Assembly (NCBI RefSeq): GCF_011043735.1
Contig: NZ_JAAKGV010000001.1
Location: forward strand, 62,001 to 126,000
Source: Methylobacterium sp. DB0501
GTDB lineage: Bacteria > Pseudomonadota > Alphaproteobacteria > Rhizobiales > Beijerinckiaceae
DNA: 64,000 nt
Direction of reading: 5' to 3'
The first letter of the stretch is position 1. Each line of letters starts with the position of its first letter. The position numbers and the translations under genes are program-made. Shown here piece by piece: positions 1-64,000 of this stretch. The notes beneath the pieces were generated by a model. That model was not told the origin of the DNA, searched no databases, and was given only the letters and a program-made list of their open reading frames with translations.

Positions 1-468
1 CCCGGCGAGCCCCCGGATCGCATCCGCCACCGCCGGGTCGCCGGGGCGGAAATACGGCACCAGGGCCACCGCGCCGGCGCGCATCAGGCTGTAGGGGGTC
101 AGCGGCGGCAGCACGGCGCGGGGATCGATCTCGGGCAGCATCGAGACCGCGACGGCATGGGTGGAGTGGAGGTGGACGATCGCCCGGGCCGAGGCCCGGC
201 TGTCGTAGAGGGCGCCGTGGAGCGGGATCTCCTTGGTCGGCTTGTCGCCCGAGAGGAGACGGCCGTCGCGGTCGAGGCGGGAGATCCGGGCCGGGTCGAG
301 GAAGCCCAGGGAGGCGTTGGTCGGCGTCACCAGCCAGCCGCCGTCGTCGAGCCGCAGCGAGATGTTGCCCGACGAGCCGGGGGTCAGGCCGCGCTCGAAC
401 AGCGAGCGGCCGAAGCGGCAGATCGCCTCCCGCAAGGCGGTTTCGCTTGAACTCGACACATCCGTCAC
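1..468 (-). CDS. otnC: Class II aldolase family, probable 3-oxo-tetronate 4-phosphate decarboxylase (C-terminus cut by window edge)
   Basis: The minus-strand frame reads as the N-terminal ~155 residues of a class II aldolase/adducin protein. It contains GSSGNIS near the N-terminus and HLHSTHAVAVS, whose His-x-His pair is the zinc-binding motif of this fold. In the tetronate pathway OtnC converts 3-oxo-tetronate 4-phosphate to dihydroxyacetone phosphate and CO2. The GTG start at 468 overlaps the stop of the upstream LacI gene in a GTGA arrangement, implying translational coupling. Assignment to OtnC rather than fuculose- or ribulose-phosphate aldolase rests on ltnD, otnI and otnK across the divergent promoter. 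The C-terminus lies outside the window. Confidence 0.82.
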   Translation of the reverse strand, partial: MTDVSSSSETALREAICRFGRSLFERGLTPGSSGNISLRLDDGGWLVTPTNASLGFLDPARISRLDRDGRLLSGDKPTKEIPLHGALYDSRASARAIVHLHSTHAVAVSMLPEIDPRAVLPPLTPYSLMRAGAVALVPYFRPGDPAVADAIRGLAG

Positions 469-1526
469 GCGGTCGCTCCCTCGATCAGCTCGAAGCCGAG
501 ATCCACCACCGTCCCCGGCGCTCCGGTGCACAGGAGCCGCGCCGCCGTCGCGCCCGCCTCGACCCGCGGGGTGCGGATGGTGGCGAGCGGCTGCGGCATC
601 AGCCGGCCGACGTCGAGGCCGTTATAGCCGAACAGCGCGAGCCGTCCCGGCACCGGGAGACCGTGGGCGAGGCAGTGGAAATAGCCGCCGAGCGCCATGT
701 CGTCGTTCGAGAAATAGGCCGCGTCGAGATCCGGGACACGGGCGAGCAACGCCTCCAGCCCGTGCCGGCCGGCCTCGACCGAGGACGGGCTCGCCACCCG
801 CTCCTCGCCGGCGAGCGCCAGCCCGGCCTGGTTGAGGCCGTCGCGAAAGCCGGCGTAGCGCTTGGCGGCGCGCTTATCCTTGGAAAGGTCGTGGCCGATA
901 TAGCCGATGCGGCGGTAGCCGCGGCCGGCGAGGTGGCGGGCGCTCGCCTCGCCGGCGGCGCGGTTGGAATAGCCGACCACGATGTCGAGCCCCGGCCCGT
1001 CGGTGTCGAGGAGTTCGGCGACCCGCACGCCGCTCGCCACGAGCCGGCGCCGCGTGCCGGGATTGTGCTCGAGCCCCGTGACGATCAGCCCGGCCGGGCG
1101 CCAGCTGAGGAGCGAGCCGACCACCGCCTCCTCGCGGTCCTGGTCGTAATCCGTGACGGCGATGACCGACTGGAAGCCCTCCTGCTCGAGCGCCGCGGTG
1201 GCGCCGCGCAGGAGGTCGGGGAAGACGATGTTGGTCAGCGACGGGATGACGATGCCAATCAGCCGCGACCCGGTGGAGGCGAGCGTCCCGGCGATGCGGT
1301 TCGGCACGTAGCCGAGGCGCGACACCGCCGCCTCGACCCGGGCCCGGGTCTTCTCCGAGAACGAGCCGTGGCTGCGCAGCACCCGCGAGACCGTGCTCTC
1401 GCCGACCCGCGCCTCGCGGGCGACGTCCGCCAGGGTGATCGGGCGCCGGACGGCGCCATCGGAAAACGCCGCATCCCGCAGGGTCTCGTCCTGGGCCGCG
1501 AAGGCCTCGTTGCCGCCCTCGTCCAT
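465..1526 (-). CDS. LacI family transcriptional regulator of the tetronate locus
   Basis: A 353-residue protein. The N-terminal LacI helix-turn-helix is at about residues 30-52 (ITLADVAREARVGESTVSRV), followed by a periplasmic-binding-protein-like sensor domain (GIVIPSLTNIVFPDLLRGA). I chose ATG 1526 because GGGAGGA sits just upstream; an upstream ATG at 1586 lacks such a site and would add about 20 unlikely residues. It is co-transcribed with the class II aldolase and divergent from ltnD-otnI-otnK. The likely ligand is a tetronate or pathway intermediate, which is inference. A perfect palindrome at 1623-1638 is its probable operator. Confidence 0.9.
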   Translation of the reverse strand: MDEGGNEAFAAQDETLRDAAFSDGAVRRPITLADVAREARVGESTVSRVLRSHGSFSEKTRARVEAAVSRLGYVPNRIAGTLASTGSRLIGIVIPSLTNIVFPDLLRGATAALEQEGFQSVIAVTDYDQDREEAVVGSLLSWRPAGLIVTGLEHNPGTRRRLVASGVRVAELLDTDGPGLDIVVGYSNRAAGEASARHLAGRGYRRIGYIGHDLSKDKRAAKRYAGFRDGLNQAGLALAGEERVASPSSVEAGRHGLEALLARVPDLDAAYFSNDDMALGGYFHCLAHGLPVPGRLALFGYNGLDVGRLMPQPLATIRTPRVEAGATAARLLCTGAPGTVVDLGFELIEGATA

Positions 1527-1622
1527 GCGTCCTCCCGGTCCCTCCCGGCACCTTGTCACGGACGCTCGGGACGGCCACGATGTCACGGTTCCCCGGCCGG
1601 CTCAACGCACCTGTGGTCCGGA

Positions 1623-1638
1623 TTGGCAGCGCTGCCAA
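1623..1638. promoter_or_regulatory. LacI-type operator palindrome between otnC/lacI and ltnD operons
   Basis: TTGGCAGCGCTGCCAA is a perfect 16-bp palindrome with the central CG typical of LacI-family operators. It lies about midway between the divergent starts at 1526 and 1722, so one regulator could repress both transcripts. Confidence 0.65.
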
Positions 1639-1721
1639 ATCTTGCTAGAGCCGGGGACGACGGCGCGGCGTCAGATCGCGTGAGTATCGGGCCGCGCGAG
1701 CGGTCTGAAGGAGGAAACGGC

Positions 1722-2633
1722 ATGAGCGACACACCTGCCCGCGTCGCGGTGATCGGCCTCGGCTCGATGGGTTACGGCATGGCGCAGGCCCTGCGCCGGG
1801 CCGGCCTCGACGTCGCCGGCAGCGACGTGGCCGCCGACAACGTGGCGCGCTTCTCCGCCGAGGGCGGGCGCGGGGCCGCGAGCCCGGCCGAGGCCGCGGC
1901 GGATGCGGCCATCGTGGTCTGCGTCGTCGTCAACGCGGCGCAAACCGAGGCGGTCCTGTTCGGGCCGGACGGCGTCGCCGCGGCGATGCCTTCGGGCGCG
2001 GTGTTCGTCTCCTGCGCCACGATGGATCCGGAGATCGCCCGTCGCCTCGCCGGCCGGCTGGAAGCCACCGGCCGGCACTACCTCGACGCGCCGATCAGCG
2101 GCGGCGCCCAGCGCGCCGCGCAGGGCGAGCTGACGATCCTGGCCTCGGGCAGCGCGGCCGCGTTCGCGCAGGCGAAGCCCGCCCTCGACGCCATGGCGGC
2201 CAAGCTCTACGAGCTCGGCGACGCCGCCGGCCAGGGCGCGGCGTTCAAGATGATCAACCAGCTGCTGGCCGGCGTGCACATCGCCGCGGCGAGCGAGGCG
2301 ATGACCTTCGCGGCCCGCCAGGGCCTGGACCTGCGCAAGGTCTACGAGGTGATTACGGCCTCGGCCGGCAATTCCTGGATGTTCGAGAACCGGATGCCGC
2401 ACGTGCTCGACGGCGATTACGCGCCGCGCAGCGCGGTCGACATCTTCGTCAAGGATCTGGGCATCGTCCAGGACATGGCGCGCTCCCAGAAATTCCCGGT
2501 GCCGGTGGCGGCCGCGGCGCTTCAGATGTTCCTGATGGCCGCCGGCGCCGGCATGGGCCGCGACGACGACGCCTCGGTGGCGCGGATCTACGCCCAGGTG
2601 ACGGGCACCGCCCTGCCGGGCGGGGCGGGCTGA
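1722..2633 (+). CDS. ltnD: NAD(P)-dependent beta-hydroxyacid dehydrogenase, probable L-threonate dehydrogenase
   Basis: A 303-residue cytosolic protein of the 3-hydroxyisobutyrate dehydrogenase superfamily. The Rossmann motif GLGSMG is at residues 12-17, the substrate motif DAPISGG follows around residue 122, and the catalytic lysine is K176 in KMINQLLAG. LtnD oxidises L-threonate to 2-oxo-tetronate. ATG 1722 follows GAAGGAGG at good spacing; the open frame runs far upstream but has no better start. It is first in a unit with otnI and otnK, which specifies the substrate better than sequence alone. Other beta-hydroxyacids remain possible. Confidence 0.85.
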   Translation: MSDTPARVAVIGLGSMGYGMAQALRRAGLDVAGSDVAADNVARFSAEGGRGAASPAEAAADAAIVVCVVVNAAQTEAVLFGPDGVAAAMPSGAVFVSCATMDPEIARRLAGRLEATGRHYLDAPISGGAQRAAQGELTILASGSAAAFAQAKPALDAMAAKLYELGDAAGQGAAFKMINQLLAGVHIAAASEAMTFAARQGLDLRKVYEVITASAGNSWMFENRMPHVLDGDYAPRSAVDIFVKDLGIVQDMARSQKFPVPVAAAALQMFLMAAGAGMGRDDDASVARIYAQVTGTALPGGAG

Positions 2634-2660
2634 GGCCGGTCGGCCTCCATCGATAGGACC

Positions 2661-2722
2661 GACCCCTCCGCGTCGTTCCGGGGCCGCGCAGCGGAGCCCG
2701 GGATGACGACGCGGAGGGGGTC
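2661..2722. repeat. Dispersed palindrome (CCCGGG family), copy 1
   Basis: A nested inverted repeat between ltnD and otnI. The outer arms are GACCCCTCCGCGTCGT (2661-2676) and its complement with one extra G (2706-2722). The inner CCGGGGCCGCGCAGCGGAGC core recurs at 35691. It can form a stable hairpin inside the operon mRNA. Confidence 0.7.
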
Positions 2723-2795
2723 AAGCAACGTGGGCGCCCGGTCGACGGACCGAGTTCAGGGCCAGGCCGCCGGCGCCGAACAAGGGAGGATCCTC

Positions 2796-3578
2796 ATGCC
2801 GCGCTTTGCCGCGAACCTGACCCTGATGTTCACCGAAGTCCCGTTCCTCGATCGCTTCGCGCAGGCCGCGGAGGCCGGGTTCGAGGCGGTCGAGTTCCTG
2901 TTCCCCTACGAGCACCCGCCGGAGGCGATCGGCGAGCGCCTGACGGCGCACGGCCTGACCCAGGCCCTGTTCAACCTGCCGCCCGGCGACTGGGCGGCGG
3001 GCGAGCGCGGCCTCGCGGCCCTGCCCGACCGGTTCGAGGAACTGAAGGGCGGCGTCGAGACGGCGCTGGCTTACGCCCGCGCCACCGGCGTCAAGCGCCT
3101 GCACCTGATGGCCGGCATGGCCGACCGGACCGACGCCCAGGCGCAGGACTCCTACCGCCGCGCCGTCGCCTGGACGGCGGAGCGCCTGGGACAGGAAGGG
3201 CTCGACCTCGTCCTCGAGCCGATCAACGCCCGCAACATGCCGGGGTACTTCCTCAACGATTTCGGTTACGCCGCCGACCTGATCGGCGCGCTGGCGCTGC
3301 CGAACCTGAAATTGCAGTTCGACCTCTACCACTGCCAGATCCTGCACGGCGACGTGACGATGCGGCTGCGCGCCCTGATGCCGATGATCGGCCATGTCCA
3401 GACCGCGAGCGTGCCGGAGCGGCACGAGCCCGGCAGCGGCGAGATGAACGACGCCTTCCTGTTCGCCGAGCTCGACCGGCTCGGCTATGACGGCTTCATC
3501 GGCTGCGAGTACAACCCGCGGGCCGGCACGCGCGACGGGCTCGGCTGGTTCGCTCCGTACAAGGGAGCACGGACATGA
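2796..3578 (+). CDS. otnI: Hydroxypyruvate isomerase family protein, probable 2-oxo-tetronate isomerase
   Basis: A 260-residue TIM-barrel sugar-phosphate isomerase/AP endonuclease-type protein of normal family length. It has an FPYEHPPEAI segment near residue 38, LVLEPINARNMPGYF with a metal-binding Glu, and a C-terminal GYDGFIGCEYNPR. OtnI interconverts 2-oxo- and 3-oxo-tetronate. ATG 2796 is preceded by AAGGGAGGA; the longer frame from 2703 runs through the palindromic repeat and is rejected. Its stop overlaps the otnK start (ATGA). Hydroxypyruvate isomerase activity is the main alternative. Confidence 0.85.
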   Translation: MPRFAANLTLMFTEVPFLDRFAQAAEAGFEAVEFLFPYEHPPEAIGERLTAHGLTQALFNLPPGDWAAGERGLAALPDRFEELKGGVETALAYARATGVKRLHLMAGMADRTDAQAQDSYRRAVAWTAERLGQEGLDLVLEPINARNMPGYFLNDFGYAADLIGALALPNLKLQFDLYHCQILHGDVTMRLRALMPMIGHVQTASVPERHEPGSGEMNDAFLFAELDRLGYDGFIGCEYNPRAGTRDGLGWFAPYKGART

Positions 3579-4843
3579 CCCTCGCGCTGGGCTGCATCGC
3601 CGACGACTATACCGGCGCCTCCGACCTCGCCAACACCCTGACCAAGGCGGGCCTGCGCACGGTCCAGACCATCGGGGTGCCGGCGGACGACTTGACCCTC
3701 CCCGAGGTCGACGCCGTGGTGGTCTCGCTCAAGAGCCGGTCGATCCCGGCCGGCGAGGCGGTGGCGCGGTCGCGCGAGGCCGCCGCGTGGCTGAAGGCGA
3801 GGGGCGCCGGCCACCTGCTGTTCAAGGTCTGCTCGACCTTCGATTCGACCGATGCCGGCAATATCGGCCCGGTGACGGATGCGCTGCGCGACGATGCCGG
3901 CGAGGCGATCGCGCTGGTCACCCCGGCCTTCCCGGAGACCGGGCGCACGGTCTATCTCGGGCACCTCTTCGTCGGCGCGGTGCCGCTCGCCGAGAGCCCG
4001 CTGAAGGACCACCCGCTCAACCCGATGCGGGATTCGAACCTCGTGCGGGTGCTGGCGCGCCAGAGCCGGGGAGAGGTCGGGCTCATCGATCTGGCGACGG
4101 TGGCCCAAGGTGCGCAAGCCGTGAGCGCGCGGCTCGACGCGCTGGCGAAGGAGGGCAAGGGGGCGGCCATCGCCGACGCGGTGCTCGACCGCGACCTCGC
4201 GGTGCTCGGCGCCGCCGCGCTGACCCGCAAGGTCTCGACCGGCGCCTCGGGCCTCGGCCTCGGGCTCGCCCGCGCCCTGGTGGCGGCGGGCCGCGTCGCC
4301 CCGGCGGCGGCGGAGGCCGATCTCGGCCCCGCCATCGGCGGCCCGGCGGCCTGCCTCGCCGGCAGCTGCTCGCAGGCGACCCTCGGGCAGATCGCGAAGG
4401 CCGAGGCCGCCATGCCGGTGCGCCGCCTCGATCCGGCGCGGCTGCTCGCCGGCGAGGACGAGGCCGGCGCCGCGCTCGCCTGGGCGATGGAGCGGGTCGG
4501 CGACGGTCCGGTGCTGATCGCCAGCAGCGCCGGGCCCGAGGACGTCGCGGCCGTCCAGGCCCGCTACGGCCGCGACGCCGCCGGCCACGCCATCGAGGCC
4601 GCGATGGCGCGGATCGCCGAGGGGCTGGTGGCCCACGGGGTGCGCCGCCTGGTGGTGGCGGGCGGCGAGACCTCCGGCGCCGTGGTCGACCGCCTCGGCC
4701 TGCCGGCCTTCCGCGTCGGCCCCGAGATCGCCGCCGGCGTGCCGGTCCTGCGCACCACCGACCGCGACATGTGGCTGGCGCTCAAGTCGGGTAATTTCGG
4801 CGGGCCGGACTTCTTCGCCGATGCGCTCAAGCTGATGCCGTAG
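3575..4843 (+). CDS. otnK: Four-carbon acid sugar kinase, 3-oxo-tetronate kinase
   Basis: A 422-residue protein with the two domains of this family. The N-terminal substrate-binding domain begins GCIADDYTGASDLANTL. The C-terminal nucleotide-binding domain carries VSTGASGLGLGLA and VAGGETSGAVVDRLG near residues 220 and 365. OtnK phosphorylates 3-oxo-tetronate to the 4-phosphate, the substrate of OtnC. The ATGA overlap with otnI implies translational coupling. It is the last gene of the plus-strand tetronate operon and is convergent with comEC. Confidence 0.9.
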   Translation: MTLALGCIADDYTGASDLANTLTKAGLRTVQTIGVPADDLTLPEVDAVVVSLKSRSIPAGEAVARSREAAAWLKARGAGHLLFKVCSTFDSTDAGNIGPVTDALRDDAGEAIALVTPAFPETGRTVYLGHLFVGAVPLAESPLKDHPLNPMRDSNLVRVLARQSRGEVGLIDLATVAQGAQAVSARLDALAKEGKGAAIADAVLDRDLAVLGAAALTRKVSTGASGLGLGLARALVAAGRVAPAAAEADLGPAIGGPAACLAGSCSQATLGQIAKAEAAMPVRRLDPARLLAGEDEAGAALAWAMERVGDGPVLIASSAGPEDVAAVQARYGRDAAGHAIEAAMARIAEGLVAHGVRRLVVAGGETSGAVVDRLGLPAFRVGPEIAAGVPVLRTTDRDMWLALKSGNFGGPDFFADALKLMP

Positions 4844-4909
4844 GATGGATCGGCCCGGCCGGGCGGCATCGTCCGGCTTGTCGACAGGCCGCCAAGGTGG
4901 ATCGGGCCA

Positions 4910-7192
4910 TCAAGGCTCGGCCTGAACCTCCGCCTCCTCGGCGTCCGGTGACGGTACAGGGGTCGCCGGCCCGGGCGCCACGTTCGGCCCCGGCGCGACC
5001 GGCTTCGGCGGAGCCGCCGCCGTCACGACCAGCGCCGGCCGCCACGGCCGCCCCTCGCCCGGCCGCTTGGCCGTCTCGATCACCGGACCGTCGGCCGTGA
5101 AGCGCAGGGTCGTGGAGCCGTGCGCCGCCAGGAACGTCCGGTCGAGGATCGTGGCCGCCGCGCAACCCGGCGGCGCCTCGAGCCGGGTGACCACCACGGT
5201 CGCGCGGGCGCAATCCTCCGGGAAGGCGCGCTTGTCGCGCACCAGGGCCACGCTGACGCCCTGCGGCCCGTGGCCGACGCAGCCGAGCTTGTCGCACCGC
5301 GCGCCCGCGCTCAGGCCGGGATCGTCGCGGGAGCGGCCGTCGCCGTCGGCCTTCAACCATTGCTCCAGCACGAAGGCGGGGGGCTTGCCCAGCACGACGA
5401 GGCGCCCGTCGGCCCCGCGCAGGGCCGCGCCGCCGCCCTCGCGGTCGACGTAGAGGTCGGGCCGCACCGGGCTTGCCGCCAGCGCGAGGCCGACGAGGCC
5501 GGGGGCGAGGCCGAGCCAGCGCAACCCCGAGACCGGCAGCACCAGCAGCAGCAACGCCACCGTCATCAGCCCGAGGGCGCCCGCGCCGAAGGCCGGCACC
5601 ACCAATGTGGCGCGGTCGAAGCCCTCGATCCAGGCCGAGATGTCGATCATGCCGCGCACGGCCAGCCCCATCGTCCACCAGACCGGCCGGTCGAGGGCGA
5701 AGGGATGGGCCAGGATGCCGAGCACCGCCGCCGGCATCACCACCAGCGAGACGAGCGGCAGGGTCAGCGCGTTGCCGACGAGGCCGAAGGGCTGCACGGT
5801 CTGGAAGTGGTAGGTGGCGAAGGGCGCGGTGGCGACCTGCGCCACGAGCGTGGTGGCGAGCGTGCCGATCACCGTGGCGAGCAGCCAGGCGAGCCCCCGG
5901 GCGATCGGCCCACCGCCCTCCGGGTTCCACAGGCGCCCCTCGATCAGCCGCGCGCAGGCGATGAGCCCGGCGACCGCGCCGAACGACATCTGGAAGCTGG
6001 GCCCGAGCAGCCCCTCGGGCTCGCGGGCCAGCGAGATCAGGGCGGCGAGGGCGAGGTTGCGCAGGCTGAGCGCCGGCCGGTCGACCAGGATGGCGCCGAG
6101 CATCACCAGGGTCATCACCAGCGAGCGCTCGGCGGCGAGGTCCCATCCCGAGAAGGCGCAGTAGCCGGTGACCCCCAGCATGGCGAGGCCGGCGGCGATC
6201 TTCTTGATCGGCCAGGCGAGGGCCAGCCCCGGCACCAGGGCGAGGAGCGCCCGGGCGAGCCAGAACACCACGCCGGCGGCGAGCACCATGTGTAATCCGG
6301 AGATGGAAACGACGTGGTAAATTCCGGCCGCCCGCAGGGCGTCGTTGGTGTCCTGGTCGATGAGGCCGCGCTTGCCGGTGACGAGGGCCGCCGCCACCGC
6401 GCCCGCCTGGGTGATGCCGCCTTGGCCGCCGTTGGATTCGGCGATGCGGCGGGTCAGCGCGTTGCGGGCCTCGTCCAGGCCGGCGGCGAGCCTCAAGCCC
6501 AGCGGCGCCGGCTCGGGCGGGGGCTTGACCGCGGCGGAGCCGAGGAGCGAGCCGACGGCACCGATGCCGCGGAAATAGGCGTCCCGGGCGAAATCGTAGC
6601 CGCCCGGCCGGGCCGGCTCCGGCGGCGGGAGCAGGCGGGCCTTGGCCTCGATGTAGTCGCCGGGCTTGAGGCCGTCGGCGCGGCGATACGAGACCCGCAC
6701 CCGGACCGGGCGCTCGGCCGCCGGCAACTCGCCGAGCCGCGCGACCCGCACCACCAGGCGCGCGCCCTCCTCGCGCTCCTCCAGGGCCTCGACGAAGCCG
6801 TGGAGCGGCGCGATCACCGTGCGGGTGAGCCTCGGCGCGGCGACGCTCGCCGTGCGGTACGCCGCGGCGGTAAAGCCGAGGAACAGGAAGGCGGCGGCGA
6901 GCAGCAGGGCCGGCGCCACCGCCCGGGCCCGCAGCGCGACCGCGGCACCCGCCAGCGCGAGGCCGGTGCCGAGGGGCGCGGGCAGGAACACGGCCCCGTC
7001 GGCCAGCGTGAGGAACGCGAGCGCCCCGGCCCCGAACGCCACGGCGAGCCAGGGAAACAACCGGCGCTGCGCGGCCTCCGCGGCAAGGCTGCCGGAGACC
7101 CAGCCGCCGAGCGCCGGCAGCAGCAGCACGGGCGCCGGCAGTGCGCGCAGGCCGCGCACCACGACTCCCGTTCCTGCTCCCGGCCCCGCCAT
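4910..7192 (-). CDS. comEC: ComEC/Rec2 family inner-membrane DNA uptake channel protein
   Basis: About 760 residues. An N-terminal transmembrane/OB-like region (DUF4131 type, with AAYRTASVAAPRL) is followed by the Competence domain, recognisable by AAGIYHVVSISGLHMV around residue 300 and many hydrophobic helices. ComEC forms the channel for single-stranded DNA entry during transformation. After the helices the protein ends in a short soluble region; I do not see an HxHxDH metallo-beta-lactamase motif. The start is uncertain: ATG 7192 has only a purine-rich GCGGGG before it. It is divergent from gltX and convergent with otnK. Confidence 0.88.
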   Translation of the reverse strand: MAGPGAGTGVVVRGLRALPAPVLLLPALGGWVSGSLAAEAAQRRLFPWLAVAFGAGALAFLTLADGAVFLPAPLGTGLALAGAAVALRARAVAPALLLAAAFLFLGFTAAAYRTASVAAPRLTRTVIAPLHGFVEALEEREEGARLVVRVARLGELPAAERPVRVRVSYRRADGLKPGDYIEAKARLLPPPEPARPGGYDFARDAYFRGIGAVGSLLGSAAVKPPPEPAPLGLRLAAGLDEARNALTRRIAESNGGQGGITQAGAVAAALVTGKRGLIDQDTNDALRAAGIYHVVSISGLHMVLAAGVVFWLARALLALVPGLALAWPIKKIAAGLAMLGVTGYCAFSGWDLAAERSLVMTLVMLGAILVDRPALSLRNLALAALISLAREPEGLLGPSFQMSFGAVAGLIACARLIEGRLWNPEGGGPIARGLAWLLATVIGTLATTLVAQVATAPFATYHFQTVQPFGLVGNALTLPLVSLVVMPAAVLGILAHPFALDRPVWWTMGLAVRGMIDISAWIEGFDRATLVVPAFGAGALGLMTVALLLLVLPVSGLRWLGLAPGLVGLALAASPVRPDLYVDREGGGAALRGADGRLVVLGKPPAFVLEQWLKADGDGRSRDDPGLSAGARCDKLGCVGHGPQGVSVALVRDKRAFPEDCARATVVVTRLEAPPGCAAATILDRTFLAAHGSTTLRFTADGPVIETAKRPGEGRPWRPALVVTAAAPPKPVAPGPNVAPGPATPVPSPDAEEAEVQAEP

Positions 7193-7395
7193 CCCCGCGT
7201 CCCGATGCCACGATTCCGGTGACGATTCCGCGCGCGTCCCCGCGGTCGCGGCGAACGATCGACCCGGGAGACGGTTTCTTAACGGCTCGTCTCGCGCATG
7301 CTACAGGACCCGGCGCCGGTGGGTCGACTCAGCCGACCCTGCCCTAACGGCCCCGGCCACACCGTTTTTTCGCTCTCACCCGGTTCTCGTCGCGC

Positions 7396-8814
7396 ATGTC
7401 CTCCGTCGTCACCCGCTTTGCGCCGTCGCCCACGGGCTTCCTCCACATCGGCGGGGGTCGCACGGCGTTGTTCAACTGGCTCTATGCCCGCCGCCACGGC
7501 GGGCGGATGCTGCTGCGCATCGAGGACACCGACCGCGAGCGCTCGACGCAAGGGGCCATCGACGCGATCCTCGACGGGCTGGCCTGGCTCGGCCTCGATT
7601 GGGACGGCGACGTGGTCTACCAGTTCGCCCGCGCCGCCCGTCACCGCGAGGTGGCGGAGGGGCTGCTCGCCGCCGGCCGGGCCTATTACTGCTACGCCAC
7701 GCCCGAGGAGCTGACCGAGATGCGCGAGGCCGCCCGGCGCGAGGGCCGGCCGATCCGCTACGACGGCCGCTGGCGCGACCGCGATCCGTCCGAGGCCCCG
7801 GCCGGCGTCAAGCCGGTCATCCGGCTCCGTGCCCCCACCGAGGGTGAGACCGTGGTCGAGGACGCGGTGCAGGGCCGCGTCGTGTGGCAGAACAAGGACC
7901 TCGACGACCTCGTCCTGCTGCGCTCGGACGGCACGCCGACCTACATGCTGGCGGTGGTGGTGGACGACCACGACATGGGCGTGACCCACATCATCCGCGG
8001 CGACGACCACCTGACCAACGGTGCGCGCCAGACCCAGATCTACCAGGCGCTCGGCTGGCACGTGCCGAACATGTCGCACATCCCGCTGATCCACGGGCCG
8101 GACGGGGCGAAGCTCTCGAAGCGCCACGGCGCGCTCGGGGTCGATGCCTATCGCGACCTCGGCTACCTGCCGGCGGCGCTCCGCAACTACCTGGTGCGCC
8201 TCGGCTGGAGCCACGGCGACCAGGAGATCTTTTCGACCGAGGAGATGATCGCCGCCTTCGATCTCGCCCAGGTCGGCCGCTCGCCGGCCCGGTTCGACTT
8301 CGCCAAGCTCGAGAACCTGAACGGCCACTACATCCGCTCGTCGTCGGACGAGGCGCTGGTCCAGGCGATCGAGGCGGTCCTGCCGACGCAAGGAGCGCGC
8401 TGGGGCCTCTCGGCGCCGCTCGATCCCGCCTTGCGCGAGCGCTTCATCGCCGCGATGCCGGGCCTGAAGGAGCGCGCCAAGACCCTGATCGAGCTCGTCG
8501 GCAGCGCCTACTACCTCTATGCCAGCCCGCTCGCCCTCGACGAGAAGGCGACCGGCCTCCTCGGCAATGGCGGCCGCGAGCGGCTGGCCGGGGCGCTTCC
8601 CCATCTCGAGGCCCTCAACGAGTGGTCCGCCGCCTCGACCGAGGGTGCAGTGCGGCAATTCGCCGAGAGCGCCGGGGTCAAGCTCGGGCAGGTGGCCCAG
8701 CCCCTGCGGGCGGCTCTCACCGGCCGGACGACCTCGCCGCCGCTCTTCGACGTGATGGCGGTGCTCGGCCGCGAGGAGAGCCTGGAGCGGTTGCGGGTGC
8801 AGGCCTTCGCCTGA
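7396..8814 (+). CDS. gltX: Glutamate--tRNA ligase
   Basis: A 472-residue class I aminoacyl-tRNA synthetase. The HIGH-type motif is HIGGGR near residue 17 ([14 protein letters not shown]), and KLSKRH at residues 239-244 is the KMSKS equivalent. It charges tRNA(Glu) with glutamate in the cytosol; many alphaproteobacteria also charge tRNA(Gln) this way for later amidation. Length and motifs are complete. A 24-bp duplication spans its stop codon, and a strong hairpin follows at 8880. Confidence 0.96.
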
Positions 8815-8856
8815 GGCAAGAAGAAAGCCGCCGCCTGAGGCAGGAAGGAAGCTTCC
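8809..8856. repeat. 24-bp tandem duplication across the gltX stop codon
   Basis: Two adjacent 24-bp units (8809-8832 and 8833-8856) both begin GCCTGAGGCA and differ at a few positions. The first contains the gltX stop codon, so the duplication added a second TGA-containing copy downstream. Confidence 0.7.
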
Positions 8857-8879
8857 GCTCGCGGCACAACTCTTCCGTG

Positions 8880-8911
8880 CGGCCCCCGCGAATTCACCTT
8901 CGCGGGGGCCG
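8880..8911 (+). terminator. Terminator-like hairpin after gltX
   Basis: A perfect 13-bp stem (CGGCCCCCGCGAA pairing with 8899-8911) with a 6-nt loop TTCACC. No T-tract follows, so it may act as an mRNA-stabilising hairpin or a Rho-independent terminator of the tract-less type. Confidence 0.6.
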
Positions 8912-9100
8912 CCCCGACGACCCCTGAACAGAATCTGAATTCTGTCATCCGGGCGGGGAGCCGTGGTTGATGCCGGTGCGTCGATCCGCTAACCCGGACG
9001 GCGAGTGAGCACCCGCAGCAAAGTCGCCGCCCTGCACCGGGGGCCGCGGTTGGAAAGGCGCCGACGCTCAGTCACGTTGATGGAAAGGGTCCGCAACCCC

Positions 9101-10393
<1,293 letters not shown>

Positions 10394-10417
10394 GCTTCCT
10401 TCATCGGGAATTGAGAA

Positions 10418-10450
10418 CGGGCGGCACGCGAGTGCCGCCCGCTTCTTTTT
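10418..10450 (+). terminator. Intrinsic terminator of gltA
   Basis: A perfect 10-bp stem CGGGCGGCAC/GTGCCGCCCG with tetraloop GCGA, followed by CTTCTTTTT. It has stem, loop and T-tract in the correct order. Confidence 0.88.
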
Positions 10451-10484
10451 GTGCGTGGGAAAGGTTTTAAATGCCGATCGTCGA

Positions 10485-10522
10485 ACCGCTTCCCCTCCCC
10501 ACAGGGGGGGAGGGGAAGCGGT
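10485..10522. terminator. Hairpin at the 3' end of the denD operon
   Basis: A perfect 16-bp inverted repeat (ACCGCTTCCCCTCCCC and its complement) with loop ACAGGG. It ends one base before the last codon of the minus-strand denD. No T-tract is present on either side. It probably protects or terminates both converging transcripts. Confidence 0.55.
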
Positions 10523-11506
10523 CTACGCGGGCACCTTGCCGCCCAGCTCGTCCTCGATATGCGCCCGCACGATGGCGTCGAAGTCGGGCTCGGCCTTGAA
10601 GCCGAGGTCCAGCGCCCGCCGCGTGTCGAAGGTGCGGGGCCAGCCGGCGACGATGCGCTCGATGGTGGGATCGGGCTCGCGGCGGATGCGGGCCACCGCC
10701 GCGTCGCCGGCGGCGCGGCGCAGGGCCTCGATCTGCTCGGCCACGGTGGCGCCGACGCCCGGCATGGTCAGGTTGCGGCGGTCGCCGAGCCGCTTGGTGT
10801 CGATCGTCGCGGCGTGGATCAGGAAGCCGACCGCCGAGCGCGGCGAGGCGTGCCAGTGGCGGACCTGGTCGGAGACCGGCAGGATCGCCTCCTGGCCGGC
10901 CAGGGGCTCGCGGATGATGCCGGAGAAGAAGCCCGACGCCGCCTTGTTGGGCTTGCCCGGCCGCACGCAGATGGTGGGCAACCGGATGCCGACCCCGTCG
11001 AAGATGCCGCGGCGCGAATAGTCGGAGAGCAGCAATTCGCCGATCGCCTTCTGGGTGCCGTAGCTGGTGAGCGGCGCCGTCAGGTACTCGTCGGGGATCG
11101 GCTCCGGCATCGGCGCGCCGAACACCGCCACCGAGGAGGTGAAGACGAAGCGGGGCTTGTAGCCCTCGCCGATCGCCCGCACGGCGTCGTAGAGGCGCCG
11201 CGTGCCGTCGAGGTTGATGCGGTAGCCCTTGTCGAAATCGGCCTCGGCCTCGCCCGACACGATGGCGGCGAGGTGGAAGATCACGTCCGGCCGCTCGGCG
11301 ACCAGGCGTTCGGCCTCGCCGGGGTCGGAGAAGTCGGAGGCCGAGGCGGCGACCGGAATCGTCGTCCCGGCGGGTGCCTCGGGCGGCACTACGTCGTGCA
11401 GGGTCAGGCGCGAGATGGTCTCGCCACCGAGGGAGCCGTCCTTGACCAGCCGGTCGAGGAGCTTGCGGCCGACCATGCCGGCGGCGCCGAGGATGAGGAT
11501 ATGCAT
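10523..11506 (-). CDS. denD: NAD-dependent epimerase/dehydratase, probable D-erythronate dehydrogenase
   Basis: A 327-residue extended SDR. The nucleotide motif GAAGMVG is at residues 7-13, the catalytic Ser in FVFTSSVAVFG, and the YxxxK motif in YGTQKAIGE. The length and the GIRLPTICVRPGKPNKAASG segment match the DenD family, which oxidises D-erythronate to 2-oxo-tetronate. ATG 11506 starts MHILILGAAG, and AAAGGGG lies upstream. Another SDR is encoded 22 bp upstream on the same strand. The product would enter the otnI-otnK-otnC pathway encoded at the start of the window. Confidence 0.8.
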   Translation of the reverse strand: MHILILGAAGMVGRKLLDRLVKDGSLGGETISRLTLHDVVPPEAPAGTTIPVAASASDFSDPGEAERLVAERPDVIFHLAAIVSGEAEADFDKGYRINLDGTRRLYDAVRAIGEGYKPRFVFTSSVAVFGAPMPEPIPDEYLTAPLTSYGTQKAIGELLLSDYSRRGIFDGVGIRLPTICVRPGKPNKAASGFFSGIIREPLAGQEAILPVSDQVRHWHASPRSAVGFLIHAATIDTKRLGDRRNLTMPGVGATVAEQIEALRRAAGDAAVARIRREPDPTIERIVAGWPRTFDTRRALDLGFKAEPDFDAIVRAHIEDELGGKVPA

Positions 11507-11528
11507 GGGAGTGCCCCTTTCGCCGTCG

Positions 11529-12275
11529 TCAGAGCGTGAAGCCGCCATCGGCGACGTGGGTCTGGCCGGTGGTGAAGCGGGATTCGTCGGAGGCGAGGTA
11601 GACGGCGAGCAAGGCCATCTCCTCCGGGGTGCCGAGCCGGCCCATCGGCTGGCGGTCGATGAAGGCCTGGCGGGCGGCCTCGACCGAGGTCTTGTTCATC
11701 TCCGCGAGCGCCGCGATGCGCTCGTCGAGGGACGGCGACTGGATCGTGCCGGGGCAGATCGCGTTCGCCCGCACGCCGCTGCGGATGAAGTCCCGCGCCA
11801 CCGCCTTGGTCAGGCCGACCACCGCCGCCTTCGAGGCGCCGTAGACGTAGCGGTTCGGCGCGGTGGCGTCGGCGCCGACCGCCGAGGCGATGTTGACGAT
11901 CGAGCCATTGCCGCGCTCCAGCATGCCGGGCAGGAAGGCCCGGATGGTGCGGTGCATCGAGCGCACGTTGAGGTCGAAGGCCAGCTCCCACTCGGCGTCG
12001 GTGCAGTCGAGGATGGTGCCGTGATGGACGAAGCCGGCGGCGTTCACCAGCACGTCCACCGGCCCGGCCTGCCCGGCGAAGTCCGCGATCGCCGCCTCCG
12101 AGCGCACGTCGAGGGAGAAGGCCTCGGCGCCGTTCAGCCCGTCGAGCTTGCCCGCGTCGAGATCGGTCGCCAGCACCTCGGCCCCCTCGGCCAGGAATGC
12201 CGCCGCGATGGCGCGGCCGATTCCCTGCCCCGCCGCCGTCACGACCGCGCGCTTGCCCGTCAGCCGTCCCGCCAT
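11529..12275 (-). CDS. SDR family oxidoreductase
   Basis: A 248-residue classical short-chain dehydrogenase. The cofactor motif TAAGQGIG is at residues 13-20, NAAG in VLVNAAGFVHHG, and YxxxK in YVYGASKAAVV. An acidic residue after beta-2 (ATDLDAGKL) points to NAD rather than NADP. It resembles the 3-hydroxybutyrate dehydrogenase type 2 / 2-keto-3-deoxy-L-fuconate dehydrogenase group, so a sugar-acid or hydroxyacid substrate is likely. It sits directly upstream of denD in what looks like one operon. The exact substrate is not determinable from the sequence. Confidence 0.88.
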   Translation of the reverse strand: MAGRLTGKRAVVTAAGQGIGRAIAAAFLAEGAEVLATDLDAGKLDGLNGAEAFSLDVRSEAAIADFAGQAGPVDVLVNAAGFVHHGTILDCTDAEWELAFDLNVRSMHRTIRAFLPGMLERGNGSIVNIASAVGADATAPNRYVYGASKAAVVGLTKAVARDFIRSGVRANAICPGTIQSPSLDERIAALAEMNKTSVEAARQAFIDRQPMGRLGTPEEMALLAVYLASDESRFTTGQTHVADGGFTL

Positions 12276-12338
12276 TGTCTGTCCTCCCGTGATGTTGTCC
12301 TGCCCGCTCGTTGGCGGGGCTTGTCGTGTCCCGCCGTC

Positions 12339-13499
12339 TCAGGCGAGGCGCTTGTGCATATGCACCAGGCGCCGGTCCGGCAGATCCTCGACCCGCGCGG
12401 TGGCGTAGCCCCGCCGCGCGTACCAGTCGATGTTCCGCGCGAGCTTGTCCCCGGTGTAGAGCCGGAGCTCTGACAGGTCGAGGTCCCGCGACCGCGCCTC
12501 GGCCGCCGCCAGCAGCGCGTTGCCGAGGCCGCCGCCCTGGCGCGCCGGATCGACCGACACGCTCCAGACCATCAGGTGATCGGGCTCCGGATCGAGCACC
12601 AGGGCGCCGGCGGGTGTCCCGTCATGGTCGGCGAGCCAGACCTCGTAGCGCGCCAGCACCTCGGCGGCCGGCGTGAGGAGCGGCACCGGCTCGACCCCGA
12701 GGAGCGGGCGGTTCGGCGCGTAGGCCGCCTCCTGGAGCGCCGCGAGGGCGGCTTCGTCGGCGGCGGTCGCCCGGCGCAAGGCCGCTCCGGGAATCGTCGT
12801 CCGGTTGAGCGCGCCGAGGCGCAAGCGCTGGCCGCCGTCGAGGTTGGCCGGAGCGAGCCAGCGGTCGAAGGCTTGTCGGATTTGCGGCCACTCGCCGTCG
12901 AGCATCGAGAACCACGTGGTGTCGCGGTTGCGGCCCTTGACGATCATGCCCTGGCGGAACAGCCCCTCGTAGGAGAAGCCGTAACGCTCGGCCGCCCGGC
13001 GCGAGGGCGCGTTGAGGGCGTTGCACTTCCACTCGTAGCGGCGATAGCCGAGGTCGAAGACATAGCCGGCGAGCAGCCGCATCGCCTCGGTGGCGCCGGG
13101 CGTGCGCTGCAAGGCCGGGGTGTACAGGATGTTGCCGACCTCGATCACCCGGTTGGTCCGGTCGATCCGCATCAGCGAGGCGTGGCCGATCGCCTTGCCG
13201 GTCCGCGCGTCGAGGATAGCGTAGAACAGGGGATCGGCGGAGGCTTCACAGGCCGCGAGATAGGCCCGGAAGCTCTCGCGGTCGTCGAACGGCCCGGTCG
13301 CCATGTACTGCCACAGGGCTTCCCTGCCGGGGCCGACCGCGCCCTCGGCGAGATCCGCCCCGTGCGCCTCGGCGTCGAGCGGGACGATCGTGACTTGGCG
13401 CCCGTCGAGGCGCACCCGCTCCGGACCGGGCGCCGGTCCGGTGAGCGCGACGGGGTGGCCGATCGGCAGGCCGGTGACGGGATCGCGATCGGGGCTCAT
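12339..13499 (-). CDS. Tandem double-GNAT N-acetyltransferase
   Basis: 386 residues containing two acetyltransferase domains. The first, ~residues 25-215, resembles RimJ/RimL-type proteins (AIGHASLMRIDRTNRVIEVG; WKCNALNAPSRRAAERYGF). The second, ~235-385, has a compact GNAT core with the acetyl-CoA loop SVDPARQGGGLGNALL. ATG 13499 overlaps the stop of the upstream lyase gene (ATGA), so the two are translationally coupled. Neither substrate is evident; coupling to a C-C lyase suggests a small-molecule acceptor. A fusion of two GNATs of different subfamilies is somewhat unusual. Confidence 0.85.
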   Translation of the reverse strand: MSPDRDPVTGLPIGHPVALTGPAPGPERVRLDGRQVTIVPLDAEAHGADLAEGAVGPGREALWQYMATGPFDDRESFRAYLAACEASADPLFYAILDARTGKAIGHASLMRIDRTNRVIEVGNILYTPALQRTPGATEAMRLLAGYVFDLGYRRYEWKCNALNAPSRRAAERYGFSYEGLFRQGMIVKGRNRDTTWFSMLDGEWPQIRQAFDRWLAPANLDGGQRLRLGALNRTTIPGAALRRATAADEAALAALQEAAYAPNRPLLGVEPVPLLTPAAEVLARYEVWLADHDGTPAGALVLDPEPDHLMVWSVSVDPARQGGGLGNALLAAAEARSRDLDLSELRLYTGDKLARNIDWYARRGYATARVEDLPDRRLVHMHKRLA

Positions 13500-14362
13500 G
13501 CGGGATCCCGTTCCTTCAGGTCTCGGCTCTTGAGATCTTGGCGGAAGAAATTGTTGATCTCGGAGAAGCTGACCGAGCCGTCGAAGCCGCCGAAGCTGCC
13601 CTCGTCGTGGATGCGCCGTGCCGCCCGGATGAAGCCGGTCCAGGCCGCCCGCGCCAGCGACGAGCCGACGCTGATCCGGCGCACGCCGAGGCCTTCGAGG
13701 TCGGCGACCTTGAGGCCCGGATTGGTGCTCATCAGGATGTTGACCGGCACCGGCGCCAGCGCCTCGACGAGCGTCCGGATCTCCTCCCGGCGCTTCGGCC
13801 CGGGGGCGTAGACGACGTCGGCCCCGGCCTCGGCATAGGCCTGGAGCCGGCGGATCGCCTCGGGCAGCGGGTCGGCATGGCCGGTGAGGTAGCATTCGGC
13901 CCGGCCGGTCAGCATCACGTCGGCGCCGGACGCGTCGATCGCCGCCCGGGCGGCGCGGATGCGCTCCGCGCCCTCCTGGATGTCGTAGAGCGGCCGGGCG
14001 GGATCGCCGGTGGCGTCCTCGATCGACAGGCCGGCGACGCCGGTGGCGACGCAAGACGCGACGTTGCGGGCGACGCCCTCGGGGTCGTGGGCGTAACCCG
14101 ATTCGAAATCGGCGTTCACCGGCAGGTCGGTGGCAGCGACGATCTCGGCGATGTGGGCGAGCATCGCGTCGAGGGGCACCGCCCAGTCGGTATCGGGAAG
14201 GGCGCGGGTGAAGGCGAAGCCGGAACTGGTGGTGGCGAGCGCCGGAAACCCCATCGCCGCGAGGTAGCGACTGGTGCCGATGTCCCACGGGTTCGGCATC
14301 ACGAAGCAGCCGGATTCATGCAGGCGCCGGAAGGCGGCGCGGCGTGCGGCGAGATCGGTCAT
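13496..14362 (-). CDS. Isocitrate lyase/PEP mutase family protein
   Basis: 288 residues of the PEP mutase/isocitrate lyase TIM-barrel superfamily. Seen are the N-terminal MPNPWDIGTSRYLAAMGF, LPVNADFESGYAHDPEG with metal-liganding acids, and GLSIEDATGD near residue 110. Members cleave or rearrange 2-hydroxy or phospho-acids with Mg2+ (2-methylisocitrate lyase, oxaloacetate hydrolase, phosphonopyruvate enzymes). I do not see the KKCGH signature of true isocitrate lyase, so the reaction is unassigned. It is coupled to the double-GNAT gene by ATGA. Confidence 0.85.
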   Translation of the reverse strand: MTDLAARRAAFRRLHESGCFVMPNPWDIGTSRYLAAMGFPALATTSSGFAFTRALPDTDWAVPLDAMLAHIAEIVAATDLPVNADFESGYAHDPEGVARNVASCVATGVAGLSIEDATGDPARPLYDIQEGAERIRAARAAIDASGADVMLTGRAECYLTGHADPLPEAIRRLQAYAEAGADVVYAPGPKRREEIRTLVEALAPVPVNILMSTNPGLKVADLEGLGVRRISVGSSLARAAWTGFIRAARRIHDEGSFGGFDGSVSFSEINNFFRQDLKSRDLKERDPA

Positions 14363-14421
14363 CGGGGCTCCCCTCCCTTGTGTCCGGATCCTTCCTCACA
14401 CGCCGCGAGCGCGGCTGTAAA

Positions 14422-14482
14422 CCGGGCTCCGCGAGGAGCCCGGCCAAGAGTCGCGCCGAGGGGTCACCGCGCGGGGTGACCC
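14422..14482. terminator. Paired hairpins downstream of the IlvD/Edd dehydratase
   Basis: Two adjacent stems: CCGGGCTCC/GGAGCCCGG with loop GCGA (14422-14443), and GGGTCACC/GGTGACCC with loop GCGCGG (14461-14482). They lie just past the minus-strand stop at 14490 and upstream of the lyase gene. No T-tract follows. Probable termination or processing signal for the dehydratase transcript. Confidence 0.5.
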
Positions 14483-14489
14483 AGGGGCA

Positions 14490-16301
14490 TCAGTGGTTGT
14501 CGCGCGGCACGCCGTGGACTTGCGCGATGCGCTGGAAGGCTTCCGAGCCCTTGAGGATCATGCCCTCGGAGAGCTGGTCGACCATCGCGCGCTGGATCGC
14601 CTGCCACGGGGTCTGACTCGCCGGGTAGGGGTAGCCGCCCCGGGCGGTCAGGTCCTCGCGGCGGCGGCGGATCTCCTCCTCGGGGAGCAGGATGTCGGCG
14701 GTGCGCTTGTTGAGGTCGATCCGGACCCGGTCGCCGTTCTGGAGGAGCGCCAGGCCGCCGCCGGCCGCCGCCTCCGGCGAGGCGTTGAGGATCGAGGGGG
14801 TTCCCGAGGTGCCGGACTGGCGCCCGTCGCCGATGCAGGGCAGCGACAGCACACCGCGGCGGATCAGCTCGCCCGGGGGCTGCATGTTTACGACCTCGGC
14901 CGCGCCCGGATAGCCGATCGGCCCGGCGCCGCGCATGATCAGCACCGTGTGCTCGTCGATCTCGAGCGCCGGATCGTCGATGCGGTGGTGGTAGTCCTCC
15001 GGCCCGTCGAACACCACGACCTTACCCTCGAAGGCGTAGGGGTCCTCGGGGTTGGCAAGGTAGCGGTCGTAGAACTCGCGGCTGATCACGCTGGTCTTCA
15101 TGATCGCCGAATCGAACAGCGAGCCCTTGAGGTTGAGGAACCCGGCGCGCTCGCGCATCGGCTCGCCGTAGGGCTTGATGACGTCGCGGTCCCATGTATG
15201 GGCGCCGGTGCAGTTCTCCGCCACGGTCTTGCCGTTGCAGGTGAGCGCGTCCGCGTGAAGCTTGCCGGCCTCGAGCAGCTCCGACATCACCGCCGGCAGG
15301 CCGCCGGCGCGATAATATTCCTCGCCGAGATACTGGCCGGCGGGCTGCATGTTGACGAGGAGCGGGATGTCGTAGCCGACGCGCTCCCAGTCGTCGCAGG
15401 AGAGCGGCACGCCGATCAGCTTGGCGATGGCGTTGATGTGGATCGGCGCGTTGGTCGAGCCGCCGATGGCGGTGTTGGCGACGATCGCGTTCTCGAACGC
15501 CTCGCGGGTCAGGATGTCGGAGGGCTTCAGATCCTCCCACACCATGTCGACGATGCGCTGGCCGGTGGCGTAGGCGGCCTGTCCGCGCTCGCGGTAGGGG
15601 GCGGGGATCGCCGCCGAGCCCGGCAGCGCCATGCCGAGCGCTTCGGCCAGCGCGTTCATGGTCGAGGCGGTGCCCATCGTGTTGCAGTGGCCGTCCGAGG
15701 GCGCCGAGGAGGCCACGATGTCGAGGAACTGCTGGTAGTCGATGTCGCCGGCGGCGTGGCGCTCGCGGGCCTTCCACACCACGGTGCCCGAGCCGGTGCG
15801 TTCGCCGCGGCTCCAGCCGTTCAGCATCGGGCCGACATTGAGCGAGATCGTCGGGATGTTCACGGTGGCCGCCGCCATCAGGCAGGCCGGCATGGTCTTG
15901 TCGCAGCCGGTGAGCAGCACGACGCCGTCGAGGGGATAGCCGTACAGCACCTCGACCAGGGACAGGTAGGCGAGGTTGCGGTCGAGCGAGGCGGTCGGCC
16001 GCTTGCCGGTTTCCTGGATCGGGTGGCACGGGAACTCGAAGGCCACGCCGCCCGCCGCCGTGATGCCCTCGCGCACGCGCTTGGCGAGCTCGAGGTGGTG
16101 GCGGTTGCAGGGCGACAGGTCCGAGCCGGTCTGGGCGATGCCGATCAAGGGCTTGCCGCCGCGCAGCTCGCCGACGGTGAGGCCGAAATTGAGGTAGCGC
16201 TCGAGGTAGAGCGCGGTCATGCCCGGGTTGTCCGGGTTGTCGAACCAGAGGCGCGAACGCAGGCGGCTGGCGTCGATGCGGGGGCGCGGCGTCGGGGCCA
16301 T
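14490..16301 (-). CDS. IlvD/Edd family dehydratase (sugar-acid or dihydroxy-acid dehydratase)
   Basis: 603 residues. Three cysteine motifs expected for the Fe-S cluster are present: [25 protein letters not shown] and [13 protein letters not shown]. The C-terminal [16 protein letters not shown] matches the active-site serine region. Length and N-terminus ([20 protein letters not shown]) resemble the pentonate (arabinonate/xylonate) dehydratase branch more than biosynthetic IlvD. ATG 16301 gives the normal N-terminus. With denD, an SDR and a lyase downstream on the same strand, a role in aldonate catabolism is likely, but the substrate is inferred. Confidence 0.88.
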
Positions 16302-16525
16302 GGCAGGGTCGTCCTTCCCGAGATCGTTCTTGTCGAGAACCGTTCCGGGGAAGCTATGGACCCGGCCGGTGCAGGAAGGCAACACCGCGCCGCGCATGCC
16401 CGGGCCCCCGCGGCCTGCGACCCCGACGGGCCCAAAGTTTATCATGCGGGCGCTGTCGCAACGCGGGGGAGCGGTGCTATGAGGCCGGCTGAACCATACC
16501 GCTCGATCGTTCGGGGGAGCCGCCT

Positions 16526-16738
16526 GTGAGCCAAGAGAAGACGTCCAACCCGCTGGTGCCGATCGCCATCGTGGTGTCGATCCCGGTCATCGTCTGCCTG
16601 ATCATCATGCTCACCGACGAGGGCATCGAGCGCTCGCTGCTCTGGGCGGCGATCAAGACCGGCATCATCCTGATCGTCATCGGCGGCGCGCTCTCGTTCG
16701 GCGTCAGCCGGCTCGCCGAGCGCAACACGCCGCGCTGA
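16526..16738 (+). CDS. Small two-helix membrane protein of unknown function
   Basis: 70 residues from a GTG at 16526, preceded by GGGGGAG. Two hydrophobic segments, residues ~10-29 ([20 protein letters not shown]) and ~40-60 ([17 protein letters not shown]), flank a short polar loop; the tail is basic. I recognise no family. It is convergent with nothing and lies between the dehydratase promoter and an aminotransferase, about 90 bp upstream of the latter. Confidence 0.7.
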
Positions 16739-16831
16739 TCGATCCGTCCCGACGGCACCGGAACGCCGCGGGATCGAAAGGCGGGGCCTCGACGCCCCGC
16801 CCCGGACTGTCCGAGGAAACGAGAGACCGCC

Positions 16832-18007
16832 ATGCCCATCGTCCCCGCCTTCTCGCGCATCGGGGAGGAGAACGCCTTCGCGGTGCTCGCCCGCGCCACG
16901 GCGCTCGCCCAGGCCGGCCGCGACGTGATCAATCTCGGCATCGGCCAGCCCGACATGCCGACCCCGCCCCACGTGGTCGAGGCGGCGGTGAAGGCCCTCC
17001 ACGACGGGCACCACGGCTATACCCCGGCGACCGGCATCCTGCCCTTGCGCGAGGCGGTGTCGCGCGACCTCGACCGGCGCCTCGGCGTCCAGGTCTCGCC
17101 CGACAGCGTGATGATCGTGCCGGGCGGCAAGGTCACCATGTTTATGGCGATCCTGATGTTCGGCGAGCCGGGGGCCGAGATCCTGTATCCGGATCCGGGT
17201 TTCCCGATCTACCGCTCGATGATCGAGTTCACCGGCGCGACGCCGGTGCCGGTGCCGATCCGCGAGGCGAACGGCTTCGCCTTCTCGGCCGAGGAGACGC
17301 TGGGCCTCATCACCCCGCGCACCCGCCTGCTGATCCTGAACTCCCCCGCCAACCCGACCGGCGGCGTGACGCCGAAGGCCGAGATCGACAAGCTGGTGGC
17401 GGGTCTGGCCGCCCATCCCGACGTGACGATCCTATCGGACGAGATCTACGGCACGATGACCTATGACGGCGAGCGCCACCACACGCTGCTCGCCTATCCG
17501 GAGATCCGCGACCGGCTGATCTACCTCGACGGCGCCTCCAAGACCTACGCGATGACCGGCTGGCGCCTCGGCTGGTCGGTCTGGCCGGCACCGCTCTACG
17601 ACGCGGCCCGCAAGCTCGCGGTGAACTCGTTCTCCTGCGTCAACGCCGCGACGCAATGGGCCGGGATCGCTGCCCTCGACGGGCCGCAGGATTGCGTCGC
17701 CGCGATGATGGCCGAGTTCGACCGCCGCCGCCTCCTGGTGGTCGAGGGCCTGAACCGGCTGCCGGGCGTGTCCTGCATCACCCCGAAGGGCGCCTTCTAC
17801 GCCTTCCCGAACATCGCCGAGACCGGCTGGAAGGCCAAGGCGCTCGCCTCGGCCCTCCTGGAGGAGGCCGGCGTCGCCACGATCGGCGGTCCGGATTTCG
17901 GCGTCCACGGCGAGGGCTACCTGCGCCTGTCCTATGCCAACTCGGCGGAGAACATCTCGCGGGCGCTGGAGCGGATCGGGGCGTTCCTGGACGGGAACCG
18001 GCGCTGA
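16832..18007 (+). CDS. Class I/II PLP-dependent aminotransferase
   Basis: A 391-residue fold-type I aminotransferase. Seen are INLGIGQPDMPTPPHVVEA at the N-terminus, the aspartate-aminotransferase-type NSPANPTGGV, and the Schiff-base lysine K237 in DGASKTYAMTGWRLGW; the C-terminal arginine region is LRLSYANS. It transfers amino groups between an amino acid and a 2-oxo acid in the cytosol; aspartate, alanine or aromatic donors are all possible. It appears monocistronic, followed by a CCCGGG-type palindrome. Confidence 0.9.
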   Translation: MPIVPAFSRIGEENAFAVLARATALAQAGRDVINLGIGQPDMPTPPHVVEAAVKALHDGHHGYTPATGILPLREAVSRDLDRRLGVQVSPDSVMIVPGGKVTMFMAILMFGEPGAEILYPDPGFPIYRSMIEFTGATPVPVPIREANGFAFSAEETLGLITPRTRLLILNSPANPTGGVTPKAEIDKLVAGLAAHPDVTILSDEIYGTMTYDGERHHTLLAYPEIRDRLIYLDGASKTYAMTGWRLGWSVWPAPLYDAARKLAVNSFSCVNAATQWAGIAALDGPQDCVAAMMAEFDRRRLLVVEGLNRLPGVSCITPKGAFYAFPNIAETGWKAKALASALLEEAGVATIGGPDFGVHGEGYLRLSYANSAENISRALERIGAFLDGNRR

Positions 18008-18054
18008 ACGGCGGCCCGTCCGTTTTCACCAGCCCCTCTACAGTCTCCGTTGCC

Positions 18055-18086
18055 GTCCCGGGGCCGCGAAAGCGGAACCCGGGATG
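18055..18086. repeat. Dispersed palindrome (CCCGGG family), copy 2
   Basis: GTCCCGGGGCCGCGAAAGCG followed by GAACCCGGGATGG forms a hairpin between the convergent aminotransferase and DUF3237 genes. It shares its core with copies at 2661, 27621 and 35686. Confidence 0.65.
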
Positions 18087-18110
18087 GACACCATGCATCT
18101 CGGCGCCGCC

Positions 18111-18581
18111 TCACCTCACCCCGTACACATCGTAGACCGGGCCCTCCGGCAGTCTCTGCCCCACGCCCACGGCGACGATCCGGTTGAGCCAGGCGAGATC
18201 CGCCGCCCCGGTCTCGAAGCGAAGCGCGGTGCGGAAGTAATACGCATCCGGGGGCACCCTCTCGCCGCGGCCGAGGCGGGCCAGCACCTCCGGCGGGCCG
18301 GCGCGCAAGCCCGTATACCGGCAGTAGACGAGGGCGCCGCCCGACGCCCGCAACGTCAGGCGCACGTCGAGATGCGTGGTGCCGTCGGGCTCGACCCGCA
18401 GCCAGTCCCCGGCCGGGCCGGGCAGCACCTCGGCCGTGAGACGCGGGCCGGAGACGGTGCCGCCGGTGACCGGCACGACCCGCAGGTCGGTGCCGCGGGA
18501 GGCGCCGATCGCTTGCGGCGCGCCGACCGTCAGGGCGATGCGGAACAGGAACTCGGTGTCGAGCGGCAGCGGCGCGTCCAT
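18111..18581 (-). CDS. DUF3237 domain protein
   Basis: 156 residues that match the pattern of DUF3237 proteins: an N-terminal LDTEFLFRIALTVGAPQAIG, a central AEVLPGPAGDWLRVEPDGT, and the C-terminal PPDAYYFRTALRFETGAADL with WLNRIVAVGVG. Family members are small soluble beta-barrel proteins without an established function. The ATG at 18581 follows GGAGGAGAC. It lies 20 bp downstream of the DUF1206 gene on the same strand, so the two are probably co-transcribed. No catalytic residues can be assigned. Confidence 0.85.
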   Translation of the reverse strand: MDAPLPLDTEFLFRIALTVGAPQAIGASRGTDLRVVPVTGGTVSGPRLTAEVLPGPAGDWLRVEPDGTTHLDVRLTLRASGGALVYCRYTGLRAGPPEVLARLGRGERVPPDAYYFRTALRFETGAADLAWLNRIVAVGVGQRLPEGPVYDVYGVR

Positions 18582-18601
18582 GGCGTCTCCTCCGGGGCGG
18601 T

Positions 18602-19444
18602 CTATCCGGCGATATCCTTCACGGCGCGGCGCGCCGCGTCGAGGTCCGGCGGGTCGATGCGGCGGTAGCGGGCCTGGACGAGGCCGAACACCCCGAAGGC
18701 CGCGAGGCCCGCGGCGGTGAGGCCGAGCAGGATCCAGCCATAGGGTTCGCCGCGCAGGGCCTGGAGCGCGCCGCCGAGGCCCTTGACCTCGCTCGACCGG
18801 CTGGCGAGGGCCGCCGCGATCAGGAAGCCGCCGATCAGCCCGAAGGTCAGCGCCCGGGCGGCGTAGCCGAAGCGGCCGACATGGCGCACCCAGTCGCGGG
18901 CATCGTGCGGCACCGACAGGCGCTTGCACACGTCGCCCTTCCAGGACTTCCACGCGAAGGCGAGGCCGGCGCCGATGACGATCAGCCCGACCGCGCCGAC
19001 GAGCCACTGTCCGAAGGGCTGCTGCAGCAGCCAGGCGGTCCAGTCGCGGGCGCCCTGGTCCTCGGCCCGGCGGGCGGTGCCGCGCCCGAGGGCCGCCAGC
19101 ATCATCGAGAATCCGAGGCCGCCATAGGTGATGCCGCTGACGAGGTGCCCGGCCCGGGTCGCCAGGCCCTTGGCCGAGCGGCCGTAGCCGTCGGCATCGG
19201 TGAGCGCCTCGACCACCCGCCAGAGCGCGAAGGCGCCGAGGCCGAACGCGACGATCCCGAGCAGGACCCAGCCGAAGGGCCGCTCCAGCAGGATCAGGAG
19301 CGCGCTGCGGCTGCCCCCGGTCTGGCCGCCGACGCCGATCGCCGCCAGGATCGCGAGGCCGCCGACGAGGCAGTAGGTGACGCCGCGGGCGCCGTAGCCG
19401 AGGCGGGCGAGCAGTTCGAGGGCCTGCCGGCCGTCGGAAAGCAT
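18602..19444 (-). CDS. DUF1206 integral membrane protein
   Basis: 280 residues with three internal repeats of about 80-90 residues, each beginning with a G-A/G-Y-(x)-(x)-R/SG motif: LARLGYGARGVTYCLVGGLA, TRAGHLVSGITYGGLGFSMM, GRFGYAARALTFGLIGGFLI. Each repeat has two hydrophobic helices, giving six in total. This is the DUF1206 architecture; the function is unknown. ATG 19444 starts MLSDGRQALELLARLGYGAR. The gene lies 16 bp after the DUF533 gene, suggesting a membrane-associated operon. Confidence 0.88.
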   Translation of the reverse strand: MLSDGRQALELLARLGYGARGVTYCLVGGLAILAAIGVGGQTGGSRSALLILLERPFGWVLLGIVAFGLGAFALWRVVEALTDADGYGRSAKGLATRAGHLVSGITYGGLGFSMMLAALGRGTARRAEDQGARDWTAWLLQQPFGQWLVGAVGLIVIGAGLAFAWKSWKGDVCKRLSVPHDARDWVRHVGRFGYAARALTFGLIGGFLIAAALASRSSEVKGLGGALQALRGEPYGWILLGLTAAGLAAFGVFGLVQARYRRIDPPDLDAARRAVKDIAG

Positions 19445-19460
19445 GGCGACATGTCCCCGA

Positions 19461-20042
19461 TCAGGCCGCGAGTCCGGTCTCGACCCGGGCGACCGCATCC
19501 TCGTCGAGATCGAGGGCCTCGGCCAGCATCCGCAGGAAGGTGCGTTCCTGCATCGTGTCGGGATCGATGGCGAGACGGGCCGCCGCGTAGACGTGAGCAC
19601 CGGTCTCGGGGTTCTGCACCCGGTCGGCGATCTCGTCGATCGTCGCCGGGTCCTCGAGCTCGCGGGCGAGCCATTGACGACCGGCGAGGTCGAGGCCGGA
19701 TTCGGCCACCGCCGCGTCGAGGCGCCCGCGCTCGCGGGCATCGATCACCCCGTCGGCCGCCGAGGCCGAGACCATGATGCGCAGGCAGAGCGTCGCGTCG
19801 TCGTCGCTGAGCGACCCGGCCACGAACGGCATTCCCACCGGATCGGCCGCCGGTACCCCACCGGCAGGTGCCTTGCCAGCAGGTGCCTCGCCAGCAGGTG
19901 CCTCGCCAGTGGATGCCTCACCTTGGGTCGCCCGCAGGGCGAGCCCGGTGATCAGCGCCAGCCCGCCGAGAGCGGCGGAAGCCGCGAGCCCACCGCGGCG
20001 GCTGCGCACCAGGGCGTCCAGCACCCGTTTCACCTCGGCCAT
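19461..20042 (-). CDS. DUF533 (YebE-like) inner-membrane protein
   Basis: 193 residues. A single N-terminal hydrophobic stretch (GLAASAALGGLALITGLAL, ~18-36) is followed by a low-complexity Ala/Pro/Gly linker of repeated EAPAG units (~40-62) and then a helical TerB-like DUF533 domain (LCLRIMVSASAADGVIDARE). ATG 20042 has GGGAGGG upstream. The linker is encoded by near-perfect 15-bp repeats at about 19862-19920, a likely site of length variation. YebE-type proteins are linked to envelope stress in enterobacteria; no role can be given here. Confidence 0.82.
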   Translation of the reverse strand: MAEVKRVLDALVRSRRGGLAASAALGGLALITGLALRATQGEASTGEAPAGEAPAGKAPAGGVPAADPVGMPFVAGSLSDDDATLCLRIMVSASAADGVIDARERGRLDAAVAESGLDLAGRQWLARELEDPATIDEIADRVQNPETGAHVYAAARLAIDPDTMQERTFLRMLAEALDLDEDAVARVETGLAA

Positions 20043-20171
20043 CACGCCCTCCCATACCGGTCCACAGTACACTTGCCCGCCGATAACGGTCTCGTGCGGC
20101 TCCGGTTCGTACAAGAACGGCGGATGGCTCCGCCGGTTGCGCCGCCACGCTCGGAGGACCATCTTGCGGCG

Positions 20172-20969
20172 ATGCTCCTCGCCCTGGCCTGGGTCGCGCG
20201 CATGCTCGTGCTCGCGCTCATCCTCCTGTTCCTTCTGCCGCTCGCCACCCACGCCCTGTGGTGGTGGAGCCGCGACGACCTCGCCCCCGACTGGGCCACC
20301 GCCGACTGGTCGAGCGCCCGGCTCCTGCCCGCCGCCGCCGCGGCCCCGGACGCCAGCGTACGGATCTACGCCGCCCGCGTCGGGCGCTGGCGGGGCATCT
20401 TCGCCCACCACACCTGGATCGTCGTCAAGGAGGCGGGCGCCCCGCGCTACACCCGCTACGACGTGGTCGGCTGGGGCCTGCCGGTGCGCACCGACGCCTA
20501 CGCGGCCGATGCGCGCTGGTTCGGCAACCCGCCGCAGGTCGTGCTCGCCCTCGACGGCGAGGCGGCGTCCCGCGCCGTGCCGCGGATCCGCGAGGCGGTC
20601 GCGACCTATCCGTACCGGACGGCCGGCAGCTACAGCGCCTGGCCGGGGCCGAACTCCAACACCTTCGTGGCCCACGTGCTGCGGGCGGTGCCGGAACTCG
20701 CGGTGGCGCTGCCGCCGACGGCCTTGGGCAAGGATTTTTCGGAAACCCTCATCGCCTGGACGCCGAGCCGCACCGGCGTGCAGCTCTCAGGCAGGGGCTA
20801 TCTCGGCCTCACCCTGGGCTGGGTCGAGGGGATCGAGGTCAACATCCTCGGGACGGTGGCCGGCCTCGACCTGCGCCGTCCGGCCCTGAAGCTGCCCGGC
20901 TGGGGCCGCATCGGCATGGACCCGGCGGGGGCGACCGAGACGCTGATCGCGCCGACGGCGCGCAGCTGA
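20172..20969 (+). CDS. DUF3750 domain membrane-anchored protein
   Basis: 265 residues from ATG 20172. One N-terminal helix (LALAWVARMLVLALILLFLL) is followed by a periplasmic domain with the family pattern IFAHHTWIVVKEAGAPRYTR, PYRTAGSYSAWPGPNSNTF and VEGIEVNILGTVAGLD. The GPNSNTF segment, with conserved His and Asn, hints at an NlpC/permuted-papain-like fold, but no activity is established. GGAGGA lies 13 nt upstream; ATG 20124 is the alternative start and would add 16 residues. It is divergent from DUF533. Confidence 0.82.
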   Translation: MLLALAWVARMLVLALILLFLLPLATHALWWWSRDDLAPDWATADWSSARLLPAAAAAPDASVRIYAARVGRWRGIFAHHTWIVVKEAGAPRYTRYDVVGWGLPVRTDAYAADARWFGNPPQVVLALDGEAASRAVPRIREAVATYPYRTAGSYSAWPGPNSNTFVAHVLRAVPELAVALPPTALGKDFSETLIAWTPSRTGVQLSGRGYLGLTLGWVEGIEVNILGTVAGLDLRRPALKLPGWGRIGMDPAGATETLIAPTARS

Positions 20970-21146
20970 CACCGGCATCTCGGGCCGCCGGCATGAGCCG
21001 GCACGGCCCGGTCGACGACGAGAGAAATCCCCAGGCTTCCCCAAGGGAGGGGAGCCGCGTGTCAGGACACCCTCTGTCGCCCGATCCCCTCATCGCGCGG
21101 GTTTGAGAATTCTCTCCGGGTGGGTCGTGAACCAAATCATGGTGCA

Positions 21147-21160
21147 GTGCGTTAACGCAC
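21147..21160. promoter_or_regulatory. 14-bp perfect palindrome upstream of a small ORF
   Basis: GTGCGTTAACGCAC is perfectly palindromic and lies 22 bp before the ATG at 21183. The 20970-21182 interval otherwise shows nothing I recognise. It may be an operator; no cognate regulator is obvious. Confidence 0.35.
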
Positions 21161-21182
21161 GTCCCGAGGCTCGCACCGTTCC

Positions 21183-21398
21183 ATGTCCAGATCCCGATTC
21201 GTCAAGGCCGACGCTCCCCCCTCCTCCCTCGTCGGCCCCTATGCCGCCGTCCTCACAGGCGTCTCGCGCGGCTTGCAGGATCTGTTCCCGCCGGTCGAGC
21301 CGACCTGTGCGACGCACAACGCCACGCGCGAGGACGAGCGGGACGCCGTCGCCCCGGTGCTGCGGGCCCGCATGCCGGCGGAGCCGCGGTTGAGCTGA
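21183..21398 (+). CDS. Possible small hypothetical protein
   Basis: 71 codons from ATG 21183 with G/C-rich third positions like the neighbouring genes, ending just before the convergent LacI gene. The peptide (MSRSRFVKADAPPSSLVGPY...) has no recognisable domain, signal or membrane segment, and there is no good ribosome-binding site. The palindrome just upstream is the main reason to consider it real. It could equally be a chance frame. Confidence 0.35.
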   Translation: MSRSRFVKADAPPSSLVGPYAAVLTGVSRGLQDLFPPVEPTCATHNATREDERDAVAPVLRARMPAEPRLS

Positions 21399-21403
21399 CC
21401 GGT

Positions 21404-22441
21404 TCACCCGGTCGTCGTTTCCCGCAGGAGCAGCCGGATCCCGAGATCGACCACCGTCGGCTCCCCCGTCTCGCCGTCGAGGAGCCGGATCAGCATCTCT
21501 CCCGTGCGCCGGCCGATCTCCACGGGATCGACCGCGATGGTCGAGAGCCGCGGCACGCATTGGCGTCCGATCTCGAAATCGCCGAAGCCGAGGAGCTGCA
21601 CGTCCTGCGGCACCCGGATGCCGCGGCGCCGGCACTCCATCAGCGCGCCGAAGGTCGAGATGTCGGAGACGAGGAACACCGCGTCGGCCCCGCCGCGACC
21701 GAGGAGCGCCGTCATCGCCTCGGCCCCGTGCGCGAAGGCGCCCGCCACCCGCCCGTGATGCAGGATCAGGTCGTCGGCGAGCCCCGCCGCCAGCAGACCG
21801 TCGCGAAAGCCGCGCAGGCGCTCCTCGCCGCGAAAGTCCCGGGCCTCGCCGGTGCGCTCCGGCCCAAGGCCGGCGATGCGAGTCGCCCCCCGGTCGATCA
21901 GCGCCGTCGCGGCGAGCCGGCCGACCTCGTAGTTCGAGAACCCGACCGCCCGGTCGATCGGCGTCTCGGGCCGGTCCCAGATCTCCACCACCGGCACCCC
22001 GGCGCGGGCGAGGAGGTCGCGGGCCATTTGCGAGCGGTGCATGCCTGAGACCACGATCGCGTCCGGGCGGCGCGAGAGCATCGCGCGCAGCACCACCTCC
22101 TCCTCCGCCACCGAGTAGCCGGTGAAGCCGATGAGCGGCTGGTAGCCGCGCGGGCGCATCGCCGCGGTGAGGCCGGCGGCGGTGTCGGCGAAGTTCGGGT
22201 TGATCAGCGTCGGGACGATCAGGGCGACGAAGCCGGTGCGCCGCGACGACAGGCCCCCCGCTCCGCGATCCGGCACGTAGCCGAGTTCATCGATCGCTGC
22301 CATCACCCGCGCCCGCGTCTCCTCCGAGACGAGGCCGGGATCGGCGAGCGTGCGCGAGACCGTCATCGGCGAGACGCCGGCAAGGCGCGACACGTCGCGC
22401 ATCGTCGGCGCCCGCCGGGCCGGGGGGCGCGGGTCGGACAC
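21404..22441 (-). CDS. LacI/GntR-type repressor of the idonate/gluconate locus
   Basis: 345 residues from GTG 22441. The helix-turn-helix (MRDVSRLAGVSPMTVSRTL) begins around residue 15, and the sensor domain contains FVALIVPTLINPNFADTAAG and LLGFGDFEIGRQCVPRLSTI. It matches the GntR/IdnR-like branch of LacI regulators. The start codon lies 11 bp after the idnD stop, so it is co-transcribed with idnD. Gluconate, idonate or a keto-derivative is the inferred effector. A GntR-like operator sequence is found at 23604-23617 between idnD and the divergent dehydrogenase. Confidence 0.88.
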   Translation of the reverse strand: MSDPRPPARRAPTMRDVSRLAGVSPMTVSRTLADPGLVSEETRARVMAAIDELGYVPDRGAGGLSSRRTGFVALIVPTLINPNFADTAAGLTAAMRPRGYQPLIGFTGYSVAEEEVVLRAMLSRRPDAIVVSGMHRSQMARDLLARAGVPVVEIWDRPETPIDRAVGFSNYEVGRLAATALIDRGATRIAGLGPERTGEARDFRGEERLRGFRDGLLAAGLADDLILHHGRVAGAFAHGAEAMTALLGRGGADAVFLVSDISTFGALMECRRRGIRVPQDVQLLGFGDFEIGRQCVPRLSTIAVDPVEIGRRTGEMLIRLLDGETGEPTVVDLGIRLLLRETTTG

Positions 22442-22452
22442 GAGGCCCGTGC

Positions 22453-23493
22453 CTAGAAGGCGAGGTGGACCTTGATCGCCCGGGCACGGTCGCCGGCGAG
22501 CGCGAAGGCCTCGTCGGCCCGGGACATCGGCAGCTCGGCCGAGAGGATCGGCGCGACGTCGATGCGGCCGGCCGCGAGCAGCGCCACCGCCGTGCGGTAC
22601 TCCTCGTGGAAGCGGAAGGCGCCGACGAAATCGATCTCGCGGGCCATCAGGAGGTTGGCCGGCACCGGCACGTCGCCGGGCGGCATCATGCCGAGCTGCA
22701 CCACCCGGCCGCCCGGCCGCACCACCCGGAACAGCGAGGCCAAGGCCGCCGGCGCGCCGGTGGCTTCGAGCGCGACGTCGAAGGTGCCCTTGTCGGCCTC
22801 GTAGGCGGCTAGCCGGTCCGGCTCGTCGGCGACGTTGATGGTCTCGGCGGCACCGATCTCGCGGGCGATGGCGAGCGGCGCGTCCGACAGGTCGGTGCAG
22901 ACGATCCGGCGGGCGCCCGCGAGCTTCGCCGCCATCAGGCACAGGAGCCCGATCGGCCCGGCCCCGGCGATGAGGACGTGGCGGCCGAGCAGCTCGCCGG
23001 CCCGGCGGATTCCGTGGAGCGCCACCGCCAGCGGCTCGCCGCAGGCGGCGACCCGCATCGGCATCGCGTCGGGGATCGGCACGCACTGGTCGGCGCGGGC
23101 GAGGAAGTGCTCGCTGAAGCCGCCCTGGACGTGCGGGAAGATCGCCGCCGACCCGAAGAAGCGCATGTTGCGGCACAGGTTCGCGCGGCCGGCGCGGCAA
23201 TAGTCGCACGCGAGGCAGGGCCGGCTCGGATCGACCGCGACCCGGTCGCCGGGCTTGACGCTCGTGACGCTGCGGCCGACCCGGGTCACCGTGCCGGCGA
23301 CCTCGTGGCCGAGCACCATCGGCTCGCGGAGCGAGAAGTCGCCGACCCGGCCCTTGCCGTAATAGGACAGATCCGAGCCGCAGATGCCGCCGGCGCCGAG
23401 CGCCACCACGACCTCGTCCGCCTCCGGCTCGCGCAGGGTGATCGCCTCGATCCGCAGGTCCTTGGCGGCGTGAATGCGCGCGGCGAGCGTCAT
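22453..23493 (-). CDS. idnD: Zinc-dependent alcohol dehydrogenase, probable L-idonate 5-dehydrogenase
   Basis: 346 residues of the medium-chain dehydrogenase family. Catalytic zinc ligands are in GGICGSDLSYYG and LGHEVAGTV, structural zinc cysteines in CLACDYCRAGRANLC, and the NAD motif is GAGPIGL. L-idonate 5-dehydrogenase oxidises L-idonate to 5-keto-D-gluconate, which the divergently encoded gluconate 5-dehydrogenase reduces to gluconate. ATG 23493 has AAGGAG upstream. Sorbitol/xylitol dehydrogenase is the main alternative; the paired dehydrogenase and GntR-like regulator favour idonate. Confidence 0.83.
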   Translation of the reverse strand: MTLAARIHAAKDLRIEAITLREPEADEVVVALGAGGICGSDLSYYGKGRVGDFSLREPMVLGHEVAGTVTRVGRSVTSVKPGDRVAVDPSRPCLACDYCRAGRANLCRNMRFFGSAAIFPHVQGGFSEHFLARADQCVPIPDAMPMRVAACGEPLAVALHGIRRAGELLGRHVLIAGAGPIGLLCLMAAKLAGARRIVCTDLSDAPLAIAREIGAAETINVADEPDRLAAYEADKGTFDVALEATGAPAALASLFRVVRPGGRVVQLGMMPPGDVPVPANLLMAREIDFVGAFRFHEEYRTAVALLAAGRIDVAPILSAELPMSRADEAFALAGDRARAIKVHLAF

Positions 23494-23540
23494 GGGCGTC
23501 GTCTCCTTCCCTAGGGCTCCCTGCCCTCGGGCTCCCGTCC

Positions 23541-23573
23541 TGGGGCTCCCTTGGGGCTCCCTTGGGGCTCCCT
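23541..23573. repeat. Triplicated 11-bp direct repeat in the idnD leader
   Basis: Three exact tandem units of TGGGGCTCCCT, preceded by degenerate GGGCTCCC copies from 23513. They occupy the 5' leader of idnD in the divergent promoter region. Confidence 0.75.
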
Positions 23574-23603
23574 TGCCGCGGGGCGCCGGGATGCCGCTTG
23601 CCT

Positions 23604-23617
23604 TGGTACCGGCACCA
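23604..23617. promoter_or_regulatory. GntR/IdnR-like operator in the divergent idonate promoter
   Basis: TGGTACCGGCACCA is a near-palindrome (6 of 7 positions) centred on CCGG. It closely resembles the TGTTACCGGTAACA-type sites of E. coli GntR/IdnR. It lies between idnD (starts 23493) and the dehydrogenase starting at 23695, as expected for control by the neighbouring LacI-family repressor. Confidence 0.5.
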
Positions 23618-23694
23618 TGCTTCCTTCGCGGCACGAGCGCAACCGCGGGAGCGGCCCTCACGGCCCCCGACGCGCCGAGGGAGAGGAAGCGCCT

Positions 23695-24462
23695 GTGTCG
23701 ACCGCCTTGTTCGATCTGTCGGGCCGTCGCGCCCTGGTGACCGGCTCCAGCCAGGGCATCGGCCTGTCGCTGGCGCTCGGCCTCGGCCGTGCCGGGGCGT
23801 CGATCGTGCTCAACGGCCGCGATCCGGTCAAGCTCGATGCGGCCGCGGCCGGCTTGAGGGAAGAGGGCCTCACCGTCGAGGCCGCGGCCTTCGACGTGTC
23901 GGATGCGGCTGCCGTGAAGGCGGGGGTGGACCGGATCGAGGCCGAGATCGGCGCCGTCGACATCCTGGTCAACAATGCCGGCATCCAGCGCCGCGCACCG
24001 CTCGAGGACTATCCCGTCGAGACCTGGCACGAGCTGATGCGGATCAACCTCGACAGCGTGTTCTATGTCGGCCAGGCGGTGGCCCGGCACATGATCGCGC
24101 GCAAGCGCGGCAAGATCATCAACATCGCCAGCCTCCAGAGCGAGGCGGCGCGCTACTCGATCGCCCCCTACACCGCCTCGAAGGGCGCGGTGAAGAACCT
24201 GACCAAGGGCATGTGCACCGACTGGGCCCGCCACGGCCTCCAGGTGAACGGCATCGGTCCGGGCTACTTCGCGACGCCGCTGAACCAGGCGCTGATCGAG
24301 AACCCGGAATTCGACGCCTGGCTGAAGAACCGCACCCCCGCCGGGCGCTGGGGCCGGGTGGAGGAGTTGCAGGGCGCGGCGATCTTCCTCGCCTCGGCGG
24401 CATCGGACTTCGTCAACGGGCAGATCCTGTACGTGGATGGGGGTGTGCTGGCGACTTTGTGA
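23695..24462 (+). CDS. idnO: SDR oxidoreductase, probable gluconate 5-dehydrogenase
   Basis: 255 residues from a GTG start preceded by GGGAGAGGAAG. The cofactor motif GSSQGIG is at ~18-24, NNAG in ILVNNAGIQRRAPLEDYP, and YxxxK in YTASKGAVKNLTKG. The NNAGIQRR stretch and length fit gluconate 5-dehydrogenase, which reversibly reduces 5-keto-D-gluconate to D-gluconate. Divergent idnD would supply 5-keto-gluconate, completing an idonate-to-gluconate route. Gluconate kinase is not in the window. Confidence 0.85.
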   Translation: MSTALFDLSGRRALVTGSSQGIGLSLALGLGRAGASIVLNGRDPVKLDAAAAGLREEGLTVEAAAFDVSDAAAVKAGVDRIEAEIGAVDILVNNAGIQRRAPLEDYPVETWHELMRINLDSVFYVGQAVARHMIARKRGKIINIASLQSEAARYSIAPYTASKGAVKNLTKGMCTDWARHGLQVNGIGPGYFATPLNQALIENPEFDAWLKNRTPAGRWGRVEELQGAAIFLASAASDFVNGQILYVDGGVLATL

Positions 24463-24528
24463 GGGGGGGTGCAGCGCCCGCTCGATCGGCAAGAACCATC
24501 GGGCACTCACCGCGCCTATGAAGCTCCA

Positions 24529-24676
24529 TCTCATCCCGGGGCTCGCCGCGGGCGAGAGGCCGGGATCCATGATCGCCGGCAATATGGAATTCGGCGGAAT
24601 GCGTGCCGCTCCATCCTGGAATCTCGGCGTTCACGGATCCCGGAATCCGCCGCGCGGCCCCGGGATGACGCGGAGG
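24529..24676. repeat. Dispersed palindrome cluster (CCCGGG family), copy 3
   Basis: The 256-bp gap after the gluconate dehydrogenase holds CATCCCGGGGCTCGCC...GGCCGGGATCC (24531-24567) and then CGGATCCCGGAATCC...CCCCGGGATGACG (to 24670). The two halves face each other, so the whole block can fold. No gene is visible in it. Confidence 0.6.
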
Positions 24677-24718
24677 GTGTCGGACCCGACCCTGCCGGTC
24701 CGACCCCTTCTCCCTTCC

Positions 24719-25426
24719 TCAGAACACCCGCTTCTCCCGGACCTGCCCGTCGAAGCCGACATGCAGCATCCGCTCCTTGCCGTCCTGCCCCTTGGCGGCG
24801 ACCTCCAGGTGCCGCGGCCCGCGGCCGGCGACGCGGACATCCGTGTAGCCGGCATCCGTGACCGCCTTGGTGAGGGCCGGGACGTCGACGCTCGGCCCGA
24901 GACCGGCCTTGTCCCTGGCCCAGTCGAGGCCGCCGGGGGGCGGGCCGACCGGGCGGAGGGAGTCGGTCCTGCCGTCGGCGCGGGTGAGCGCGCCGGCATG
25001 CAGGAAGCCGTTCTCGAACCGCCCCTGTACCGTCACGCTCTCGCCCTTGGCGACGAGGGTGCCGCCCTCCCCGGCCCGCCCGGTCTCGACCAGCGCCCGG
25101 CCGGTGCCGTCCTGGAGGATGAACTTGTTGCCGAAGATCTCGGCGACCTCGCCCTTGGCGGCAATGGCGCCGGAGGGCGCGAGGGCGCTCACGGCGACCG
25201 GGGCGACGGGGGTCAGCGCGGTCTGGGCCGGCTGGGCGAGGGAGAAGCCGACGGCGCCGAGCGCCAGCGGCACCGCGACGGCGCCCACGAGGAGGCCGCG
25301 GCGGGGCCGGGCGCGCGGGGCGGCGGAGGCCGCGGTCCCGGCCGCGCCGGTCTCGACCTTGGTGGCCTCGACCTTGGAGGCCTCGATCTCGGTGGCCTTG
25401 CCCTCGATGGTGGTGTGGTCGGTCAT
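24719..25426 (-). CDS. Membrane-anchored protein with OB-fold-like and PepSY-like regions
   Basis: 235 residues. A polar, Ala/Thr/Glu-rich N-terminus (1-40) is followed by one hydrophobic segment (LLVGAVAVPLALGAVGFSLA, ~45-64) and an extracytoplasmic part. Residues ~85-145 (GEVAEIFGNKFILQDGTG) look like a bacterial OB-fold (YgiW/BOF type). The C-terminal ~60 residues (ALTKAVTDAGYTDVRV ... MLHVGFDGQVREKRVF) look PepSY-like. Both calls are from pattern only. It is divergent from a PhoP/PhoQ-like two-component pair 149 bp away, so it is a likely target or sensor partner. Confidence 0.72.
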   Translation of the reverse strand: MTDHTTIEGKATEIEASKVEATKVETGAAGTAASAAPRARPRRGLLVGAVAVPLALGAVGFSLAQPAQTALTPVAPVAVSALAPSGAIAAKGEVAEIFGNKFILQDGTGRALVETGRAGEGGTLVAKGESVTVQGRFENGFLHAGALTRADGRTDSLRPVGPPPGGLDWARDKAGLGPSVDVPALTKAVTDAGYTDVRVAGRGPRHLEVAAKGQDGKERMLHVGFDGQVREKRVF

Positions 25427-25575
25427 CTGCTGGATCCTTCGTCGTTGAGGCCCGTTGCGGGTTGGCGCTCTTCTACGTCAGGCCCGGGAACCGGGTCTGA
25501 ACCGGGCCGTTCAGGTTCGGTTAAACCGCCGGGACTACGGCGGAATCCGCTCCACTCACCCGACATCGATCACCC

Positions 25576-26244
25576 ATGAAGCTCCTGCTCGTCGAGGACG
25601 ATGCCGCCCTCGCCGCCGAGATCCTGAGGGTCCTGCGCGCCGAGAACTGCGCCGTCGACCACGCCCGCAACGGCGAGGACGGCGCCCATCTCGGCGACAC
25701 CGAGACCTACGACGCGGCGGTGCTCGATCTCGGCCTGCCGAAGCGCGACGGCCTTTCGGTGCTGCAGGGCTGGCGCGCCGCCGGACGCACCCTGCCGGTG
25801 CTGATCCTGACCGCGCGCGACGCCTGGAGCGACAAGGTGGCGGGCTTCAAGGCCGGGGCCGACGACTACCTGGTGAAGCCGTTCCGGGTCGAGGAGCTGG
25901 TGATCCGCCTGCGTGCCCTGGTGCGCCGCGCCGCGGCCCACGGCGCCACGTCGGTCACCTGCGGGCCGGTCAGCTTCGATCCCGGCCTCGGCGCCTTCAC
26001 CCGCGACGGGCTGCCCTTGAAGCTCACCGGGCTCGAATGGCGGGTCCTGGCCTGCCTGATCCTGCGCCGCGACGGCGTGGTGCCCCGGGGCGAGCTGCTG
26101 GAGCGGGTCTACGAGGGCGACGCCGAGGTCGATTCGAACTCGGTCGAGGTCATCATCACCCGGCTGCGCCGCAAGATCGCCCCGGCCCGGATCGAGACCG
26201 TCCGCGGCCACGGCTACCGGCTCACCGCCGGGGAGGCGTCGTGA
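25576..26244 (+). CDS. OmpR-family response regulator
   Basis: 222 residues. The receiver domain (1-~115) has acidic residues in LLVEDDAALA, phosphoacceptor D51 in VLDLGLPKRDG, and the KPF lysine in DDYLVKPFRVEEL. The C-terminal winged helix (~125-220) ends in RGHGYRL. It resembles the PhoP/QseB/TctD group that responds to divalent cations or envelope signals. The stop codon overlaps the sensor kinase start (TGATG), so the two are translationally coupled. Confidence 0.93.
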   Translation: MKLLLVEDDAALAAEILRVLRAENCAVDHARNGEDGAHLGDTETYDAAVLDLGLPKRDGLSVLQGWRAAGRTLPVLILTARDAWSDKVAGFKAGADDYLVKPFRVEELVIRLRALVRRAAAHGATSVTCGPVSFDPGLGAFTRDGLPLKLTGLEWRVLACLILRRDGVVPRGELLERVYEGDAEVDSNSVEVIITRLRRKIAPARIETVRGHGYRLTAGEAS

Positions 26245-27563
26245 TGGGGCTGGGCCAGATCGGCTCCCTGCGCCGGCGCCTGCTCCTCGGGGCGCTGGCT
26301 CTGATCGCGGTGGCCCTGGTGGTGGCCGGCCTCGCCATCGGGCTGATCCTCGCCCGCTTCGTGCGCGGGCAGATCGATTCCCGGCTCGACGCCCAGATCG
26401 TGTCCCTGGCCTCGGGGCTGGAGCCGGGCCCGTCCTTGCGCCTGTCCCGCGATTTCGACGCGCCGCCCTTCGACCGGCCGGGCTCGGGCTGGACCTGGCA
26501 GATCCGGCGGGGCGCGGCCGTCCTCGGCTCCGCCTCGCTCGTCGGCCGGCCCCTCGATGTGGCGGCGGCTCCGGATGGGGACGACCGGCCGCACCCGGCG
26601 GAGGGCAGCGGCCCGCGCGGCGAGGCGCTGATCCTGCGCGTCCTCTCGCTCCCGGACGGGACCGTGGTGACGGCGAGCGCACCGCGCGAGGCCCTCTACG
26701 GCCCGTTGCGCGAGGCCGGGCTGGCGCTCGCCGCGAGCCTCGGCGTGCTGGGCGTGTGCCTCGCGGCCGGCGCGGTGGCGCAGGTGCGCCTCGGTCTCAA
26801 GCCCCTGGACCGGCTGCGCCGGGAGCTGGAAGCGGTGCGGGCGGGCCGGCGCGAGCGGGTGCCCGAGCCGCAGCCCGCCGAGATCCGGCCGCTCGCCGCC
26901 GAGATCAACGCCCTCCTCGACCAGAACGCGGCGCAGCTCGCCCAGGCCCGCACCCATGTGGCGAACCTCGCCCACGGCCTGAAGACGCCGCTCGCCACGC
27001 TGTCGCTCGCCCTGTCCGAGCCCGGCCGCGATCCGGACGGGCGCCTGGCCCACCTCGTCGGCAGCCTCGACCGCGGGGTGCGCCACCATCTGCGCCGCGC
27101 CCGCAGCGCCGCTCTCACCGGGGCGACGCGGATCCGCACCGGGCTGGCCGGGCCGGTCGCCGACCTCGCCGGCACGCTCGAGCGGCTCCACGCCGAGAAG
27201 GGGGTGCGGGTGACCCACGAGATCCCCCCCGGCCTCGCGGTGGCTTGCGACCCGCAGGATCTCGACGAGATGCTCGGCAACCTGATCGACAATGCCTGTA
27301 CGTGGTGCACCGGCATGGTGCGGGTGTCGGCGGAAGGCGCACGGAGCGACGTGGTGGTGACGATCGAGGATGACGGCCCCGGCCTCGGGCCGGAGGCGCT
27401 GGCGGCGGTGGCGCAGCGCGGCCGGCGCCTCGACGAGACCGTGCCGGGCCACGGCTTCGGCCTGGCGATCACCACGGAACTGGCGGAGCTCTACGGCGGC
27501 GGGCTGGAGCTCGACCGGTCGGGGATGGGGGGGTTGCGGGCGCGGCTGCGGTTGCCGGGGTGA
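26244..27563 (+). CDS. PhoQ-like sensor histidine kinase
   Basis: 439 residues. TM1 (~12-36) and TM2 (~155-178) enclose a ~115-residue periplasmic sensor. A HAMP-like linker follows, then the H-box with H244 in NLAHGLKTPLATLSLAL, the N-box LIDNACTW, G1 in DDGPGLG and G2 in GHGFGLAI. The NLAHGLKTPL H-box is typical of the PhoQ-type family. ATG 26244 overlaps the regulator's stop; GTG 26241 in the same frame is also possible. Signal unknown; the divergent PepSY-like protein is a candidate partner. Confidence 0.92.
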   Translation: MGLGQIGSLRRRLLLGALALIAVALVVAGLAIGLILARFVRGQIDSRLDAQIVSLASGLEPGPSLRLSRDFDAPPFDRPGSGWTWQIRRGAAVLGSASLVGRPLDVAAAPDGDDRPHPAEGSGPRGEALILRVLSLPDGTVVTASAPREALYGPLREAGLALAASLGVLGVCLAAGAVAQVRLGLKPLDRLRRELEAVRAGRRERVPEPQPAEIRPLAAEINALLDQNAAQLAQARTHVANLAHGLKTPLATLSLALSEPGRDPDGRLAHLVGSLDRGVRHHLRRARSAALTGATRIRTGLAGPVADLAGTLERLHAEKGVRVTHEIPPGLAVACDPQDLDEMLGNLIDNACTWCTGMVRVSAEGARSDVVVTIEDDGPGLGPEALAAVAQRGRRLDETVPGHGFGLAITTELAELYGGGLELDRSGMGGLRARLRLPG

Positions 27564-27620
27564 GCGGGTGCCGGCGACGGCCGGAACTCGTTCTCCTCAG
27601 CGGGAAGACCACCCGCCGGG

Positions 27621-27761
27621 TCATCCCGGGGGCCGCGCAACGGAACCCGGGATCCATGAACACCGACGCTTCAGGATGACGCGGAACGAGTTCCGCACGG
27701 TTCTTCCCCGTCGACGGCCACGGATCCCGGGTTCTCGGCTGCGCCGAGCCCCAGGATGACG
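27621..27761. repeat. Dispersed palindrome cluster (CCCGGG family), copy 4
   Basis: The 252-bp gap between the kinase and the YebC gene contains TCATCCCGGGGGCCGCGCAA with GAACCCGGGATCC, and later CGGATCCCGGGTTCTCGGCT with CCAGGATGACGC. As in copies 3 and 7, two half-elements in opposite orientation bracket about 70 bp. Confidence 0.65.
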
Positions 27762-27815
27762 CAGCAAATGTCAAAATCGGGCTTCATTCGTTCGCGTTCG
27801 GAAGCGAATGGAACC

Positions 27816-28562
27816 TCACCCCTGCATCTTCGCCATCATGGCGTCCGACACCGCGAAGTTGACGAACACGTTCTGCACGTCGTCCTGGTCCTCGATCGTC
27901 TCGACGAGGCGGATCAGCTTCTCGGCGGTCTCGTCGTCGACGTCGACGGTGTTCTGGGCGCGCCAGATCAGGGCGGTGCGGCGCGGCTCGCCGAAGCGGG
28001 CCTCGAGGGTCTTGGAGACCTCGCCCAGCGCCCCCTGCTCGCAGATGACCTCGTGGCCGCCCTCGTCGGACTTCACGTCGTCGGCGCCGGCCTCGATGGC
28101 GGCTTCCAGCATCGTGTCGCCGTCGGCCACCTTGGCGTCGAAGGCGACGAGCCCGACATGGTCGAACATGAACGAGACGGCGCCGGTCTCGGCGAGGCTG
28201 CCGCCGGACTTGGTGAACGCCGAGCGCACGTCGGAGGCGGTGCGGTTGCGGTTGTCGGTCTGCGCCTCGACGATCAGGGCGGCGCCGCCGGGGCCGTAGC
28301 CCTCGTAGCGGACCTCCTCGTAGTTCTCCGCGTCGCCGCCGGCGGCCTTCTTGATGGCGCGCTCGATGTTGTCCTTGGGCATGTTCTCGGCCCGGGCCGC
28401 CAGGATGGCGGCGCGCAGGCGCGGGTTCATCGACGGGTCGGGCGTGCCGAGCTTGGCCGCCACGGTGATCTCCCGGGCGAGCTTGGAGAAGACCTTCGAG
28501 CGGACCGCGTCGACGCGGCCCTTGCGGTGCATGATGTTCTTGAACTGTGAATGCCCGGCCAT
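27816..28562 (-). CDS. YebC/PmpR family regulatory protein
   Basis: 248 residues with the family hallmarks: [15 protein letters not shown] at the N-terminus, [17 protein letters not shown] (~75-92), [20 protein letters not shown] and the C-terminal [13 protein letters not shown]. YebC proteins bind DNA as regulators, and members of the family have been linked to relief of ribosome stalling at proline stretches. The full length and conserved three-domain pattern leave little doubt about family. It is monocistronic and separated from the phn genes by about 180 bp. Confidence 0.95.
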
Positions 28563-28745
28563 GCTGCTCCCCGGCGGCTGGTGAACCTCGCGCGCGGAGA
28601 GCGCCCGGCGGGGCTCTCGACGCCGCGAGGCACGCGTGAGACAGCCGGCTTATAGGCGCCCGCCGCGGGGGAAGACAATCGCGCCGCCGCGGAATTCGCA
28701 CCCCTTCGCGGGCGCGAAAACGCGGTGGAATCAGGCCCCTAGCCG

Positions 28746-29615
28746 TTAGTGCGCGGCGCCCCCGATGATCGCCCGGCGCAGGCGGCCCGAGACGAGGTCG
28801 ATCAGCGCCACGGCGGCGAGGATCATCAGCACCAGGAAGGCGACCTGCTGCATCTCCAGCACCCGGATCAGCTCGGTGAGGTACTGGCCGATGCCGCCGG
28901 CGCCGACGATGCCGATGATGGTGGCCGAGCGGGTGTTCGATTCGAAGAAGTACAGCACCTGGCTCGCCAGCACCGGCAGCACCGCCGGCACCAGGCCGAA
29001 GCGGACCCGGTGCAGCCGGCCGCCGCCGGACGCGATCACGCCCTCCTGCGCCTTGCGGTCGGCGGTCTCGATCGCCTCGGAGAAGAGCTTGCCGAGGGCG
29101 CCGAAATCCGAGCAGGCGATGGCGAGCGCCCCGGCGAAGGGCCCGAGGCCGACGACGTTGATCCAGATCAGCGCCCAGATCAGCACGTCGACGGAGCGGA
29201 TCACGTCGAAGCCGCGGCGCACCCCGAAGCGCAGGAAGGGGTTCGGCACCACGTTGCGGGCGGCCAGGAACGCGGCCGGGAAGGCGAGGCAGGCCGCCGT
29301 GAGGGTGCCCAGGAAGGCGATCGCCAGGGTCTCGCCGAGCGCGGTCGCGAACAGGCCGAGCCGCCCGCCGGCCGACGGCGGCAGCATCATGCCGGCGAAC
29401 TCGCCCAGCCGATACAGGCCGTGCAGGATGCGCAGGAGCGAGAAATCGAGCCGCACCATCGCGAAGGCCGCGAGTCCGACGAAGACCGCGAGGGTGCCGA
29501 CGACGGCGGCGCGGCGCGGCCACGAGGGCCGGAAGACCTGGGGGTGACGCTGGCGCAACCCGTCGAGGTCGGCGAGCGCGGCCCGACGCAGGGCGGAGGG
29601 GGGACGGCGGCTCAC
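28746..29615 (-). CDS. phnE: Phosphonate ABC transporter permease (second PhnE)
   Basis: 289 residues from a GTG that overlaps the preceding permease stop (GTGA). About six hydrophobic helices are seen, with the permease EAA-loop region SGGGRLHRVRFGLVPAVLPV and IVGAGGIGQYLTELIRVLEM matching PhnE. It pairs with the other permease to form the membrane channel for phosphonate, or possibly phosphite, import. The N-terminal ~35 residues are cytosolic and basic. It is the last gene of the phn unit on the minus strand. Confidence 0.9.
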   Translation of the reverse strand: MSRRPPSALRRAALADLDGLRQRHPQVFRPSWPRRAAVVGTLAVFVGLAAFAMVRLDFSLLRILHGLYRLGEFAGMMLPPSAGGRLGLFATALGETLAIAFLGTLTAACLAFPAAFLAARNVVPNPFLRFGVRRGFDVIRSVDVLIWALIWINVVGLGPFAGALAIACSDFGALGKLFSEAIETADRKAQEGVIASGGGRLHRVRFGLVPAVLPVLASQVLYFFESNTRSATIIGIVGAGGIGQYLTELIRVLEMQQVAFLVLMILAAVALIDLVSGRLRRAIIGGAAH

Positions 29616-30496
29616 GCGTGCGCCTCCCGGCCGAGGAGGTGGTGGCGCAGGCGCTCCGTGCCGAGATCGATCGCCACCACGGTGAGGATGATGAGGAGCA
29701 GGATCGCGCTCACGTCCGAATAGTAGAAGTTGCGGATCGCAACCAAGAACTCCTGGCCGATGCCGCCGGCCCCGACGAAGCCCATCACCCCGGCTCCCCG
29801 CACGTTGATCTCGAAGCGCAGGAGCGCGTAGGAGGCGAAATTCGAGAGCACCTGCGGCACCACCGCGAAGCGCACGGTCTGGACGAAGTCGGCGCCGGTG
29901 CCGGTCAGCCCCTCGACCGGCTTCATGTCGATGTTCTCGACCACCTCGGAGAACAGCTTGCCGAGCGCGCCGGCGGTGTGGATGGCGATGGCGAGCACGC
30001 CGACCATCGGCCCGAGCCCGAAGGCGATGACGAAGATCAGCGCGAACACCACCTCCGGCACCGTGCGGCACACTTCCAGGAAGCGCCGGGCGCAGAAGCG
30101 GAGGGCCGCCGAGCGCACCAGGTTGGCGGAGGCGAGGAAGCACAGGAGGAAGGCCGCGATGCCGCCGAACAGCGTGCCGAGATAGGCCATCAGCAGCGTC
30201 TCGGCGAGGAGACCGAGCCATTTCGGCAGGCCCCAGTACCAGGCCGCCACGTCCGCCGGCAGGTTCGCCAGGGTCAGGACCGGCAGGATCTGGCCGAGAT
30301 AGGCGGTGAAATTCTGGATGTTGTCGAGGAAGGTCAGCGGCCGCACCTCGGCCATCCAGCCGGCGAGCAGGTAGAGCGCCACGATCGCGACGAACACCGC
30401 CAGGGTGCGCCGGCGCGTCGACGCGACGGCGCCGGCGTAGGCCGCGAGCAGCCTCCTCTCGCGGTCGGGCGGGAGTTTCTCGATGCGGACGGTCAC
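29612..30496 (-). CDS. phnE: Phosphonate ABC transporter permease (first PhnE)
   Basis: 294 residues from GTG 30496 with GAGGAG eight bases upstream. The frame is open further upstream, but through a palindromic repeat. Features: a first helix at ~25-45 (TLAVFVAIVALYLLAGWM), the conserved FRTVPE-type CRTVPEVVFALIFVIAFGLG, and the C-terminal GVMGFVGAGGIGQEFLVAIR. It forms a heterodimeric or paired permease with the downstream PhnE through the GTGA overlap. Confidence 0.9.
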   Translation of the reverse strand: MTVRIEKLPPDRERRLLAAYAGAVASTRRRTLAVFVAIVALYLLAGWMAEVRPLTFLDNIQNFTAYLGQILPVLTLANLPADVAAWYWGLPKWLGLLAETLLMAYLGTLFGGIAAFLLCFLASANLVRSAALRFCARRFLEVCRTVPEVVFALIFVIAFGLGPMVGVLAIAIHTAGALGKLFSEVVENIDMKPVEGLTGTGADFVQTVRFAVVPQVLSNFASYALLRFEINVRGAGVMGFVGAGGIGQEFLVAIRNFYYSDVSAILLLIILTVVAIDLGTERLRHHLLGREAHA

Positions 30497-30522
30497 GGAA
30501 ATGGCTCCTCCCCTCCCCCTTG

Positions 30523-30603
30523 TGGGGAGGGGTTGGGGGTGGGGTGGTGCCGCGTAGAGCTGGGCGGTGCCTTCTGCACCACCCCACCCCTGGCCCCTCC
30601 CCA
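30523..30603. repeat. Long imperfect hairpin between phnD and phnE
   Basis: 28-nt arms at 30523-30550 (TGGGGAGGGGTTGGGGGTGG...) and 30576-30603 are complementary except for 2-3 positions, with a 25-nt loop. It sits in the 179-bp gap inside the phn operon. Such a structure could lower permease expression relative to the binding protein. Confidence 0.65.
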
Positions 30604-30675
30604 CCGCTTGCAGCGATGCCGGGCAAGCCCGGGATCGCCGGGGGGAGGTGAAAGCGTCATGATCTCAAGGCGTTA

Positions 30676-31599
30676 CTAAGACCGCTTGCGCTGCTCGTCG
30701 TTGTGGCGGAGCATCTCGATGATCGGCTGGTAGTCCTTCAGCGTCACCGGGTTGAGACCGAGGTCCTTGCCGTCCGACAGCTTGTCGAAGGTGGCCTTGT
30801 CCTTGGTCGGCAGGTCGACGAAGGCCTGGCGGATCGTCTGCTTCAGGTCGTCGGGCAGGCTGGAGAGCACCGCGAAGGGGCCCTCGGGCAGGAAGTCGGA
30901 CTTGAACACGACGCGGAAATCCGACTGCTTCAGCGGCGTGCCGTCGGGCTTCTTCATGCCCTTGGCGGCCATGCGGGTGACGGTGGTGTCGGTGTCGGAA
31001 TTGTAGAGGTTGGCGGCGGCGTCGGCGGTGCCCTGCACCAGCGCCAGCACGGCGTTCTCGTGGCTGCCGGCGTAGAAGGTCTTGCCGAAGAACTTCTCGA
31101 CGTCGTGGCCGGCCTTCTGCAGGAAGAAGCGCGGGGCCTGGTTGCCGGAGGTCGAGTTCGGATCGACGAAGGCGAGGCTCTTGCCTTTCAGGTCGTCGAT
31201 CGACTTGTACGGGCTGTCGGCCCGGACGTAGATCACCGAGTAGTAGCCCGAGGCGCCGGTCTCGTGCTTCTGGTTGACCAGCGGCTCGAGCTTCACGCCG
31301 GTCATCACCGCGCGGGCGAAGGAGGCCGGGCCGTAGAAGGCGATCTGGATGTTGCCGGCGCGCTGCCCCTCGATCACCGCCGCGTAGTCGTTGGCGACCC
31401 GCAGCTTCACCGGGACGCCGAGCTCCTTGGTGAGGTAGGCAGTGATCGGGGTCCAGCGGTCGACGGTGCCCGAGGCGTTCTCGGTCGGGATGACGCCGAG
31501 GGTCAGTTCCGGGTACTTCGCCTTCCAGTCCTGGGCCAGGGCGGGGCCGGCGGCGAGCATCAGGGCGGCGGCGCCCACGAGGGTGCGACGGTTCAGCAT
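30676..31599 (-). CDS. phnD: Phosphonate/phosphite ABC transporter periplasmic binding protein
   Basis: 307 residues. A Sec signal peptide with basic start, hydrophobic core and AxA site (RRTLVGAAALMLAAGPALAQ) should be cleaved near residue 22. The mature part has the PhnD pattern: LTLGVIPTENASGTVDRWTP, IAFYGPASFARA, YYSVIYVRADSPYKSIDDLK and SSTSGN-like FVDPNSTSGNQAPR. It captures phosphonates in the periplasm for PhnCE. Phosphite or phosphate-ester specificity cannot be excluded. Confidence 0.92.
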   Translation of the reverse strand: MLNRRTLVGAAALMLAAGPALAQDWKAKYPELTLGVIPTENASGTVDRWTPITAYLTKELGVPVKLRVANDYAAVIEGQRAGNIQIAFYGPASFARAVMTGVKLEPLVNQKHETGASGYYSVIYVRADSPYKSIDDLKGKSLAFVDPNSTSGNQAPRFFLQKAGHDVEKFFGKTFYAGSHENAVLALVQGTADAAANLYNSDTDTTVTRMAAKGMKKPDGTPLKQSDFRVVFKSDFLPEGPFAVLSSLPDDLKQTIRQAFVDLPTKDKATFDKLSDGKDLGLNPVTLKDYQPIIEMLRHNDEQRKRS

Positions 31600-31628
31600 C
31601 GATCAAGTCCTTCTCGGAACCAAAGAAT

Positions 31629-32450
31629 TCAGGCGCTCAGCGCCTCGGCGTGGCGAACCGGAGCCCGCACCGGCGGCGGCGGGATCTCGGGCTCGCCCCG
31701 GTCCATCACCTCGCCGGCCTCGAGCCCGTAGAGGGTGCGGGCGACGTCCTCGGTGAGGTCGAAGCCGCTTCCGTCGAACACCACCCGGCCGGCCGAGAGG
31801 CCGATCAGCCGGTCGCAATAGGCGCGGGCGAGGTCGAGGGAGTGCAGGTTGCAGAGCACCGTGATGCCGTAGCGCTTGTTGGCGTCGGCGAGCGCGTCCA
31901 TCACCAGGCGGGTGTTGCGCGGGTCGAGGGAGGCCACCGGCTCGTCGGCCAGGATGATCTCGGGCTCCTGCACCAGCGCGCGGGCGATGGCGACCCGCTG
32001 CTGCTGGCCGCCCGAGAGCTGGTCGGCCCGGTTGGCGGCGAACGCCCCCATGTCGAAATTCTCGAGGGCGGCCAGCGCCAGCGCCCGGTCCTCCTCGCTC
32101 CACAGCTTCAGGAGCGAGCGGTGGGTCGGCACCTGGTCGAGCCGGCCCATCAGCACGTTCGTCATCACGTCGAGGCGGCCGACGAGGTTGAACTGCTGGA
32201 AGATCATCGCGCAGCGCGCGCGCCAGGCCCGCAACGCCCGGCCGCGCAGGGCCGTCACGTCGGTGCCGTCGTGGAGGATGCGACCGCCCGTCGGGTCGGC
32301 GAGGCGGTTGAGCATCCGCAGCAGGGTCGACTTGCCGGCGCCCGAGCGCCCGATCACGCCGACGAAGCTGCCGCGCGCGATGGAGAGGCTGACGCCGTCC
32401 ACGGCGCGGCGCGCCCCGTACTGTCGCGTGAGATTCTCGACAACCAGCAT
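31629..32450 (-). CDS. phnC: Phosphonate ABC transporter ATP-binding protein
   Basis: 273 residues from ATG 32450 ([12 protein letters not shown]); an in-frame GTG at 32468 is an alternative but has no ribosome-binding site. Walker A is GRSGAGKST, the Q-loop [18 protein letters not shown] is diagnostic of PhnC, the signature is [15 protein letters not shown], and Walker B is [14 protein letters not shown] Pro-rich C-terminal tail ([18 protein letters not shown]) extends slightly past the usual end. It energises import by PhnDEE. Confidence 0.93.
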
Positions 32451-32525
32451 CCGCTCGCCCGTTTCCACTGTTCGGGCGAACGTAAACGCCGGTTGAACGA
32501 CAACAGGATGACAGCTCGTCAGTGC

Positions 32526-33143
32526 TTAGCCGGCGTATTTATTCAGGAAGGCCTCGATCGGCAGGGCGCGGAAGTCCGGGAGCGCCCGTCGCAGGCGTTC
32601 GTGGTCCCAGTCCCACCAGGCGAGGGCCAGCAAGCGCTCGACGCTCGCCCCGTCGAAGCGGCGGCGGACCGGCCGGGCCGGATTGCCGACAACGATGGTG
32701 TAGGGGTCGACGTCCCGGGTGACGATGGCGCCCGCCCCGACCACCGCACCGGTGCCGATGGTGCGGCCGGGCAGCACCACGACCCCGTGGCCGATCCAGA
32801 CGTCGTGACCGATCGTGACGGGAGACGCCCGGCGCCGGTCGAAGAAGGCCGGCTCGTCCGCTTCCTCCGGCCAGTACGAGGCCGCGCGGTAGGTGAAGTG
32901 GTTCTGCGAGGCCCGCTCCATCGGGTGGTTGCCCGGGTTGATCCGCACCATCGCGGCGATCGAGCAGAACTTGCCGACCGTGGTGTAGATCACCTCGCCG
33001 TCGTTGCCGATGTAGGAGTAGTCGTCGAGCACCGTCTCGGTGAGCTGGGTGCGGGGACCGACCTCGGTGTAGCGGCCGAGGCGGCACTCCCTCACCCGGG
33101 CGGTCGGGTCGATGACGGGCTCCGGGCCCAGTTGTCCGGCCAT
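32526..33143 (-). CDS. Hexapeptide-repeat transferase of phosphonate operons
   Basis: 205 residues of left-handed beta-helix repeats ([20 protein letters not shown], then [34 protein letters not shown]). They resemble the DapH/CAT-like acyltransferase subfamily regularly encoded in phn operons. The catalytic-type His lies in [18 protein letters not shown]. The likely activity is acetylation of an aminophosphonate or intermediate, which is inferred from family context. It lies 4 bp from the preceding gene on the minus strand and 75 bp before phnC. Confidence 0.86.
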
Positions 33144-33147
33144 GGCG

Positions 33148-33825
33148 TCAACTTCCGAACGGGATGCGCCGCACCACCCGGAACGGGCCGGTGCCGTCCT
33201 GGCGCAGGACCGACAGGGCGTCGAGGGTGAGGGGCACGCCCTCGCCGTAGGCCTCCGCCAGGCGCTCGCGCCAGGGGGCACGGGCCGCCTCCGGCAGGGC
33301 GTCGGTCAGGGTCATGTGGAAGCGGAATTCCTCGAAGACGTGCGGGTAGCCCCAGGCCGCCAGCAGGGCGCGGCCGCGGGGGCTCAGGCGCTCCGGCTTG
33401 CGGCGGGCGGTCTCGGACTCGGTCAGCCGCGCGCGGAACGGCTCGAAGGCGGCGACGCATTCGGCGGCGAACAGGCCGAGTTCCGGGGGAGCGGCTTGCG
33501 GGATCAGCGCCGTGAAGGCGCCGAGGGTCGCGACTTGCAGGGGGCCGACCGGAACCGGCGGGTGATCCGCGGCCAGCGTCCCGGCCGCCGCGAGCAGGTC
33601 GGCCTCGGCGATGCCGGGCGCGAGCCGCATCGGTGCCTTCAGGGTGGCGTGGAAGCCGTAGAGGCGGGGCGAGCCGGTCACGCCCGCGAGGTCGGCCATC
33701 CCGTCGGGGCGGGGGAGTTCCGCGCCGGTGTGGTTGTCATACCCGAGGACGGCGTTGCCGAAGCGGGCGAGGTCCGAGCCGGGCGTCGGCGTGAAGTAGA
33801 GGGCGTAGCGCGTCATGCCGGTCAC
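33148..33825 (-). CDS. DUF1045 phosphonate metabolism protein, 2H phosphoesterase-like
   Basis: 225 residues from GTG 33825, preceded by AAGGAG. Two His-x-Thr motifs, [11 protein letters not shown] (~residue 58) and [10 protein letters not shown] (~170), are the signature of the 2H phosphoesterase fold. DUF1045 proteins accompany C-P lyase operons, where a role on cyclic ribose phosphate intermediates is plausible. Here it is the first gene of a unit with the hexapeptide transferase and phnCDEE. No C-P lyase gene is adjacent. Confidence 0.88.
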
Positions 33826-33921
33826 GCGTGTCTCCTTGTGCCGTCCGATTCAGCACGCGGGCGTGACTGAACGGTGACGGCGGGACGCATGCGCGCGGCG
33901 GCGCCGAGCATGACCCTCCAT

Positions 33922-34069
33922 CTCCGCGGGGGAGGATGGCCTACGGAGCAGGCCGGGAGAGGGGCCGCGCGACGCTGATCCAGGGGGCGCCCTTGATCAA
34001 AGTCGCGACCTTTCCGGACACGTCGTCCCCTCTCCCGCCCGGCTTCGCCGGGCACCCTCCCCCGCGGAG
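33922..34069. repeat. 148-bp inverted-repeat element upstream of the phn unit
   Basis: 43-nt arms at 33922-33964 (CTCCGCGGGGGAGGATGGCC...) and 34027-34069 are imperfectly complementary. They match best at both ends (CTCCGCGGGGGAGG and GGGAGAGGGG), and about 60 bp lies between. The 288-bp gap between DUF1045 and fumarase contains nothing else recognisable. An unpaired CTCCGCGGGGGAGGG-type arm also occurs near 63953. Confidence 0.6.
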
Positions 34070-34113
34070 GGGGGAGGGAGAAGCCAGCGCTCGACTGGAG
34101 ACCGGCCGCACCT

Positions 34114-35625
34114 CTACGCCGGCGCCATCTCCCGCACCGGCCGGCGCCAGCGGGCCGGGCCGTCGCGGTGGACCGAGGTGCCGGCGGCATCCACCGCCAC
34201 GGTGACCGGCATGTCCTCGACGATGAACTCGTGGATCGCCTCCATGCCGAGATCGGCGAAGGCCAGCACCCGCGCCGACTTGATCGCCTTCGAGACGAGG
34301 TAGGCCGCGCCGCCCACCGCGATCAGGTAGGCCGCCCCGTGGCGGGCGATGGTCTCGACGGCGGCGGGACCGCGCTCGGCCTTGCCGACCATGACGAGGA
34401 GGCCGGTCCGCGACAGGATCGGCTCCAGGAACTTGTCCATCCGGGTCGCGGTGGTGGGACCGGCCGGGCCCACCGCCTCGTCGCCAACCGCGTCGACCGG
34501 GCCGACATAGTAGATCGCCCGGTCGCGCAGATCGACCGGCAGGGGCTCGCCGGCTTCCAGCATCCGGGTCAGGCGCAGGTGCGCCGCGTCCCGCCCGGTG
34601 AGCAGGCGGCCCGAGAGCAGCAGGGTCTCGCCGGCGCGCCAGGTCGCCACCTCCTCGCGGGTCAGCCGGTCGAGATCGACCCGCCGCCCGGCCGCCGTCG
34701 CGACGCTGATGTCCTGCGGCCAGAGATCGAGGGAGGGCGGGGTGAAGACGGCCGGGCCGCTGCCGTCGAGGGTGAAATGGGCGTGCCGGTCGGCGGCGCA
34801 TTGCGGAATCAGGCCGACGGGCAGCGAGGCGGCGTGGACCGGGAAGGTCTTCAGCTTCACGTCGAGCACGGTGGTGAGCCCGCCGAGGCCCTGCGCGCCG
34901 ATGCCGAGCGCGTTGACCCGCTCGAAGATCTCCAGCCGCAACTCCTCTTCCTTCGACGACGGCCCGCGGGCGCGGATCTGCGGCAGGTCGATCGGATCGA
35001 GGAGGGAGAGCTTGGCCAGCGTCATCGCCTTCTCGGGCGAGCCGCCGACGCCGATGCCGAGCATGCCGGGCGGGCACCAGCCGGCGCCGAGCGTCTCGAC
35101 GGTGCGCACCACCCAGTCGGCGACGGAGTCGCTCGGGTTGAGGGCGGCGAACTTCGCCTTGTTCTCCGATCCGCCGCCCTTGGCCGCGACGTGGACCTCG
35201 ACGGCGTCACCGGCCACCATCTCGACGTGGAGCATGGCGGGGGCGTTGTCGCCGGTGTTGCGGCGGCCGAAGAGCGGCTCGGAGACCACGGAGGCGCGCA
35301 GCGGGTTGCGCTCCTCGCGCCAGGCGCGGCGCACGCCCTCGTCGACGATCTCCTGGAGCGAGCGGTTCGACACGATGCGGGCGCCGAGCCCGACCTTCAT
35401 GAAGATTTGCGCCGTGCCGGTATCCTGGCAGATCGGCCGCCGGCCGAAGGCGGCCATGCGGGAATTGACCAGGATCTGCGCCATCGCGTCCCGGGCCGCC
35501 GGGCTCTCCTCGCGCCGCCAGGCCTCGGCGAGGTTCTGGATGTAGTCCGCCGGGTGGTAGTACGAGATGAATTGCAGGGCGTCGGCGATGGAGGCGACCA
35601 GGTCCTCTTCGCGGATGGTGGCCAT
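34114..35625 (-). CDS. Class I (iron-sulfur) fumarate hydratase
   Basis: 503 residues with both the alpha and beta parts of class I fumarases in one chain. Cluster cysteines are in RRPICQDTGTAQIF, GAGWCPPGMLGIGVGGSPEK and LIPQCAADRHAHF. The C-terminal beta domain has VGPAGPTTATRMDKFLEPIL and AIHEFIVEDMPVTVAVDAAG. It interconverts fumarate and malate using a [4Fe-4S] cluster. ATG 35625 has AGGAGG upstream; an upstream in-frame ATG at 35691 runs into a palindrome. Tartrate or mesaconate activity is possible in this family. Confidence 0.92.
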   Translation of the reverse strand: MATIREEDLVASIADALQFISYYHPADYIQNLAEAWRREESPAARDAMAQILVNSRMAAFGRRPICQDTGTAQIFMKVGLGARIVSNRSLQEIVDEGVRRAWREERNPLRASVVSEPLFGRRNTGDNAPAMLHVEMVAGDAVEVHVAAKGGGSENKAKFAALNPSDSVADWVVRTVETLGAGWCPPGMLGIGVGGSPEKAMTLAKLSLLDPIDLPQIRARGPSSKEEELRLEIFERVNALGIGAQGLGGLTTVLDVKLKTFPVHAASLPVGLIPQCAADRHAHFTLDGSGPAVFTPPSLDLWPQDISVATAAGRRVDLDRLTREEVATWRAGETLLLSGRLLTGRDAAHLRLTRMLEAGEPLPVDLRDRAIYYVGPVDAVGDEAVGPAGPTTATRMDKFLEPILSRTGLLVMVGKAERGPAAVETIARHGAAYLIAVGGAAYLVSKAIKSARVLAFADLGMEAIHEFIVEDMPVTVAVDAAGTSVHRDGPARWRRPVREMAPA

Positions 35626-35648
35626 GGTGGTCCTCCTGAATTCGCCAT

Positions 35649-35671
35649 GCAATGTGCAGCGTCTACATTGC
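35649..35671. promoter_or_regulatory. Inverted repeat in the fumarase promoter region
   Basis: GCAATGT and ACATTGC are exact inverted 7-mers separated by 9 bp, 23 bp upstream of the fumarase ATG; CTTGAACAAG follows. Possible operator or leader hairpin. The regulator is unknown. Confidence 0.35.
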
Positions 35672-35685
35672 TTGAACAAGCACTG

Positions 35686-35722
35686 CGTCATCCCGGGGCC
35701 GCGCAGCGGAGCCCGGGATGAC
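35686..35722. repeat. Dispersed palindrome (CCCGGG family), copy 5
   Basis: CGTCATCCCGGGGCCGCGCA followed by GCGGAGCCCGGGATGAC is the cleanest copy. It is a hairpin flanked by GTCATCCCGGG and its exact complement, between fumarase and the CoA-transferase gene. Confidence 0.75.
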
Positions 35723-35754
35723 CCTGGGAAGCGGAAAGGACTGCGCCCCGGCCC

Positions 35755-36909
35755 TTACGCCGCGAATTCCCGCCGGATCGCCTCGCTGTGCTCGCCGATC
35801 CCCGGCACGCGTCCCAGCACCGGCGCCTGGCCGTTGCGGAGCGCGGGCGGCGCGACGATCGAGGCCGGGCCGGCCTGGGTCTCGACGGTGACCCGCCGCA
35901 GGGCCGGATGCGAGACGAGGTCGGCGAGCCCGTTGACGAAGCCGTATGCGGTGCCGGCCGTGCGCAGCCGCGCCGCCGCCTCGTCGCGGCTCAAACCCGC
36001 GAAGACTTGCGCCACCACCGCATCGACCTCGGGGCGGTTGGCCACCCGGGCGTTGTTGCTCTCGAAGCCTCCCTGCGACGGCAGGTCGGGACGGCGCAGG
36101 AACTCGGCGCAGAACCTGGCCCATTCGCGCTCGTTCTGGATCGAGATCAGCACCAGGGCCCCATCCCGGGTCGGGAAGGCGCCGTAGGGGCAGATCGAGG
36201 GGTGCGCCAAGCCCACCCGCTGCGGCGCCCGGCCGGTACCCTCGAAGTAGAGCAAGGGTACGTTCATCCAGTCGGCCATGCCGTCGAACAGGCTGACCTC
36301 GAGCTTCGCGCCCTCGCCGGTGATGCCGCGGGCGATCAGCGCCTCCAGCACCGCCGCATGGGCCGCCATGCCGCAGGCGATGTCGCAGACCGAGACGCCG
36401 ACCCGGCCCGGGCCGGCCGGATGGCCGGTGATCTCGGCCAGCCCGCTCTCGGCCTGGACCAGCAGGTCGTAGGCCTTCATGTCCGAGTAGGAGTGCCCGC
36501 TCCCGTAGCCGGTCACGTCCACGGTGATGAGCCGCGGATAGCGGGCGCGCAATTCCTCCGAGCCGAACCCGGCCCGGGCGGCGGCGCCCGGCGCGAGGTT
36601 CTGGATGAACACGTCGGCCTTGGCGAGGACGGCGTGGAGGAGCCTTGCGTCGCCCGGGTCCTTGATGTCGGCGACCAGGCTCTCCTTGCCGCGGTTGAGC
36701 CAGACGAAGTAGCTCGCCAGCCCGTTCACCGCCGCATCGTAGCCGCGGGCGAAATCGCCCTCCGGCCGCTCGATCTTGATGACGCGGGCGCCCGCATCGG
36801 CCAGGCGCGAGGAGCAGTAGGGGGCTGCCACCGCCTGCTCGAGCGCCACCACGGTCAGACCGCCGAGCGGCCTGACCCCACTCCTCGCCGCCAAACTCCC
36901 CGCCACCAT
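35755..36909 (-). CDS. CaiB/BaiF family CoA-transferase (class III)
   Basis: 384 residues. Hallmarks: LGGLTVVALEQAVAAPYCSS at the N-terminus, IKIERPEGDFARGYD, FVWLNRGKESLVADIKDP, and the catalytic aspartate in MKAYDLLVQAESGLAEITG. Class III CoA-transferases move CoA between carboxylic acids. ATG 36909 lies 5 bp after the upstream aldehyde dehydrogenase stop, so the pair is an operon: aldehyde to acid to acyl-CoA. Formyl-, succinyl-CoA-dependent or racemase-type activity cannot be told apart. Confidence 0.9.
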   Translation of the reverse strand: MVAGSLAARSGVRPLGGLTVVALEQAVAAPYCSSRLADAGARVIKIERPEGDFARGYDAAVNGLASYFVWLNRGKESLVADIKDPGDARLLHAVLAKADVFIQNLAPGAAARAGFGSEELRARYPRLITVDVTGYGSGHSYSDMKAYDLLVQAESGLAEITGHPAGPGRVGVSVCDIACGMAAHAAVLEALIARGITGEGAKLEVSLFDGMADWMNVPLLYFEGTGRAPQRVGLAHPSICPYGAFPTRDGALVLISIQNEREWARFCAEFLRRPDLPSQGGFESNNARVANRPEVDAVVAQVFAGLSRDEAAARLRTAGTAYGFVNGLADLVSHPALRRVTVETQAGPASIVAPPALRNGQAPVLGRVPGIGEHSEAIRREFAA

Positions 36910-36914
36910 GATCG

Positions 36915-38351
36915 TCAGACCCCGTGCTTGATCGCGATCATCTTCATGGCGCCGAAGCCGTAGAGCGCCTCGAAGCCCTTCTCGCGGCCGTGGCCCGAGC
37001 CCTTCACGCCGCCGAAGGGCAGCTCGACGCCGCCGCCCGCGCCGTAATTGTTGACGAAGACCTGGCCCGACTTGATGCCCTTCGACAGGCGGAGCGCCTT
37101 GCCGAGATCCGAGGTCCAGATGCCGGCGGCCAGCCCGTACTCGGTGCCGTTCGCGACCGCGAGGGCCTCGGCCTCGTCGCGCACCCGGATCGCCACCAGG
37201 ACCGGCCCGAAGATCTCTTCCTGGGCGAGGCGGTGGTCCGGCGGCACGTCGCCGATCAGGGTCGGGCGGACATAGTAGCCGTCGCCCGGCACGTTGGTGC
37301 CGAGCTCCCCTTCGGCCAGGATGGTGAGGCCGTCGCGGCGGGCGAGGTCGATGTAGCTCTGCACCCGCTCGCACTGCTTGGCGTTGACCACCGGACCGAG
37401 GTCGAGATCCTGCTCGCCCGAGCCGACCCGCAGGTCCTTGAAGCGCCGGGCGAGGTCGGCGGTGAAGCTGTCGTAGATCGCGTCCTCGATCACCACGCGG
37501 GAGCCGGCCGAGCAGGTCTGGCCGGCATTCTGGGTGATCGCCTTGACGATGACGTTGCCGGCCTCCGACAGGTCGGCATCCGCGAAGACGACCTGAGGCG
37601 ACTTGCCGCCGAGTTCCAGCGTCACCGGAATCGTGTTCTTGGCCGCGGCGGTCTGGATCAGCACCCCGACCTCGCGCGAGCCGGTGAAGCTGATGTGGTG
37701 GATGCCCTTGTGCGAGGCGAGCGCCGCGCCCGCCTCCTCACCGAGGCCGGTCACCACGTTGAGGCTGCCGGCCGGGAAGCCGGCCTCGGCCGCGAGCTTG
37801 GCCAGATGCAGGGCCGAGAGCGACGTGTCCTCGGCGGGCTTGAGCACCACGGCGTTGCCCATGGCGAGCGCCGGGGCGACCGAGCGGCCGGTCATCTGGA
37901 GGGGATAGTTCCAGGGCACGATCACGCCGACGACGCCGTGCGGCTCGTAGACGGTCATGACGGTGAAGCCGTTCTGGAACGGGATCGTGTCGCCGTGCAC
38001 CTTGTCGGCGGCGCCGCCGTAATACTCGAAATAGCGGGCGCAGACCTGGGCGTCGTTGCGGGCGAGCGTCATCGGCTTGCCGACGTCCTCGCTCTCCATC
38101 TTCGCCAGGATCTCGGCGTCGCGGCGGATCAGCTCGGCGAGCTTGAGCATCAGCCGGCCGCGGGAGGCGGCGTCGAGGCGGCCCCACTCGCCGTCCATGG
38201 CGGCGTGGCCGGCCTTGACGGCGTCGTCGATCTCCTTGGCGCCGCCGCGGGCGATGCGGGCCATCTCCTGGCCGTGCGACGGATTGAGGACCGGCAGGGT
38301 AGCCTCGCCGCCGACCCAGGTGCCACCGATGAAATGCTGATGGGCGTTCAT
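36915..38351 (-). CDS. NAD(P)-dependent aldehyde dehydrogenase
   Basis: 478 residues of the ALDH superfamily. Seen are IVPWNYPLQMTGRSVAPALA, the glutamate general base in TLELGGKSPQVVF, and the nucleophile C280 in QNAGQTCSAGSR; EEIFGPVLVAIRV and a C-terminal ELPFGGVKGSGHGREKG complete it. It oxidises an aldehyde to a carboxylic acid; betaine-aldehyde-, aminobutyraldehyde- and salicylaldehyde-type substrates are all compatible. It is immediately upstream of a CoA-transferase, hinting that the acid is activated to a thioester. Confidence 0.92.
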   Translation of the reverse strand: MNAHQHFIGGTWVGGEATLPVLNPSHGQEMARIARGGAKEIDDAVKAGHAAMDGEWGRLDAASRGRLMLKLAELIRRDAEILAKMESEDVGKPMTLARNDAQVCARYFEYYGGAADKVHGDTIPFQNGFTVMTVYEPHGVVGVIVPWNYPLQMTGRSVAPALAMGNAVVLKPAEDTSLSALHLAKLAAEAGFPAGSLNVVTGLGEEAGAALASHKGIHHISFTGSREVGVLIQTAAAKNTIPVTLELGGKSPQVVFADADLSEAGNVIVKAITQNAGQTCSAGSRVVIEDAIYDSFTADLARRFKDLRVGSGEQDLDLGPVVNAKQCERVQSYIDLARRDGLTILAEGELGTNVPGDGYYVRPTLIGDVPPDHRLAQEEIFGPVLVAIRVRDEAEALAVANGTEYGLAAGIWTSDLGKALRLSKGIKSGQVFVNNYGAGGGVELPFGGVKGSGHGREKGFEALYGFGAMKMIAIKHGV

Positions 38352-38505
38352 GCGTGTCCCTCCCGTGGCGACCGGCCGCCCTGACGGCGGCCGGCCTGCT
38401 GTTGGGCGCGGTGTTACCGCGCCGGGAGGGGCAATTCCAATACGATCGACGGGCGGGCGCGATAGAATCGGGATATGGCGCAGAGGCGGGTCACGGTGCC
38501 CGCCG

Positions 38506-39399
38506 TCACCGGTGCCGGTTCGCCGCGATGGTCTGCCGGGCGATCCCGGCGGCCAGCGGAATGTCCTCGATGGGCGTCCCGTCCAGGAAGGCGCGGGCGA
38601 CGAGGGCGAGGTCGATCCAGGCGTCGGGGGCGTGCGCCCTGCGCCGGCCGCGTCCGGCTCCGGCCGGTGCGGCCTCGCCGGCCTTCGCCTCGGCCGTCGC
38701 GGCCTCGATGCCCCGTGCCGCCTTGGCGATCCAGGCCAGCCGCTCGCCCCAGATGGCCCGCCGCGGCTCGACCATCCGCGCGAGCACCGCGCCCTGCCGC
38801 TTCTTGCCGGAAATCCGCACGGCCGCGAGGCCCGCCTCGAACCAGCTCGCCGGGAAGTGATAGACCTTCGCCCAGGTCGCCGAGGCGGCGAGCGCCGCCG
38901 TCGTGGCCGCCTCCGAGCGGCGCTCCTCCGGCAGCCCGTCGAGGAGCTGGCCGACGATCGTGCCGGGCTCCAGGCGCGTGGGCGCGATCGGCGGCAGGCC
39001 GACGATGTCGAGAAAGTTCAGCAAGGCGAAGGGCGACGGCTCGCCGGCCGCGAGACCGGTGGCGAGGCCGTGGGCGATCAGGTCGCGAACGAAGTCGGGC
39101 GACGCGTCGAAGAGATCGATGGTGCGGGCGATCCCGGCGAGGAACTCGGCGGAGCCCGCGGGGCCGAGATCGTCCTGCAGAATGGCCTCGCGCAGGCCGT
39201 GGCCGTGCTTCATCAAGAGGGCGGCGAAGACGTGCCGGTCGGCCTCGTCGACCAGCACGAAGACGCTCTGCGCCCCGCCGCCGTCGCAGCCGGTGGCCAT
39301 GAAACGGACCGCGCGCGCCGGTGCGAGCCCTTCCGCGAGCCGCAGGTGCCCGCCTTGCCCGCGGCTCGCCGCGATCGCGGCCCCGACGGGCTCCTGCAC
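38506..39399 (-). pseudogene. C-terminal part of a hypothetical protein separated by an in-frame amber codon
   Basis: The frame continues exactly, without shift, from the upstream gene past a TAG at 39412-39414. From a possible GTG at 39399 it would encode 297 residues of a largely helical, Ala-rich soluble protein. I recognise no family. A Lys/Ala-rich stretch precedes the C-terminal segment DAWIDLALVARAFLDGTPIE. No strong ribosome-binding site precedes the GTG. The simplest reading is that this is the second half of one ~591-codon gene; translation by readthrough or restart is possible. Confidence 0.6.
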
Positions 39400-39411
39400 C
39401 TCGTCCGGCAG

Positions 39412-40281
39412 CTAGGGCCGCATCGCGGCCAGCCGGTCGGCGCCGACCGCCGAGACCCGCCCCTTCCGCGCCGCAGCTGCAAGGCGCTCCGCCGTCGCCC
39501 GGACGACCTGAGGGTTCGAATCGGTGAGCCAGCCCAGGGCCGCCTCGCGCATCGCCGGCACGTCCGACTCGATCATCAGGCCGATCGCCGTGACGAGGAC
39601 TTCGTCGGGGAAGACCGCGAATTGCTCGGCCATCTGCTCGTGGATCAGGAACGGGTCGTGATCCATGGCCTCGGCGGCCTGCGCGAAATCGGCCGCCATC
39701 TCCTCCGGGCTCGGCAGCCGCACGCCCTCCATCGGCGCCAGAGCCGCCCCGGCGATCAGGTCGCGCATCGGTTCCGGCAGCGGCAGCCGTGCGCCGACGA
39801 ATTGCTGGGCGATCCCGACCAGCAGGTCGGGCGGCAACGCGCCGGTCTCGGCCGCCCTTCCCAGGCGCTCGAACAACACCAGAAGGGCGACGGCGGCCGC
39901 TCCTCCCGGCTCCGCCTCGACGGCCATGCGGAGTTCGCCGAGGGCGCTGCCGATCAGCATCAGCGCGGCCGTGCAGCGATCCTCGTCGCGCCGCGTCTTG
40001 CGGCCCTCCTCCGCCAGGAGGTCGAACAGGGCCTCGGGGGCGCCGTCGAGGGTGACGATGTCGAGCATCGGCTCGGGCAGGGTGGAGAGGACGGCGCCGG
40101 CTCGGATCGCCTCGGCGAGCTGGTCGGCGAGGATGACGGGCAGCATCCGGGACATCTCGTCCCCGTTCGCGGCGGTCGCCGCGGTGGGTCGCCCGACCGG
40201 AGCTTTCCCGGCGCTCGCCTTGTGTGCGATCTTCTTGCCCGTCGCCTTCTTGCCGGCTGACTTGCTGACGGTTCTGGCCAT
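39412..40281 (-). CDS. Hypothetical protein, N-terminal part of an amber-interrupted gene
   Basis: 289 residues. The first ~35 are a basic Lys/Ala/Gly tail (SKSAGKKATGKKIAHKASAG) like the histone-H1-type tails of high-GC bacteria. The rest is helical, with LPEPMLDIVTLDGAPEALFD and a possible HEAT-like ALGWLTDSNPQVVRATAERL. Family unknown. It ends at a TAG after RLAAMRP, and the same frame stays open for another ~300 codons. A TGG-to-TAG change at a Trp codon would explain it, but this needs comparison with relatives. Confidence 0.6.
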   Translation of the reverse strand: MARTVSKSAGKKATGKKIAHKASAGKAPVGRPTAATAANGDEMSRMLPVILADQLAEAIRAGAVLSTLPEPMLDIVTLDGAPEALFDLLAEEGRKTRRDEDRCTAALMLIGSALGELRMAVEAEPGGAAAVALLVLFERLGRAAETGALPPDLLVGIAQQFVGARLPLPEPMRDLIAGAALAPMEGVRLPSPEEMAADFAQAAEAMDHDPFLIHEQMAEQFAVFPDEVLVTAIGLMIESDVPAMREAALGWLTDSNPQVVRATAERLAAAARKGRVSAVGADRLAAMRP

Positions 40282-40459
40282 GGAAAAACCTCGGCAGCAG
40301 AAGGGGCCGCCCCGGAACGTTCCAGGGATCTCCGCCTTCAAACTGCCGAGGCTGGGGTGGGTTGCCGAGGCGGGGGCCCAGGGGCGGCACGCTCCGTCCC
40401 CAACCCTCGCCCCAACCCTCGCCCCGATCCTCTCTCCAACGCCCGTCGGCCGTCCGACC

Positions 40460-40747
40460 TTACCGGCCGCTGCCGCTGCTGCCGCTGCCCTGCGGCACCG
40501 CCCGCTCCGGCTGGCCGGCATTGCCGCCCGCCGCCGAGTTGCCGGTGATGGTCGAGGCACCGTTGGGCCCGGGCGCCACGACGGTGCCGGCGGAGCCGCC
40601 GGTATTGTTCGGCATCGGCGCGACGGTGCCGGTCGTCGCTGGTCCCGTGCCCATGGTGCCGGGCGCGGTGGACGGGGCGGCGGTCTGGGCCGAGGCCGCG
40701 CCCGCGACGAGAAGGCCGGCGGCGAGTCCTGCGAGAATCGAACGCAT
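40460..40747 (-). CDS. Small exported low-complexity protein
   Basis: 95 residues with a clear Sec signal peptide (MRSILAGLAAGLLVAGAASA, cleavage near residue 21). The mature region is rich in Gly, Thr, Pro, Asn and Ser (GTMGTGPATTGTVAPMPNNT) with no domain. AGGAGAG precedes the ATG. The mature part would be disordered in the periplasm. Function unknown; such short Gly/Asn-rich secreted proteins are common in this group of bacteria. Confidence 0.75.
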   Translation of the reverse strand: MRSILAGLAAGLLVAGAASAQTAAPSTAPGTMGTGPATTGTVAPMPNNTGGSAGTVVAPGPNGASTITGNSAAGGNAGQPERAVPQGSGSSGSGR

Positions 40748-40842
40748 GCTGCTCTCCTGTCGGATCCCGAGATTGTCAGATCCTGACCCCGACAACGCAC
40801 TCTCGCTGGCCCGGTTCGTCTGTCCTTTACTTTGTTTTACGG

Positions 40843-41985
40843 TCAAGCCTGATCGGCGATCACCCGGCGCAGCATGGCGCAGCATGCCTCGAGGTCGGCC
40901 AGCCCGATCGATTCGTCGGGCCGGTGCGCCTCGGCGATGCGACCCGGGCCGCAGATGATCGACGGGATGCCGGCGGCCTGGAACAATCCCGCCTCGGTGC
41001 CGTAGCTCACCGCCCCGAGGGCGGCATGGCCGGACCAGGATTCGGCCAGGCCGCGCAAGGGGGCGTCGTCGGCGAGGTCGAGGGCGGGGTAGAGCGACAG
41101 GATCTCGCTCTCGACCGCGACCTCGCGCCCGGCCGCCCGCAGGGGGGCGACGAGGCCGGCGACGCCGGCAAGGAGCGCATCGTGGATCGTCATCGGGTCG
41201 GTGCCCGGCACGGCGCGCGCCTCCCACTCGACCCGGCAGGTATCGGGCACGACGTTGACCCCGGTGCCGCCGGCGATCACCCCGACCTGCAGCGTCGAGG
41301 AGGCGGGCTCGAACAGCGGGTGGAACGGCCCCTCGCGGGTGAGGCGCTCGTGCGTTCCCCGCACCAGCCCGACGAGGTCGGCGGCCAGGTGCACGGCGTT
41401 GTCGGCAAGGTCGGGCCGCGAGGAATGGCCGGCCCGGCCGCGCACCGTGAGGCGCCCCGCCACCTTGCCCTTGTGGCGCAGGACCGGCCGCATCTCCGAG
41501 GGCTCGCCGACGAGGCAGCCGATCGGGGGCGCGCACAGCTCGGGCAGCCGCGCGATCATGTGGCGGACGCCGACACAGCCGACCTCCTCGTCGTAGGACA
41601 GGGCGAGGTGGATCGGCCGGCGCAGGGGGGCCGCCGCCATCTCGGGCACCAGGGCGAGCAGGCAGGCGACGAAGCCCTTCATGTCGACGGCGCCGCGCCC
41701 GACCAGGCGGTCGCCCATCCGGCGCAGGGAGAAGGGATCGCCGGTCCAGCCCTCGCCGGCCGGCACCACGTCGAGATGGCCCGACAGCACGATCCCCGGC
41801 ACGTCGCGCGGGCCGATCGTGGCGAACAGGTTGGCCCGGTCGCCCTCCGGCCCCGGCAGCACCGCGGCCTCGACGCCGTGGCGGGCGAGGCGGTCGCGCA
41901 CCAGCGCCACGATCGCACCGTTCGGGGTGCGGCACACCGAGGGGATCGCGACGAGGTCGGACAGGTGGGCGGCGGCGTCGGTCAT
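40843..41985 (-). CDS. argE: M20 family deacylase, acetylornithine deacetylase type
   Basis: 380 residues. Metal-binding motifs are in SGHLDVVPAGEGW, GRGAVDMKGFVACLLAL and YDEEVGCVGVRHMIAR, with the dimerisation-domain His in VRGRAGHSSRPDLADNAVH. It fits ArgE/DapE-type Zn-dependent deacylases, with closest resemblance to ArgE. The gene is divergent from a peptide-type ABC transporter operon, so it may hydrolyse an imported N-acyl amino acid or dipeptide rather than serve arginine biosynthesis. The start lacks a strong ribosome-binding site. Confidence 0.85.
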   Translation of the reverse strand: MTDAAAHLSDLVAIPSVCRTPNGAIVALVRDRLARHGVEAAVLPGPEGDRANLFATIGPRDVPGIVLSGHLDVVPAGEGWTGDPFSLRRMGDRLVGRGAVDMKGFVACLLALVPEMAAAPLRRPIHLALSYDEEVGCVGVRHMIARLPELCAPPIGCLVGEPSEMRPVLRHKGKVAGRLTVRGRAGHSSRPDLADNAVHLAADLVGLVRGTHERLTREGPFHPLFEPASSTLQVGVIAGGTGVNVVPDTCRVEWEARAVPGTDPMTIHDALLAGVAGLVAPLRAAGREVAVESEILSLYPALDLADDAPLRGLAESWSGHAALGAVSYGTEAGLFQAAGIPSIICGPGRIAEAHRPDESIGLADLEACCAMLRRVIADQA

Positions 41986-42167
41986 CGGGGGGTCTCGCGG
42001 TGGCTCGGGTCTTCGTCGAATCATAGCCCGTCCCGGCACCCTCACCCCCGCGATGCCGGATGCCGGGACGGCAGAACCTGCCGCAGAAGGCCGGCCGCAC
42101 GGCATGAAGACCCGCCCCCGGACGGGGCGGAGACCAAGCTCCGGCCAAGTTCCCGGCGATGGATTCT

Positions 42168-42200
42168 GATTGTTGACAATCCTACGAAGATGGTGATGAT
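42168..42200 (+). promoter_or_regulatory. Promoter with overlapping palindrome for the peptide ABC operon
   Basis: TTGACA (42173-42178) and GATGAT (42195-42200) are spaced by 16 bp. The -35 lies inside the palindrome GATTGTTGACAATC (42168-42181), similar in form to GntR-family operators. This is the main feature of the 317-bp divergent gap between argE and the binding-protein gene. Confidence 0.45.
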
Positions 42201-42302
42201 TGTTTGTGCCGGACGGAACATGCCTAAAAATTCGGCGGTGCAACATCGAACGTTCGCACCGCACCAGGGACGGCACCACCAGGCCTGCCGAAGGGGAAGA
42301 CG

Positions 42303-43925
42303 ATGTCGCAGCGGGATGCAGACGCCTTTGAGACCATGAGCCCGGCCGAGCGCGGCCGCGTCCTCGACGGCGTGCGCCGGGGTGCGTCGCGGCGCGACAT
42401 CCTCGGCCTGCTCGGCTCGGCCGGCATGGGCCTGATGGCCGGCGGCGCGGTGTTCGGCAGCGCCACGGCGGCGCTGGCACAGACCCCGAAGCGCGGCGGC
42501 AACATCCGCGTCTGCACCTATACCAGCTCGACCTCCGACACGCTCGACCCGGCCAAGCAGTCCACGGCGAGCGACTACATCCGCTGCAACTTCTTCTACA
42601 ACAAGCTCGTCCACATCAACGAGAGCGGCGCCCCGACCCCGGAACTGGCCGAGAGCTTCGACAGCCAGGACGCCAAGACCTGGACCTTCAAGATCCGCAA
42701 GGGCGTGGCCTTCCACGACGGCAAGTCGCTGACGGCCGACGACGTGGTCTACTCGCTCAAGCGCCACCTCGACCCGGCCGTCGGCTCCAAGGCCAACACG
42801 CTGGCCAAGCAGATGACGTCGATCGAGGCATCCGGCCCGAACGAGGTCACGATCGTGCTCTCGGGCGCCAATGCCGACTGGCCGGTCATCCTCGGCACCG
42901 CGCATTTCCACATCGTCCAGTCCGGGACGACGGACTTCTCCAAGGGCATCGGCACCGGGCCGTTCACCTGCAAGGAGTTCACCCCGGGCGTCCGCACGAT
43001 GGCGGTCCGCAACGCGAATTACTGGCGCCAGCCCGGCCCCTTCCTCGACAGCATCGAGTTCTTCGGCCTGCCCGACGAGCAGGCGCGGCTGAACGCCCTC
43101 CTGTCCGGCGACGTGCAGATCGCCGCGGTGATCAACCCGCGCTCGCTGCGGGTGATCGAGAGCGCCGGCGGCTTCAGCGTGCTCGAGACCAAGGCCGGCC
43201 TCTACACCAACCTGATCTCCCGCCTCGACGAGGGCCCGGGCACCCACCCGGACTTCGTGCTGGGCATGAAGTACCTGCTCAACCGCAACCAGATGCGGAC
43301 CGCGATCTTCCGCGGCTACGCCGAAGTCGCCAACGACCACCCGATCCCGCCCTCGAACCGCTACTACGCCGCCGACATCCCGCAGCGGCCCTTCGACCCC
43401 GAGAAGGCGAAGTTCCACTTCAACAAGGCCGGCGTGCTCGGCTCGACCATCCCGCTCGTTGCCTCGCCGGCGGCCGACGCCTCGGTCGAGATGGCTGTGC
43501 TGCTGCAGCAGGACGCCAAGAAGCTCGGCCTCAACATCGACGTCCAGCGGGTCCCGTCCGACGGCTACTGGTCGAACTACTGGATGAAGTCTCCGTTCTG
43601 CTTCGGCAACATCAACCCGCGGCCGACCGCCGACCTGCTGTTCAGCCTGTTCTTCAAGTCGGATGCGAACTGGAACGAGTCGCGCTGGAAGAACCCGACC
43701 TTCGACCAGCTGATCGTCGCCGCCCGGGCCGAGCGCGACGAGGCCAAGCGCAAGCAGATGTACCACGACGCGCAGGTGCTGGTGCATGACCAGGCCGGCA
43801 TCGGCATCCCGGCCTTCATCAGCAACCTCGACTGCTACACCAGCAAGCTGAAGGGTCTGCGCCCGATGCCGACCGGCAGCCTGATGGGCTACGCCTTCGG
43901 CGAGTACGTCTGGCTCGACGCGTAA
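42303..43925 (+). CDS. ABC transporter substrate-binding protein, peptide family 5, Tat-exported
   Basis: 540 residues. The unusually long N-terminus holds a twin-arginine motif, SRRDILGLLG (~residues 29-38), then a hydrophobic stretch and an AxA-type site (TAALAQ), so export is probably by Tat. The mature part is an SBP_bac_5 protein: GGNIRVCTYTSSTSDTLDP, RKGVAFHDGKSLTADDVVYS, IGTGPFTCKEFTPG. It should bind a peptide, opine or similar amino compound. GGGGAAGACG precedes the ATG. It heads an operon with two permeases and a fused ATPase. Confidence 0.9.
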   Translation: MSQRDADAFETMSPAERGRVLDGVRRGASRRDILGLLGSAGMGLMAGGAVFGSATAALAQTPKRGGNIRVCTYTSSTSDTLDPAKQSTASDYIRCNFFYNKLVHINESGAPTPELAESFDSQDAKTWTFKIRKGVAFHDGKSLTADDVVYSLKRHLDPAVGSKANTLAKQMTSIEASGPNEVTIVLSGANADWPVILGTAHFHIVQSGTTDFSKGIGTGPFTCKEFTPGVRTMAVRNANYWRQPGPFLDSIEFFGLPDEQARLNALLSGDVQIAAVINPRSLRVIESAGGFSVLETKAGLYTNLISRLDEGPGTHPDFVLGMKYLLNRNQMRTAIFRGYAEVANDHPIPPSNRYYAADIPQRPFDPEKAKFHFNKAGVLGSTIPLVASPAADASVEMAVLLQQDAKKLGLNIDVQRVPSDGYWSNYWMKSPFCFGNINPRPTADLLFSLFFKSDANWNESRWKNPTFDQLIVAARAERDEAKRKQMYHDAQVLVHDQAGIGIPAFISNLDCYTSKLKGLRPMPTGSLMGYAFGEYVWLDA

Positions 43926-43970
43926 CGGGCCGTCGAACGGCCTGGGAAGGCAGCCTCTCCCACTCACCAC

Positions 43971-44010
43971 GTCGTCCCGGGTTCTCGCCTCCGGAGAACC
44001 CGGGGACGAC
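43971..44010. repeat. Dispersed palindrome (CCCGGG family), copy 6, within the ABC operon
   Basis: GTCGTCCCGGGTTCTC (43971-43986) and GAGAACCCGGGGACGAC (43994-44010) form a 16-bp stem with one bulged G and a 7-nt loop. It lies between the binding-protein and permease genes, where a hairpin would favour higher binding-protein mRNA. Confidence 0.7.
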
Positions 44011-44131
44011 ACGGCGGCTCCTCACGCCGTCGGGTTCCTCGCACAGATCGACCGGCCTCACCCAGAGGCATCACATTTGCACCAGCACGCCCGCCCATGG
44101 GGGCCGGCCAACCAAGGACCAGGGAGGGCGC

Positions 44132-45088
44132 ATGAGCCGCCGCATGGTGAAGCTGATCGCGGGCCGGGTGCTCGTCGCCGCCGCGACGCTGCTCTTCGTC
44201 TCGGCGGTGGTGTTCGGGGCGACCCAGCTCCTGCCGGGCGACGTCGCCCAGGCGATCCTCGGCCAGAGCGCGACGCCGGAGGCCGTGGCGGGCCTGCGCC
44301 ACGCGCTCGGCCTCGACGTGCCGGCGCTCCAGCGCTTCGTGTCCTGGCTCGGCGGGCTCCTCACGGGCGATGCCGGCATCTCGCTGGTCAGCCGCCAGCC
44401 GGTCGGCGACCTGATCTGGGCCCGGCTGTCGAGCTCGCTGATCCTCGCCGGCATCGTGGCGGCGATCTCGGTCCCGCTGGCGCTGACCCTCGGCATCACC
44501 GCGGCGGTCTGGCGCGGCTCGCTCTACGACCGGGCGGTCGGCGTGGTGACGATCTCGGCGGTGTCGATCCCGGAATTCCTGGTCGCCACCCTGGCGGTGC
44601 TGATCTTCGCCGTGCACCTGCAATGGCTGCCGGCCCTCTCCTTCATGCCGCGCTCGGCGACGCCGCTGCAATTCCTGCGCGCCGTGGCGATGCCGGTGAT
44701 GAGCCTGTCCTTCGTCGTCATCACCCAGATGGTGCGGATGACCCGCGCCGCGGTGATCGAGGCATTGAAGTCCCCCTATGTCGAGATGGCGGCCCTCAAG
44801 GGCGCGAGCCCGGCGCGGGTGGTCCTGCGCCACGTCCTGCCCAACACCGTGGGCGCCATCGCCAACGCGGTCGCGCTGAGCCTGTCCTACCTGCTCGGCG
44901 GCGTCATCATCGTCGAGACGATCTTCAACTACCCGGGCATCGCCAAGCTGATGGTCGACAGCGTGTCGATGCGCGACATGCCGGTCGTGCAGGCCTGCGC
45001 CATCGTGTTCTGCGCCGTCTACCTGCTCCTGGTGACGACCGCCGACATCGTCGCGATCCTGTCCAACCCGAGGCTGCGCCACTCATGA
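44132..45088 (+). CDS. ABC transporter permease, DppB/OppB type
   Basis: 318 residues with about six transmembrane helices. The N-terminal RMVKLIAGRVLVAAATLLFV and the LPGDVAQAILGQSATPEAVA loop are typical of DppB. The EAA-like cytosolic loop is MAALKGASPARVVLRHVLPN, followed by LLGGVIIVETIFNYPGIAKL. GGGAGGG precedes the ATG. It forms the inner-membrane pore with the next permease, whose start overlaps its stop (ATGA). Confidence 0.93.
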   Translation: MSRRMVKLIAGRVLVAAATLLFVSAVVFGATQLLPGDVAQAILGQSATPEAVAGLRHALGLDVPALQRFVSWLGGLLTGDAGISLVSRQPVGDLIWARLSSSLILAGIVAAISVPLALTLGITAAVWRGSLYDRAVGVVTISAVSIPEFLVATLAVLIFAVHLQWLPALSFMPRSATPLQFLRAVAMPVMSLSFVVITQMVRMTRAAVIEALKSPYVEMAALKGASPARVVLRHVLPNTVGAIANAVALSLSYLLGGVIIVETIFNYPGIAKLMVDSVSMRDMPVVQACAIVFCAVYLLLVTTADIVAILSNPRLRHS

Positions 45089-45939
45089 GCGAGACCGTGA
45101 CCGACATCGCCCCGGCAGCCTCGCGCCTGCGCCTGCGCCTCAACCCCGTCGCCGGACTCGGCGCCGCCATCGTGCTCACCGGCATCGTGCTGGCGGTGTT
45201 CGGCCAGGCGCTCAGCCCCTACGATGCCGGCGCGATCGTCGACGTCGACGTGTTCGGGCCGATCAGCCGGGCCTATCCGCTGGGCACCGACTATCTCGGC
45301 CGCGACATGCTGAGCCGCATCCTGCTCGGCGCCCGTTACACGGTCGGCATCGCGGCACTCTCGACGGCGCTCGCCTGCACCGCCGGCATCGGGCTCGGGC
45401 TGTTCGCGGCGGTCGTCGGCGGCTGGACCGACAGCGTGCTGAGCCGCCTCCTCGACGCCCTGACCTCGATCCCCTCGAAGATGCTGGCCCTGGTGCTGAT
45501 CGCCGGCCTCGGCTCGTCGCTGCCGATCCTGATCCTCACCATGGCGTTCATCTACGTGCCGGGCTGCTACCGCATCACCCGGGCGCTCGCCGTCAACATC
45601 GCGGCCGAGGATTTCGTGCTCGCGGCGCGTGCCCGCGGCGAGGGCCGCGGCTACATCATGCTGCGCGAGGTGATGCCCAACATGGTCGGGCCGCTCGCCA
45701 CCGATTTCGGCCTGCGCTTCGTCTTCGTGGTGCTGCTGCTCTCGAGCCTGTCGTTCCTCGGCCTCGGCGTGCAGCCGCCTTATGCCGATTGGGGCTCGCT
45801 GGTGCGCGAGAACATCGCGGGCCTCAGCTACGGCGCCCCGGCGGTGGTGATGCCGGCCGTCGCCATCGCGATCCTGACCATCGGGGTGAACCTCCTGGTC
45901 GACAACCTGCCCGGCCGGGCGAGAGCGGGAGGGCACTGA
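45085..45939 (+). CDS. ABC transporter permease, DppC/OppC type
   Basis: 284 residues. After one helix (LGAAIVLTGIVLAVFGQAL) comes the DppC signature YPLGTDYLGRDMLSRILLGA. Four to five more helices and the EAA loop AARARGEGRGYIMLREVMPN follow, then LSFLGLGVQPPYADWGSLV. It is coupled to the upstream permease by ATGA and to the ATPase gene by a 2-bp gap. Confidence 0.93.
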   Translation: MSETVTDIAPAASRLRLRLNPVAGLGAAIVLTGIVLAVFGQALSPYDAGAIVDVDVFGPISRAYPLGTDYLGRDMLSRILLGARYTVGIAALSTALACTAGIGLGLFAAVVGGWTDSVLSRLLDALTSIPSKMLALVLIAGLGSSLPILILTMAFIYVPGCYRITRALAVNIAAEDFVLAARARGEGRGYIMLREVMPNMVGPLATDFGLRFVFVVLLLSSLSFLGLGVQPPYADWGSLVRENIAGLSYGAPAVVMPAVAIAILTIGVNLLVDNLPGRARAGGH

Positions 45940-45941
45940 CC

Positions 45942-47603
45942 ATGGCGCACGCGCACAAGAGCGGCACCGTCCGCGTCGAGGCCCTCAAGGTCGCGGCCAA
46001 GGCCGAGGACGGGGCCGAGACGACGATCGTGCACGAGGTCGGCTTCACGATCGCCCGCGGCGAGGTGCTGGCGCTGATCGGCGAATCGGGATCGGGCAAG
46101 ACCACCATCGCGCTCGCCATGATGGGCTATGCCCGCCGGGGCTGCGCCATCCGCGGCGGCTCGGTCGACGTGTTCGGCACGCAGGTGCTGGCCTGTTCGC
46201 CCTCCGAGCTGCGGCATCTGCGCGGCAACCGCATCGCCTACATCGCCCAGAGCGCCGCGGCCTCGTTCAATCCCGCCCGCACCATCATGGCGCAGGTGAT
46301 CGAGAGCGCGCTGATCCACGGCTCGCTGACAGCCGAGGCCGCGACGACCAAGGCGAAGGCCCTGTTCCGCGAACTCGCCCTGCCGAACCCCGACACGATC
46401 GGCGACCGCTACCCGCACCAGGTCTCGGGCGGGCAGCTCCAGCGGCTGCTGGCCGCCATGGCGCTCCTCAACGATCCCGACCTCGTGATCTTCGACGAGC
46501 CGACCACGGCCCTCGACGTGACGACCCAGATCGAGGTGCTGGTCTCGTTCAAGGCGGCGATCCGCGAGCGCGGCATCACCGGCATCTATGTCAGCCACGA
46601 CCTCGCGGTGGTGGCCCAGATCGCCGACCGCATCGCGGTCCTGCGCCACGGGCGGCTGGCCGAGATCGGCGCCGTCGAGCAGATGGTGAGCGCGCCCGCC
46701 CACCCCTATACCCGCCAGCTCCTCGCGGCCGCCGCCCCGGTCAAGCGCAAGGGCGCGGAGCCTGCGCCCGATACCGGCGAGACCCCGGTCCTCACCGCCA
46801 CCGGCATCACGGCCGGCTACGGCCCGGCCGGGCCCGACGGCGTGCCGCGGATCAAGATCCTGCACGATGTCGGCTTCAGCTTGCGCCGGGGCGAGACCCT
46901 GGGGATCATCGGCGAATCGGGCTCGGGCAAGAGCACGCTCGCCCGCGTCGTCGCCGGCATCGTGCCGGCCGCCCGCGGCGAGGTGCGGCTCGACGGCAAG
47001 GTCCTGGCCCCGTCGCTCGACCGGCGCGACCGCGAGACCCTGCGGCGGATCCAGATCGTGTTCCAGAACGCCGACACGGTGCTGAACCCGGCCCAGAGCA
47101 TCGCCCAGATCCTGGAGCGGCCGCTGGCCTTCTACCACCGCCTCGGCGCGAGCGCCCGGCGCCAGCGGCTGATGCAGCTCCTCGACCAGGTCCGCCTGCC
47201 CCGCAGCGTCGCCGAGCGGCGCCCGGGCGAGCTCTCCGGCGGCCAGAAGCAGCGCATCAACCTCGCCCGGGCGCTGGCCGCCGAGCCCGACGTGATCCTG
47301 TGCGACGAGGTCACCTCGGCCCTCGACACGGTGGTGGGCGAGGCGGTGCTCGACCTGCTGGTCGAGATCCAGCGCGAGCTGAACGTCGCCTACGTCTTCA
47401 TCAGCCACGACCTCGGGGTGGTCCGCTCGATCAGCGACGCCGTGATGGTGCTCCAGCACGGCCGCGTGGTCGAAGCCGGCCCGACCGAGGCGCTGCTGGC
47501 CGATCCGAAGCAGCCCTATACGCGGCTGCTCCTGTCCTCGGTGCCGGAATTGCGGACCGGGTGGCTGGACGACGTGTGCAAGGGTCGGGCAGTGGCGGCG
47601 TAG
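45942..47603 (+). CDS. Fused double ATPase of a peptide-type ABC transporter (DppD-DppF)
   Basis: 553 residues with two complete ATP-binding domains. Domain 1 (~1-265) has Walker A GESGSGKTT, signature VSGGQLQRLLAAMAL and Walker B DLVIFDEPTTALD. Domain 2 (~285-545) has GESGSGKST, LSGGQKQRINLARAL and VILCDEVTSALD. Both end in the oligopeptide-type HPYTRQLL / QPYTRLLL motif. Domain 1 has Q-L-Q-R and domain 2 lacks the usual Pro after DE in Walker B (DEV rather than DEP), so the two sites may not be equivalent. It powers the adjacent permeases. Confidence 0.94.
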   Translation: MAHAHKSGTVRVEALKVAAKAEDGAETTIVHEVGFTIARGEVLALIGESGSGKTTIALAMMGYARRGCAIRGGSVDVFGTQVLACSPSELRHLRGNRIAYIAQSAAASFNPARTIMAQVIESALIHGSLTAEAATTKAKALFRELALPNPDTIGDRYPHQVSGGQLQRLLAAMALLNDPDLVIFDEPTTALDVTTQIEVLVSFKAAIRERGITGIYVSHDLAVVAQIADRIAVLRHGRLAEIGAVEQMVSAPAHPYTRQLLAAAAPVKRKGAEPAPDTGETPVLTATGITAGYGPAGPDGVPRIKILHDVGFSLRRGETLGIIGESGSGKSTLARVVAGIVPAARGEVRLDGKVLAPSLDRRDRETLRRIQIVFQNADTVLNPAQSIAQILERPLAFYHRLGASARRQRLMQLLDQVRLPRSVAERRPGELSGGQKQRINLARALAAEPDVILCDEVTSALDTVVGEAVLDLLVEIQRELNVAYVFISHDLGVVRSISDAVMVLQHGRVVEAGPTEALLADPKQPYTRLLLSSVPELRTGWLDDVCKGRAVAA

Positions 47604-48049
47604 CGTCTCCCGACCGCTCCACACCACGATCTCGCAGCTCGGTCGTGCCTTGCGGATGATGGCTCGTCGTGAGGCTCGCCCTTTCCCGGACGACCGAAGC
47701 GCCCGCGGAAGGGGCTCCGGGGCCCGGCATAGGACTACGCGAAGCGTCCGCTTGCTTGCAACATTGCAACGTACAGGGTCGCTTCGCGGCACGTCCCGTG
47801 CTGGATCCCGGATCTCCTTCCACGTCGTTTCAGTCGTTCGGGAAAGGCGGTGGCTTACGAGAAACCGTCGGCCCGTGATGCGCGATCGCGCCCCACTGTC
47901 GTGGACCGCGCCCGGCTTCCGCCGCCCCACCGATTCTGCCGCCCCGCCCCCTCCAAACCGCACCCCACGCGGCGTCAGCCCCCCATCTCGGCAAAAAATC
48001 CCGCCCGTCCCCGGGCATCCTGCACTCCCGCCGCCCGGAGCCTTACGCC
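47604..48049. other. 446-bp non-coding interval with a nested palindrome
   Basis: No gene is visible. At 47738-47788, 9-bp inverted arms (CGCGAAGCG / CGCTTCGCG) enclose two TTGCAA hexamers separated by CA (47756-47769). The rest holds G/C-rich sequence with fragments reminiscent of the dispersed CCCGGG palindromes (GGATCCCGGATCTCC near 47812). Confidence 0.5.
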
Positions 48050-49429
48050 ATGCGCCCCAATTCCCTGATCGAGCTCGACCGCGACCACCTCATCCACCCG
48101 GTGATCTCGTGGAAGGGACACGAGGCGCGCGGCGCCACGGTGCTGCAATCGGCGAAGGGCGCGACGCTCACCGACGCCGAAGGCCACACCCTGCTCGACG
48201 GGTTCTCGGGCCTGTGGTGCGTCAATGTCGGCTACGGCCACGAGTCGATCGTCGAGGCGGCGGCCGAGCAGATGCGGCGGCTGCCCTACGCCACCGGCTA
48301 TTTCCACTTCTCGAGCGAGCCGGCGATCCGGCTCGCCGCCCGCCTCGCCGAACTGGCGCCGGGCGACCTCAATCACGTCTACTTCACGCTGGGCGGCTCG
48401 GACGCGGTCGATTCGGCGGTGCGGTTCATCCGCTACTACTACAACGTCACCGGACGGCCGGCGAAGAAGCACATGATCGCCCTGGAGCGGGGCTATCACG
48501 GCTCCTCGACCATCGGCGCCGGGCTGACCGCGATCCCCGCCTTCCACGACGGCTTCGACGCGCCGACCCAGCTCCAGCACCACATCCCCTCGCCCTATCC
48601 CTACCGCAACCCGGCCGGCGACGACGACGCGGCGGTGATCGCCGCCTCGGTGGCGGCACTGAAGGCCAAGGTCGAGGAACTGGGACAGGACAACGTCGCG
48701 GCGTTCTTCGCCGAGCCGATCCAGGGCTCGGGCGGCGTGATCGTGCCGCCGGACGGCTGGCTCAAGGCGATGCGGGAGGCGGCGCGCGACCTCGACATCC
48801 TGTTCGTCGCCGACGAGGTCATCACCGGCTTCGGCCGCACCGGCCCGCTCTTCGGCTGCGAGCATGACGGCGTGGTGCCGGACCTGATGACCACCGCCAA
48901 GGGCCTGACCTCGGGCTACAGCCCGATGGGCGCGGTGCTGATGTCGGACCGGATCTACCGTGCCATCGCCGACGGGGCGCCGGCCGGCAAGCCGATCGGC
49001 CACGGTTTCACCTACTCGGCCCATCCGGTCAGCGCCGCGGTCGGCCTCGAAGTGCTGCGGCTCTACACCGAGGGCGGCATCCTGGAGAACGGCCGCCGCG
49101 CCGGCGAGCGCTTCACCGCAGGCCTGAAGCGCCTCTCCGACCATCCCCTCGTCGGCGACGTGCGGGTGCGCGGCCTGCTCGCCGGCGTGGAACTCGTCAC
49201 CGACAAGGCGAAGCGGACCAAGCTCTCGCCCGATCTCGGCATCTCCGGCCACCTCGCCCGGCTCGGCTACAGGAACGGCGTGATCTTCCGCGCCTTCGCC
49301 GACGACATCGTCGGCTTCGCGCCGCCGCTCTGCTGCACCGACGAGGACATCGACACCTTGCTCGCCCGCTTCGAGCAGACGCTGAACGACGTCCTCGACG
49401 TCGCCGACGTGCGCGCCGCGCTGGCGTGA
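48050..49429 (+). CDS. Class III PLP-dependent aminotransferase
   Basis: 459 residues of the omega-amino acid:pyruvate / GABA transaminase group. Seen are EGHTLLDGFSGLWCVNVGYG, FTLGGSDAVDSAVRFIRYYY, FFAEPIQGSGGVIVPPDGWL, the Asp of DEVITGFGRTG, and the Schiff-base lysine K284 in TTAKGLTSGYSPMGA. It removes an amino group from a terminal amine (beta-alanine, putrescine, taurine or similar) using pyruvate or 2-oxoglutarate. It follows an amino-compound ABC importer and lies 14 bp before a tartrate/malate-type dehydrogenase. Confidence 0.92.
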   Translation: MRPNSLIELDRDHLIHPVISWKGHEARGATVLQSAKGATLTDAEGHTLLDGFSGLWCVNVGYGHESIVEAAAEQMRRLPYATGYFHFSSEPAIRLAARLAELAPGDLNHVYFTLGGSDAVDSAVRFIRYYYNVTGRPAKKHMIALERGYHGSSTIGAGLTAIPAFHDGFDAPTQLQHHIPSPYPYRNPAGDDDAAVIAASVAALKAKVEELGQDNVAAFFAEPIQGSGGVIVPPDGWLKAMREAARDLDILFVADEVITGFGRTGPLFGCEHDGVVPDLMTTAKGLTSGYSPMGAVLMSDRIYRAIADGAPAGKPIGHGFTYSAHPVSAAVGLEVLRLYTEGGILENGRRAGERFTAGLKRLSDHPLVGDVRVRGLLAGVELVTDKAKRTKLSPDLGISGHLARLGYRNGVIFRAFADDIVGFAPPLCCTDEDIDTLLARFEQTLNDVLDVADVRAALA

Positions 49430-49443
49430 GAGGACTTTCGACC

Positions 49444-50529
49444 ATGAGCGACAAGACCCGCCACTACCGCATCGCGGTCATCCCCGGCGACGGCATCGGC
49501 AAGGAAGTGGTGCCGGAGGGCGTCCGCATCCTCGAAGCCGCTGCGGACAAGTTCGGCTTCCGCCTCGACCTGCAGCACCACGCCTTCGGCTCCTGCGACT
49601 ACTACGCCGAGCACGGCACGATGCTGCCGGCGAACTGGAAGGAGCTCTTGACCCCGAACGACGCGATCTTCTTCGGCGCCGTCGGCTGGCCGGCCACCGT
49701 GCCGGACCACGTCTCGCTCTGGGGCTCGCTGCTCCAGTTCCGGCGCGAGTTCGACCAGTACGTCAACCTGCGCCCCGTCCGGCTGATGCCGGGGGTGCCG
49801 TGCCCGCTCGCCGGCCGCGAGCCCGGCGACATCGACTTCTACGTCGTGCGCGAGAACACCGAGGGCGAGTATTCCTCGGTCGGCGGCACGATGTATCCGG
49901 GCACCGAGCGGGAGATCGTGATCCAGGAGACGGTGATGAGCCGTCACGGCGTCGACCGGATCCTGAAATTCGCCTTCGACCTCGCCCAGTCCCGGCCGAA
50001 GAAGCACCTGACCTCGGCCACCAAGTCGAACGGCATCGCCATCACGATGCCGTACTGGGACCAGCGGGTCGAGGCGATGGGCGAGCATTATCCCGATGTG
50101 CGCCGCGACAAGTACCACATCGACATCCTGACCGCGCATTTCGTGCTGAACCCGGACCGGTTCGACGTGGTGGTGGGGTCCAACCTCTTCGGCGACATCC
50201 TGTCGGATCTCGGCCCCGCCTGCACCGGCACGATCGGCATCGCACCCTCGGCCAACATCAACCCGGAGGGGCGCTTCCCCTCGCTGTTCGAGCCCGTCCA
50301 CGGCTCGGCGCCGGACATCGCCGGCAAGGGCATCGCCAACCCGGTCGGCCAGATCTGGACCGCCGCGATGATGCTGGAGCATCTCGGCGAGGTGGAAGCG
50401 GCCAACGCCATCGTGGCGGCGATCGAGGCGGCCTTGCGCGAGCCGGCCTCCCGCACCCGCGACCTCAAGGGTACGGCCACGACCCGCGAGGCGGCGGAGG
50501 CGGTGCTGCGGGCTTTCGCGGCGGTGTGA
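49444..50529 (+). CDS. Tartrate/D-malate dehydrogenase (isopropylmalate dehydrogenase family)
   Basis: 361 residues of the beta-decarboxylating dehydrogenase family. Seen are IAVIPGDGIGKEVVPEGVRI, the catalytic Tyr/Arg region FYVVRENTEGEYSSVGG, TATKSNGI-like LTSATKSNGIAITM, and the metal-binding NLFGDILSDLG. The SSVGGTMYPGTEREIVIQE segment fits tartrate dehydrogenase/decarboxylase and D-malate dehydrogenase rather than LeuB. It acts with NAD+ and Mg2+/Mn2+. It is probably co-transcribed with the aminotransferase. Confidence 0.9.
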   Translation: MSDKTRHYRIAVIPGDGIGKEVVPEGVRILEAAADKFGFRLDLQHHAFGSCDYYAEHGTMLPANWKELLTPNDAIFFGAVGWPATVPDHVSLWGSLLQFRREFDQYVNLRPVRLMPGVPCPLAGREPGDIDFYVVRENTEGEYSSVGGTMYPGTEREIVIQETVMSRHGVDRILKFAFDLAQSRPKKHLTSATKSNGIAITMPYWDQRVEAMGEHYPDVRRDKYHIDILTAHFVLNPDRFDVVVGSNLFGDILSDLGPACTGTIGIAPSANINPEGRFPSLFEPVHGSAPDIAGKGIANPVGQIWTAAMMLEHLGEVEAANAIVAAIEAALREPASRTRDLKGTATTREAAEAVLRAFAAV

Positions 50530-50581
50530 CGGATAGGATGGGCCGGATGCGCTGGCGTCCGGCCCACGCCGTCCAGCGGAT

Positions 50582-50602
50582 CTGTATGACATCGTCATAC
50601 AG
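50582..50602. promoter_or_regulatory. Operator palindrome upstream of parD
   Basis: CTGTATGAC and GTCATACAG are exact inverted 9-mers separated by ATC, 35 bp before the parD ATG, with a partial further half-site (ATGATACGATG) next to it. This is what a ribbon-helix-helix antitoxin would bind for autoregulation. Confidence 0.65.
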
Positions 50603-50637
50603 CATGATACGATGAGGCGTGGAACGGAGGCGCCTCG

Positions 50638-50913
50638 ATGAGAAGCAGCAAGCCAGTCACCGTCACCTTGGGCGAGATGCAGGAGAAGGTGGAGGCGCGC
50701 GTCCGATCGGGGGCCTACGCATCGGTCAGCGAGGTCGTCCGGGCGGGTTTACGCGCCCTCGATCGGGAAGAAGCAGCGCTCGACGCCGTGCTCCGCCAGA
50801 AGGTGCAAGAGGCTCTGAGCGATCCGAGCCCTCCCATTCCCGCCGACCGGGTGTTCGAGGAGTTGCACGCGTATCATGCCGAACGCCTTGAGACCGCCGG
50901 CCGTGATGCGTGA
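50638..50913 (+). CDS. parD: ParD-family antitoxin
   Basis: 91 residues of the CopG/ParD ribbon-helix-helix type. The N-terminal beta strand SKPVTVTLGEM is followed by helices VEARVRSGAYASVSEVVRAG and LRALDREEAALDAVLRQKVQ. The C-terminal half (ADRVFEELHAYHAERLE) is the toxin-binding arm. GGAACGGAGG lies upstream. It overlaps the start of a parE remnant by 8 bp, the usual antitoxin-toxin arrangement, but the toxin is broken. The antitoxin itself looks intact and retains an operator. Confidence 0.88.
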   Translation: MRSSKPVTVTLGEMQEKVEARVRSGAYASVSEVVRAGLRALDREEAALDAVLRQKVQEALSDPSPPIPADRVFEELHAYHAERLETAGRDA

Positions 50914-51093
50914 GGTCGTCTTCCACCGGCTCGCTCGTGCGGACCTGTTCGACATCTACGACTACATTGAACGACAGAGCGGCCCAGTGCGCGCGGGCAA
51001 CTATCTCGGCCGTATCTGCCACAAGGACAGGTCGAGAGTCTGCGCATCCTCTATGCCGGCCGTGATGTCAAAGCCAGCCAAGTCCCACACTGA
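50906..51093 (+). pseudogene. parE: Decayed parE toxin gene
   Basis: ATG 50906 opens a ParE-like N-terminus (MREVVFHRLARADLFDIYDY, then GPVRAGNYLGRI). After about 37 codons it jumps, in another frame, to the normal ParE C-terminus VESLRILYAGRDVKASQVPH, ending at TGA 51091-51093. About 45-50 central codons expected from a ~95-100-residue toxin are missing and the join is frameshifted. This looks like an internal deletion that inactivated the toxin while leaving parD. Confidence 0.78.
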
Positions 51094-51094
51094 T

Positions 51095-51136
51095 CCAACG
51101 GCCCGAGACGCTGACGCATCTTGGGCCGTTGGTATT
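51095..51136 (+). terminator. Intrinsic terminator after the parDE remnant
   Basis: A 14-bp stem (CCAACGGCCCGAGA with 51119-51132, one G-T pair) and a 10-nt loop, followed by TATTATTA. It directly follows the remnant stop codon and also lies at the 3' end of the convergent rhodanese gene. Confidence 0.7.
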
Positions 51137-51137
51137 A

Positions 51138-51554
51138 TTAGTCCGCGGCTTGCGAGAGGCTGAAACCCTCGTCCACCCACCCGGTGATCCCCCCGATCAT
51201 CACCTTCACCGGCAAGCCGAGTTCGGCCAGATGCAGGGCGGCCTTGTCGGCGCCGTTGCAATGCGGGCCGGCGCAATAGACCACGAACAGGGTGCCTTGG
51301 GGCCACTCGGCCATGCGCCGGGGCGTCATCTTGCCCCGCGGCAGGGTGAGGGCGCCGGGGACGTGGCCCCGCGCGTAGAGGGCCGGCCCGCGCACGTCGA
51401 GGAGCACGAAGCCAGGTTCTCCCGTCGTCCCATCCGCCTGCGCGAAGGCGGCGTGCACGTCGGCGCAATCGGTCTCGAAGGCGAGGCGCCGCGCGTAATG
51501 GGCCGCGACCTCGGCGGCGGGGGCGGGCGGGACGGCGGTGACGGGGTTCGGCAT
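51138..51554 (-). CDS. Rhodanese-like domain protein
   Basis: 138 residues forming a single rhodanese domain: FVLLDVRGPALYARGHVPGA, then the active-site loop VVYCAGPHCNGADKAALHLA with the catalytic cysteine, and IGGITGWVDEGF at the C-terminus. Such proteins transfer sulfane sulfur, or use the Cys for other redox chemistry. It is divergent from a GlxA/FtrA-type regulator, an arrangement that suggests regulation by it. Confidence 0.9.
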   Translation of the reverse strand: MPNPVTAVPPAPAAEVAAHYARRLAFETDCADVHAAFAQADGTTGEPGFVLLDVRGPALYARGHVPGALTLPRGKMTPRRMAEWPQGTLFVVYCAGPHCNGADKAALHLAELGLPVKVMIGGITGWVDEGFSLSQAAD

Positions 51555-51671
51555 GACGGCTTGGCTCTCCTTGCGTCGGCCCCGCCCTTTGAGCGGTGCG
51601 CCGAGCCGGCCTATCCTGCGCCCTCCCCCCTCCGCCCGAGACCGGGCCGCCTGCCGTTCCGCGTCGAGATC

Positions 51672-52667
51672 GTGCCAAAAGCCTCCGCCTTCCCGAGCAC
51701 CCCGTCCGGTCCCCGCGTCGCGGTGCTGGCCTATGACGGCCTGTGCACCTTCGAGTTCGGTGTCGCCTACGAGGTGTTCGGGCTGCCGCGGCCGGAGGCC
51801 GGCCCGCTCTGGTACCGCTACGCGGTCTGCGCGGCGGAGCCCGGGCCGTTGCGGGCCGGCGGCGGCCTCACGGTGGCGGTCGAGGGCGGGCTGGAGGTCC
51901 TGGAGGAGGCCGACCTGATCGTCGTGCCGGGCTGGCGGGCGATCGACGCGCCGGTCCCGCCGGACCTCGTCCGGGCCCTGCGCGATGCCCATGCCGGCGG
52001 CGCCCGGCTGATGTCGCTGTGCTCAGGCCTCGCGGTCCTGGCGGCGACCGGGCTCCTCGACGGACGGACGGCCACGACCCACTGGCGCTACGCGGCGGCG
52101 ATCGCGGCGCGCCACCCGGCCATCGTCCTCGATCCGGGCGTGCTCTACGTCGACGAGGGCCGGATCCTGACCGCCGCCGGCAGCGCCGCCGGCATCGACC
52201 TGTGCCTCCACGTGGTGCGCGGCGATTTCGGGCCGGACCTCGCCAACCGGGTCGCGCGCCGCCTCGTCGTGCCGCCGCACCGGGAGGGCGGCCAGGCCCA
52301 GTTCATCGAGGCGCCGGTCCTGCGCGAGCGCGAGGCGGCCCGCCTCGGGCCGGCGATCGATGCGATGCGGGCGGGCCTGCACGAAGACCGACCGCTCGCC
52401 ACGATGGCCCGACTCGCCGGGATGAGCCTGCGCACCTTCCAGCGCCGCTTCATCGCCGCGACCGGCCTGCCGCCGGGCGAGTGGATCATCGCCGAGCGGC
52501 TGCGCCTCGCCCGGGAGATGCTGGAACGTCCGGGACGGGCGTCGCTCGCCGAGATCGCCGCGGCGAGCGGCTTCCGCAATCCGGCCGGCCTGCGCCACCA
52601 CTTCCGCAGCCGCCTCGGCACCAGCCCGGCCGCCTACCGGCGCAGCTTCGCCGGGCGCCGGCCCTGA
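51672..52667 (+). CDS. GlxA/FtrA-type transcriptional regulator (DJ-1/PfpI domain plus AraC helix-turn-helix)
   Basis: 331 residues from GTG 51672. An N-terminal DJ-1/PfpI-like domain (~12-185; VAVLAYDGLCTFEFGVAYEV, nucleophile-type Cys in LMSLCSGLAVLAATGLLDGR) is followed by an AraC DNA-binding domain (~225-325; ATMARLAGMSLRTFQRRFIA and ASGFRNPAGLRHHFRSRLGT). The domain order is that of GlxA/FtrA regulators. It is divergent from the rhodanese gene, whose promoter lies in the shared 117-bp gap. Ligand unknown. Confidence 0.9.
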   Translation: MPKASAFPSTPSGPRVAVLAYDGLCTFEFGVAYEVFGLPRPEAGPLWYRYAVCAAEPGPLRAGGGLTVAVEGGLEVLEEADLIVVPGWRAIDAPVPPDLVRALRDAHAGGARLMSLCSGLAVLAATGLLDGRTATTHWRYAAAIAARHPAIVLDPGVLYVDEGRILTAAGSAAGIDLCLHVVRGDFGPDLANRVARRLVVPPHREGGQAQFIEAPVLREREAARLGPAIDAMRAGLHEDRPLATMARLAGMSLRTFQRRFIAATGLPPGEWIIAERLRLAREMLERPGRASLAEIAAASGFRNPAGLRHHFRSRLGTSPAAYRRSFAGRRP

Positions 52668-52798
52668 CCGGCGCCGATCCACCCCTGCGTCATCCGCTTC
52701 GATCCTGGTTGTGCCGCAGGAACTCATACGAAATTCGACCGACTGCTTCGCAATGCGGATGTCGGCTCCGCTCAGGCGCCGCGCGGGCCGGTGATACC

Positions 52799-52852
52799 AT
52801 TTCCGATCGATCGCTTGGCGATGGCCGCGCCATCGCTTTCGCGATGCGGAAT
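52799..52852 (+). repeat. Structured palindromic element, copy A
   Basis: A 54-bp element with outer inverted ends (ATTTCCG...CGGAAT) and a central stem GCGATGGC/GCCATCGC around loop CGC. It aligns with the reverse complement of 63865-63921 at 43 of 52 positions (my own count). The central stem differs by a compensated pair. Confidence 0.7.
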
Positions 52853-53019
52853 GCGCATGACGCACACCGGTCGGATGCCGTGCCCGACGCCGGCCGCCTC
52901 GGCAACACGTCCCCTGCCCTTGCGCGACGCGACACAGGGCATGCGGATGCAGGGGCAACATCGTTCGAAGGCGGTGTGGCTGCCTGGCGCAGAATGACGA
53001 CCGGGCGGATCTGCTTGCC

Positions 53020-53345
53020 GTAAAGGAATATGATTTTCATTCAACAATATTAAAATATATAGATATATTTAATTTTATATATAAAATATACAGTGATATT
53101 TATCAGATGATAAAAATATCATTCAGGATATATTTTTAATCCTCCTCTCGAATTTCGATCAACTCCAAAATCCCGGATCTCTGGGCTGGGCATCGAAAAT
53201 TCGCGATGGGTCAACGACCTCATCGATCGCAGGACTGCCCGAGATCGAAATCGATGCATCGGCATCCCGGGCCGTGGGTACCAGACATATATATCAAGGA
53301 GTTATGATATATTAATGAAAATATGCTAACCAAATTACGTAGAGT
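53020..53345. other. AT-rich island upstream of the chemoreceptor
   Basis: In a G/C-dominated window this stretch is overwhelmingly A/T; 53041-53100 has only 6 G/C in 60. It contains inverted repeats such as TGATATTT/AAATATCA (53094-53121) and AAATATATAGATATATTT, and an AAGGAG (53298-53303) ahead of very short ORFs. A more G/C-rich patch (53140-53280) interrupts it. The whole 692-bp gap 52668-53359 has no convincing gene. Confidence 0.75.
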
Positions 53346-53359
53346 TAAACGACATAGGA

Positions 53360-55390
53360 ATGCTTCTGGTGCTCGATGCCCTCAAAGGTCGGATCATTGC
53401 GGTCGCTCTGTTACCTTGCATCGCCCTGGCGACCATGTCCGGAATCGTGGTGTCCGGACTGATCACGCAGCGTGGCGAGATGGCGCGCGTCGAGGAATTG
53501 GCGGGCCTCGCGACCCGTATCGGCGCCTTCGTGCACGAGGCGCAACGCGAACGTGCAGCCTCCGTCGTCTTCCTCGGTCAGAAGGAGGGGCAGTTCGCGG
53601 ACCAGCTCAAGGCGCAACGCCTGCGCACGGACCAGCAGCTCCGCCGGCTCACCGACTCCCTCGACGATCCCGTGCTCGCCCCCCACAGGAAGGGCATCGC
53701 GGAGGGACTGAACCAGATCGCCACTCGGCGCCGCGCCATCGATGCACTGGATGCGGACGCCGCACAGACCGCCGCGTTCTACACCGCGCTCATCGCCCAG
53801 AACCTCGACGCCATGCCGGAGATGTCCCGCATGGTCGGCGAGGCGGATATCCGCGGTCGTATCCAGGCCCTCTCCACATTCATCACTTTCAAGGAACTGG
53901 CCGGGCAGGAGCGGGCGCTCGGCGCGATCGCCTTCTCGGACGGACGGCTCACCCAAGCCAAGTTCGGCCAGTTCCTGATCGGCTGGGGCAAGCAGCAAAG
54001 CCAGGAAGAGCGGCTCCGGTCGATGGCGACGCCCGAACAGGTGGCGCTACTCGGCGCGGTGGAGGGCAGTGCGGCCGCCCGTGAAGTCGACAAGCTCCGC
54101 ACGCTCGTCTTCGAGACGGCTCCCGACAAGCCGATCGCCTTCCGGGATGCACCGCTCTGGTTCCAGGTCACGACCCAGCGGATCGATGGTCTCAAGACCG
54201 TCGAGGACCGCATGAATGCCGATCTCATCGGTGCGGCGTCCCGCCTGCGGGCCGATGCCGAACGGTCCTACGTTCTCTGGCTCGGCGCCGGGCTCGCGAC
54301 GCTTCTGCTCTCCATCGGATTCGCCGTGGCACTCGGCAGCGCCATCGCCCGGCCGCTGACCCGGATCGCCGACATCCTGGGAGCGATCGGCCGCGGCGAG
54401 GAGGGGGTCGTGATTCCCCGGGACGGTCCCCGCGAGGTGCGCCTGCTGTCGCAAGCGGCGGAGGTCTTCCGCGACAGCGTCGCCGAAGGGCGGCAGAACC
54501 GCATCCGGCAGGAACGGCAGGCTGCCGAGGTCCAGGCGGCACAGCGAGAGGCCATGCTGAGCTTGGCCGACAGGTTCGAGGCGGCGGTCGGCGGCATCGT
54601 CGGCATGGTGTCGTCCTCGGCGACCGAGTTGCAGGCCACCGCCCAGCAGCTCACGTCCACGGCCACCGAGACCGCCTCGCAATCGGCCACGGTGGCCGAT
54701 GCCGCCGAGGAGGCCGCCGCCAACGTCGACACCGCCGCGGCCGCCGCCGAGGAACTCGGGGCCTCCGTGCAGGAGATCGGCCGGCAGGTCGCCGGCTCGG
54801 CGGACCTCGCCCGGATGGCGGTCGGCGAGGCCGACCAGACCTCTACCCTGGTGCAGGCGCTGAGCCAGAATGCGACGCGCATCGGCGACATGGTCGGCAT
54901 GATCTCCTCGATCGCCAGCCAGACCAACCTGCTGGCGCTCAACGCCACCATCGAGGCGGCCCGGGCCGGGGCGGCGGGGCGCGGCTTCGCCGTGGTGGCC
55001 AGCGAGGTGAAGGCGCTCGCCGAGCAGACCGCGCGAACGACCGAGGAGATCGGGCGTCAGGTCGGCGAGGTTCAGGGCGTGACGGATCAGGCCGTCGCGG
55101 CGATCGGCGGCATCACCGACCGGATCCGCCAGATCGACGGCGTGGCCACCTCGATCGCTGCGGCGGTCGAGCAGCAGGGCGCGGCGACGCAGGAGATCGT
55201 GCGCAACGTGGCCCAGGCCTCGGCCGGCACCACGGAGGTGACCGGCACCATCACCGGCTTGGCGCAGGCCTCGGCGGAAACGGGGAGCGCAGCCAGCCAG
55301 GTCCTGTCGGCCGCCTCGGAGCTGTCGCGCCAGTCCGAGCATCTCGGTGCGGAGGTCGCCCGCTTCCTGGCGACCGTGCGCGCCGCCTGA
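53360..55390 (+). CDS. Methyl-accepting chemotaxis protein with NIT (nitrate/nitrite-sensing) domain
   Basis: 676 residues. TM1 is ~10-34. A periplasmic all-helical NIT-type sensor (~45-290) has [20 protein letters not shown] and [22 protein letters not shown]2 is ~303-325 ([20 protein letters not shown]). A HAMP follows with [19 protein letters not shown], then a signalling domain whose hairpin tip is [20 protein letters not shown]. There is no C-terminal CheR-binding pentapeptide. The start has only TAGGA directly adjacent; an in-frame stop at 53327 rules out a longer N-terminus. Predicted ligand: nitrate or nitrite. Confidence 0.92.
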
Positions 55391-55399
55391 CGGGATGAG

Positions 55400-55433
55400 G
55401 GAGGGCGCGCTCCCGGGCTCTCGCGCGCCCTCC
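55400..55433. terminator. Hairpin between convergent chemoreceptor and hybrid kinase
   Basis: An 11-bp perfect stem GGAGGGCGCGC/GCGCGCCCTCC with a 12-nt loop, 10 bp after the chemoreceptor stop. No T-tract. Confidence 0.55.
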
Positions 55434-55540
55434 GGCGCGGCGTCGGCTTCGCCCGCGCGATCGACACTTCCTGCGAAAGCGGTTGCGCCGGCTACCACCG
55501 CGAGAGGTCCCCGGCATCGACAGCCCGGCCGATGTCGCCC

Positions 55541-58015
55541 CTATCCCACCGGCGCGGTCCCCGTCCGCCGCTGCCCGATCGCGGTGGCGAGCATGCGCGA
55601 GAGCTGCTCGGCCGAGTACGGCTTATGCAGCAGCGGAAAGCCGTGCGACCCCTCCTGCGCCAGGACGTGGCTGTAGCCGGAGGTGAGCAGCACCGGCAGG
55701 TCGGGATGGCGCCGGCGCAGGGCCTTGGCGAGTTCGATGCCGCCCATGCCGGGCATCACCACGTCGGAGAACACCGCGTCGTAAGCGGCATCCTGCCCGA
55801 GCTCGTCGAGGGCCGCCTCGGCATTCGTGACCCAGGTGGTGACGTAGCCCAGGTCGTTGAGGATCTGCGCCGCGAAGCGGCCGACGCCGACATTGTCTTC
55901 GACGAGCAGCACCCGCTGGCCGGCCCGGGCCGGGGCCATGCCCTCGTCGGCCGGCGCCGCCCGGCCTTCGTCGGCGGGCGCCGCCGCCTCGGGCAGGTAG
56001 AGGATGAAGGTCGAGCCCTCCCCCGGCCGGCTCGTCACGTCGACGTCGCCGCCGGACTGCTTGGCGAAGCCGAAGACCTGACTCAAGCCCAGCCCCGTGC
56101 CCTTGCCGACCTCCTTGGTGGTGAAGAACGGCTCGAAGATCTTGTCGATCACCGCCGGCGTCATGCCGGTGCCGGTATCGGTGAGCGAGATCGCCGCGAA
56201 GGGGCCCCTGGCGGCGGCGTGGCCGCGGATCTCGGGCTTGGGTGCGCCGCAGGCGACCGAGAGCGTCAGCATCCCCTCGCCCTCCATCGCGTCGCGGGCA
56301 TTGACCGCCATGTTGATGAGCGCGGTCTCGAACTGGCTCAGGTCCGCCCGCACGAAGCACGGCCGGTCGGGCGCCTGGGTCACCATGCGGATGCGGGCGC
56401 CCGTCACGGTGTCGAGCATATCGGCCACGCCCTGGAGGCGGGCGACGACGTCGAACACCTCCGGCGCCAGGGCCTGGCGGCGGGCGAAGGCGAGGAGCTG
56501 GCCGGTGAGCTTGGCGGCGCGGTCCACCGTGTCGGAGACGGCGTCGAGGTAGCGCGCCTTGCGCGCCTCCGGCAGTTCCGGCCGGCGCAGGAAGTCGACC
56601 GAGGAGCGGATGATGGTGAGCAGGTTGTTGAAGTCGTGGGCGACGCCGCCGGTCAGCTGGCCCACCGCCTCCATCTTCTGCGACTGGCGCAAGGCCTCCT
56701 CGGCCTGGACCAGGCGCTGCGCCCGCTCGCGCTGCTCGGTCACGTCGCGGGCGACGCAGTACAGGTTGCCCTCGAACGGCACCGCCCGCCACGACAGGGT
56801 GCGGTAGCCGCCGTCCCGGGTGCGGAACCGGTTCTCGAACGACAGGGTCGGCTCGCCGGAGCCGAGCCGCCGGATCTCCTCCCGGGTCCGGTCCTGGTCG
56901 TCCGGGTGCTCGAGCCAGGCGGAGCTGCGCCCGACCACCTCGTCGGGCTGCCAGCCGAGCGTCGCGGTCCAGGCCGGGTTGACGCTGCGCCAGACGCCGT
57001 CGGCATCGGCGACGCCGAGCATGTCGCGGCTCACCTGCCAGATCCGGTCGCGCTCGGCGGTGCGGGCGGCGACCTGGCGCTCGAGGGTCTCGTTGAGGCC
57101 GCGCAGGGCCTCCTCGAGCCGGCGCTGGGCGGTGATGTCGTTGAACAGCACTGCGACGTGGCGCGCCTCCGGCACACCGACCCGGAAGGCGTGGACCTCG
57201 TACCAGCGCTCGGCCAGCGACCGGGCCGGCTGGATGAAGCGCGCCGACTCGCCGGTCAGCGCCACCCGGCCGTAGATGTCGAACCAGTGCTGCTCGTGGT
57301 CGGGGGCGAGGTCGCGCATCCAGCGCCCCGCCGCCGCGTCGAGGCCGGTATGGCGCGCGAAGGCCGGGTTCACCTCCAGGAAGCGGTAATCCTCCGCCCG
57401 GCCGTCGTCGGAGAACGCCATGCCGATGACGCAGAAGCCGGCATCGATCGCCTCGAACAGCGTGCGGTAGCGCGCCTCGCTGGACCGCAGGGCCTCCTCG
57501 GCCCGGCGCCGGGCGGTGATGTCGATGATGAACTCGAAGCCGGTGCCGTCGTCGAGGCGGGTCGCCGCGCACAGGCCCCAGAACCGCGAGCCGTCCTTGC
57601 GCAGGTACTCGCGCTCGGTCGATTCCGAGCGCCCCCGCGCCTGCAGCTCGGCCATGACGTGGTGCGAGGTGGCCTGCCATTCCGGCGGCACCAGGCTGGC
57701 GCCGGTGAGGCGGCCGCGCTCCAGGTCGTCGCGGTCGTAGCCGCTCATCGCCAGGAAGGCGTCGTTGGCCTCGCGCACCCGGCCGGCCATGTCGAAGACG
57801 ATCGCCCCGACGGTCTCGATGCCGAGCACGGTGCGCAGGCGCGGATCGACGAAGAGGCCGCCTGCCGGGGCGGAGAGTCCGGTCCGGGACGCGGCCGCCG
57901 CGCTCCGCGCCGCCGCGGCCTCGGCCGCCGCCCGCGCGGCTTCCGCGGCCGCCAGGGCGGCCCGCAGCCTTTCGTTCTCGGCGACGAGGTCCGGCGCCGG
58001 CCCGCGATCCGTCAT
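55541..58015 (-). CDS. Hybrid PAS sensor histidine kinase/response regulator
   Basis: 824 residues, no transmembrane segment, so cytosolic. An Ala-rich coiled coil (~10-45) is followed by three PAS domains: ~65-170 with [20 protein letters not shown], ~190-310 with [20 protein letters not shown], and ~325-445 with [20 protein letters not shown]. HisKA then has H460 ([20 protein letters not shown]), an ATPase domain follows ([26 protein letters not shown]), and a C-terminal receiver has D751 ([12 protein letters not shown]). ATG 58015 has GGGAGAGGA upstream. The output is probably phosphorelay to an unlinked partner. Confidence 0.93.
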
Positions 58016-58224
58016 TCCTCTCCCATCCCCAGGCACCGCTCCCGCGCCTCCCCCGAGGCGACGGGGGGCGCCGCCCGGGTCATATAGGGGAGGCGGCGCC
58101 GTCTCCACCCACCGGCGCCGCGGCCGTCGGCCGAGGACCCCGCTCGAGGCCGCGTTGCGGCGCGCCCGGGATGGTCGCATACCGGGATCGTGAACCCCGC
58201 CGCGGCGGGGCGCGGAGGCGAGCC

Positions 58225-58707
58225 GTGACGATCCATCCGACCCGTTGCAGCAATGCGGCCCTGCGCCGGGCGACGCGCAGCGTCGGGCAGCTCTACGACG
58301 AGGCCCTGGCGCCGAGCGGCCTGCGCACGACGCAGTACGGCCTGCTCGCGACGATCCGCGGCCTCGGCAGCCCGACCATGGGCGAGCTCGCCGAGGCGAT
58401 GGTGATGGACCTCTCCGGGCTCGCCCACACCCTCAAGCCCCTGACCCGCGACGGCTATGTCAGCGTGGTGCCCGATCCCCGGGACCGCCGGGCGCGGCGC
58501 ATCGCGCTCACGGAGTCGGGCACCGCCAAGCTGAAGGCGGCGACGCCGCTGTGGCGCGCCGCGCAGGAGCGCTTCGAGGCGGCGTTCGGGCCGGAGCGGG
58601 CGGGCCGGCTGCGGGAGCTGCTGCATGAACTGGCGCTGCCGGATTTCCGGGCGGCGTTCGATGCGGGGGCGGGCGGCCAGGATATCTCGGAGCCATCCGC
58701 GACCTGA
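58225..58707 (+). CDS. MarR family transcriptional regulator
   Basis: 160 residues from GTG 58225, with CGGAGGCGA upstream. The winged helix is seen in LRTTQYGLLATIRGLGSPTM, LAEAMVMDLSGLAHTLKPLT and the wing VSVVPDPRDRRARRIALTES. Flanking helices provide dimerisation. The start is 209 bp from the divergent hybrid kinase start. MarR proteins usually bind phenolic or other small ligands. No obvious target is next to it other than itself. Confidence 0.9.
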   Translation: MTIHPTRCSNAALRRATRSVGQLYDEALAPSGLRTTQYGLLATIRGLGSPTMGELAEAMVMDLSGLAHTLKPLTRDGYVSVVPDPRDRRARRIALTESGTAKLKAATPLWRAAQERFEAAFGPERAGRLRELLHELALPDFRAAFDAGAGGQDISEPSAT

Positions 58708-58719
58708 CGCCCTCCCGAC

Positions 58720-58860
58720 CATCCCGGGTCCCACCGACGGTGAGGACCCGGGATCCATGACCGCCGGCGGTGCCGGCAAGGGCCGTCGGCGTTCCGCTTC
58801 GTCTTGAAGCGCCGGCGGTCGTGGATCCCGGGCTCCGCTGTCGCGGCCTCCGGATGACAG
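58720..58860. repeat. Dispersed palindrome cluster (CCCGGG family), copy 7
   Basis: The 209-bp gap between the convergent MarR and LysR genes holds CATCCCGGGTCCCACC with GACCCGGGATCCATGA, then GGATCCCGGGCTCCGC with CCGGATGACAGG. The two-part layout is the same as in copies 3 and 4. Confidence 0.65.
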
Positions 58861-58916
58861 GAGGATGGTCGGCCGGCCGCGGGCAAAGGCTCCTCGCGAC
58901 GGCTCCGCCCGGCTCA

Positions 58917-59852
58917 TCACGTCCGGGCAACGTCACCCCGCCCCCGTCCCTCCCCCGCCATCCCCCGCGCCAGGTGCTGCAAGAGCTTGCCCGCCGCCGG
59001 CGGGAGCTGGCGGCCCAGCCGGGTGACGATCCGGGCCTCGACGCCGTCGAGGCCCGGATCGGCGAGCGGCAGGGCCGCCAGGATTCCCTCCCGCACCTCC
59101 TGCGCGGCGCAGAAGGCCGGGAGCAGGGTGACGCCGGTGCCGGAGGCGACGAACTGCTTGAGCACGCCGATCGAGCCGGTGATCACGGCCGGGTCGAGCC
59201 GCACGCCCTCGGCCCGCTCCGCCGCCGCGATGATCTGCCGGATGCCGTAGGCCGGGTGCATCGTGCCGAGGCGGTGGCCGGCGAGGTCGGCGAGGCGGAC
59301 CGGGCCGGCATGATGCGCGAGCGGGTGGTCGGTCCGCACCAGGAGCCGGATCGGCTGCGGCATCGCCAGGTGGGTGCGCAGGCGCGGCTCCGGCGGCGGG
59401 TTGTAGACGAGGCCGAGATGCGCCTCGTCCTCGACGACCCGGCGCACCACGTCGTTGGTCGCCGCCAGGTCGAGGGTCATGGTCAGGTCGGGGTGGCGGG
59501 CCCAGAAATCCTGGAGCAGGCCCGACATCAGGTCGCCGACGAAGCCCTCGCCGAGCACCACGTCGATATGGCCGCGGCGCAGGCCCTTCAGGTCGGTGAG
59601 CTTGGCCAGGATGTCCTCGCGGTCGGAGGTCTGGCGCCGGTAATAGTCGAGGAGCAGGGAGCCGGCCGGGGTCGCCCGCACGCCGCGGCGATGGCGCTCG
59701 ATCAGCGGCGTGGCGAGTTGCCCCTCCATCTGGACGATCTGGCGGCTCACCACCGAGGCGTTGACGTTGAGCTTGTCGGCCGCCGCGCGGACCGAGCCGC
59801 AGCCGACCGCCTCCGCCAGGTAGCGCAGGCAGCGCTCGTCGAGGCTGTGCAT
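58917..59852 (-). CDS. LysR family transcriptional regulator
   Basis: 311 residues. The N-terminal winged helix-turn-helix (~5-62) is CLRYLAEAVGCGSVRAAADK, NVNASVVSRQIVQMEGQLAT; the co-inducer domain starts near residue 90 (GHIDVVLGEGFVGDLMSGLL). ATG 59852 has GGGAGGGA upstream and gives the normal MHSLDERCLRYL start. It is divergent from the dehydrogenase-ALDH-DUF3100 operon, the expected arrangement for its activator. Inducer unknown, probably a small carboxylate. Confidence 0.93.
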   Translation of the reverse strand: MHSLDERCLRYLAEAVGCGSVRAAADKLNVNASVVSRQIVQMEGQLATPLIERHRRGVRATPAGSLLLDYYRRQTSDREDILAKLTDLKGLRRGHIDVVLGEGFVGDLMSGLLQDFWARHPDLTMTLDLAATNDVVRRVVEDEAHLGLVYNPPPEPRLRTHLAMPQPIRLLVRTDHPLAHHAGPVRLADLAGHRLGTMHPAYGIRQIIAAAERAEGVRLDPAVITGSIGVLKQFVASGTGVTLLPAFCAAQEVREGILAALPLADPGLDGVEARIVTRLGRQLPPAAGKLLQHLARGMAGEGRGRGDVART

Positions 59853-60003
59853 CGGGTCGTCCCTCCCACCCGCCGGGTACGTTGCCGGCAAGTCAACGCA
59901 AAATACCGGCCAGTGACGTTCCGCTCAACGGCGGCGTGACCCACTCTCCCGATCCCAGAAGGCGCCGCGACCACGATCCCGGCGCCGTCGGGAGACACCA
60001 GAC

Positions 60004-60870
60004 ATGCGCACGATCGGCGTGATCGGCCTCGGCCATATGGGCCGGGGCATGGCCCTGTCCCTGCACCGGCGCGGCTTTGCCGTGATCGGCTACGACCCTG
60101 CGCCCGCCGCCCGCGAGGCCTCGGCGGCGGACGGCATCGCGGTGGCGGAGGGGCCGCGGGCCCTGTGGCGGGACTGCGAGGCCGTCGTGCTGTCGCTGCC
60201 GACCCCCGACGTGGTCGAGGCGGTGCTGCTCGGAGCCGACGGGCCGCTCGACGGCGCCCGAGCCGGCCTTCTCGTCATCGACACCTCGACCTCGCACCCG
60301 GACGTGACCCGGCGCGTCGCGGCGGCGCTGGAGCCGGCGGGCATCGCCCTCGTCGATGCGCCGGTGAGCGGCGGGCCGAAGGGCGCGCATGCCGCAACCC
60401 TGACCATGGTGATCGGCGGCGGCGACGACGCCGTGGCCCGGGCCGAGCCGGTTCTCGCGGCCATGAGCGCGACGCGGGTCCATGTCGGCGGCGTCGGCGC
60501 CGGCCACGTCACCAAGCTCGCCAACAACCTGCTCTGCGCCGCCCACCTGATCACTGCGGCCGAGGCCGTGCGGATGGCGCGAGATGCCGGCGTCGATCCC
60601 GGGCGCCTGCTCGCCGGGATCAATGCCGGCTCGGGACGCAGCGGCGTCACGCAAGTCAACTTCCCGACCTGGGTGCTCAACGGCGCTTTCGATTCCGGCT
60701 TCACCATGAAGCTGATGCGCAAGGACGTGCGCCTCGCGGAAGAGCTGATCGGCGCCCTCGCCCTCGACCTGCCGCTCTCCGCAGAGGTCGCCCGGCTGTG
60801 GCGCGACAGCGCCGAGGCCGTCCCGGACGACGCCGACTTCAACGCCATCGTCAAGCTCCAGCTCGCCTGA
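60004..60870 (+). CDS. NAD(P)-dependent beta-hydroxyacid dehydrogenase
   Basis: 288 residues of the 3-hydroxyisobutyrate/tartronate-semialdehyde dehydrogenase superfamily. The cofactor motif is GLGHMG (~8-13), the substrate motif DAPVSGGPKGAHAATL (~118), and the catalytic lysine lies in HVTKLANNLLCAAHLITA (~172). It is a paralogue of LtnD in this window. It should interconvert a hydroxyacid and its semialdehyde or oxo-acid. Followed 14 bp later by an aldehyde dehydrogenase, suggesting hydroxyacid to semialdehyde to acid. Confidence 0.9.
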   Translation: MRTIGVIGLGHMGRGMALSLHRRGFAVIGYDPAPAAREASAADGIAVAEGPRALWRDCEAVVLSLPTPDVVEAVLLGADGPLDGARAGLLVIDTSTSHPDVTRRVAAALEPAGIALVDAPVSGGPKGAHAATLTMVIGGGDDAVARAEPVLAAMSATRVHVGGVGAGHVTKLANNLLCAAHLITAAEAVRMARDAGVDPGRLLAGINAGSGRSGVTQVNFPTWVLNGAFDSGFTMKLMRKDVRLAEELIGALALDLPLSAEVARLWRDSAEAVPDDADFNAIVKLQLA

Positions 60871-60884
60871 CCGGAGGACCCCTG

Positions 60885-62414
60885 ATGACCGAGACACGAC
60901 CCCGGGCGCTCGCCGCCTCCTTGCGCCCGTTCTTCCCCGAGATGTCCGTGATCGGATCCTGGGTTGACGGCCGCATCGTCCCCGGCACCGGCGAGCCGGT
61001 GCGCCTCGTCGATCCCTCGACCGGGATGCCGCTCGCCGAGTATCCGGATGCGGGCCCCGCCGTGGTGGCCGAGGCCGCCCGGGCGGCGCGTGCCGGACAG
61101 GCGCGCTGGGCGGCGCTGACGGGGGCCGCCCGCGGCCGGGTGATGCAGGAGATCGCGCGCGGCATCCGGGCCGAGATCGAGCCGCTCGCGCGCCTCGAGG
61201 CGCTCAATGCCGGCAAGCCGATCCGCGATTGCCGCGTCGAGGCGACCAAGGTCGCGGAGATGTTCGAGTATTACGCCGGCTGGGCCGACAAGCTGCACGG
61301 TGAGGTGATCCCGGTCCCGACCGGCCACCTCAACTACACGCGCCGCGAGCCCGTCGGCGTGGTGCTGCAGATCACGCCCTGGAACGCCCCGGTCTTCACC
61401 TGCGGCTGGCAGCTCGCCCCGGCGTTGGCAGCTGGCAACTCCGTGCTGCTCAAGCCCTCGGAGCTGACCCCCCTGACCTCGCTCGCCGTGGCGGCGCTCG
61501 CCGAGAGGGCCGGCCTGCCCGCGGGCGTCGTCAACGTGCTGTCCGGCTACGGCCACACCACCGGCCAGGCGGCGCTCGCCGAGGAGGCGGTCGCGAAGGT
61601 GGTCTTTGTCGGCTCGCCGGCCACCGGCGCGCGCATCGCGGAGGCCGCGGCACGCCACCTCAAGCCCTGCCTGCTCGAACTCGGCGGCAAGTCGGCCAAC
61701 ATCGTCTTCGCCGATGCCGACCTGGAGCGGGCCTGCCTCGGCGCGCAAGCCGCGATCTTCGCCGGCGCCGGCCAGTCCTGCGTCGCCGGCTCGCGGCTCC
61801 TCGTCGAGCGCCCGGTTTACGACCGCCTCCTTGCCATGCTGGCGGCGGGCGCCGCACGCATCCGCGTCGGCGATCCCCTCGACCCGCAGACCGAGGTCGG
61901 GCCGATCAACAACGCCGCCCAGTACCGGCACGTGCTGGCGATGATCCGCGGCGGCCTCGACCAGGGCGCGCGCCTCGCCGCCGGCAGCGACGGCACGCCG
62001 GCCGAGGGCGGCTACTACGTGCGCCCGACGATCCTGGCGGAGGCCGACAACACCATGGATTGCGCCCGGACCGAGATCTTCGGCCCGGTGGTGACGGTGA
62101 TCCCGTTCGACACGGAGGAGGAGGCGGTCGGCATCGCCAACGATTCCGCCTTCGGGCTCGCCGGCGCGGTCTGGACCCGGGACGTGGGCCGCGCCCACCG
62201 GGTGGCGGCTGCGGTGCGGGCCGGCACGTTCTGGATCAACGCCTACAAGACCATCCACGTCGCCTCGCCCTTCGGCGGCTCGGGGACGAGTGGCTACGGC
62301 CGCTCCAGCGGGATCGAGGCCCTGCACGAATACACGCAGGTCAAGAGCGTGTGGGTCGAGACCGCCGCCGCCCCCGCCGCCTCCTTCGGCTACGCCCCCG
62401 GCATCGGCGCCTGA
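60885..62414 (+). CDS. NAD(P)-dependent aldehyde dehydrogenase
   Basis: 509 residues of the ALDH superfamily with a slightly extended N-terminus. Seen are LQITPWNAPVFTCGWQLAPA, the base Glu in CLLELGGKSANIVF, nucleophile C299 in GAGQSCVAGSR, and TEIFGPVVTVIPFDTEEEAV. GGAGGA precedes ATG 60885. The HEYTQVKSVWVE C-terminus fits betaine/aminoaldehyde-type ALDHs. In context it probably oxidises the semialdehyde made by the upstream dehydrogenase. Confidence 0.92.
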   Translation: MTETRPRALAASLRPFFPEMSVIGSWVDGRIVPGTGEPVRLVDPSTGMPLAEYPDAGPAVVAEAARAARAGQARWAALTGAARGRVMQEIARGIRAEIEPLARLEALNAGKPIRDCRVEATKVAEMFEYYAGWADKLHGEVIPVPTGHLNYTRREPVGVVLQITPWNAPVFTCGWQLAPALAAGNSVLLKPSELTPLTSLAVAALAERAGLPAGVVNVLSGYGHTTGQAALAEEAVAKVVFVGSPATGARIAEAAARHLKPCLLELGGKSANIVFADADLERACLGAQAAIFAGAGQSCVAGSRLLVERPVYDRLLAMLAAGAARIRVGDPLDPQTEVGPINNAAQYRHVLAMIRGGLDQGARLAAGSDGTPAEGGYYVRPTILAEADNTMDCARTEIFGPVVTVIPFDTEEEAVGIANDSAFGLAGAVWTRDVGRAHRVAAAVRAGTFWINAYKTIHVASPFGGSGTSGYGRSSGIEALHEYTQVKSVWVETAAAPAASFGYAPGIGA

Positions 62415-62471
62415 CACCCCTCCCGGTCCGGGGGCGGCCCCCGGACCGTCCCCCGCACCGGAGATTTCGAC

Positions 62472-63833
62472 ATGACGAGCGCCACCCTGGCGACCGGCCG
62501 TCCGGCCGTCGCGCCTCCCTCCGCCGCCGGCCGCGCCGGCATCCTGGTCCTGTTCCTCCTCGCCCTCGTGGTGGTGACGCTCGCGGAGGCGATCGGCAAC
62601 GTCGCGATCCCGCTCGGCCACGGCAAGATCATCCTGCTGCCGCTGCTCTGGGCGCTGCTGATGGGCGGCGGCCTCGGGCTCGCCGCGCCGCGCCTGCCGC
62701 GCGCCTTGCGGCTGCCGGTGTCGCTGCAAGTCGCCGCCGGGGCGATCCTGCAGCCGGCGCTCCTCCTCTTCGTCGCCAAGCTCGGCCTCCTCGTCGGCGG
62801 CTCGCTGCCGAAGATCCTCGGCGCCGGCTGGGCCCTCGCCTTCCAGGAATTCGGGCACTTCTTCGGCACGATGGTGTTCGGCCTGCCGGTGGCGCTGCTG
62901 CTCGGCCTCAAGCGCGAGGCGATCGGCGCCACCTTCTCGGTCGGGCGCGAGCCGAGCCTCGCCATCATCGGCGAGCGCTACGGCATGGATTCCCCCGAGG
63001 GCCGCGGCGTGCTGGCCGAGTACCTGACCGGCACGGTGTTCGGGGCGGTGTTCATCGCGGTCCTGGCCGGGCTGATCGCGAGCCTCGGGATCTTCAACCC
63101 GCTCGCGCTCGCCATGGGGGCCGGCGTCGGCTCGGGCAGCATGATGGCGGCGGCCGCCGGCGCGATCGCGGCGCAGCAGACCCCCGAGATGGCCAAGGAG
63201 GTCGCCACCTTCGCGGCGGCGAGCAACCTCATCACCACCACCATCGGCACCTACTTCACCCTGTTCCTGTCGCTGCCGTTCACGGTCTGGGCCTACGGCG
63301 TGCTGGAGCCGATCCTCGGCCGCGGCCGCGGCCGGCCCGAGGTCGCGCCCGAGCCGGCGGCCGCCATGGCCGCGCACGCCGCCCCGGCCTTCGGCCTGCC
63401 CGCCCTGGTGCTGATCTGGCTCGCCACCGCGGCCTTCGGCCTCGTCGGCAACTGGCTCACCTACGGCACGAAGCCGGACGCTCAGGTGCTCCTGGGCGCC
63501 GCGATCATCGTCGGCGCGGTGGCGGTCGGCGAGGTGCTGTACCGCCTGGCCGGACGCCGGCTGCCGGCGGTGGTCTGGGTGTCCCTGATCGGCATGGCGC
63601 TCACCTATCCGGGGACGCCGTTCTCGGCCGAGATCGCGGCGGCGACGGGCCGGATCAACTTCCTGGCGCTCGCCACCCCGATCCTCGCCTTCGCGGGCCT
63701 CTCGCTCGCCAAGGATTTTCCGGCCTTCCGCCGCCTCGGCTGGCGCATCGTGGTGGTGTCGTTCATGGCCAATGCCGGCACGTTCCTCGGCGCGGCGCTG
63801 ATCGCCCAGTTCTGGATGCACCCGCCGCTCTGA
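62472..63833 (+). CDS. DUF3100 integral membrane protein, putative transporter
   Basis: 453 residues with about ten or more hydrophobic segments. Characteristic stretches are IPLGHGKIILLPLLWALLMG, FQEFGHFFGTMVFGLPVALL, SVGREPSLAIIGERYGMDSP and AMGAGVGSGSMMAAAAGAIA. DUF3100 proteins have no proven function; a transport role is suggested by the membrane topology and the repeated glycine-rich helices. As the third gene of a LysR-controlled catabolic unit, it is a candidate importer for the substrate of the upstream dehydrogenase. Confidence 0.85.
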   Translation: MTSATLATGRPAVAPPSAAGRAGILVLFLLALVVVTLAEAIGNVAIPLGHGKIILLPLLWALLMGGGLGLAAPRLPRALRLPVSLQVAAGAILQPALLLFVAKLGLLVGGSLPKILGAGWALAFQEFGHFFGTMVFGLPVALLLGLKREAIGATFSVGREPSLAIIGERYGMDSPEGRGVLAEYLTGTVFGAVFIAVLAGLIASLGIFNPLALAMGAGVGSGSMMAAAAGAIAAQQTPEMAKEVATFAAASNLITTTIGTYFTLFLSLPFTVWAYGVLEPILGRGRGRPEVAPEPAAAMAAHAAPAFGLPALVLIWLATAAFGLVGNWLTYGTKPDAQVLLGAAIIVGAVAVGEVLYRLAGRRLPAVVWVSLIGMALTYPGTPFSAEIAAATGRINFLALATPILAFAGLSLAKDFPAFRRLGWRIVVVSFMANAGTFLGAALIAQFWMHPPL

Positions 63834-63864
63834 CACGAAGTCCGCGCGGCGTCTGCGCGAAGCC

Positions 63865-63921
63865 GACTTCCGCATGGCGAACGCGATTGCGCAGCAATCG
63901 CCGGGCGATCAATCGGAAGTC
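63865..63921 (-). repeat. Structured palindromic element, copy B
   Basis: Outer 8-bp inverted ends GACTTCCG/CGGAAGTC and a central stem GCGATTGC/GCAATCGC with loop GCA, 32 bp after the DUF3100 stop. It is the reverse-complement counterpart of 52799-52852. Beyond it, 63945-64000 begins another G/C-rich hairpin arm (CTCCGCGGGGGAGGG) cut by the window edge. Confidence 0.7.
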
Positions 63922-64000
63922 GCATGACGGAGCGCTTCCGCTCACCCTCCTCCCTCCGCGGGGGAGGGTTCGGGGCGCGAGCCTTCGCAGCCCCCTATAC

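Follow-up and report, generated by a model that had tools for sequence, protein, structure and literature searches.

An extremely AT-rich, repeat-interrupted interval upstream of a lineage-specific NIT-domain chemoreceptor gene in Methylobacterium sp. DB0501

Organization of the locus

The analyzed window is a stretch of 64,000 nt with an overall G+C content of 71.7%. A segment of 2,873 bp (52668-55540) lies in it between the stop codons of two convergent genes. The left gene (51741-52667, forward strand, with a putative start codon) was assigned by Pfam as a DJ-1/PfpI and AraC-type regulator, and the right one (55541-58180, reverse strand) as a PAS hybrid histidine kinase, which was also placed in a tree. 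The segment holds a dispersed repeat (repeat A, 52724-52805), two AT-rich blocks, a second dispersed repeat that is palindromic (repeat B, 53146-53283, forward strand) and a chemoreceptor gene (53360-55390, forward strand). The 676-aa product, a receptor of the nitrate-sensor type, carries NIT (E 1.2e-46) and MCPsignal (E 4e-28) domains in one protein, both above the Pfam cut-off, together with a signalling-tip stretch, and the downstream gene is indeed the NIT-domain methyl-accepting chemotaxis protein recognized in the first-pass annotation. A G+C-rich spacer (55391-55540) separates its stop from that of the kinase and shows only short weak matches elsewhere in the genus, the best with 49 bits. 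A strong hairpin without T run was predicted in the spacer near 55400-55433 and may possibly be a terminator.

The interval 53020-53345, with 35% G+C overall, had been annotated as one AT-rich island directly upstream of the chemoreceptor. It is in fact composed of three segments: a distal AT core of 113 bp that is rich in T-A steps (53028-53140, 13% G+C), a segment of 57% G+C with the repeat (53141-53283), and a proximal AT block (53284-53359, 28% G+C, forward strand). Only the proximal block adjoins the gene; the end of the AT core is 219 bp ahead of the start codon. The proximal block carries TTAA at 53312 (-48) and CTAACC at -34, and is most likely the promoter and leader, judged by the class-wide position of TTAA/TTTA[CT] described below. 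Within this block, an AAGGAG precedes a short reading frame, ATG ATA TAT TAA (53297-53316), which is possibly a chance occurrence and possibly a leader peptide.

Insertion between two convergent genes

The region 50600-58700 was searched as DNA against 111 genomes of the genus. In the relatives, the kinase and the AraC-type gene adjoin each other in convergent orientation. A total of 15 kinase loci (L057-L071) were read, and the nine in which both stops could be measured gave stop-to-stop distances of 3, 4, 3, 4, -4, -4, 98, 65 and 4 bp. The two genes are thus separated by at most 4 bp in seven of the nine relatives and by 65 or 98 bp in the other two, against 2,873 bp in the window. The loci L061, L064, L065, L068, L069 and L071, where the AraC-type gene is unaligned beside the kinase, have no bearing on the site, and in L070, one of the seven tight sites, the alignment with the AraC-type gene is limited to roughly its final 88 bp. 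With this gene lacking or cut down to a short tail next to the kinase in L061, L064, L065, L068, L069 and L070, the junction is variable in the clade.

A phylogenetic analysis of the kinase (16 rows, midpoint-rooted, with 6 of 13 inner branches weak) placed the genome of the window, denoted G000, as sister to G106 with support of 99/99; the other G numbers denote genomes of the genus. At E 1e-20 the receptor is absent from all 14 large-genome clade-mates of this tree, four of which (G104, G105, G106, G109) were scored by elimination among the genomes listed. G031, on a long outlying branch of the kinase tree, has a different receptor, which is encoded at another genomic location and falls into a separate part of the receptor tree. 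The empty site in nine relatives, together with the receptor-less clade-mates, points to a gain specific to this lineage, with the AT-rich island within the gained DNA. A gain is the simplest account, and loss of the receptor by the clade-mates is a less probable one. The foreign or lineage-specific nature proposed for this DNA is thus borne out in its second sense, and no donor was found for it in the searches below.

The first-pass annotation had also offered an integration seam for the AT-rich DNA. The segment is an insertion, as a seam left by a recombination event would imply, but its junctions at 52668 and 55540 are G+C-rich, no obvious direct repeat was seen at them by eye, and the AT core lies well within the segment, at distances of 360 bp from the left junction and 2.4 kb from the right. 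The seam is the least credible of the explanations considered here, and we give it next to no weight.

Neither a donor nor mobile machinery, as signs of horizontal gain, was found among the genomes of the genus, plasmids, phages and five ORFs. For 52851-53145, the matches in the 111 genus genomes are short, do not exceed 46 bits and fall nearly all in the G+C-rich left part; short repeat matches in three plasmids were all that the plasmid search returned, and the phage search returned none. Five ORFs that overlap either the start or end of the receptor gene or the remainder of the segment, and that do not include the ORFs of 91, 68, 48 and 43 aa, were translated and compared with Pfam and PHROGs at E 0.1 without a match.

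Dispersed repeats in the segment

Repeat A is present in at least 33 further places of the same genome with 79-90% identity, a lower bound from 40 scored candidates, and two further repeat matches were found at 52774-52850 in the same own-genome search. Repeat B has 13 other genomic places at E < 1e-5 with 74-84% identity. Among the copies of repeat B (L009-L025), the fuller ones are about 165 bp long and bounded by inverted ends, and truncation is frequent, as read by eye. The copy in the window keeps the right terminal repeat, and its left end of about 36 bp is absent, with AT-rich DNA in its place. The many copies and the inverted terminal repeats, the latter in the fuller copies, give repeat B a MITE-like character. 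At E 1e-8, 19 of the 111 genus genomes have members of this family, all 14 clade-mates of the kinase tree among them. Judged by such matches, repeat B is native to the clade. The stretch 53090-53145 was also considered as a decayed left end of repeat B and rejected, with 980 of 1000 shuffles scoring equally high.

Distribution and phylogeny of the chemoreceptor

Receptor matches at E 1e-20 are found in 87 of the 111 genus genomes, including the one studied here. In a sample of 397 genomes across the order, eight matches were found at E 1e-60, this genome included, and all of them belong to the same genus. Among the best 80 of 559 matches, the closest relatives are at most 54% identical and other genera contribute more distant relatives of at most 34% identity.

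The receptor tree was built from 86 NIT sequences of 87 rows, with L230 dropped. It groups the window receptor with those of G007 and G053 (99/90) and then with those of G041, G020 and G022 (100/99), away from the clade of the species itself. By coordinates, G007 and G022 correspond to records of M. bullatum and M. hispanicum, respectively. The window receptor forms the longest branch of the tree (1.09), so this placement is less secure than the support values suggest. The GC3 of the first 1,080 bp of the gene is 0.84, compared with 0.91-0.95 in six flanking genes; since the 11 NIT orthologues examined range from 0.82 to 0.98, this value alone is no proof of foreign origin. We also considered whether a resident receptor had recently converted the signalling domain and rejected this, the best match in the same genome having only 80% DNA identity. 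In G053 the NIT receptor match falls into two adjacent pieces (G053:C12:349416-350500), an apparent frame break.

Composition of the AT-rich interval

A direct count confirmed the composition given in the first-pass annotation, with 6 G/C in 60 at 53041-53100. The lowest 60-mer of the locus, starting at 53031, has 5/60, and the next-lowest 60 bp of the window away from the locus has 25/60. In twenty 20-kb stretches sampled from the same genome (400,000 bases), no 60-mer with 10 or fewer G/C was found and the minimum was 13. The duplex stability minimum of the window likewise falls in the AT core. The 13/60 minimum of the sample is located at about 215-218 kb of G000:C1. The DNA there (L099 15400-17750, about 215.4-217.8 kb) is low in G+C, has small ORFs without assignment and is probably foreign cargo.

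The core could be a leftover foreign spacer or a decayed mobile element without regulatory role. Searches of the genus, plasmids and phages gave no informative homologue for it, it is located within the inserted segment, and the lowest dips of one sampled stretch also fall in low-G+C DNA with small unassigned ORFs. But the core is part of the intergenic DNA ahead of the receptor, which must contain the promoter, chemoreceptor genes here typically have AT-rich DNA in this position, and the five ORF translations gave no match in Pfam or PHROGs. We consider a functionless remnant unlikely.

Curvature, folding and other sequence signals

A bent-DNA promoter for a tightly regulated receptor was another proposal of the first-pass annotation; phased A-tracts and inverted repeats could form one. 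A/T runs of 4-5 bp do occur six times in the AT core, short inverted repeats are numerous, and the whole interval folds better than shuffles. The AA/TT phasing at 10.5 bp, on the other hand, was reached by 320 of 1000 shuffles, and its roll-signed version by 474 of 1000, in a simple model. A/T steps are in this model no more phased than in shuffled DNA, and A-tracts phased with the helical repeat, the mark of curved DNA, were not seen. The A/T inverted repeats reported for the island are present, but the longest perfect palindromic arm in the AT core, of 8 nt, was reached by 53 of 200 dinucleotide shuffles. The whole interval gave z -2.5 in DNA folding (1 of 100 shuffles as good) and z -1.8 in RNA folding (7 of 100 as good; 2 of 200 as low in a further run). 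When folded singly with RNA parameters, the three segments gave z -0.67, -0.67 and 0.03, no better than shuffles, and the fold of the whole thus reflects its patchy composition. A bent promoter is accordingly very improbable.

No terminator was found in the interval, and all Rfam matches in a search for RNA elements were below threshold. A promoter consensus scan gave five sites against 1.2 expected, a difference of little weight because the shuffles spread A/T over the whole region.

Upstream regions of NIT orthologues and other chemoreceptors

The 350 bp upstream of the gene were compared among 87 receptor loci of the genus, including the one in the window. At its minimum, the G/C count per 60 bp falls to 5 in the window, whereas the minima of the 86 other NIT loci range from 15 to 34. 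A mild dip is thus common to all 86, and the deep island is found only in the window, with no orthologue approaching it; the AT-rich stretch is not a conserved feature of orthologous loci, and such conservation would have counted against the first-pass annotation. The element TTTA[CT] is present at -130 to -20 in 64 of the 86 orthologues, with 55 of its 80 occurrences at -60 to -46, and is absent in the window.

We further examined chemoreceptors as a class in three genomes, excluding the window: the best 20 of 39 further DNA matches listed in the same genome, 20 of 46 in G105 and 20 of 28 in G041. The selection in G041 left out the NIT receptor, a partial one and lower-ranking ones. A total of 58 of these 60 were used, L284 and L295 being dropped for want of a clear start. 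Controls were other genes with an upstream gap of at least 80 bp, predicted from codon composition by a simple rule; among the control loci, L112 and L330 hold one chemoreceptor each. Chemoreceptor upstream DNA was more AT-rich than that of controls in all three genomes, with upstream-only medians of 29 versus 35 in the same genome (19 versus 163 genes, p 7.7e-5), 30 versus 36 in G105 (19 versus 75 genes, p 6.3e-4) and 27 versus 35 in G041 (20 versus 77 genes, p 2.8e-4). Minima of 24/60 or less are in clear excess in the same genome (7/19 chemoreceptors, 9/163 others) and in G041 (6/20, 7/77), and in slight excess in G105 (2/19, 4/75).

Chemoreceptor genes of this genome thus often have AT-rich upstream DNA, and two others reach 10/60, the lowest value among the 58. 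One of them, L268, has 10/60 here and 21-29/60 in nine presumed orthologues (L348-L356), in which a TTAA or TTTAC element was seen by eye near -55. The comparison with these milder orthologues indicates that recent gain of a gene is probably not required for a deep AT island to form in front of it.

These data bear on the main competing explanation, that the island is a strong case of the AT-rich DNA found upstream of chemoreceptors as a class, with silencing and foreign origin irrelevant to its composition. The bias in the three genomes and the two receptors at 10/60, one of them very AT-rich and yet probably not newly acquired, speak for it. Against it, the 5/60 of the window lies far beyond the class, in which the next of the 87 NIT loci has 15/60 and the lowest of the 58 other chemoreceptors 10/60. 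Moreover, the 113-bp core is split from the gene by the repeat and lies further upstream than the usual chemoreceptor dip, whose median centre is at -70 to -78. We regard this as a serious alternative, held with limited confidence.

TTAA occurs preferentially at -90 to -46 upstream of chemoreceptors, with 28 of 42 occurrences there for the 58 chemoreceptors and 12 of 47 for 315 controls. The pattern TTAA-N7-TTAA is that of CtrA-type promoters in front of motility genes in Alphaproteobacteria. When 7 or more of its 8 positions had to match, it was found in 15 of 58 chemoreceptors and 8 of 315 controls (shuffled mean 1.2, maximum 6). In the NIT orthologues it is hardly enriched (4 of 86, shuffled mean 2.4), and neither strand of 52968-53359 has it at this level, the best site having 6/8. 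The window receptor does not therefore show a CtrA-dependent promoter by this pattern. The TTAA and CtrA patterns were picked post hoc, with twelve expressions and five patterns counted, which makes the p values optimistic, and an unbiased k-mer scan of the chemoreceptor upstream regions revealed no strongly outstanding k-mer. The enrichment in the three genomes (L267-L326; G000, G105, G041) suggests that many receptors of the genus are controlled by a CtrA-type system. Control of chemotaxis genes by CtrA is mentioned in PMC2877005. A search of a limited literature collection returned no paper linking Methylobacterium chemoreceptor promoters with AT-rich DNA.

Putative silencing by Ros/MucR proteins

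Xenogeneic silencing by Ros/MucR proteins was also suggested in the first-pass annotation. A total of 21 Ros/MucR matches (PF05443) were found in the genome, all above the curated cut-off (L086-L093 and others), so candidate silencer proteins are encoded. The core target of these proteins is, according to PMC5693944, an A/T five-mer containing a T-A step. All-A/T five-mers with such a step number 47 in the 113-bp core and at most 4 per 113 bp in the rest of the window; the core is thus AT-rich DNA with closely spaced T-A cores. Recruitment of MucR1 rises with AT content and with a periodic-T motif, according to PMC8857273. The flexible MucR1 motif of that study, TT...G...T..........TT, was not found on either strand of 53020-53360; shuffles have 0.37 on average, and its absence is weak evidence. 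The 21 matches and the dense T-A cores together make silencing of the receptor region by MucR/Ros proteins plausible.

Interpretation and comparison with known systems

The lineage-specific presence of the segment, the position of the island inside it, its extreme composition and its interruption by a clade-native repeat are established. On balance we lean, with somewhat better than even confidence, towards a reading of the AT-rich interval as non-coding DNA that controls an acquired NIT chemoreceptor and is split by a native repeat, with a distal core that may nucleate a silencer and a composition at the extreme of a class-wide trend. The receptor would have been gained within the 2.9-kb segment between the two convergent genes. 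The proximal AT block (53284-53359) would carry the promoter, with TTAA at -48, because chemoreceptors of the genus tend to have TTAA/TTTA[CT] near this position. The distal core (53028-53140), predicted to melt easily, would be a likely nucleation site for at least one of the 21 Ros/MucR-type proteins, which would keep the acquired receptor down until it is counter-silenced. Its AT richness would be the extreme of the genus-wide trend upstream of chemoreceptors, exaggerated here because the region was acquired or has drifted. The AT core may have arrived with the gene or have been formed afterwards.

The locus is unusual but most likely not a new kind of thing, being the extreme of something ordinary, and without silencing the case is an ordinary one. 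It shows what a chemoreceptor gain can look like: the site is empty in relatives, the gene is intact, and its extremely AT-rich control region harbours a resident repeat. From the AT bias and the pattern resembling a CtrA box comes a testable idea of how a bacterium might choose which of its dozens of receptors to express. A broader and rather improbable extension is that chemoreceptors of Methylobacterium sit behind AT-rich docking sites for the expanded Ros/MucR set, where the depth of the island sets the degree of silencing and is tuned by erosion or, as in the present locus, by repeat insertion. If so, newly gained receptors would enter the genome or fall silent behind the deepest islands.

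The closest parallel is the silencing of foreign genes by MucR in Sinorhizobium fredii. As presented in PMC8857273, it shares with our case an alphaproteobacterial host, Ros/MucR proteins, AT-rich DNA before a lineage-specific gene and enrichment in T-A steps. The flexible MucR1 motif of that system is absent here. The extreme AT content is confined here to the upstream DNA, and the GC3 of the gene is only slightly lower. The Ml proteins of Mesorhizobium loti and MucR of Brucella, according to PMC5693944, recognize the A/T five-mers with a T-A step of which the 113-bp core has 47; most A/T-rich DNA would qualify by this measure, and those counted here are candidate sites. Compared with CtrA-type promoters, whose pattern is enriched in chemoreceptors of the genus, the window receptor lacks the pattern (best 6/8). 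Finally, repeat B resembles the MITEs and dispersed repeats described for Methylobacterium, being likewise short, apparently non-coding, multi-copy and bounded by inverted ends (PMC2680597), and differs in its length of about 165 bp from the MITE MiniMdi3 of that paper, which has about 400 bp.
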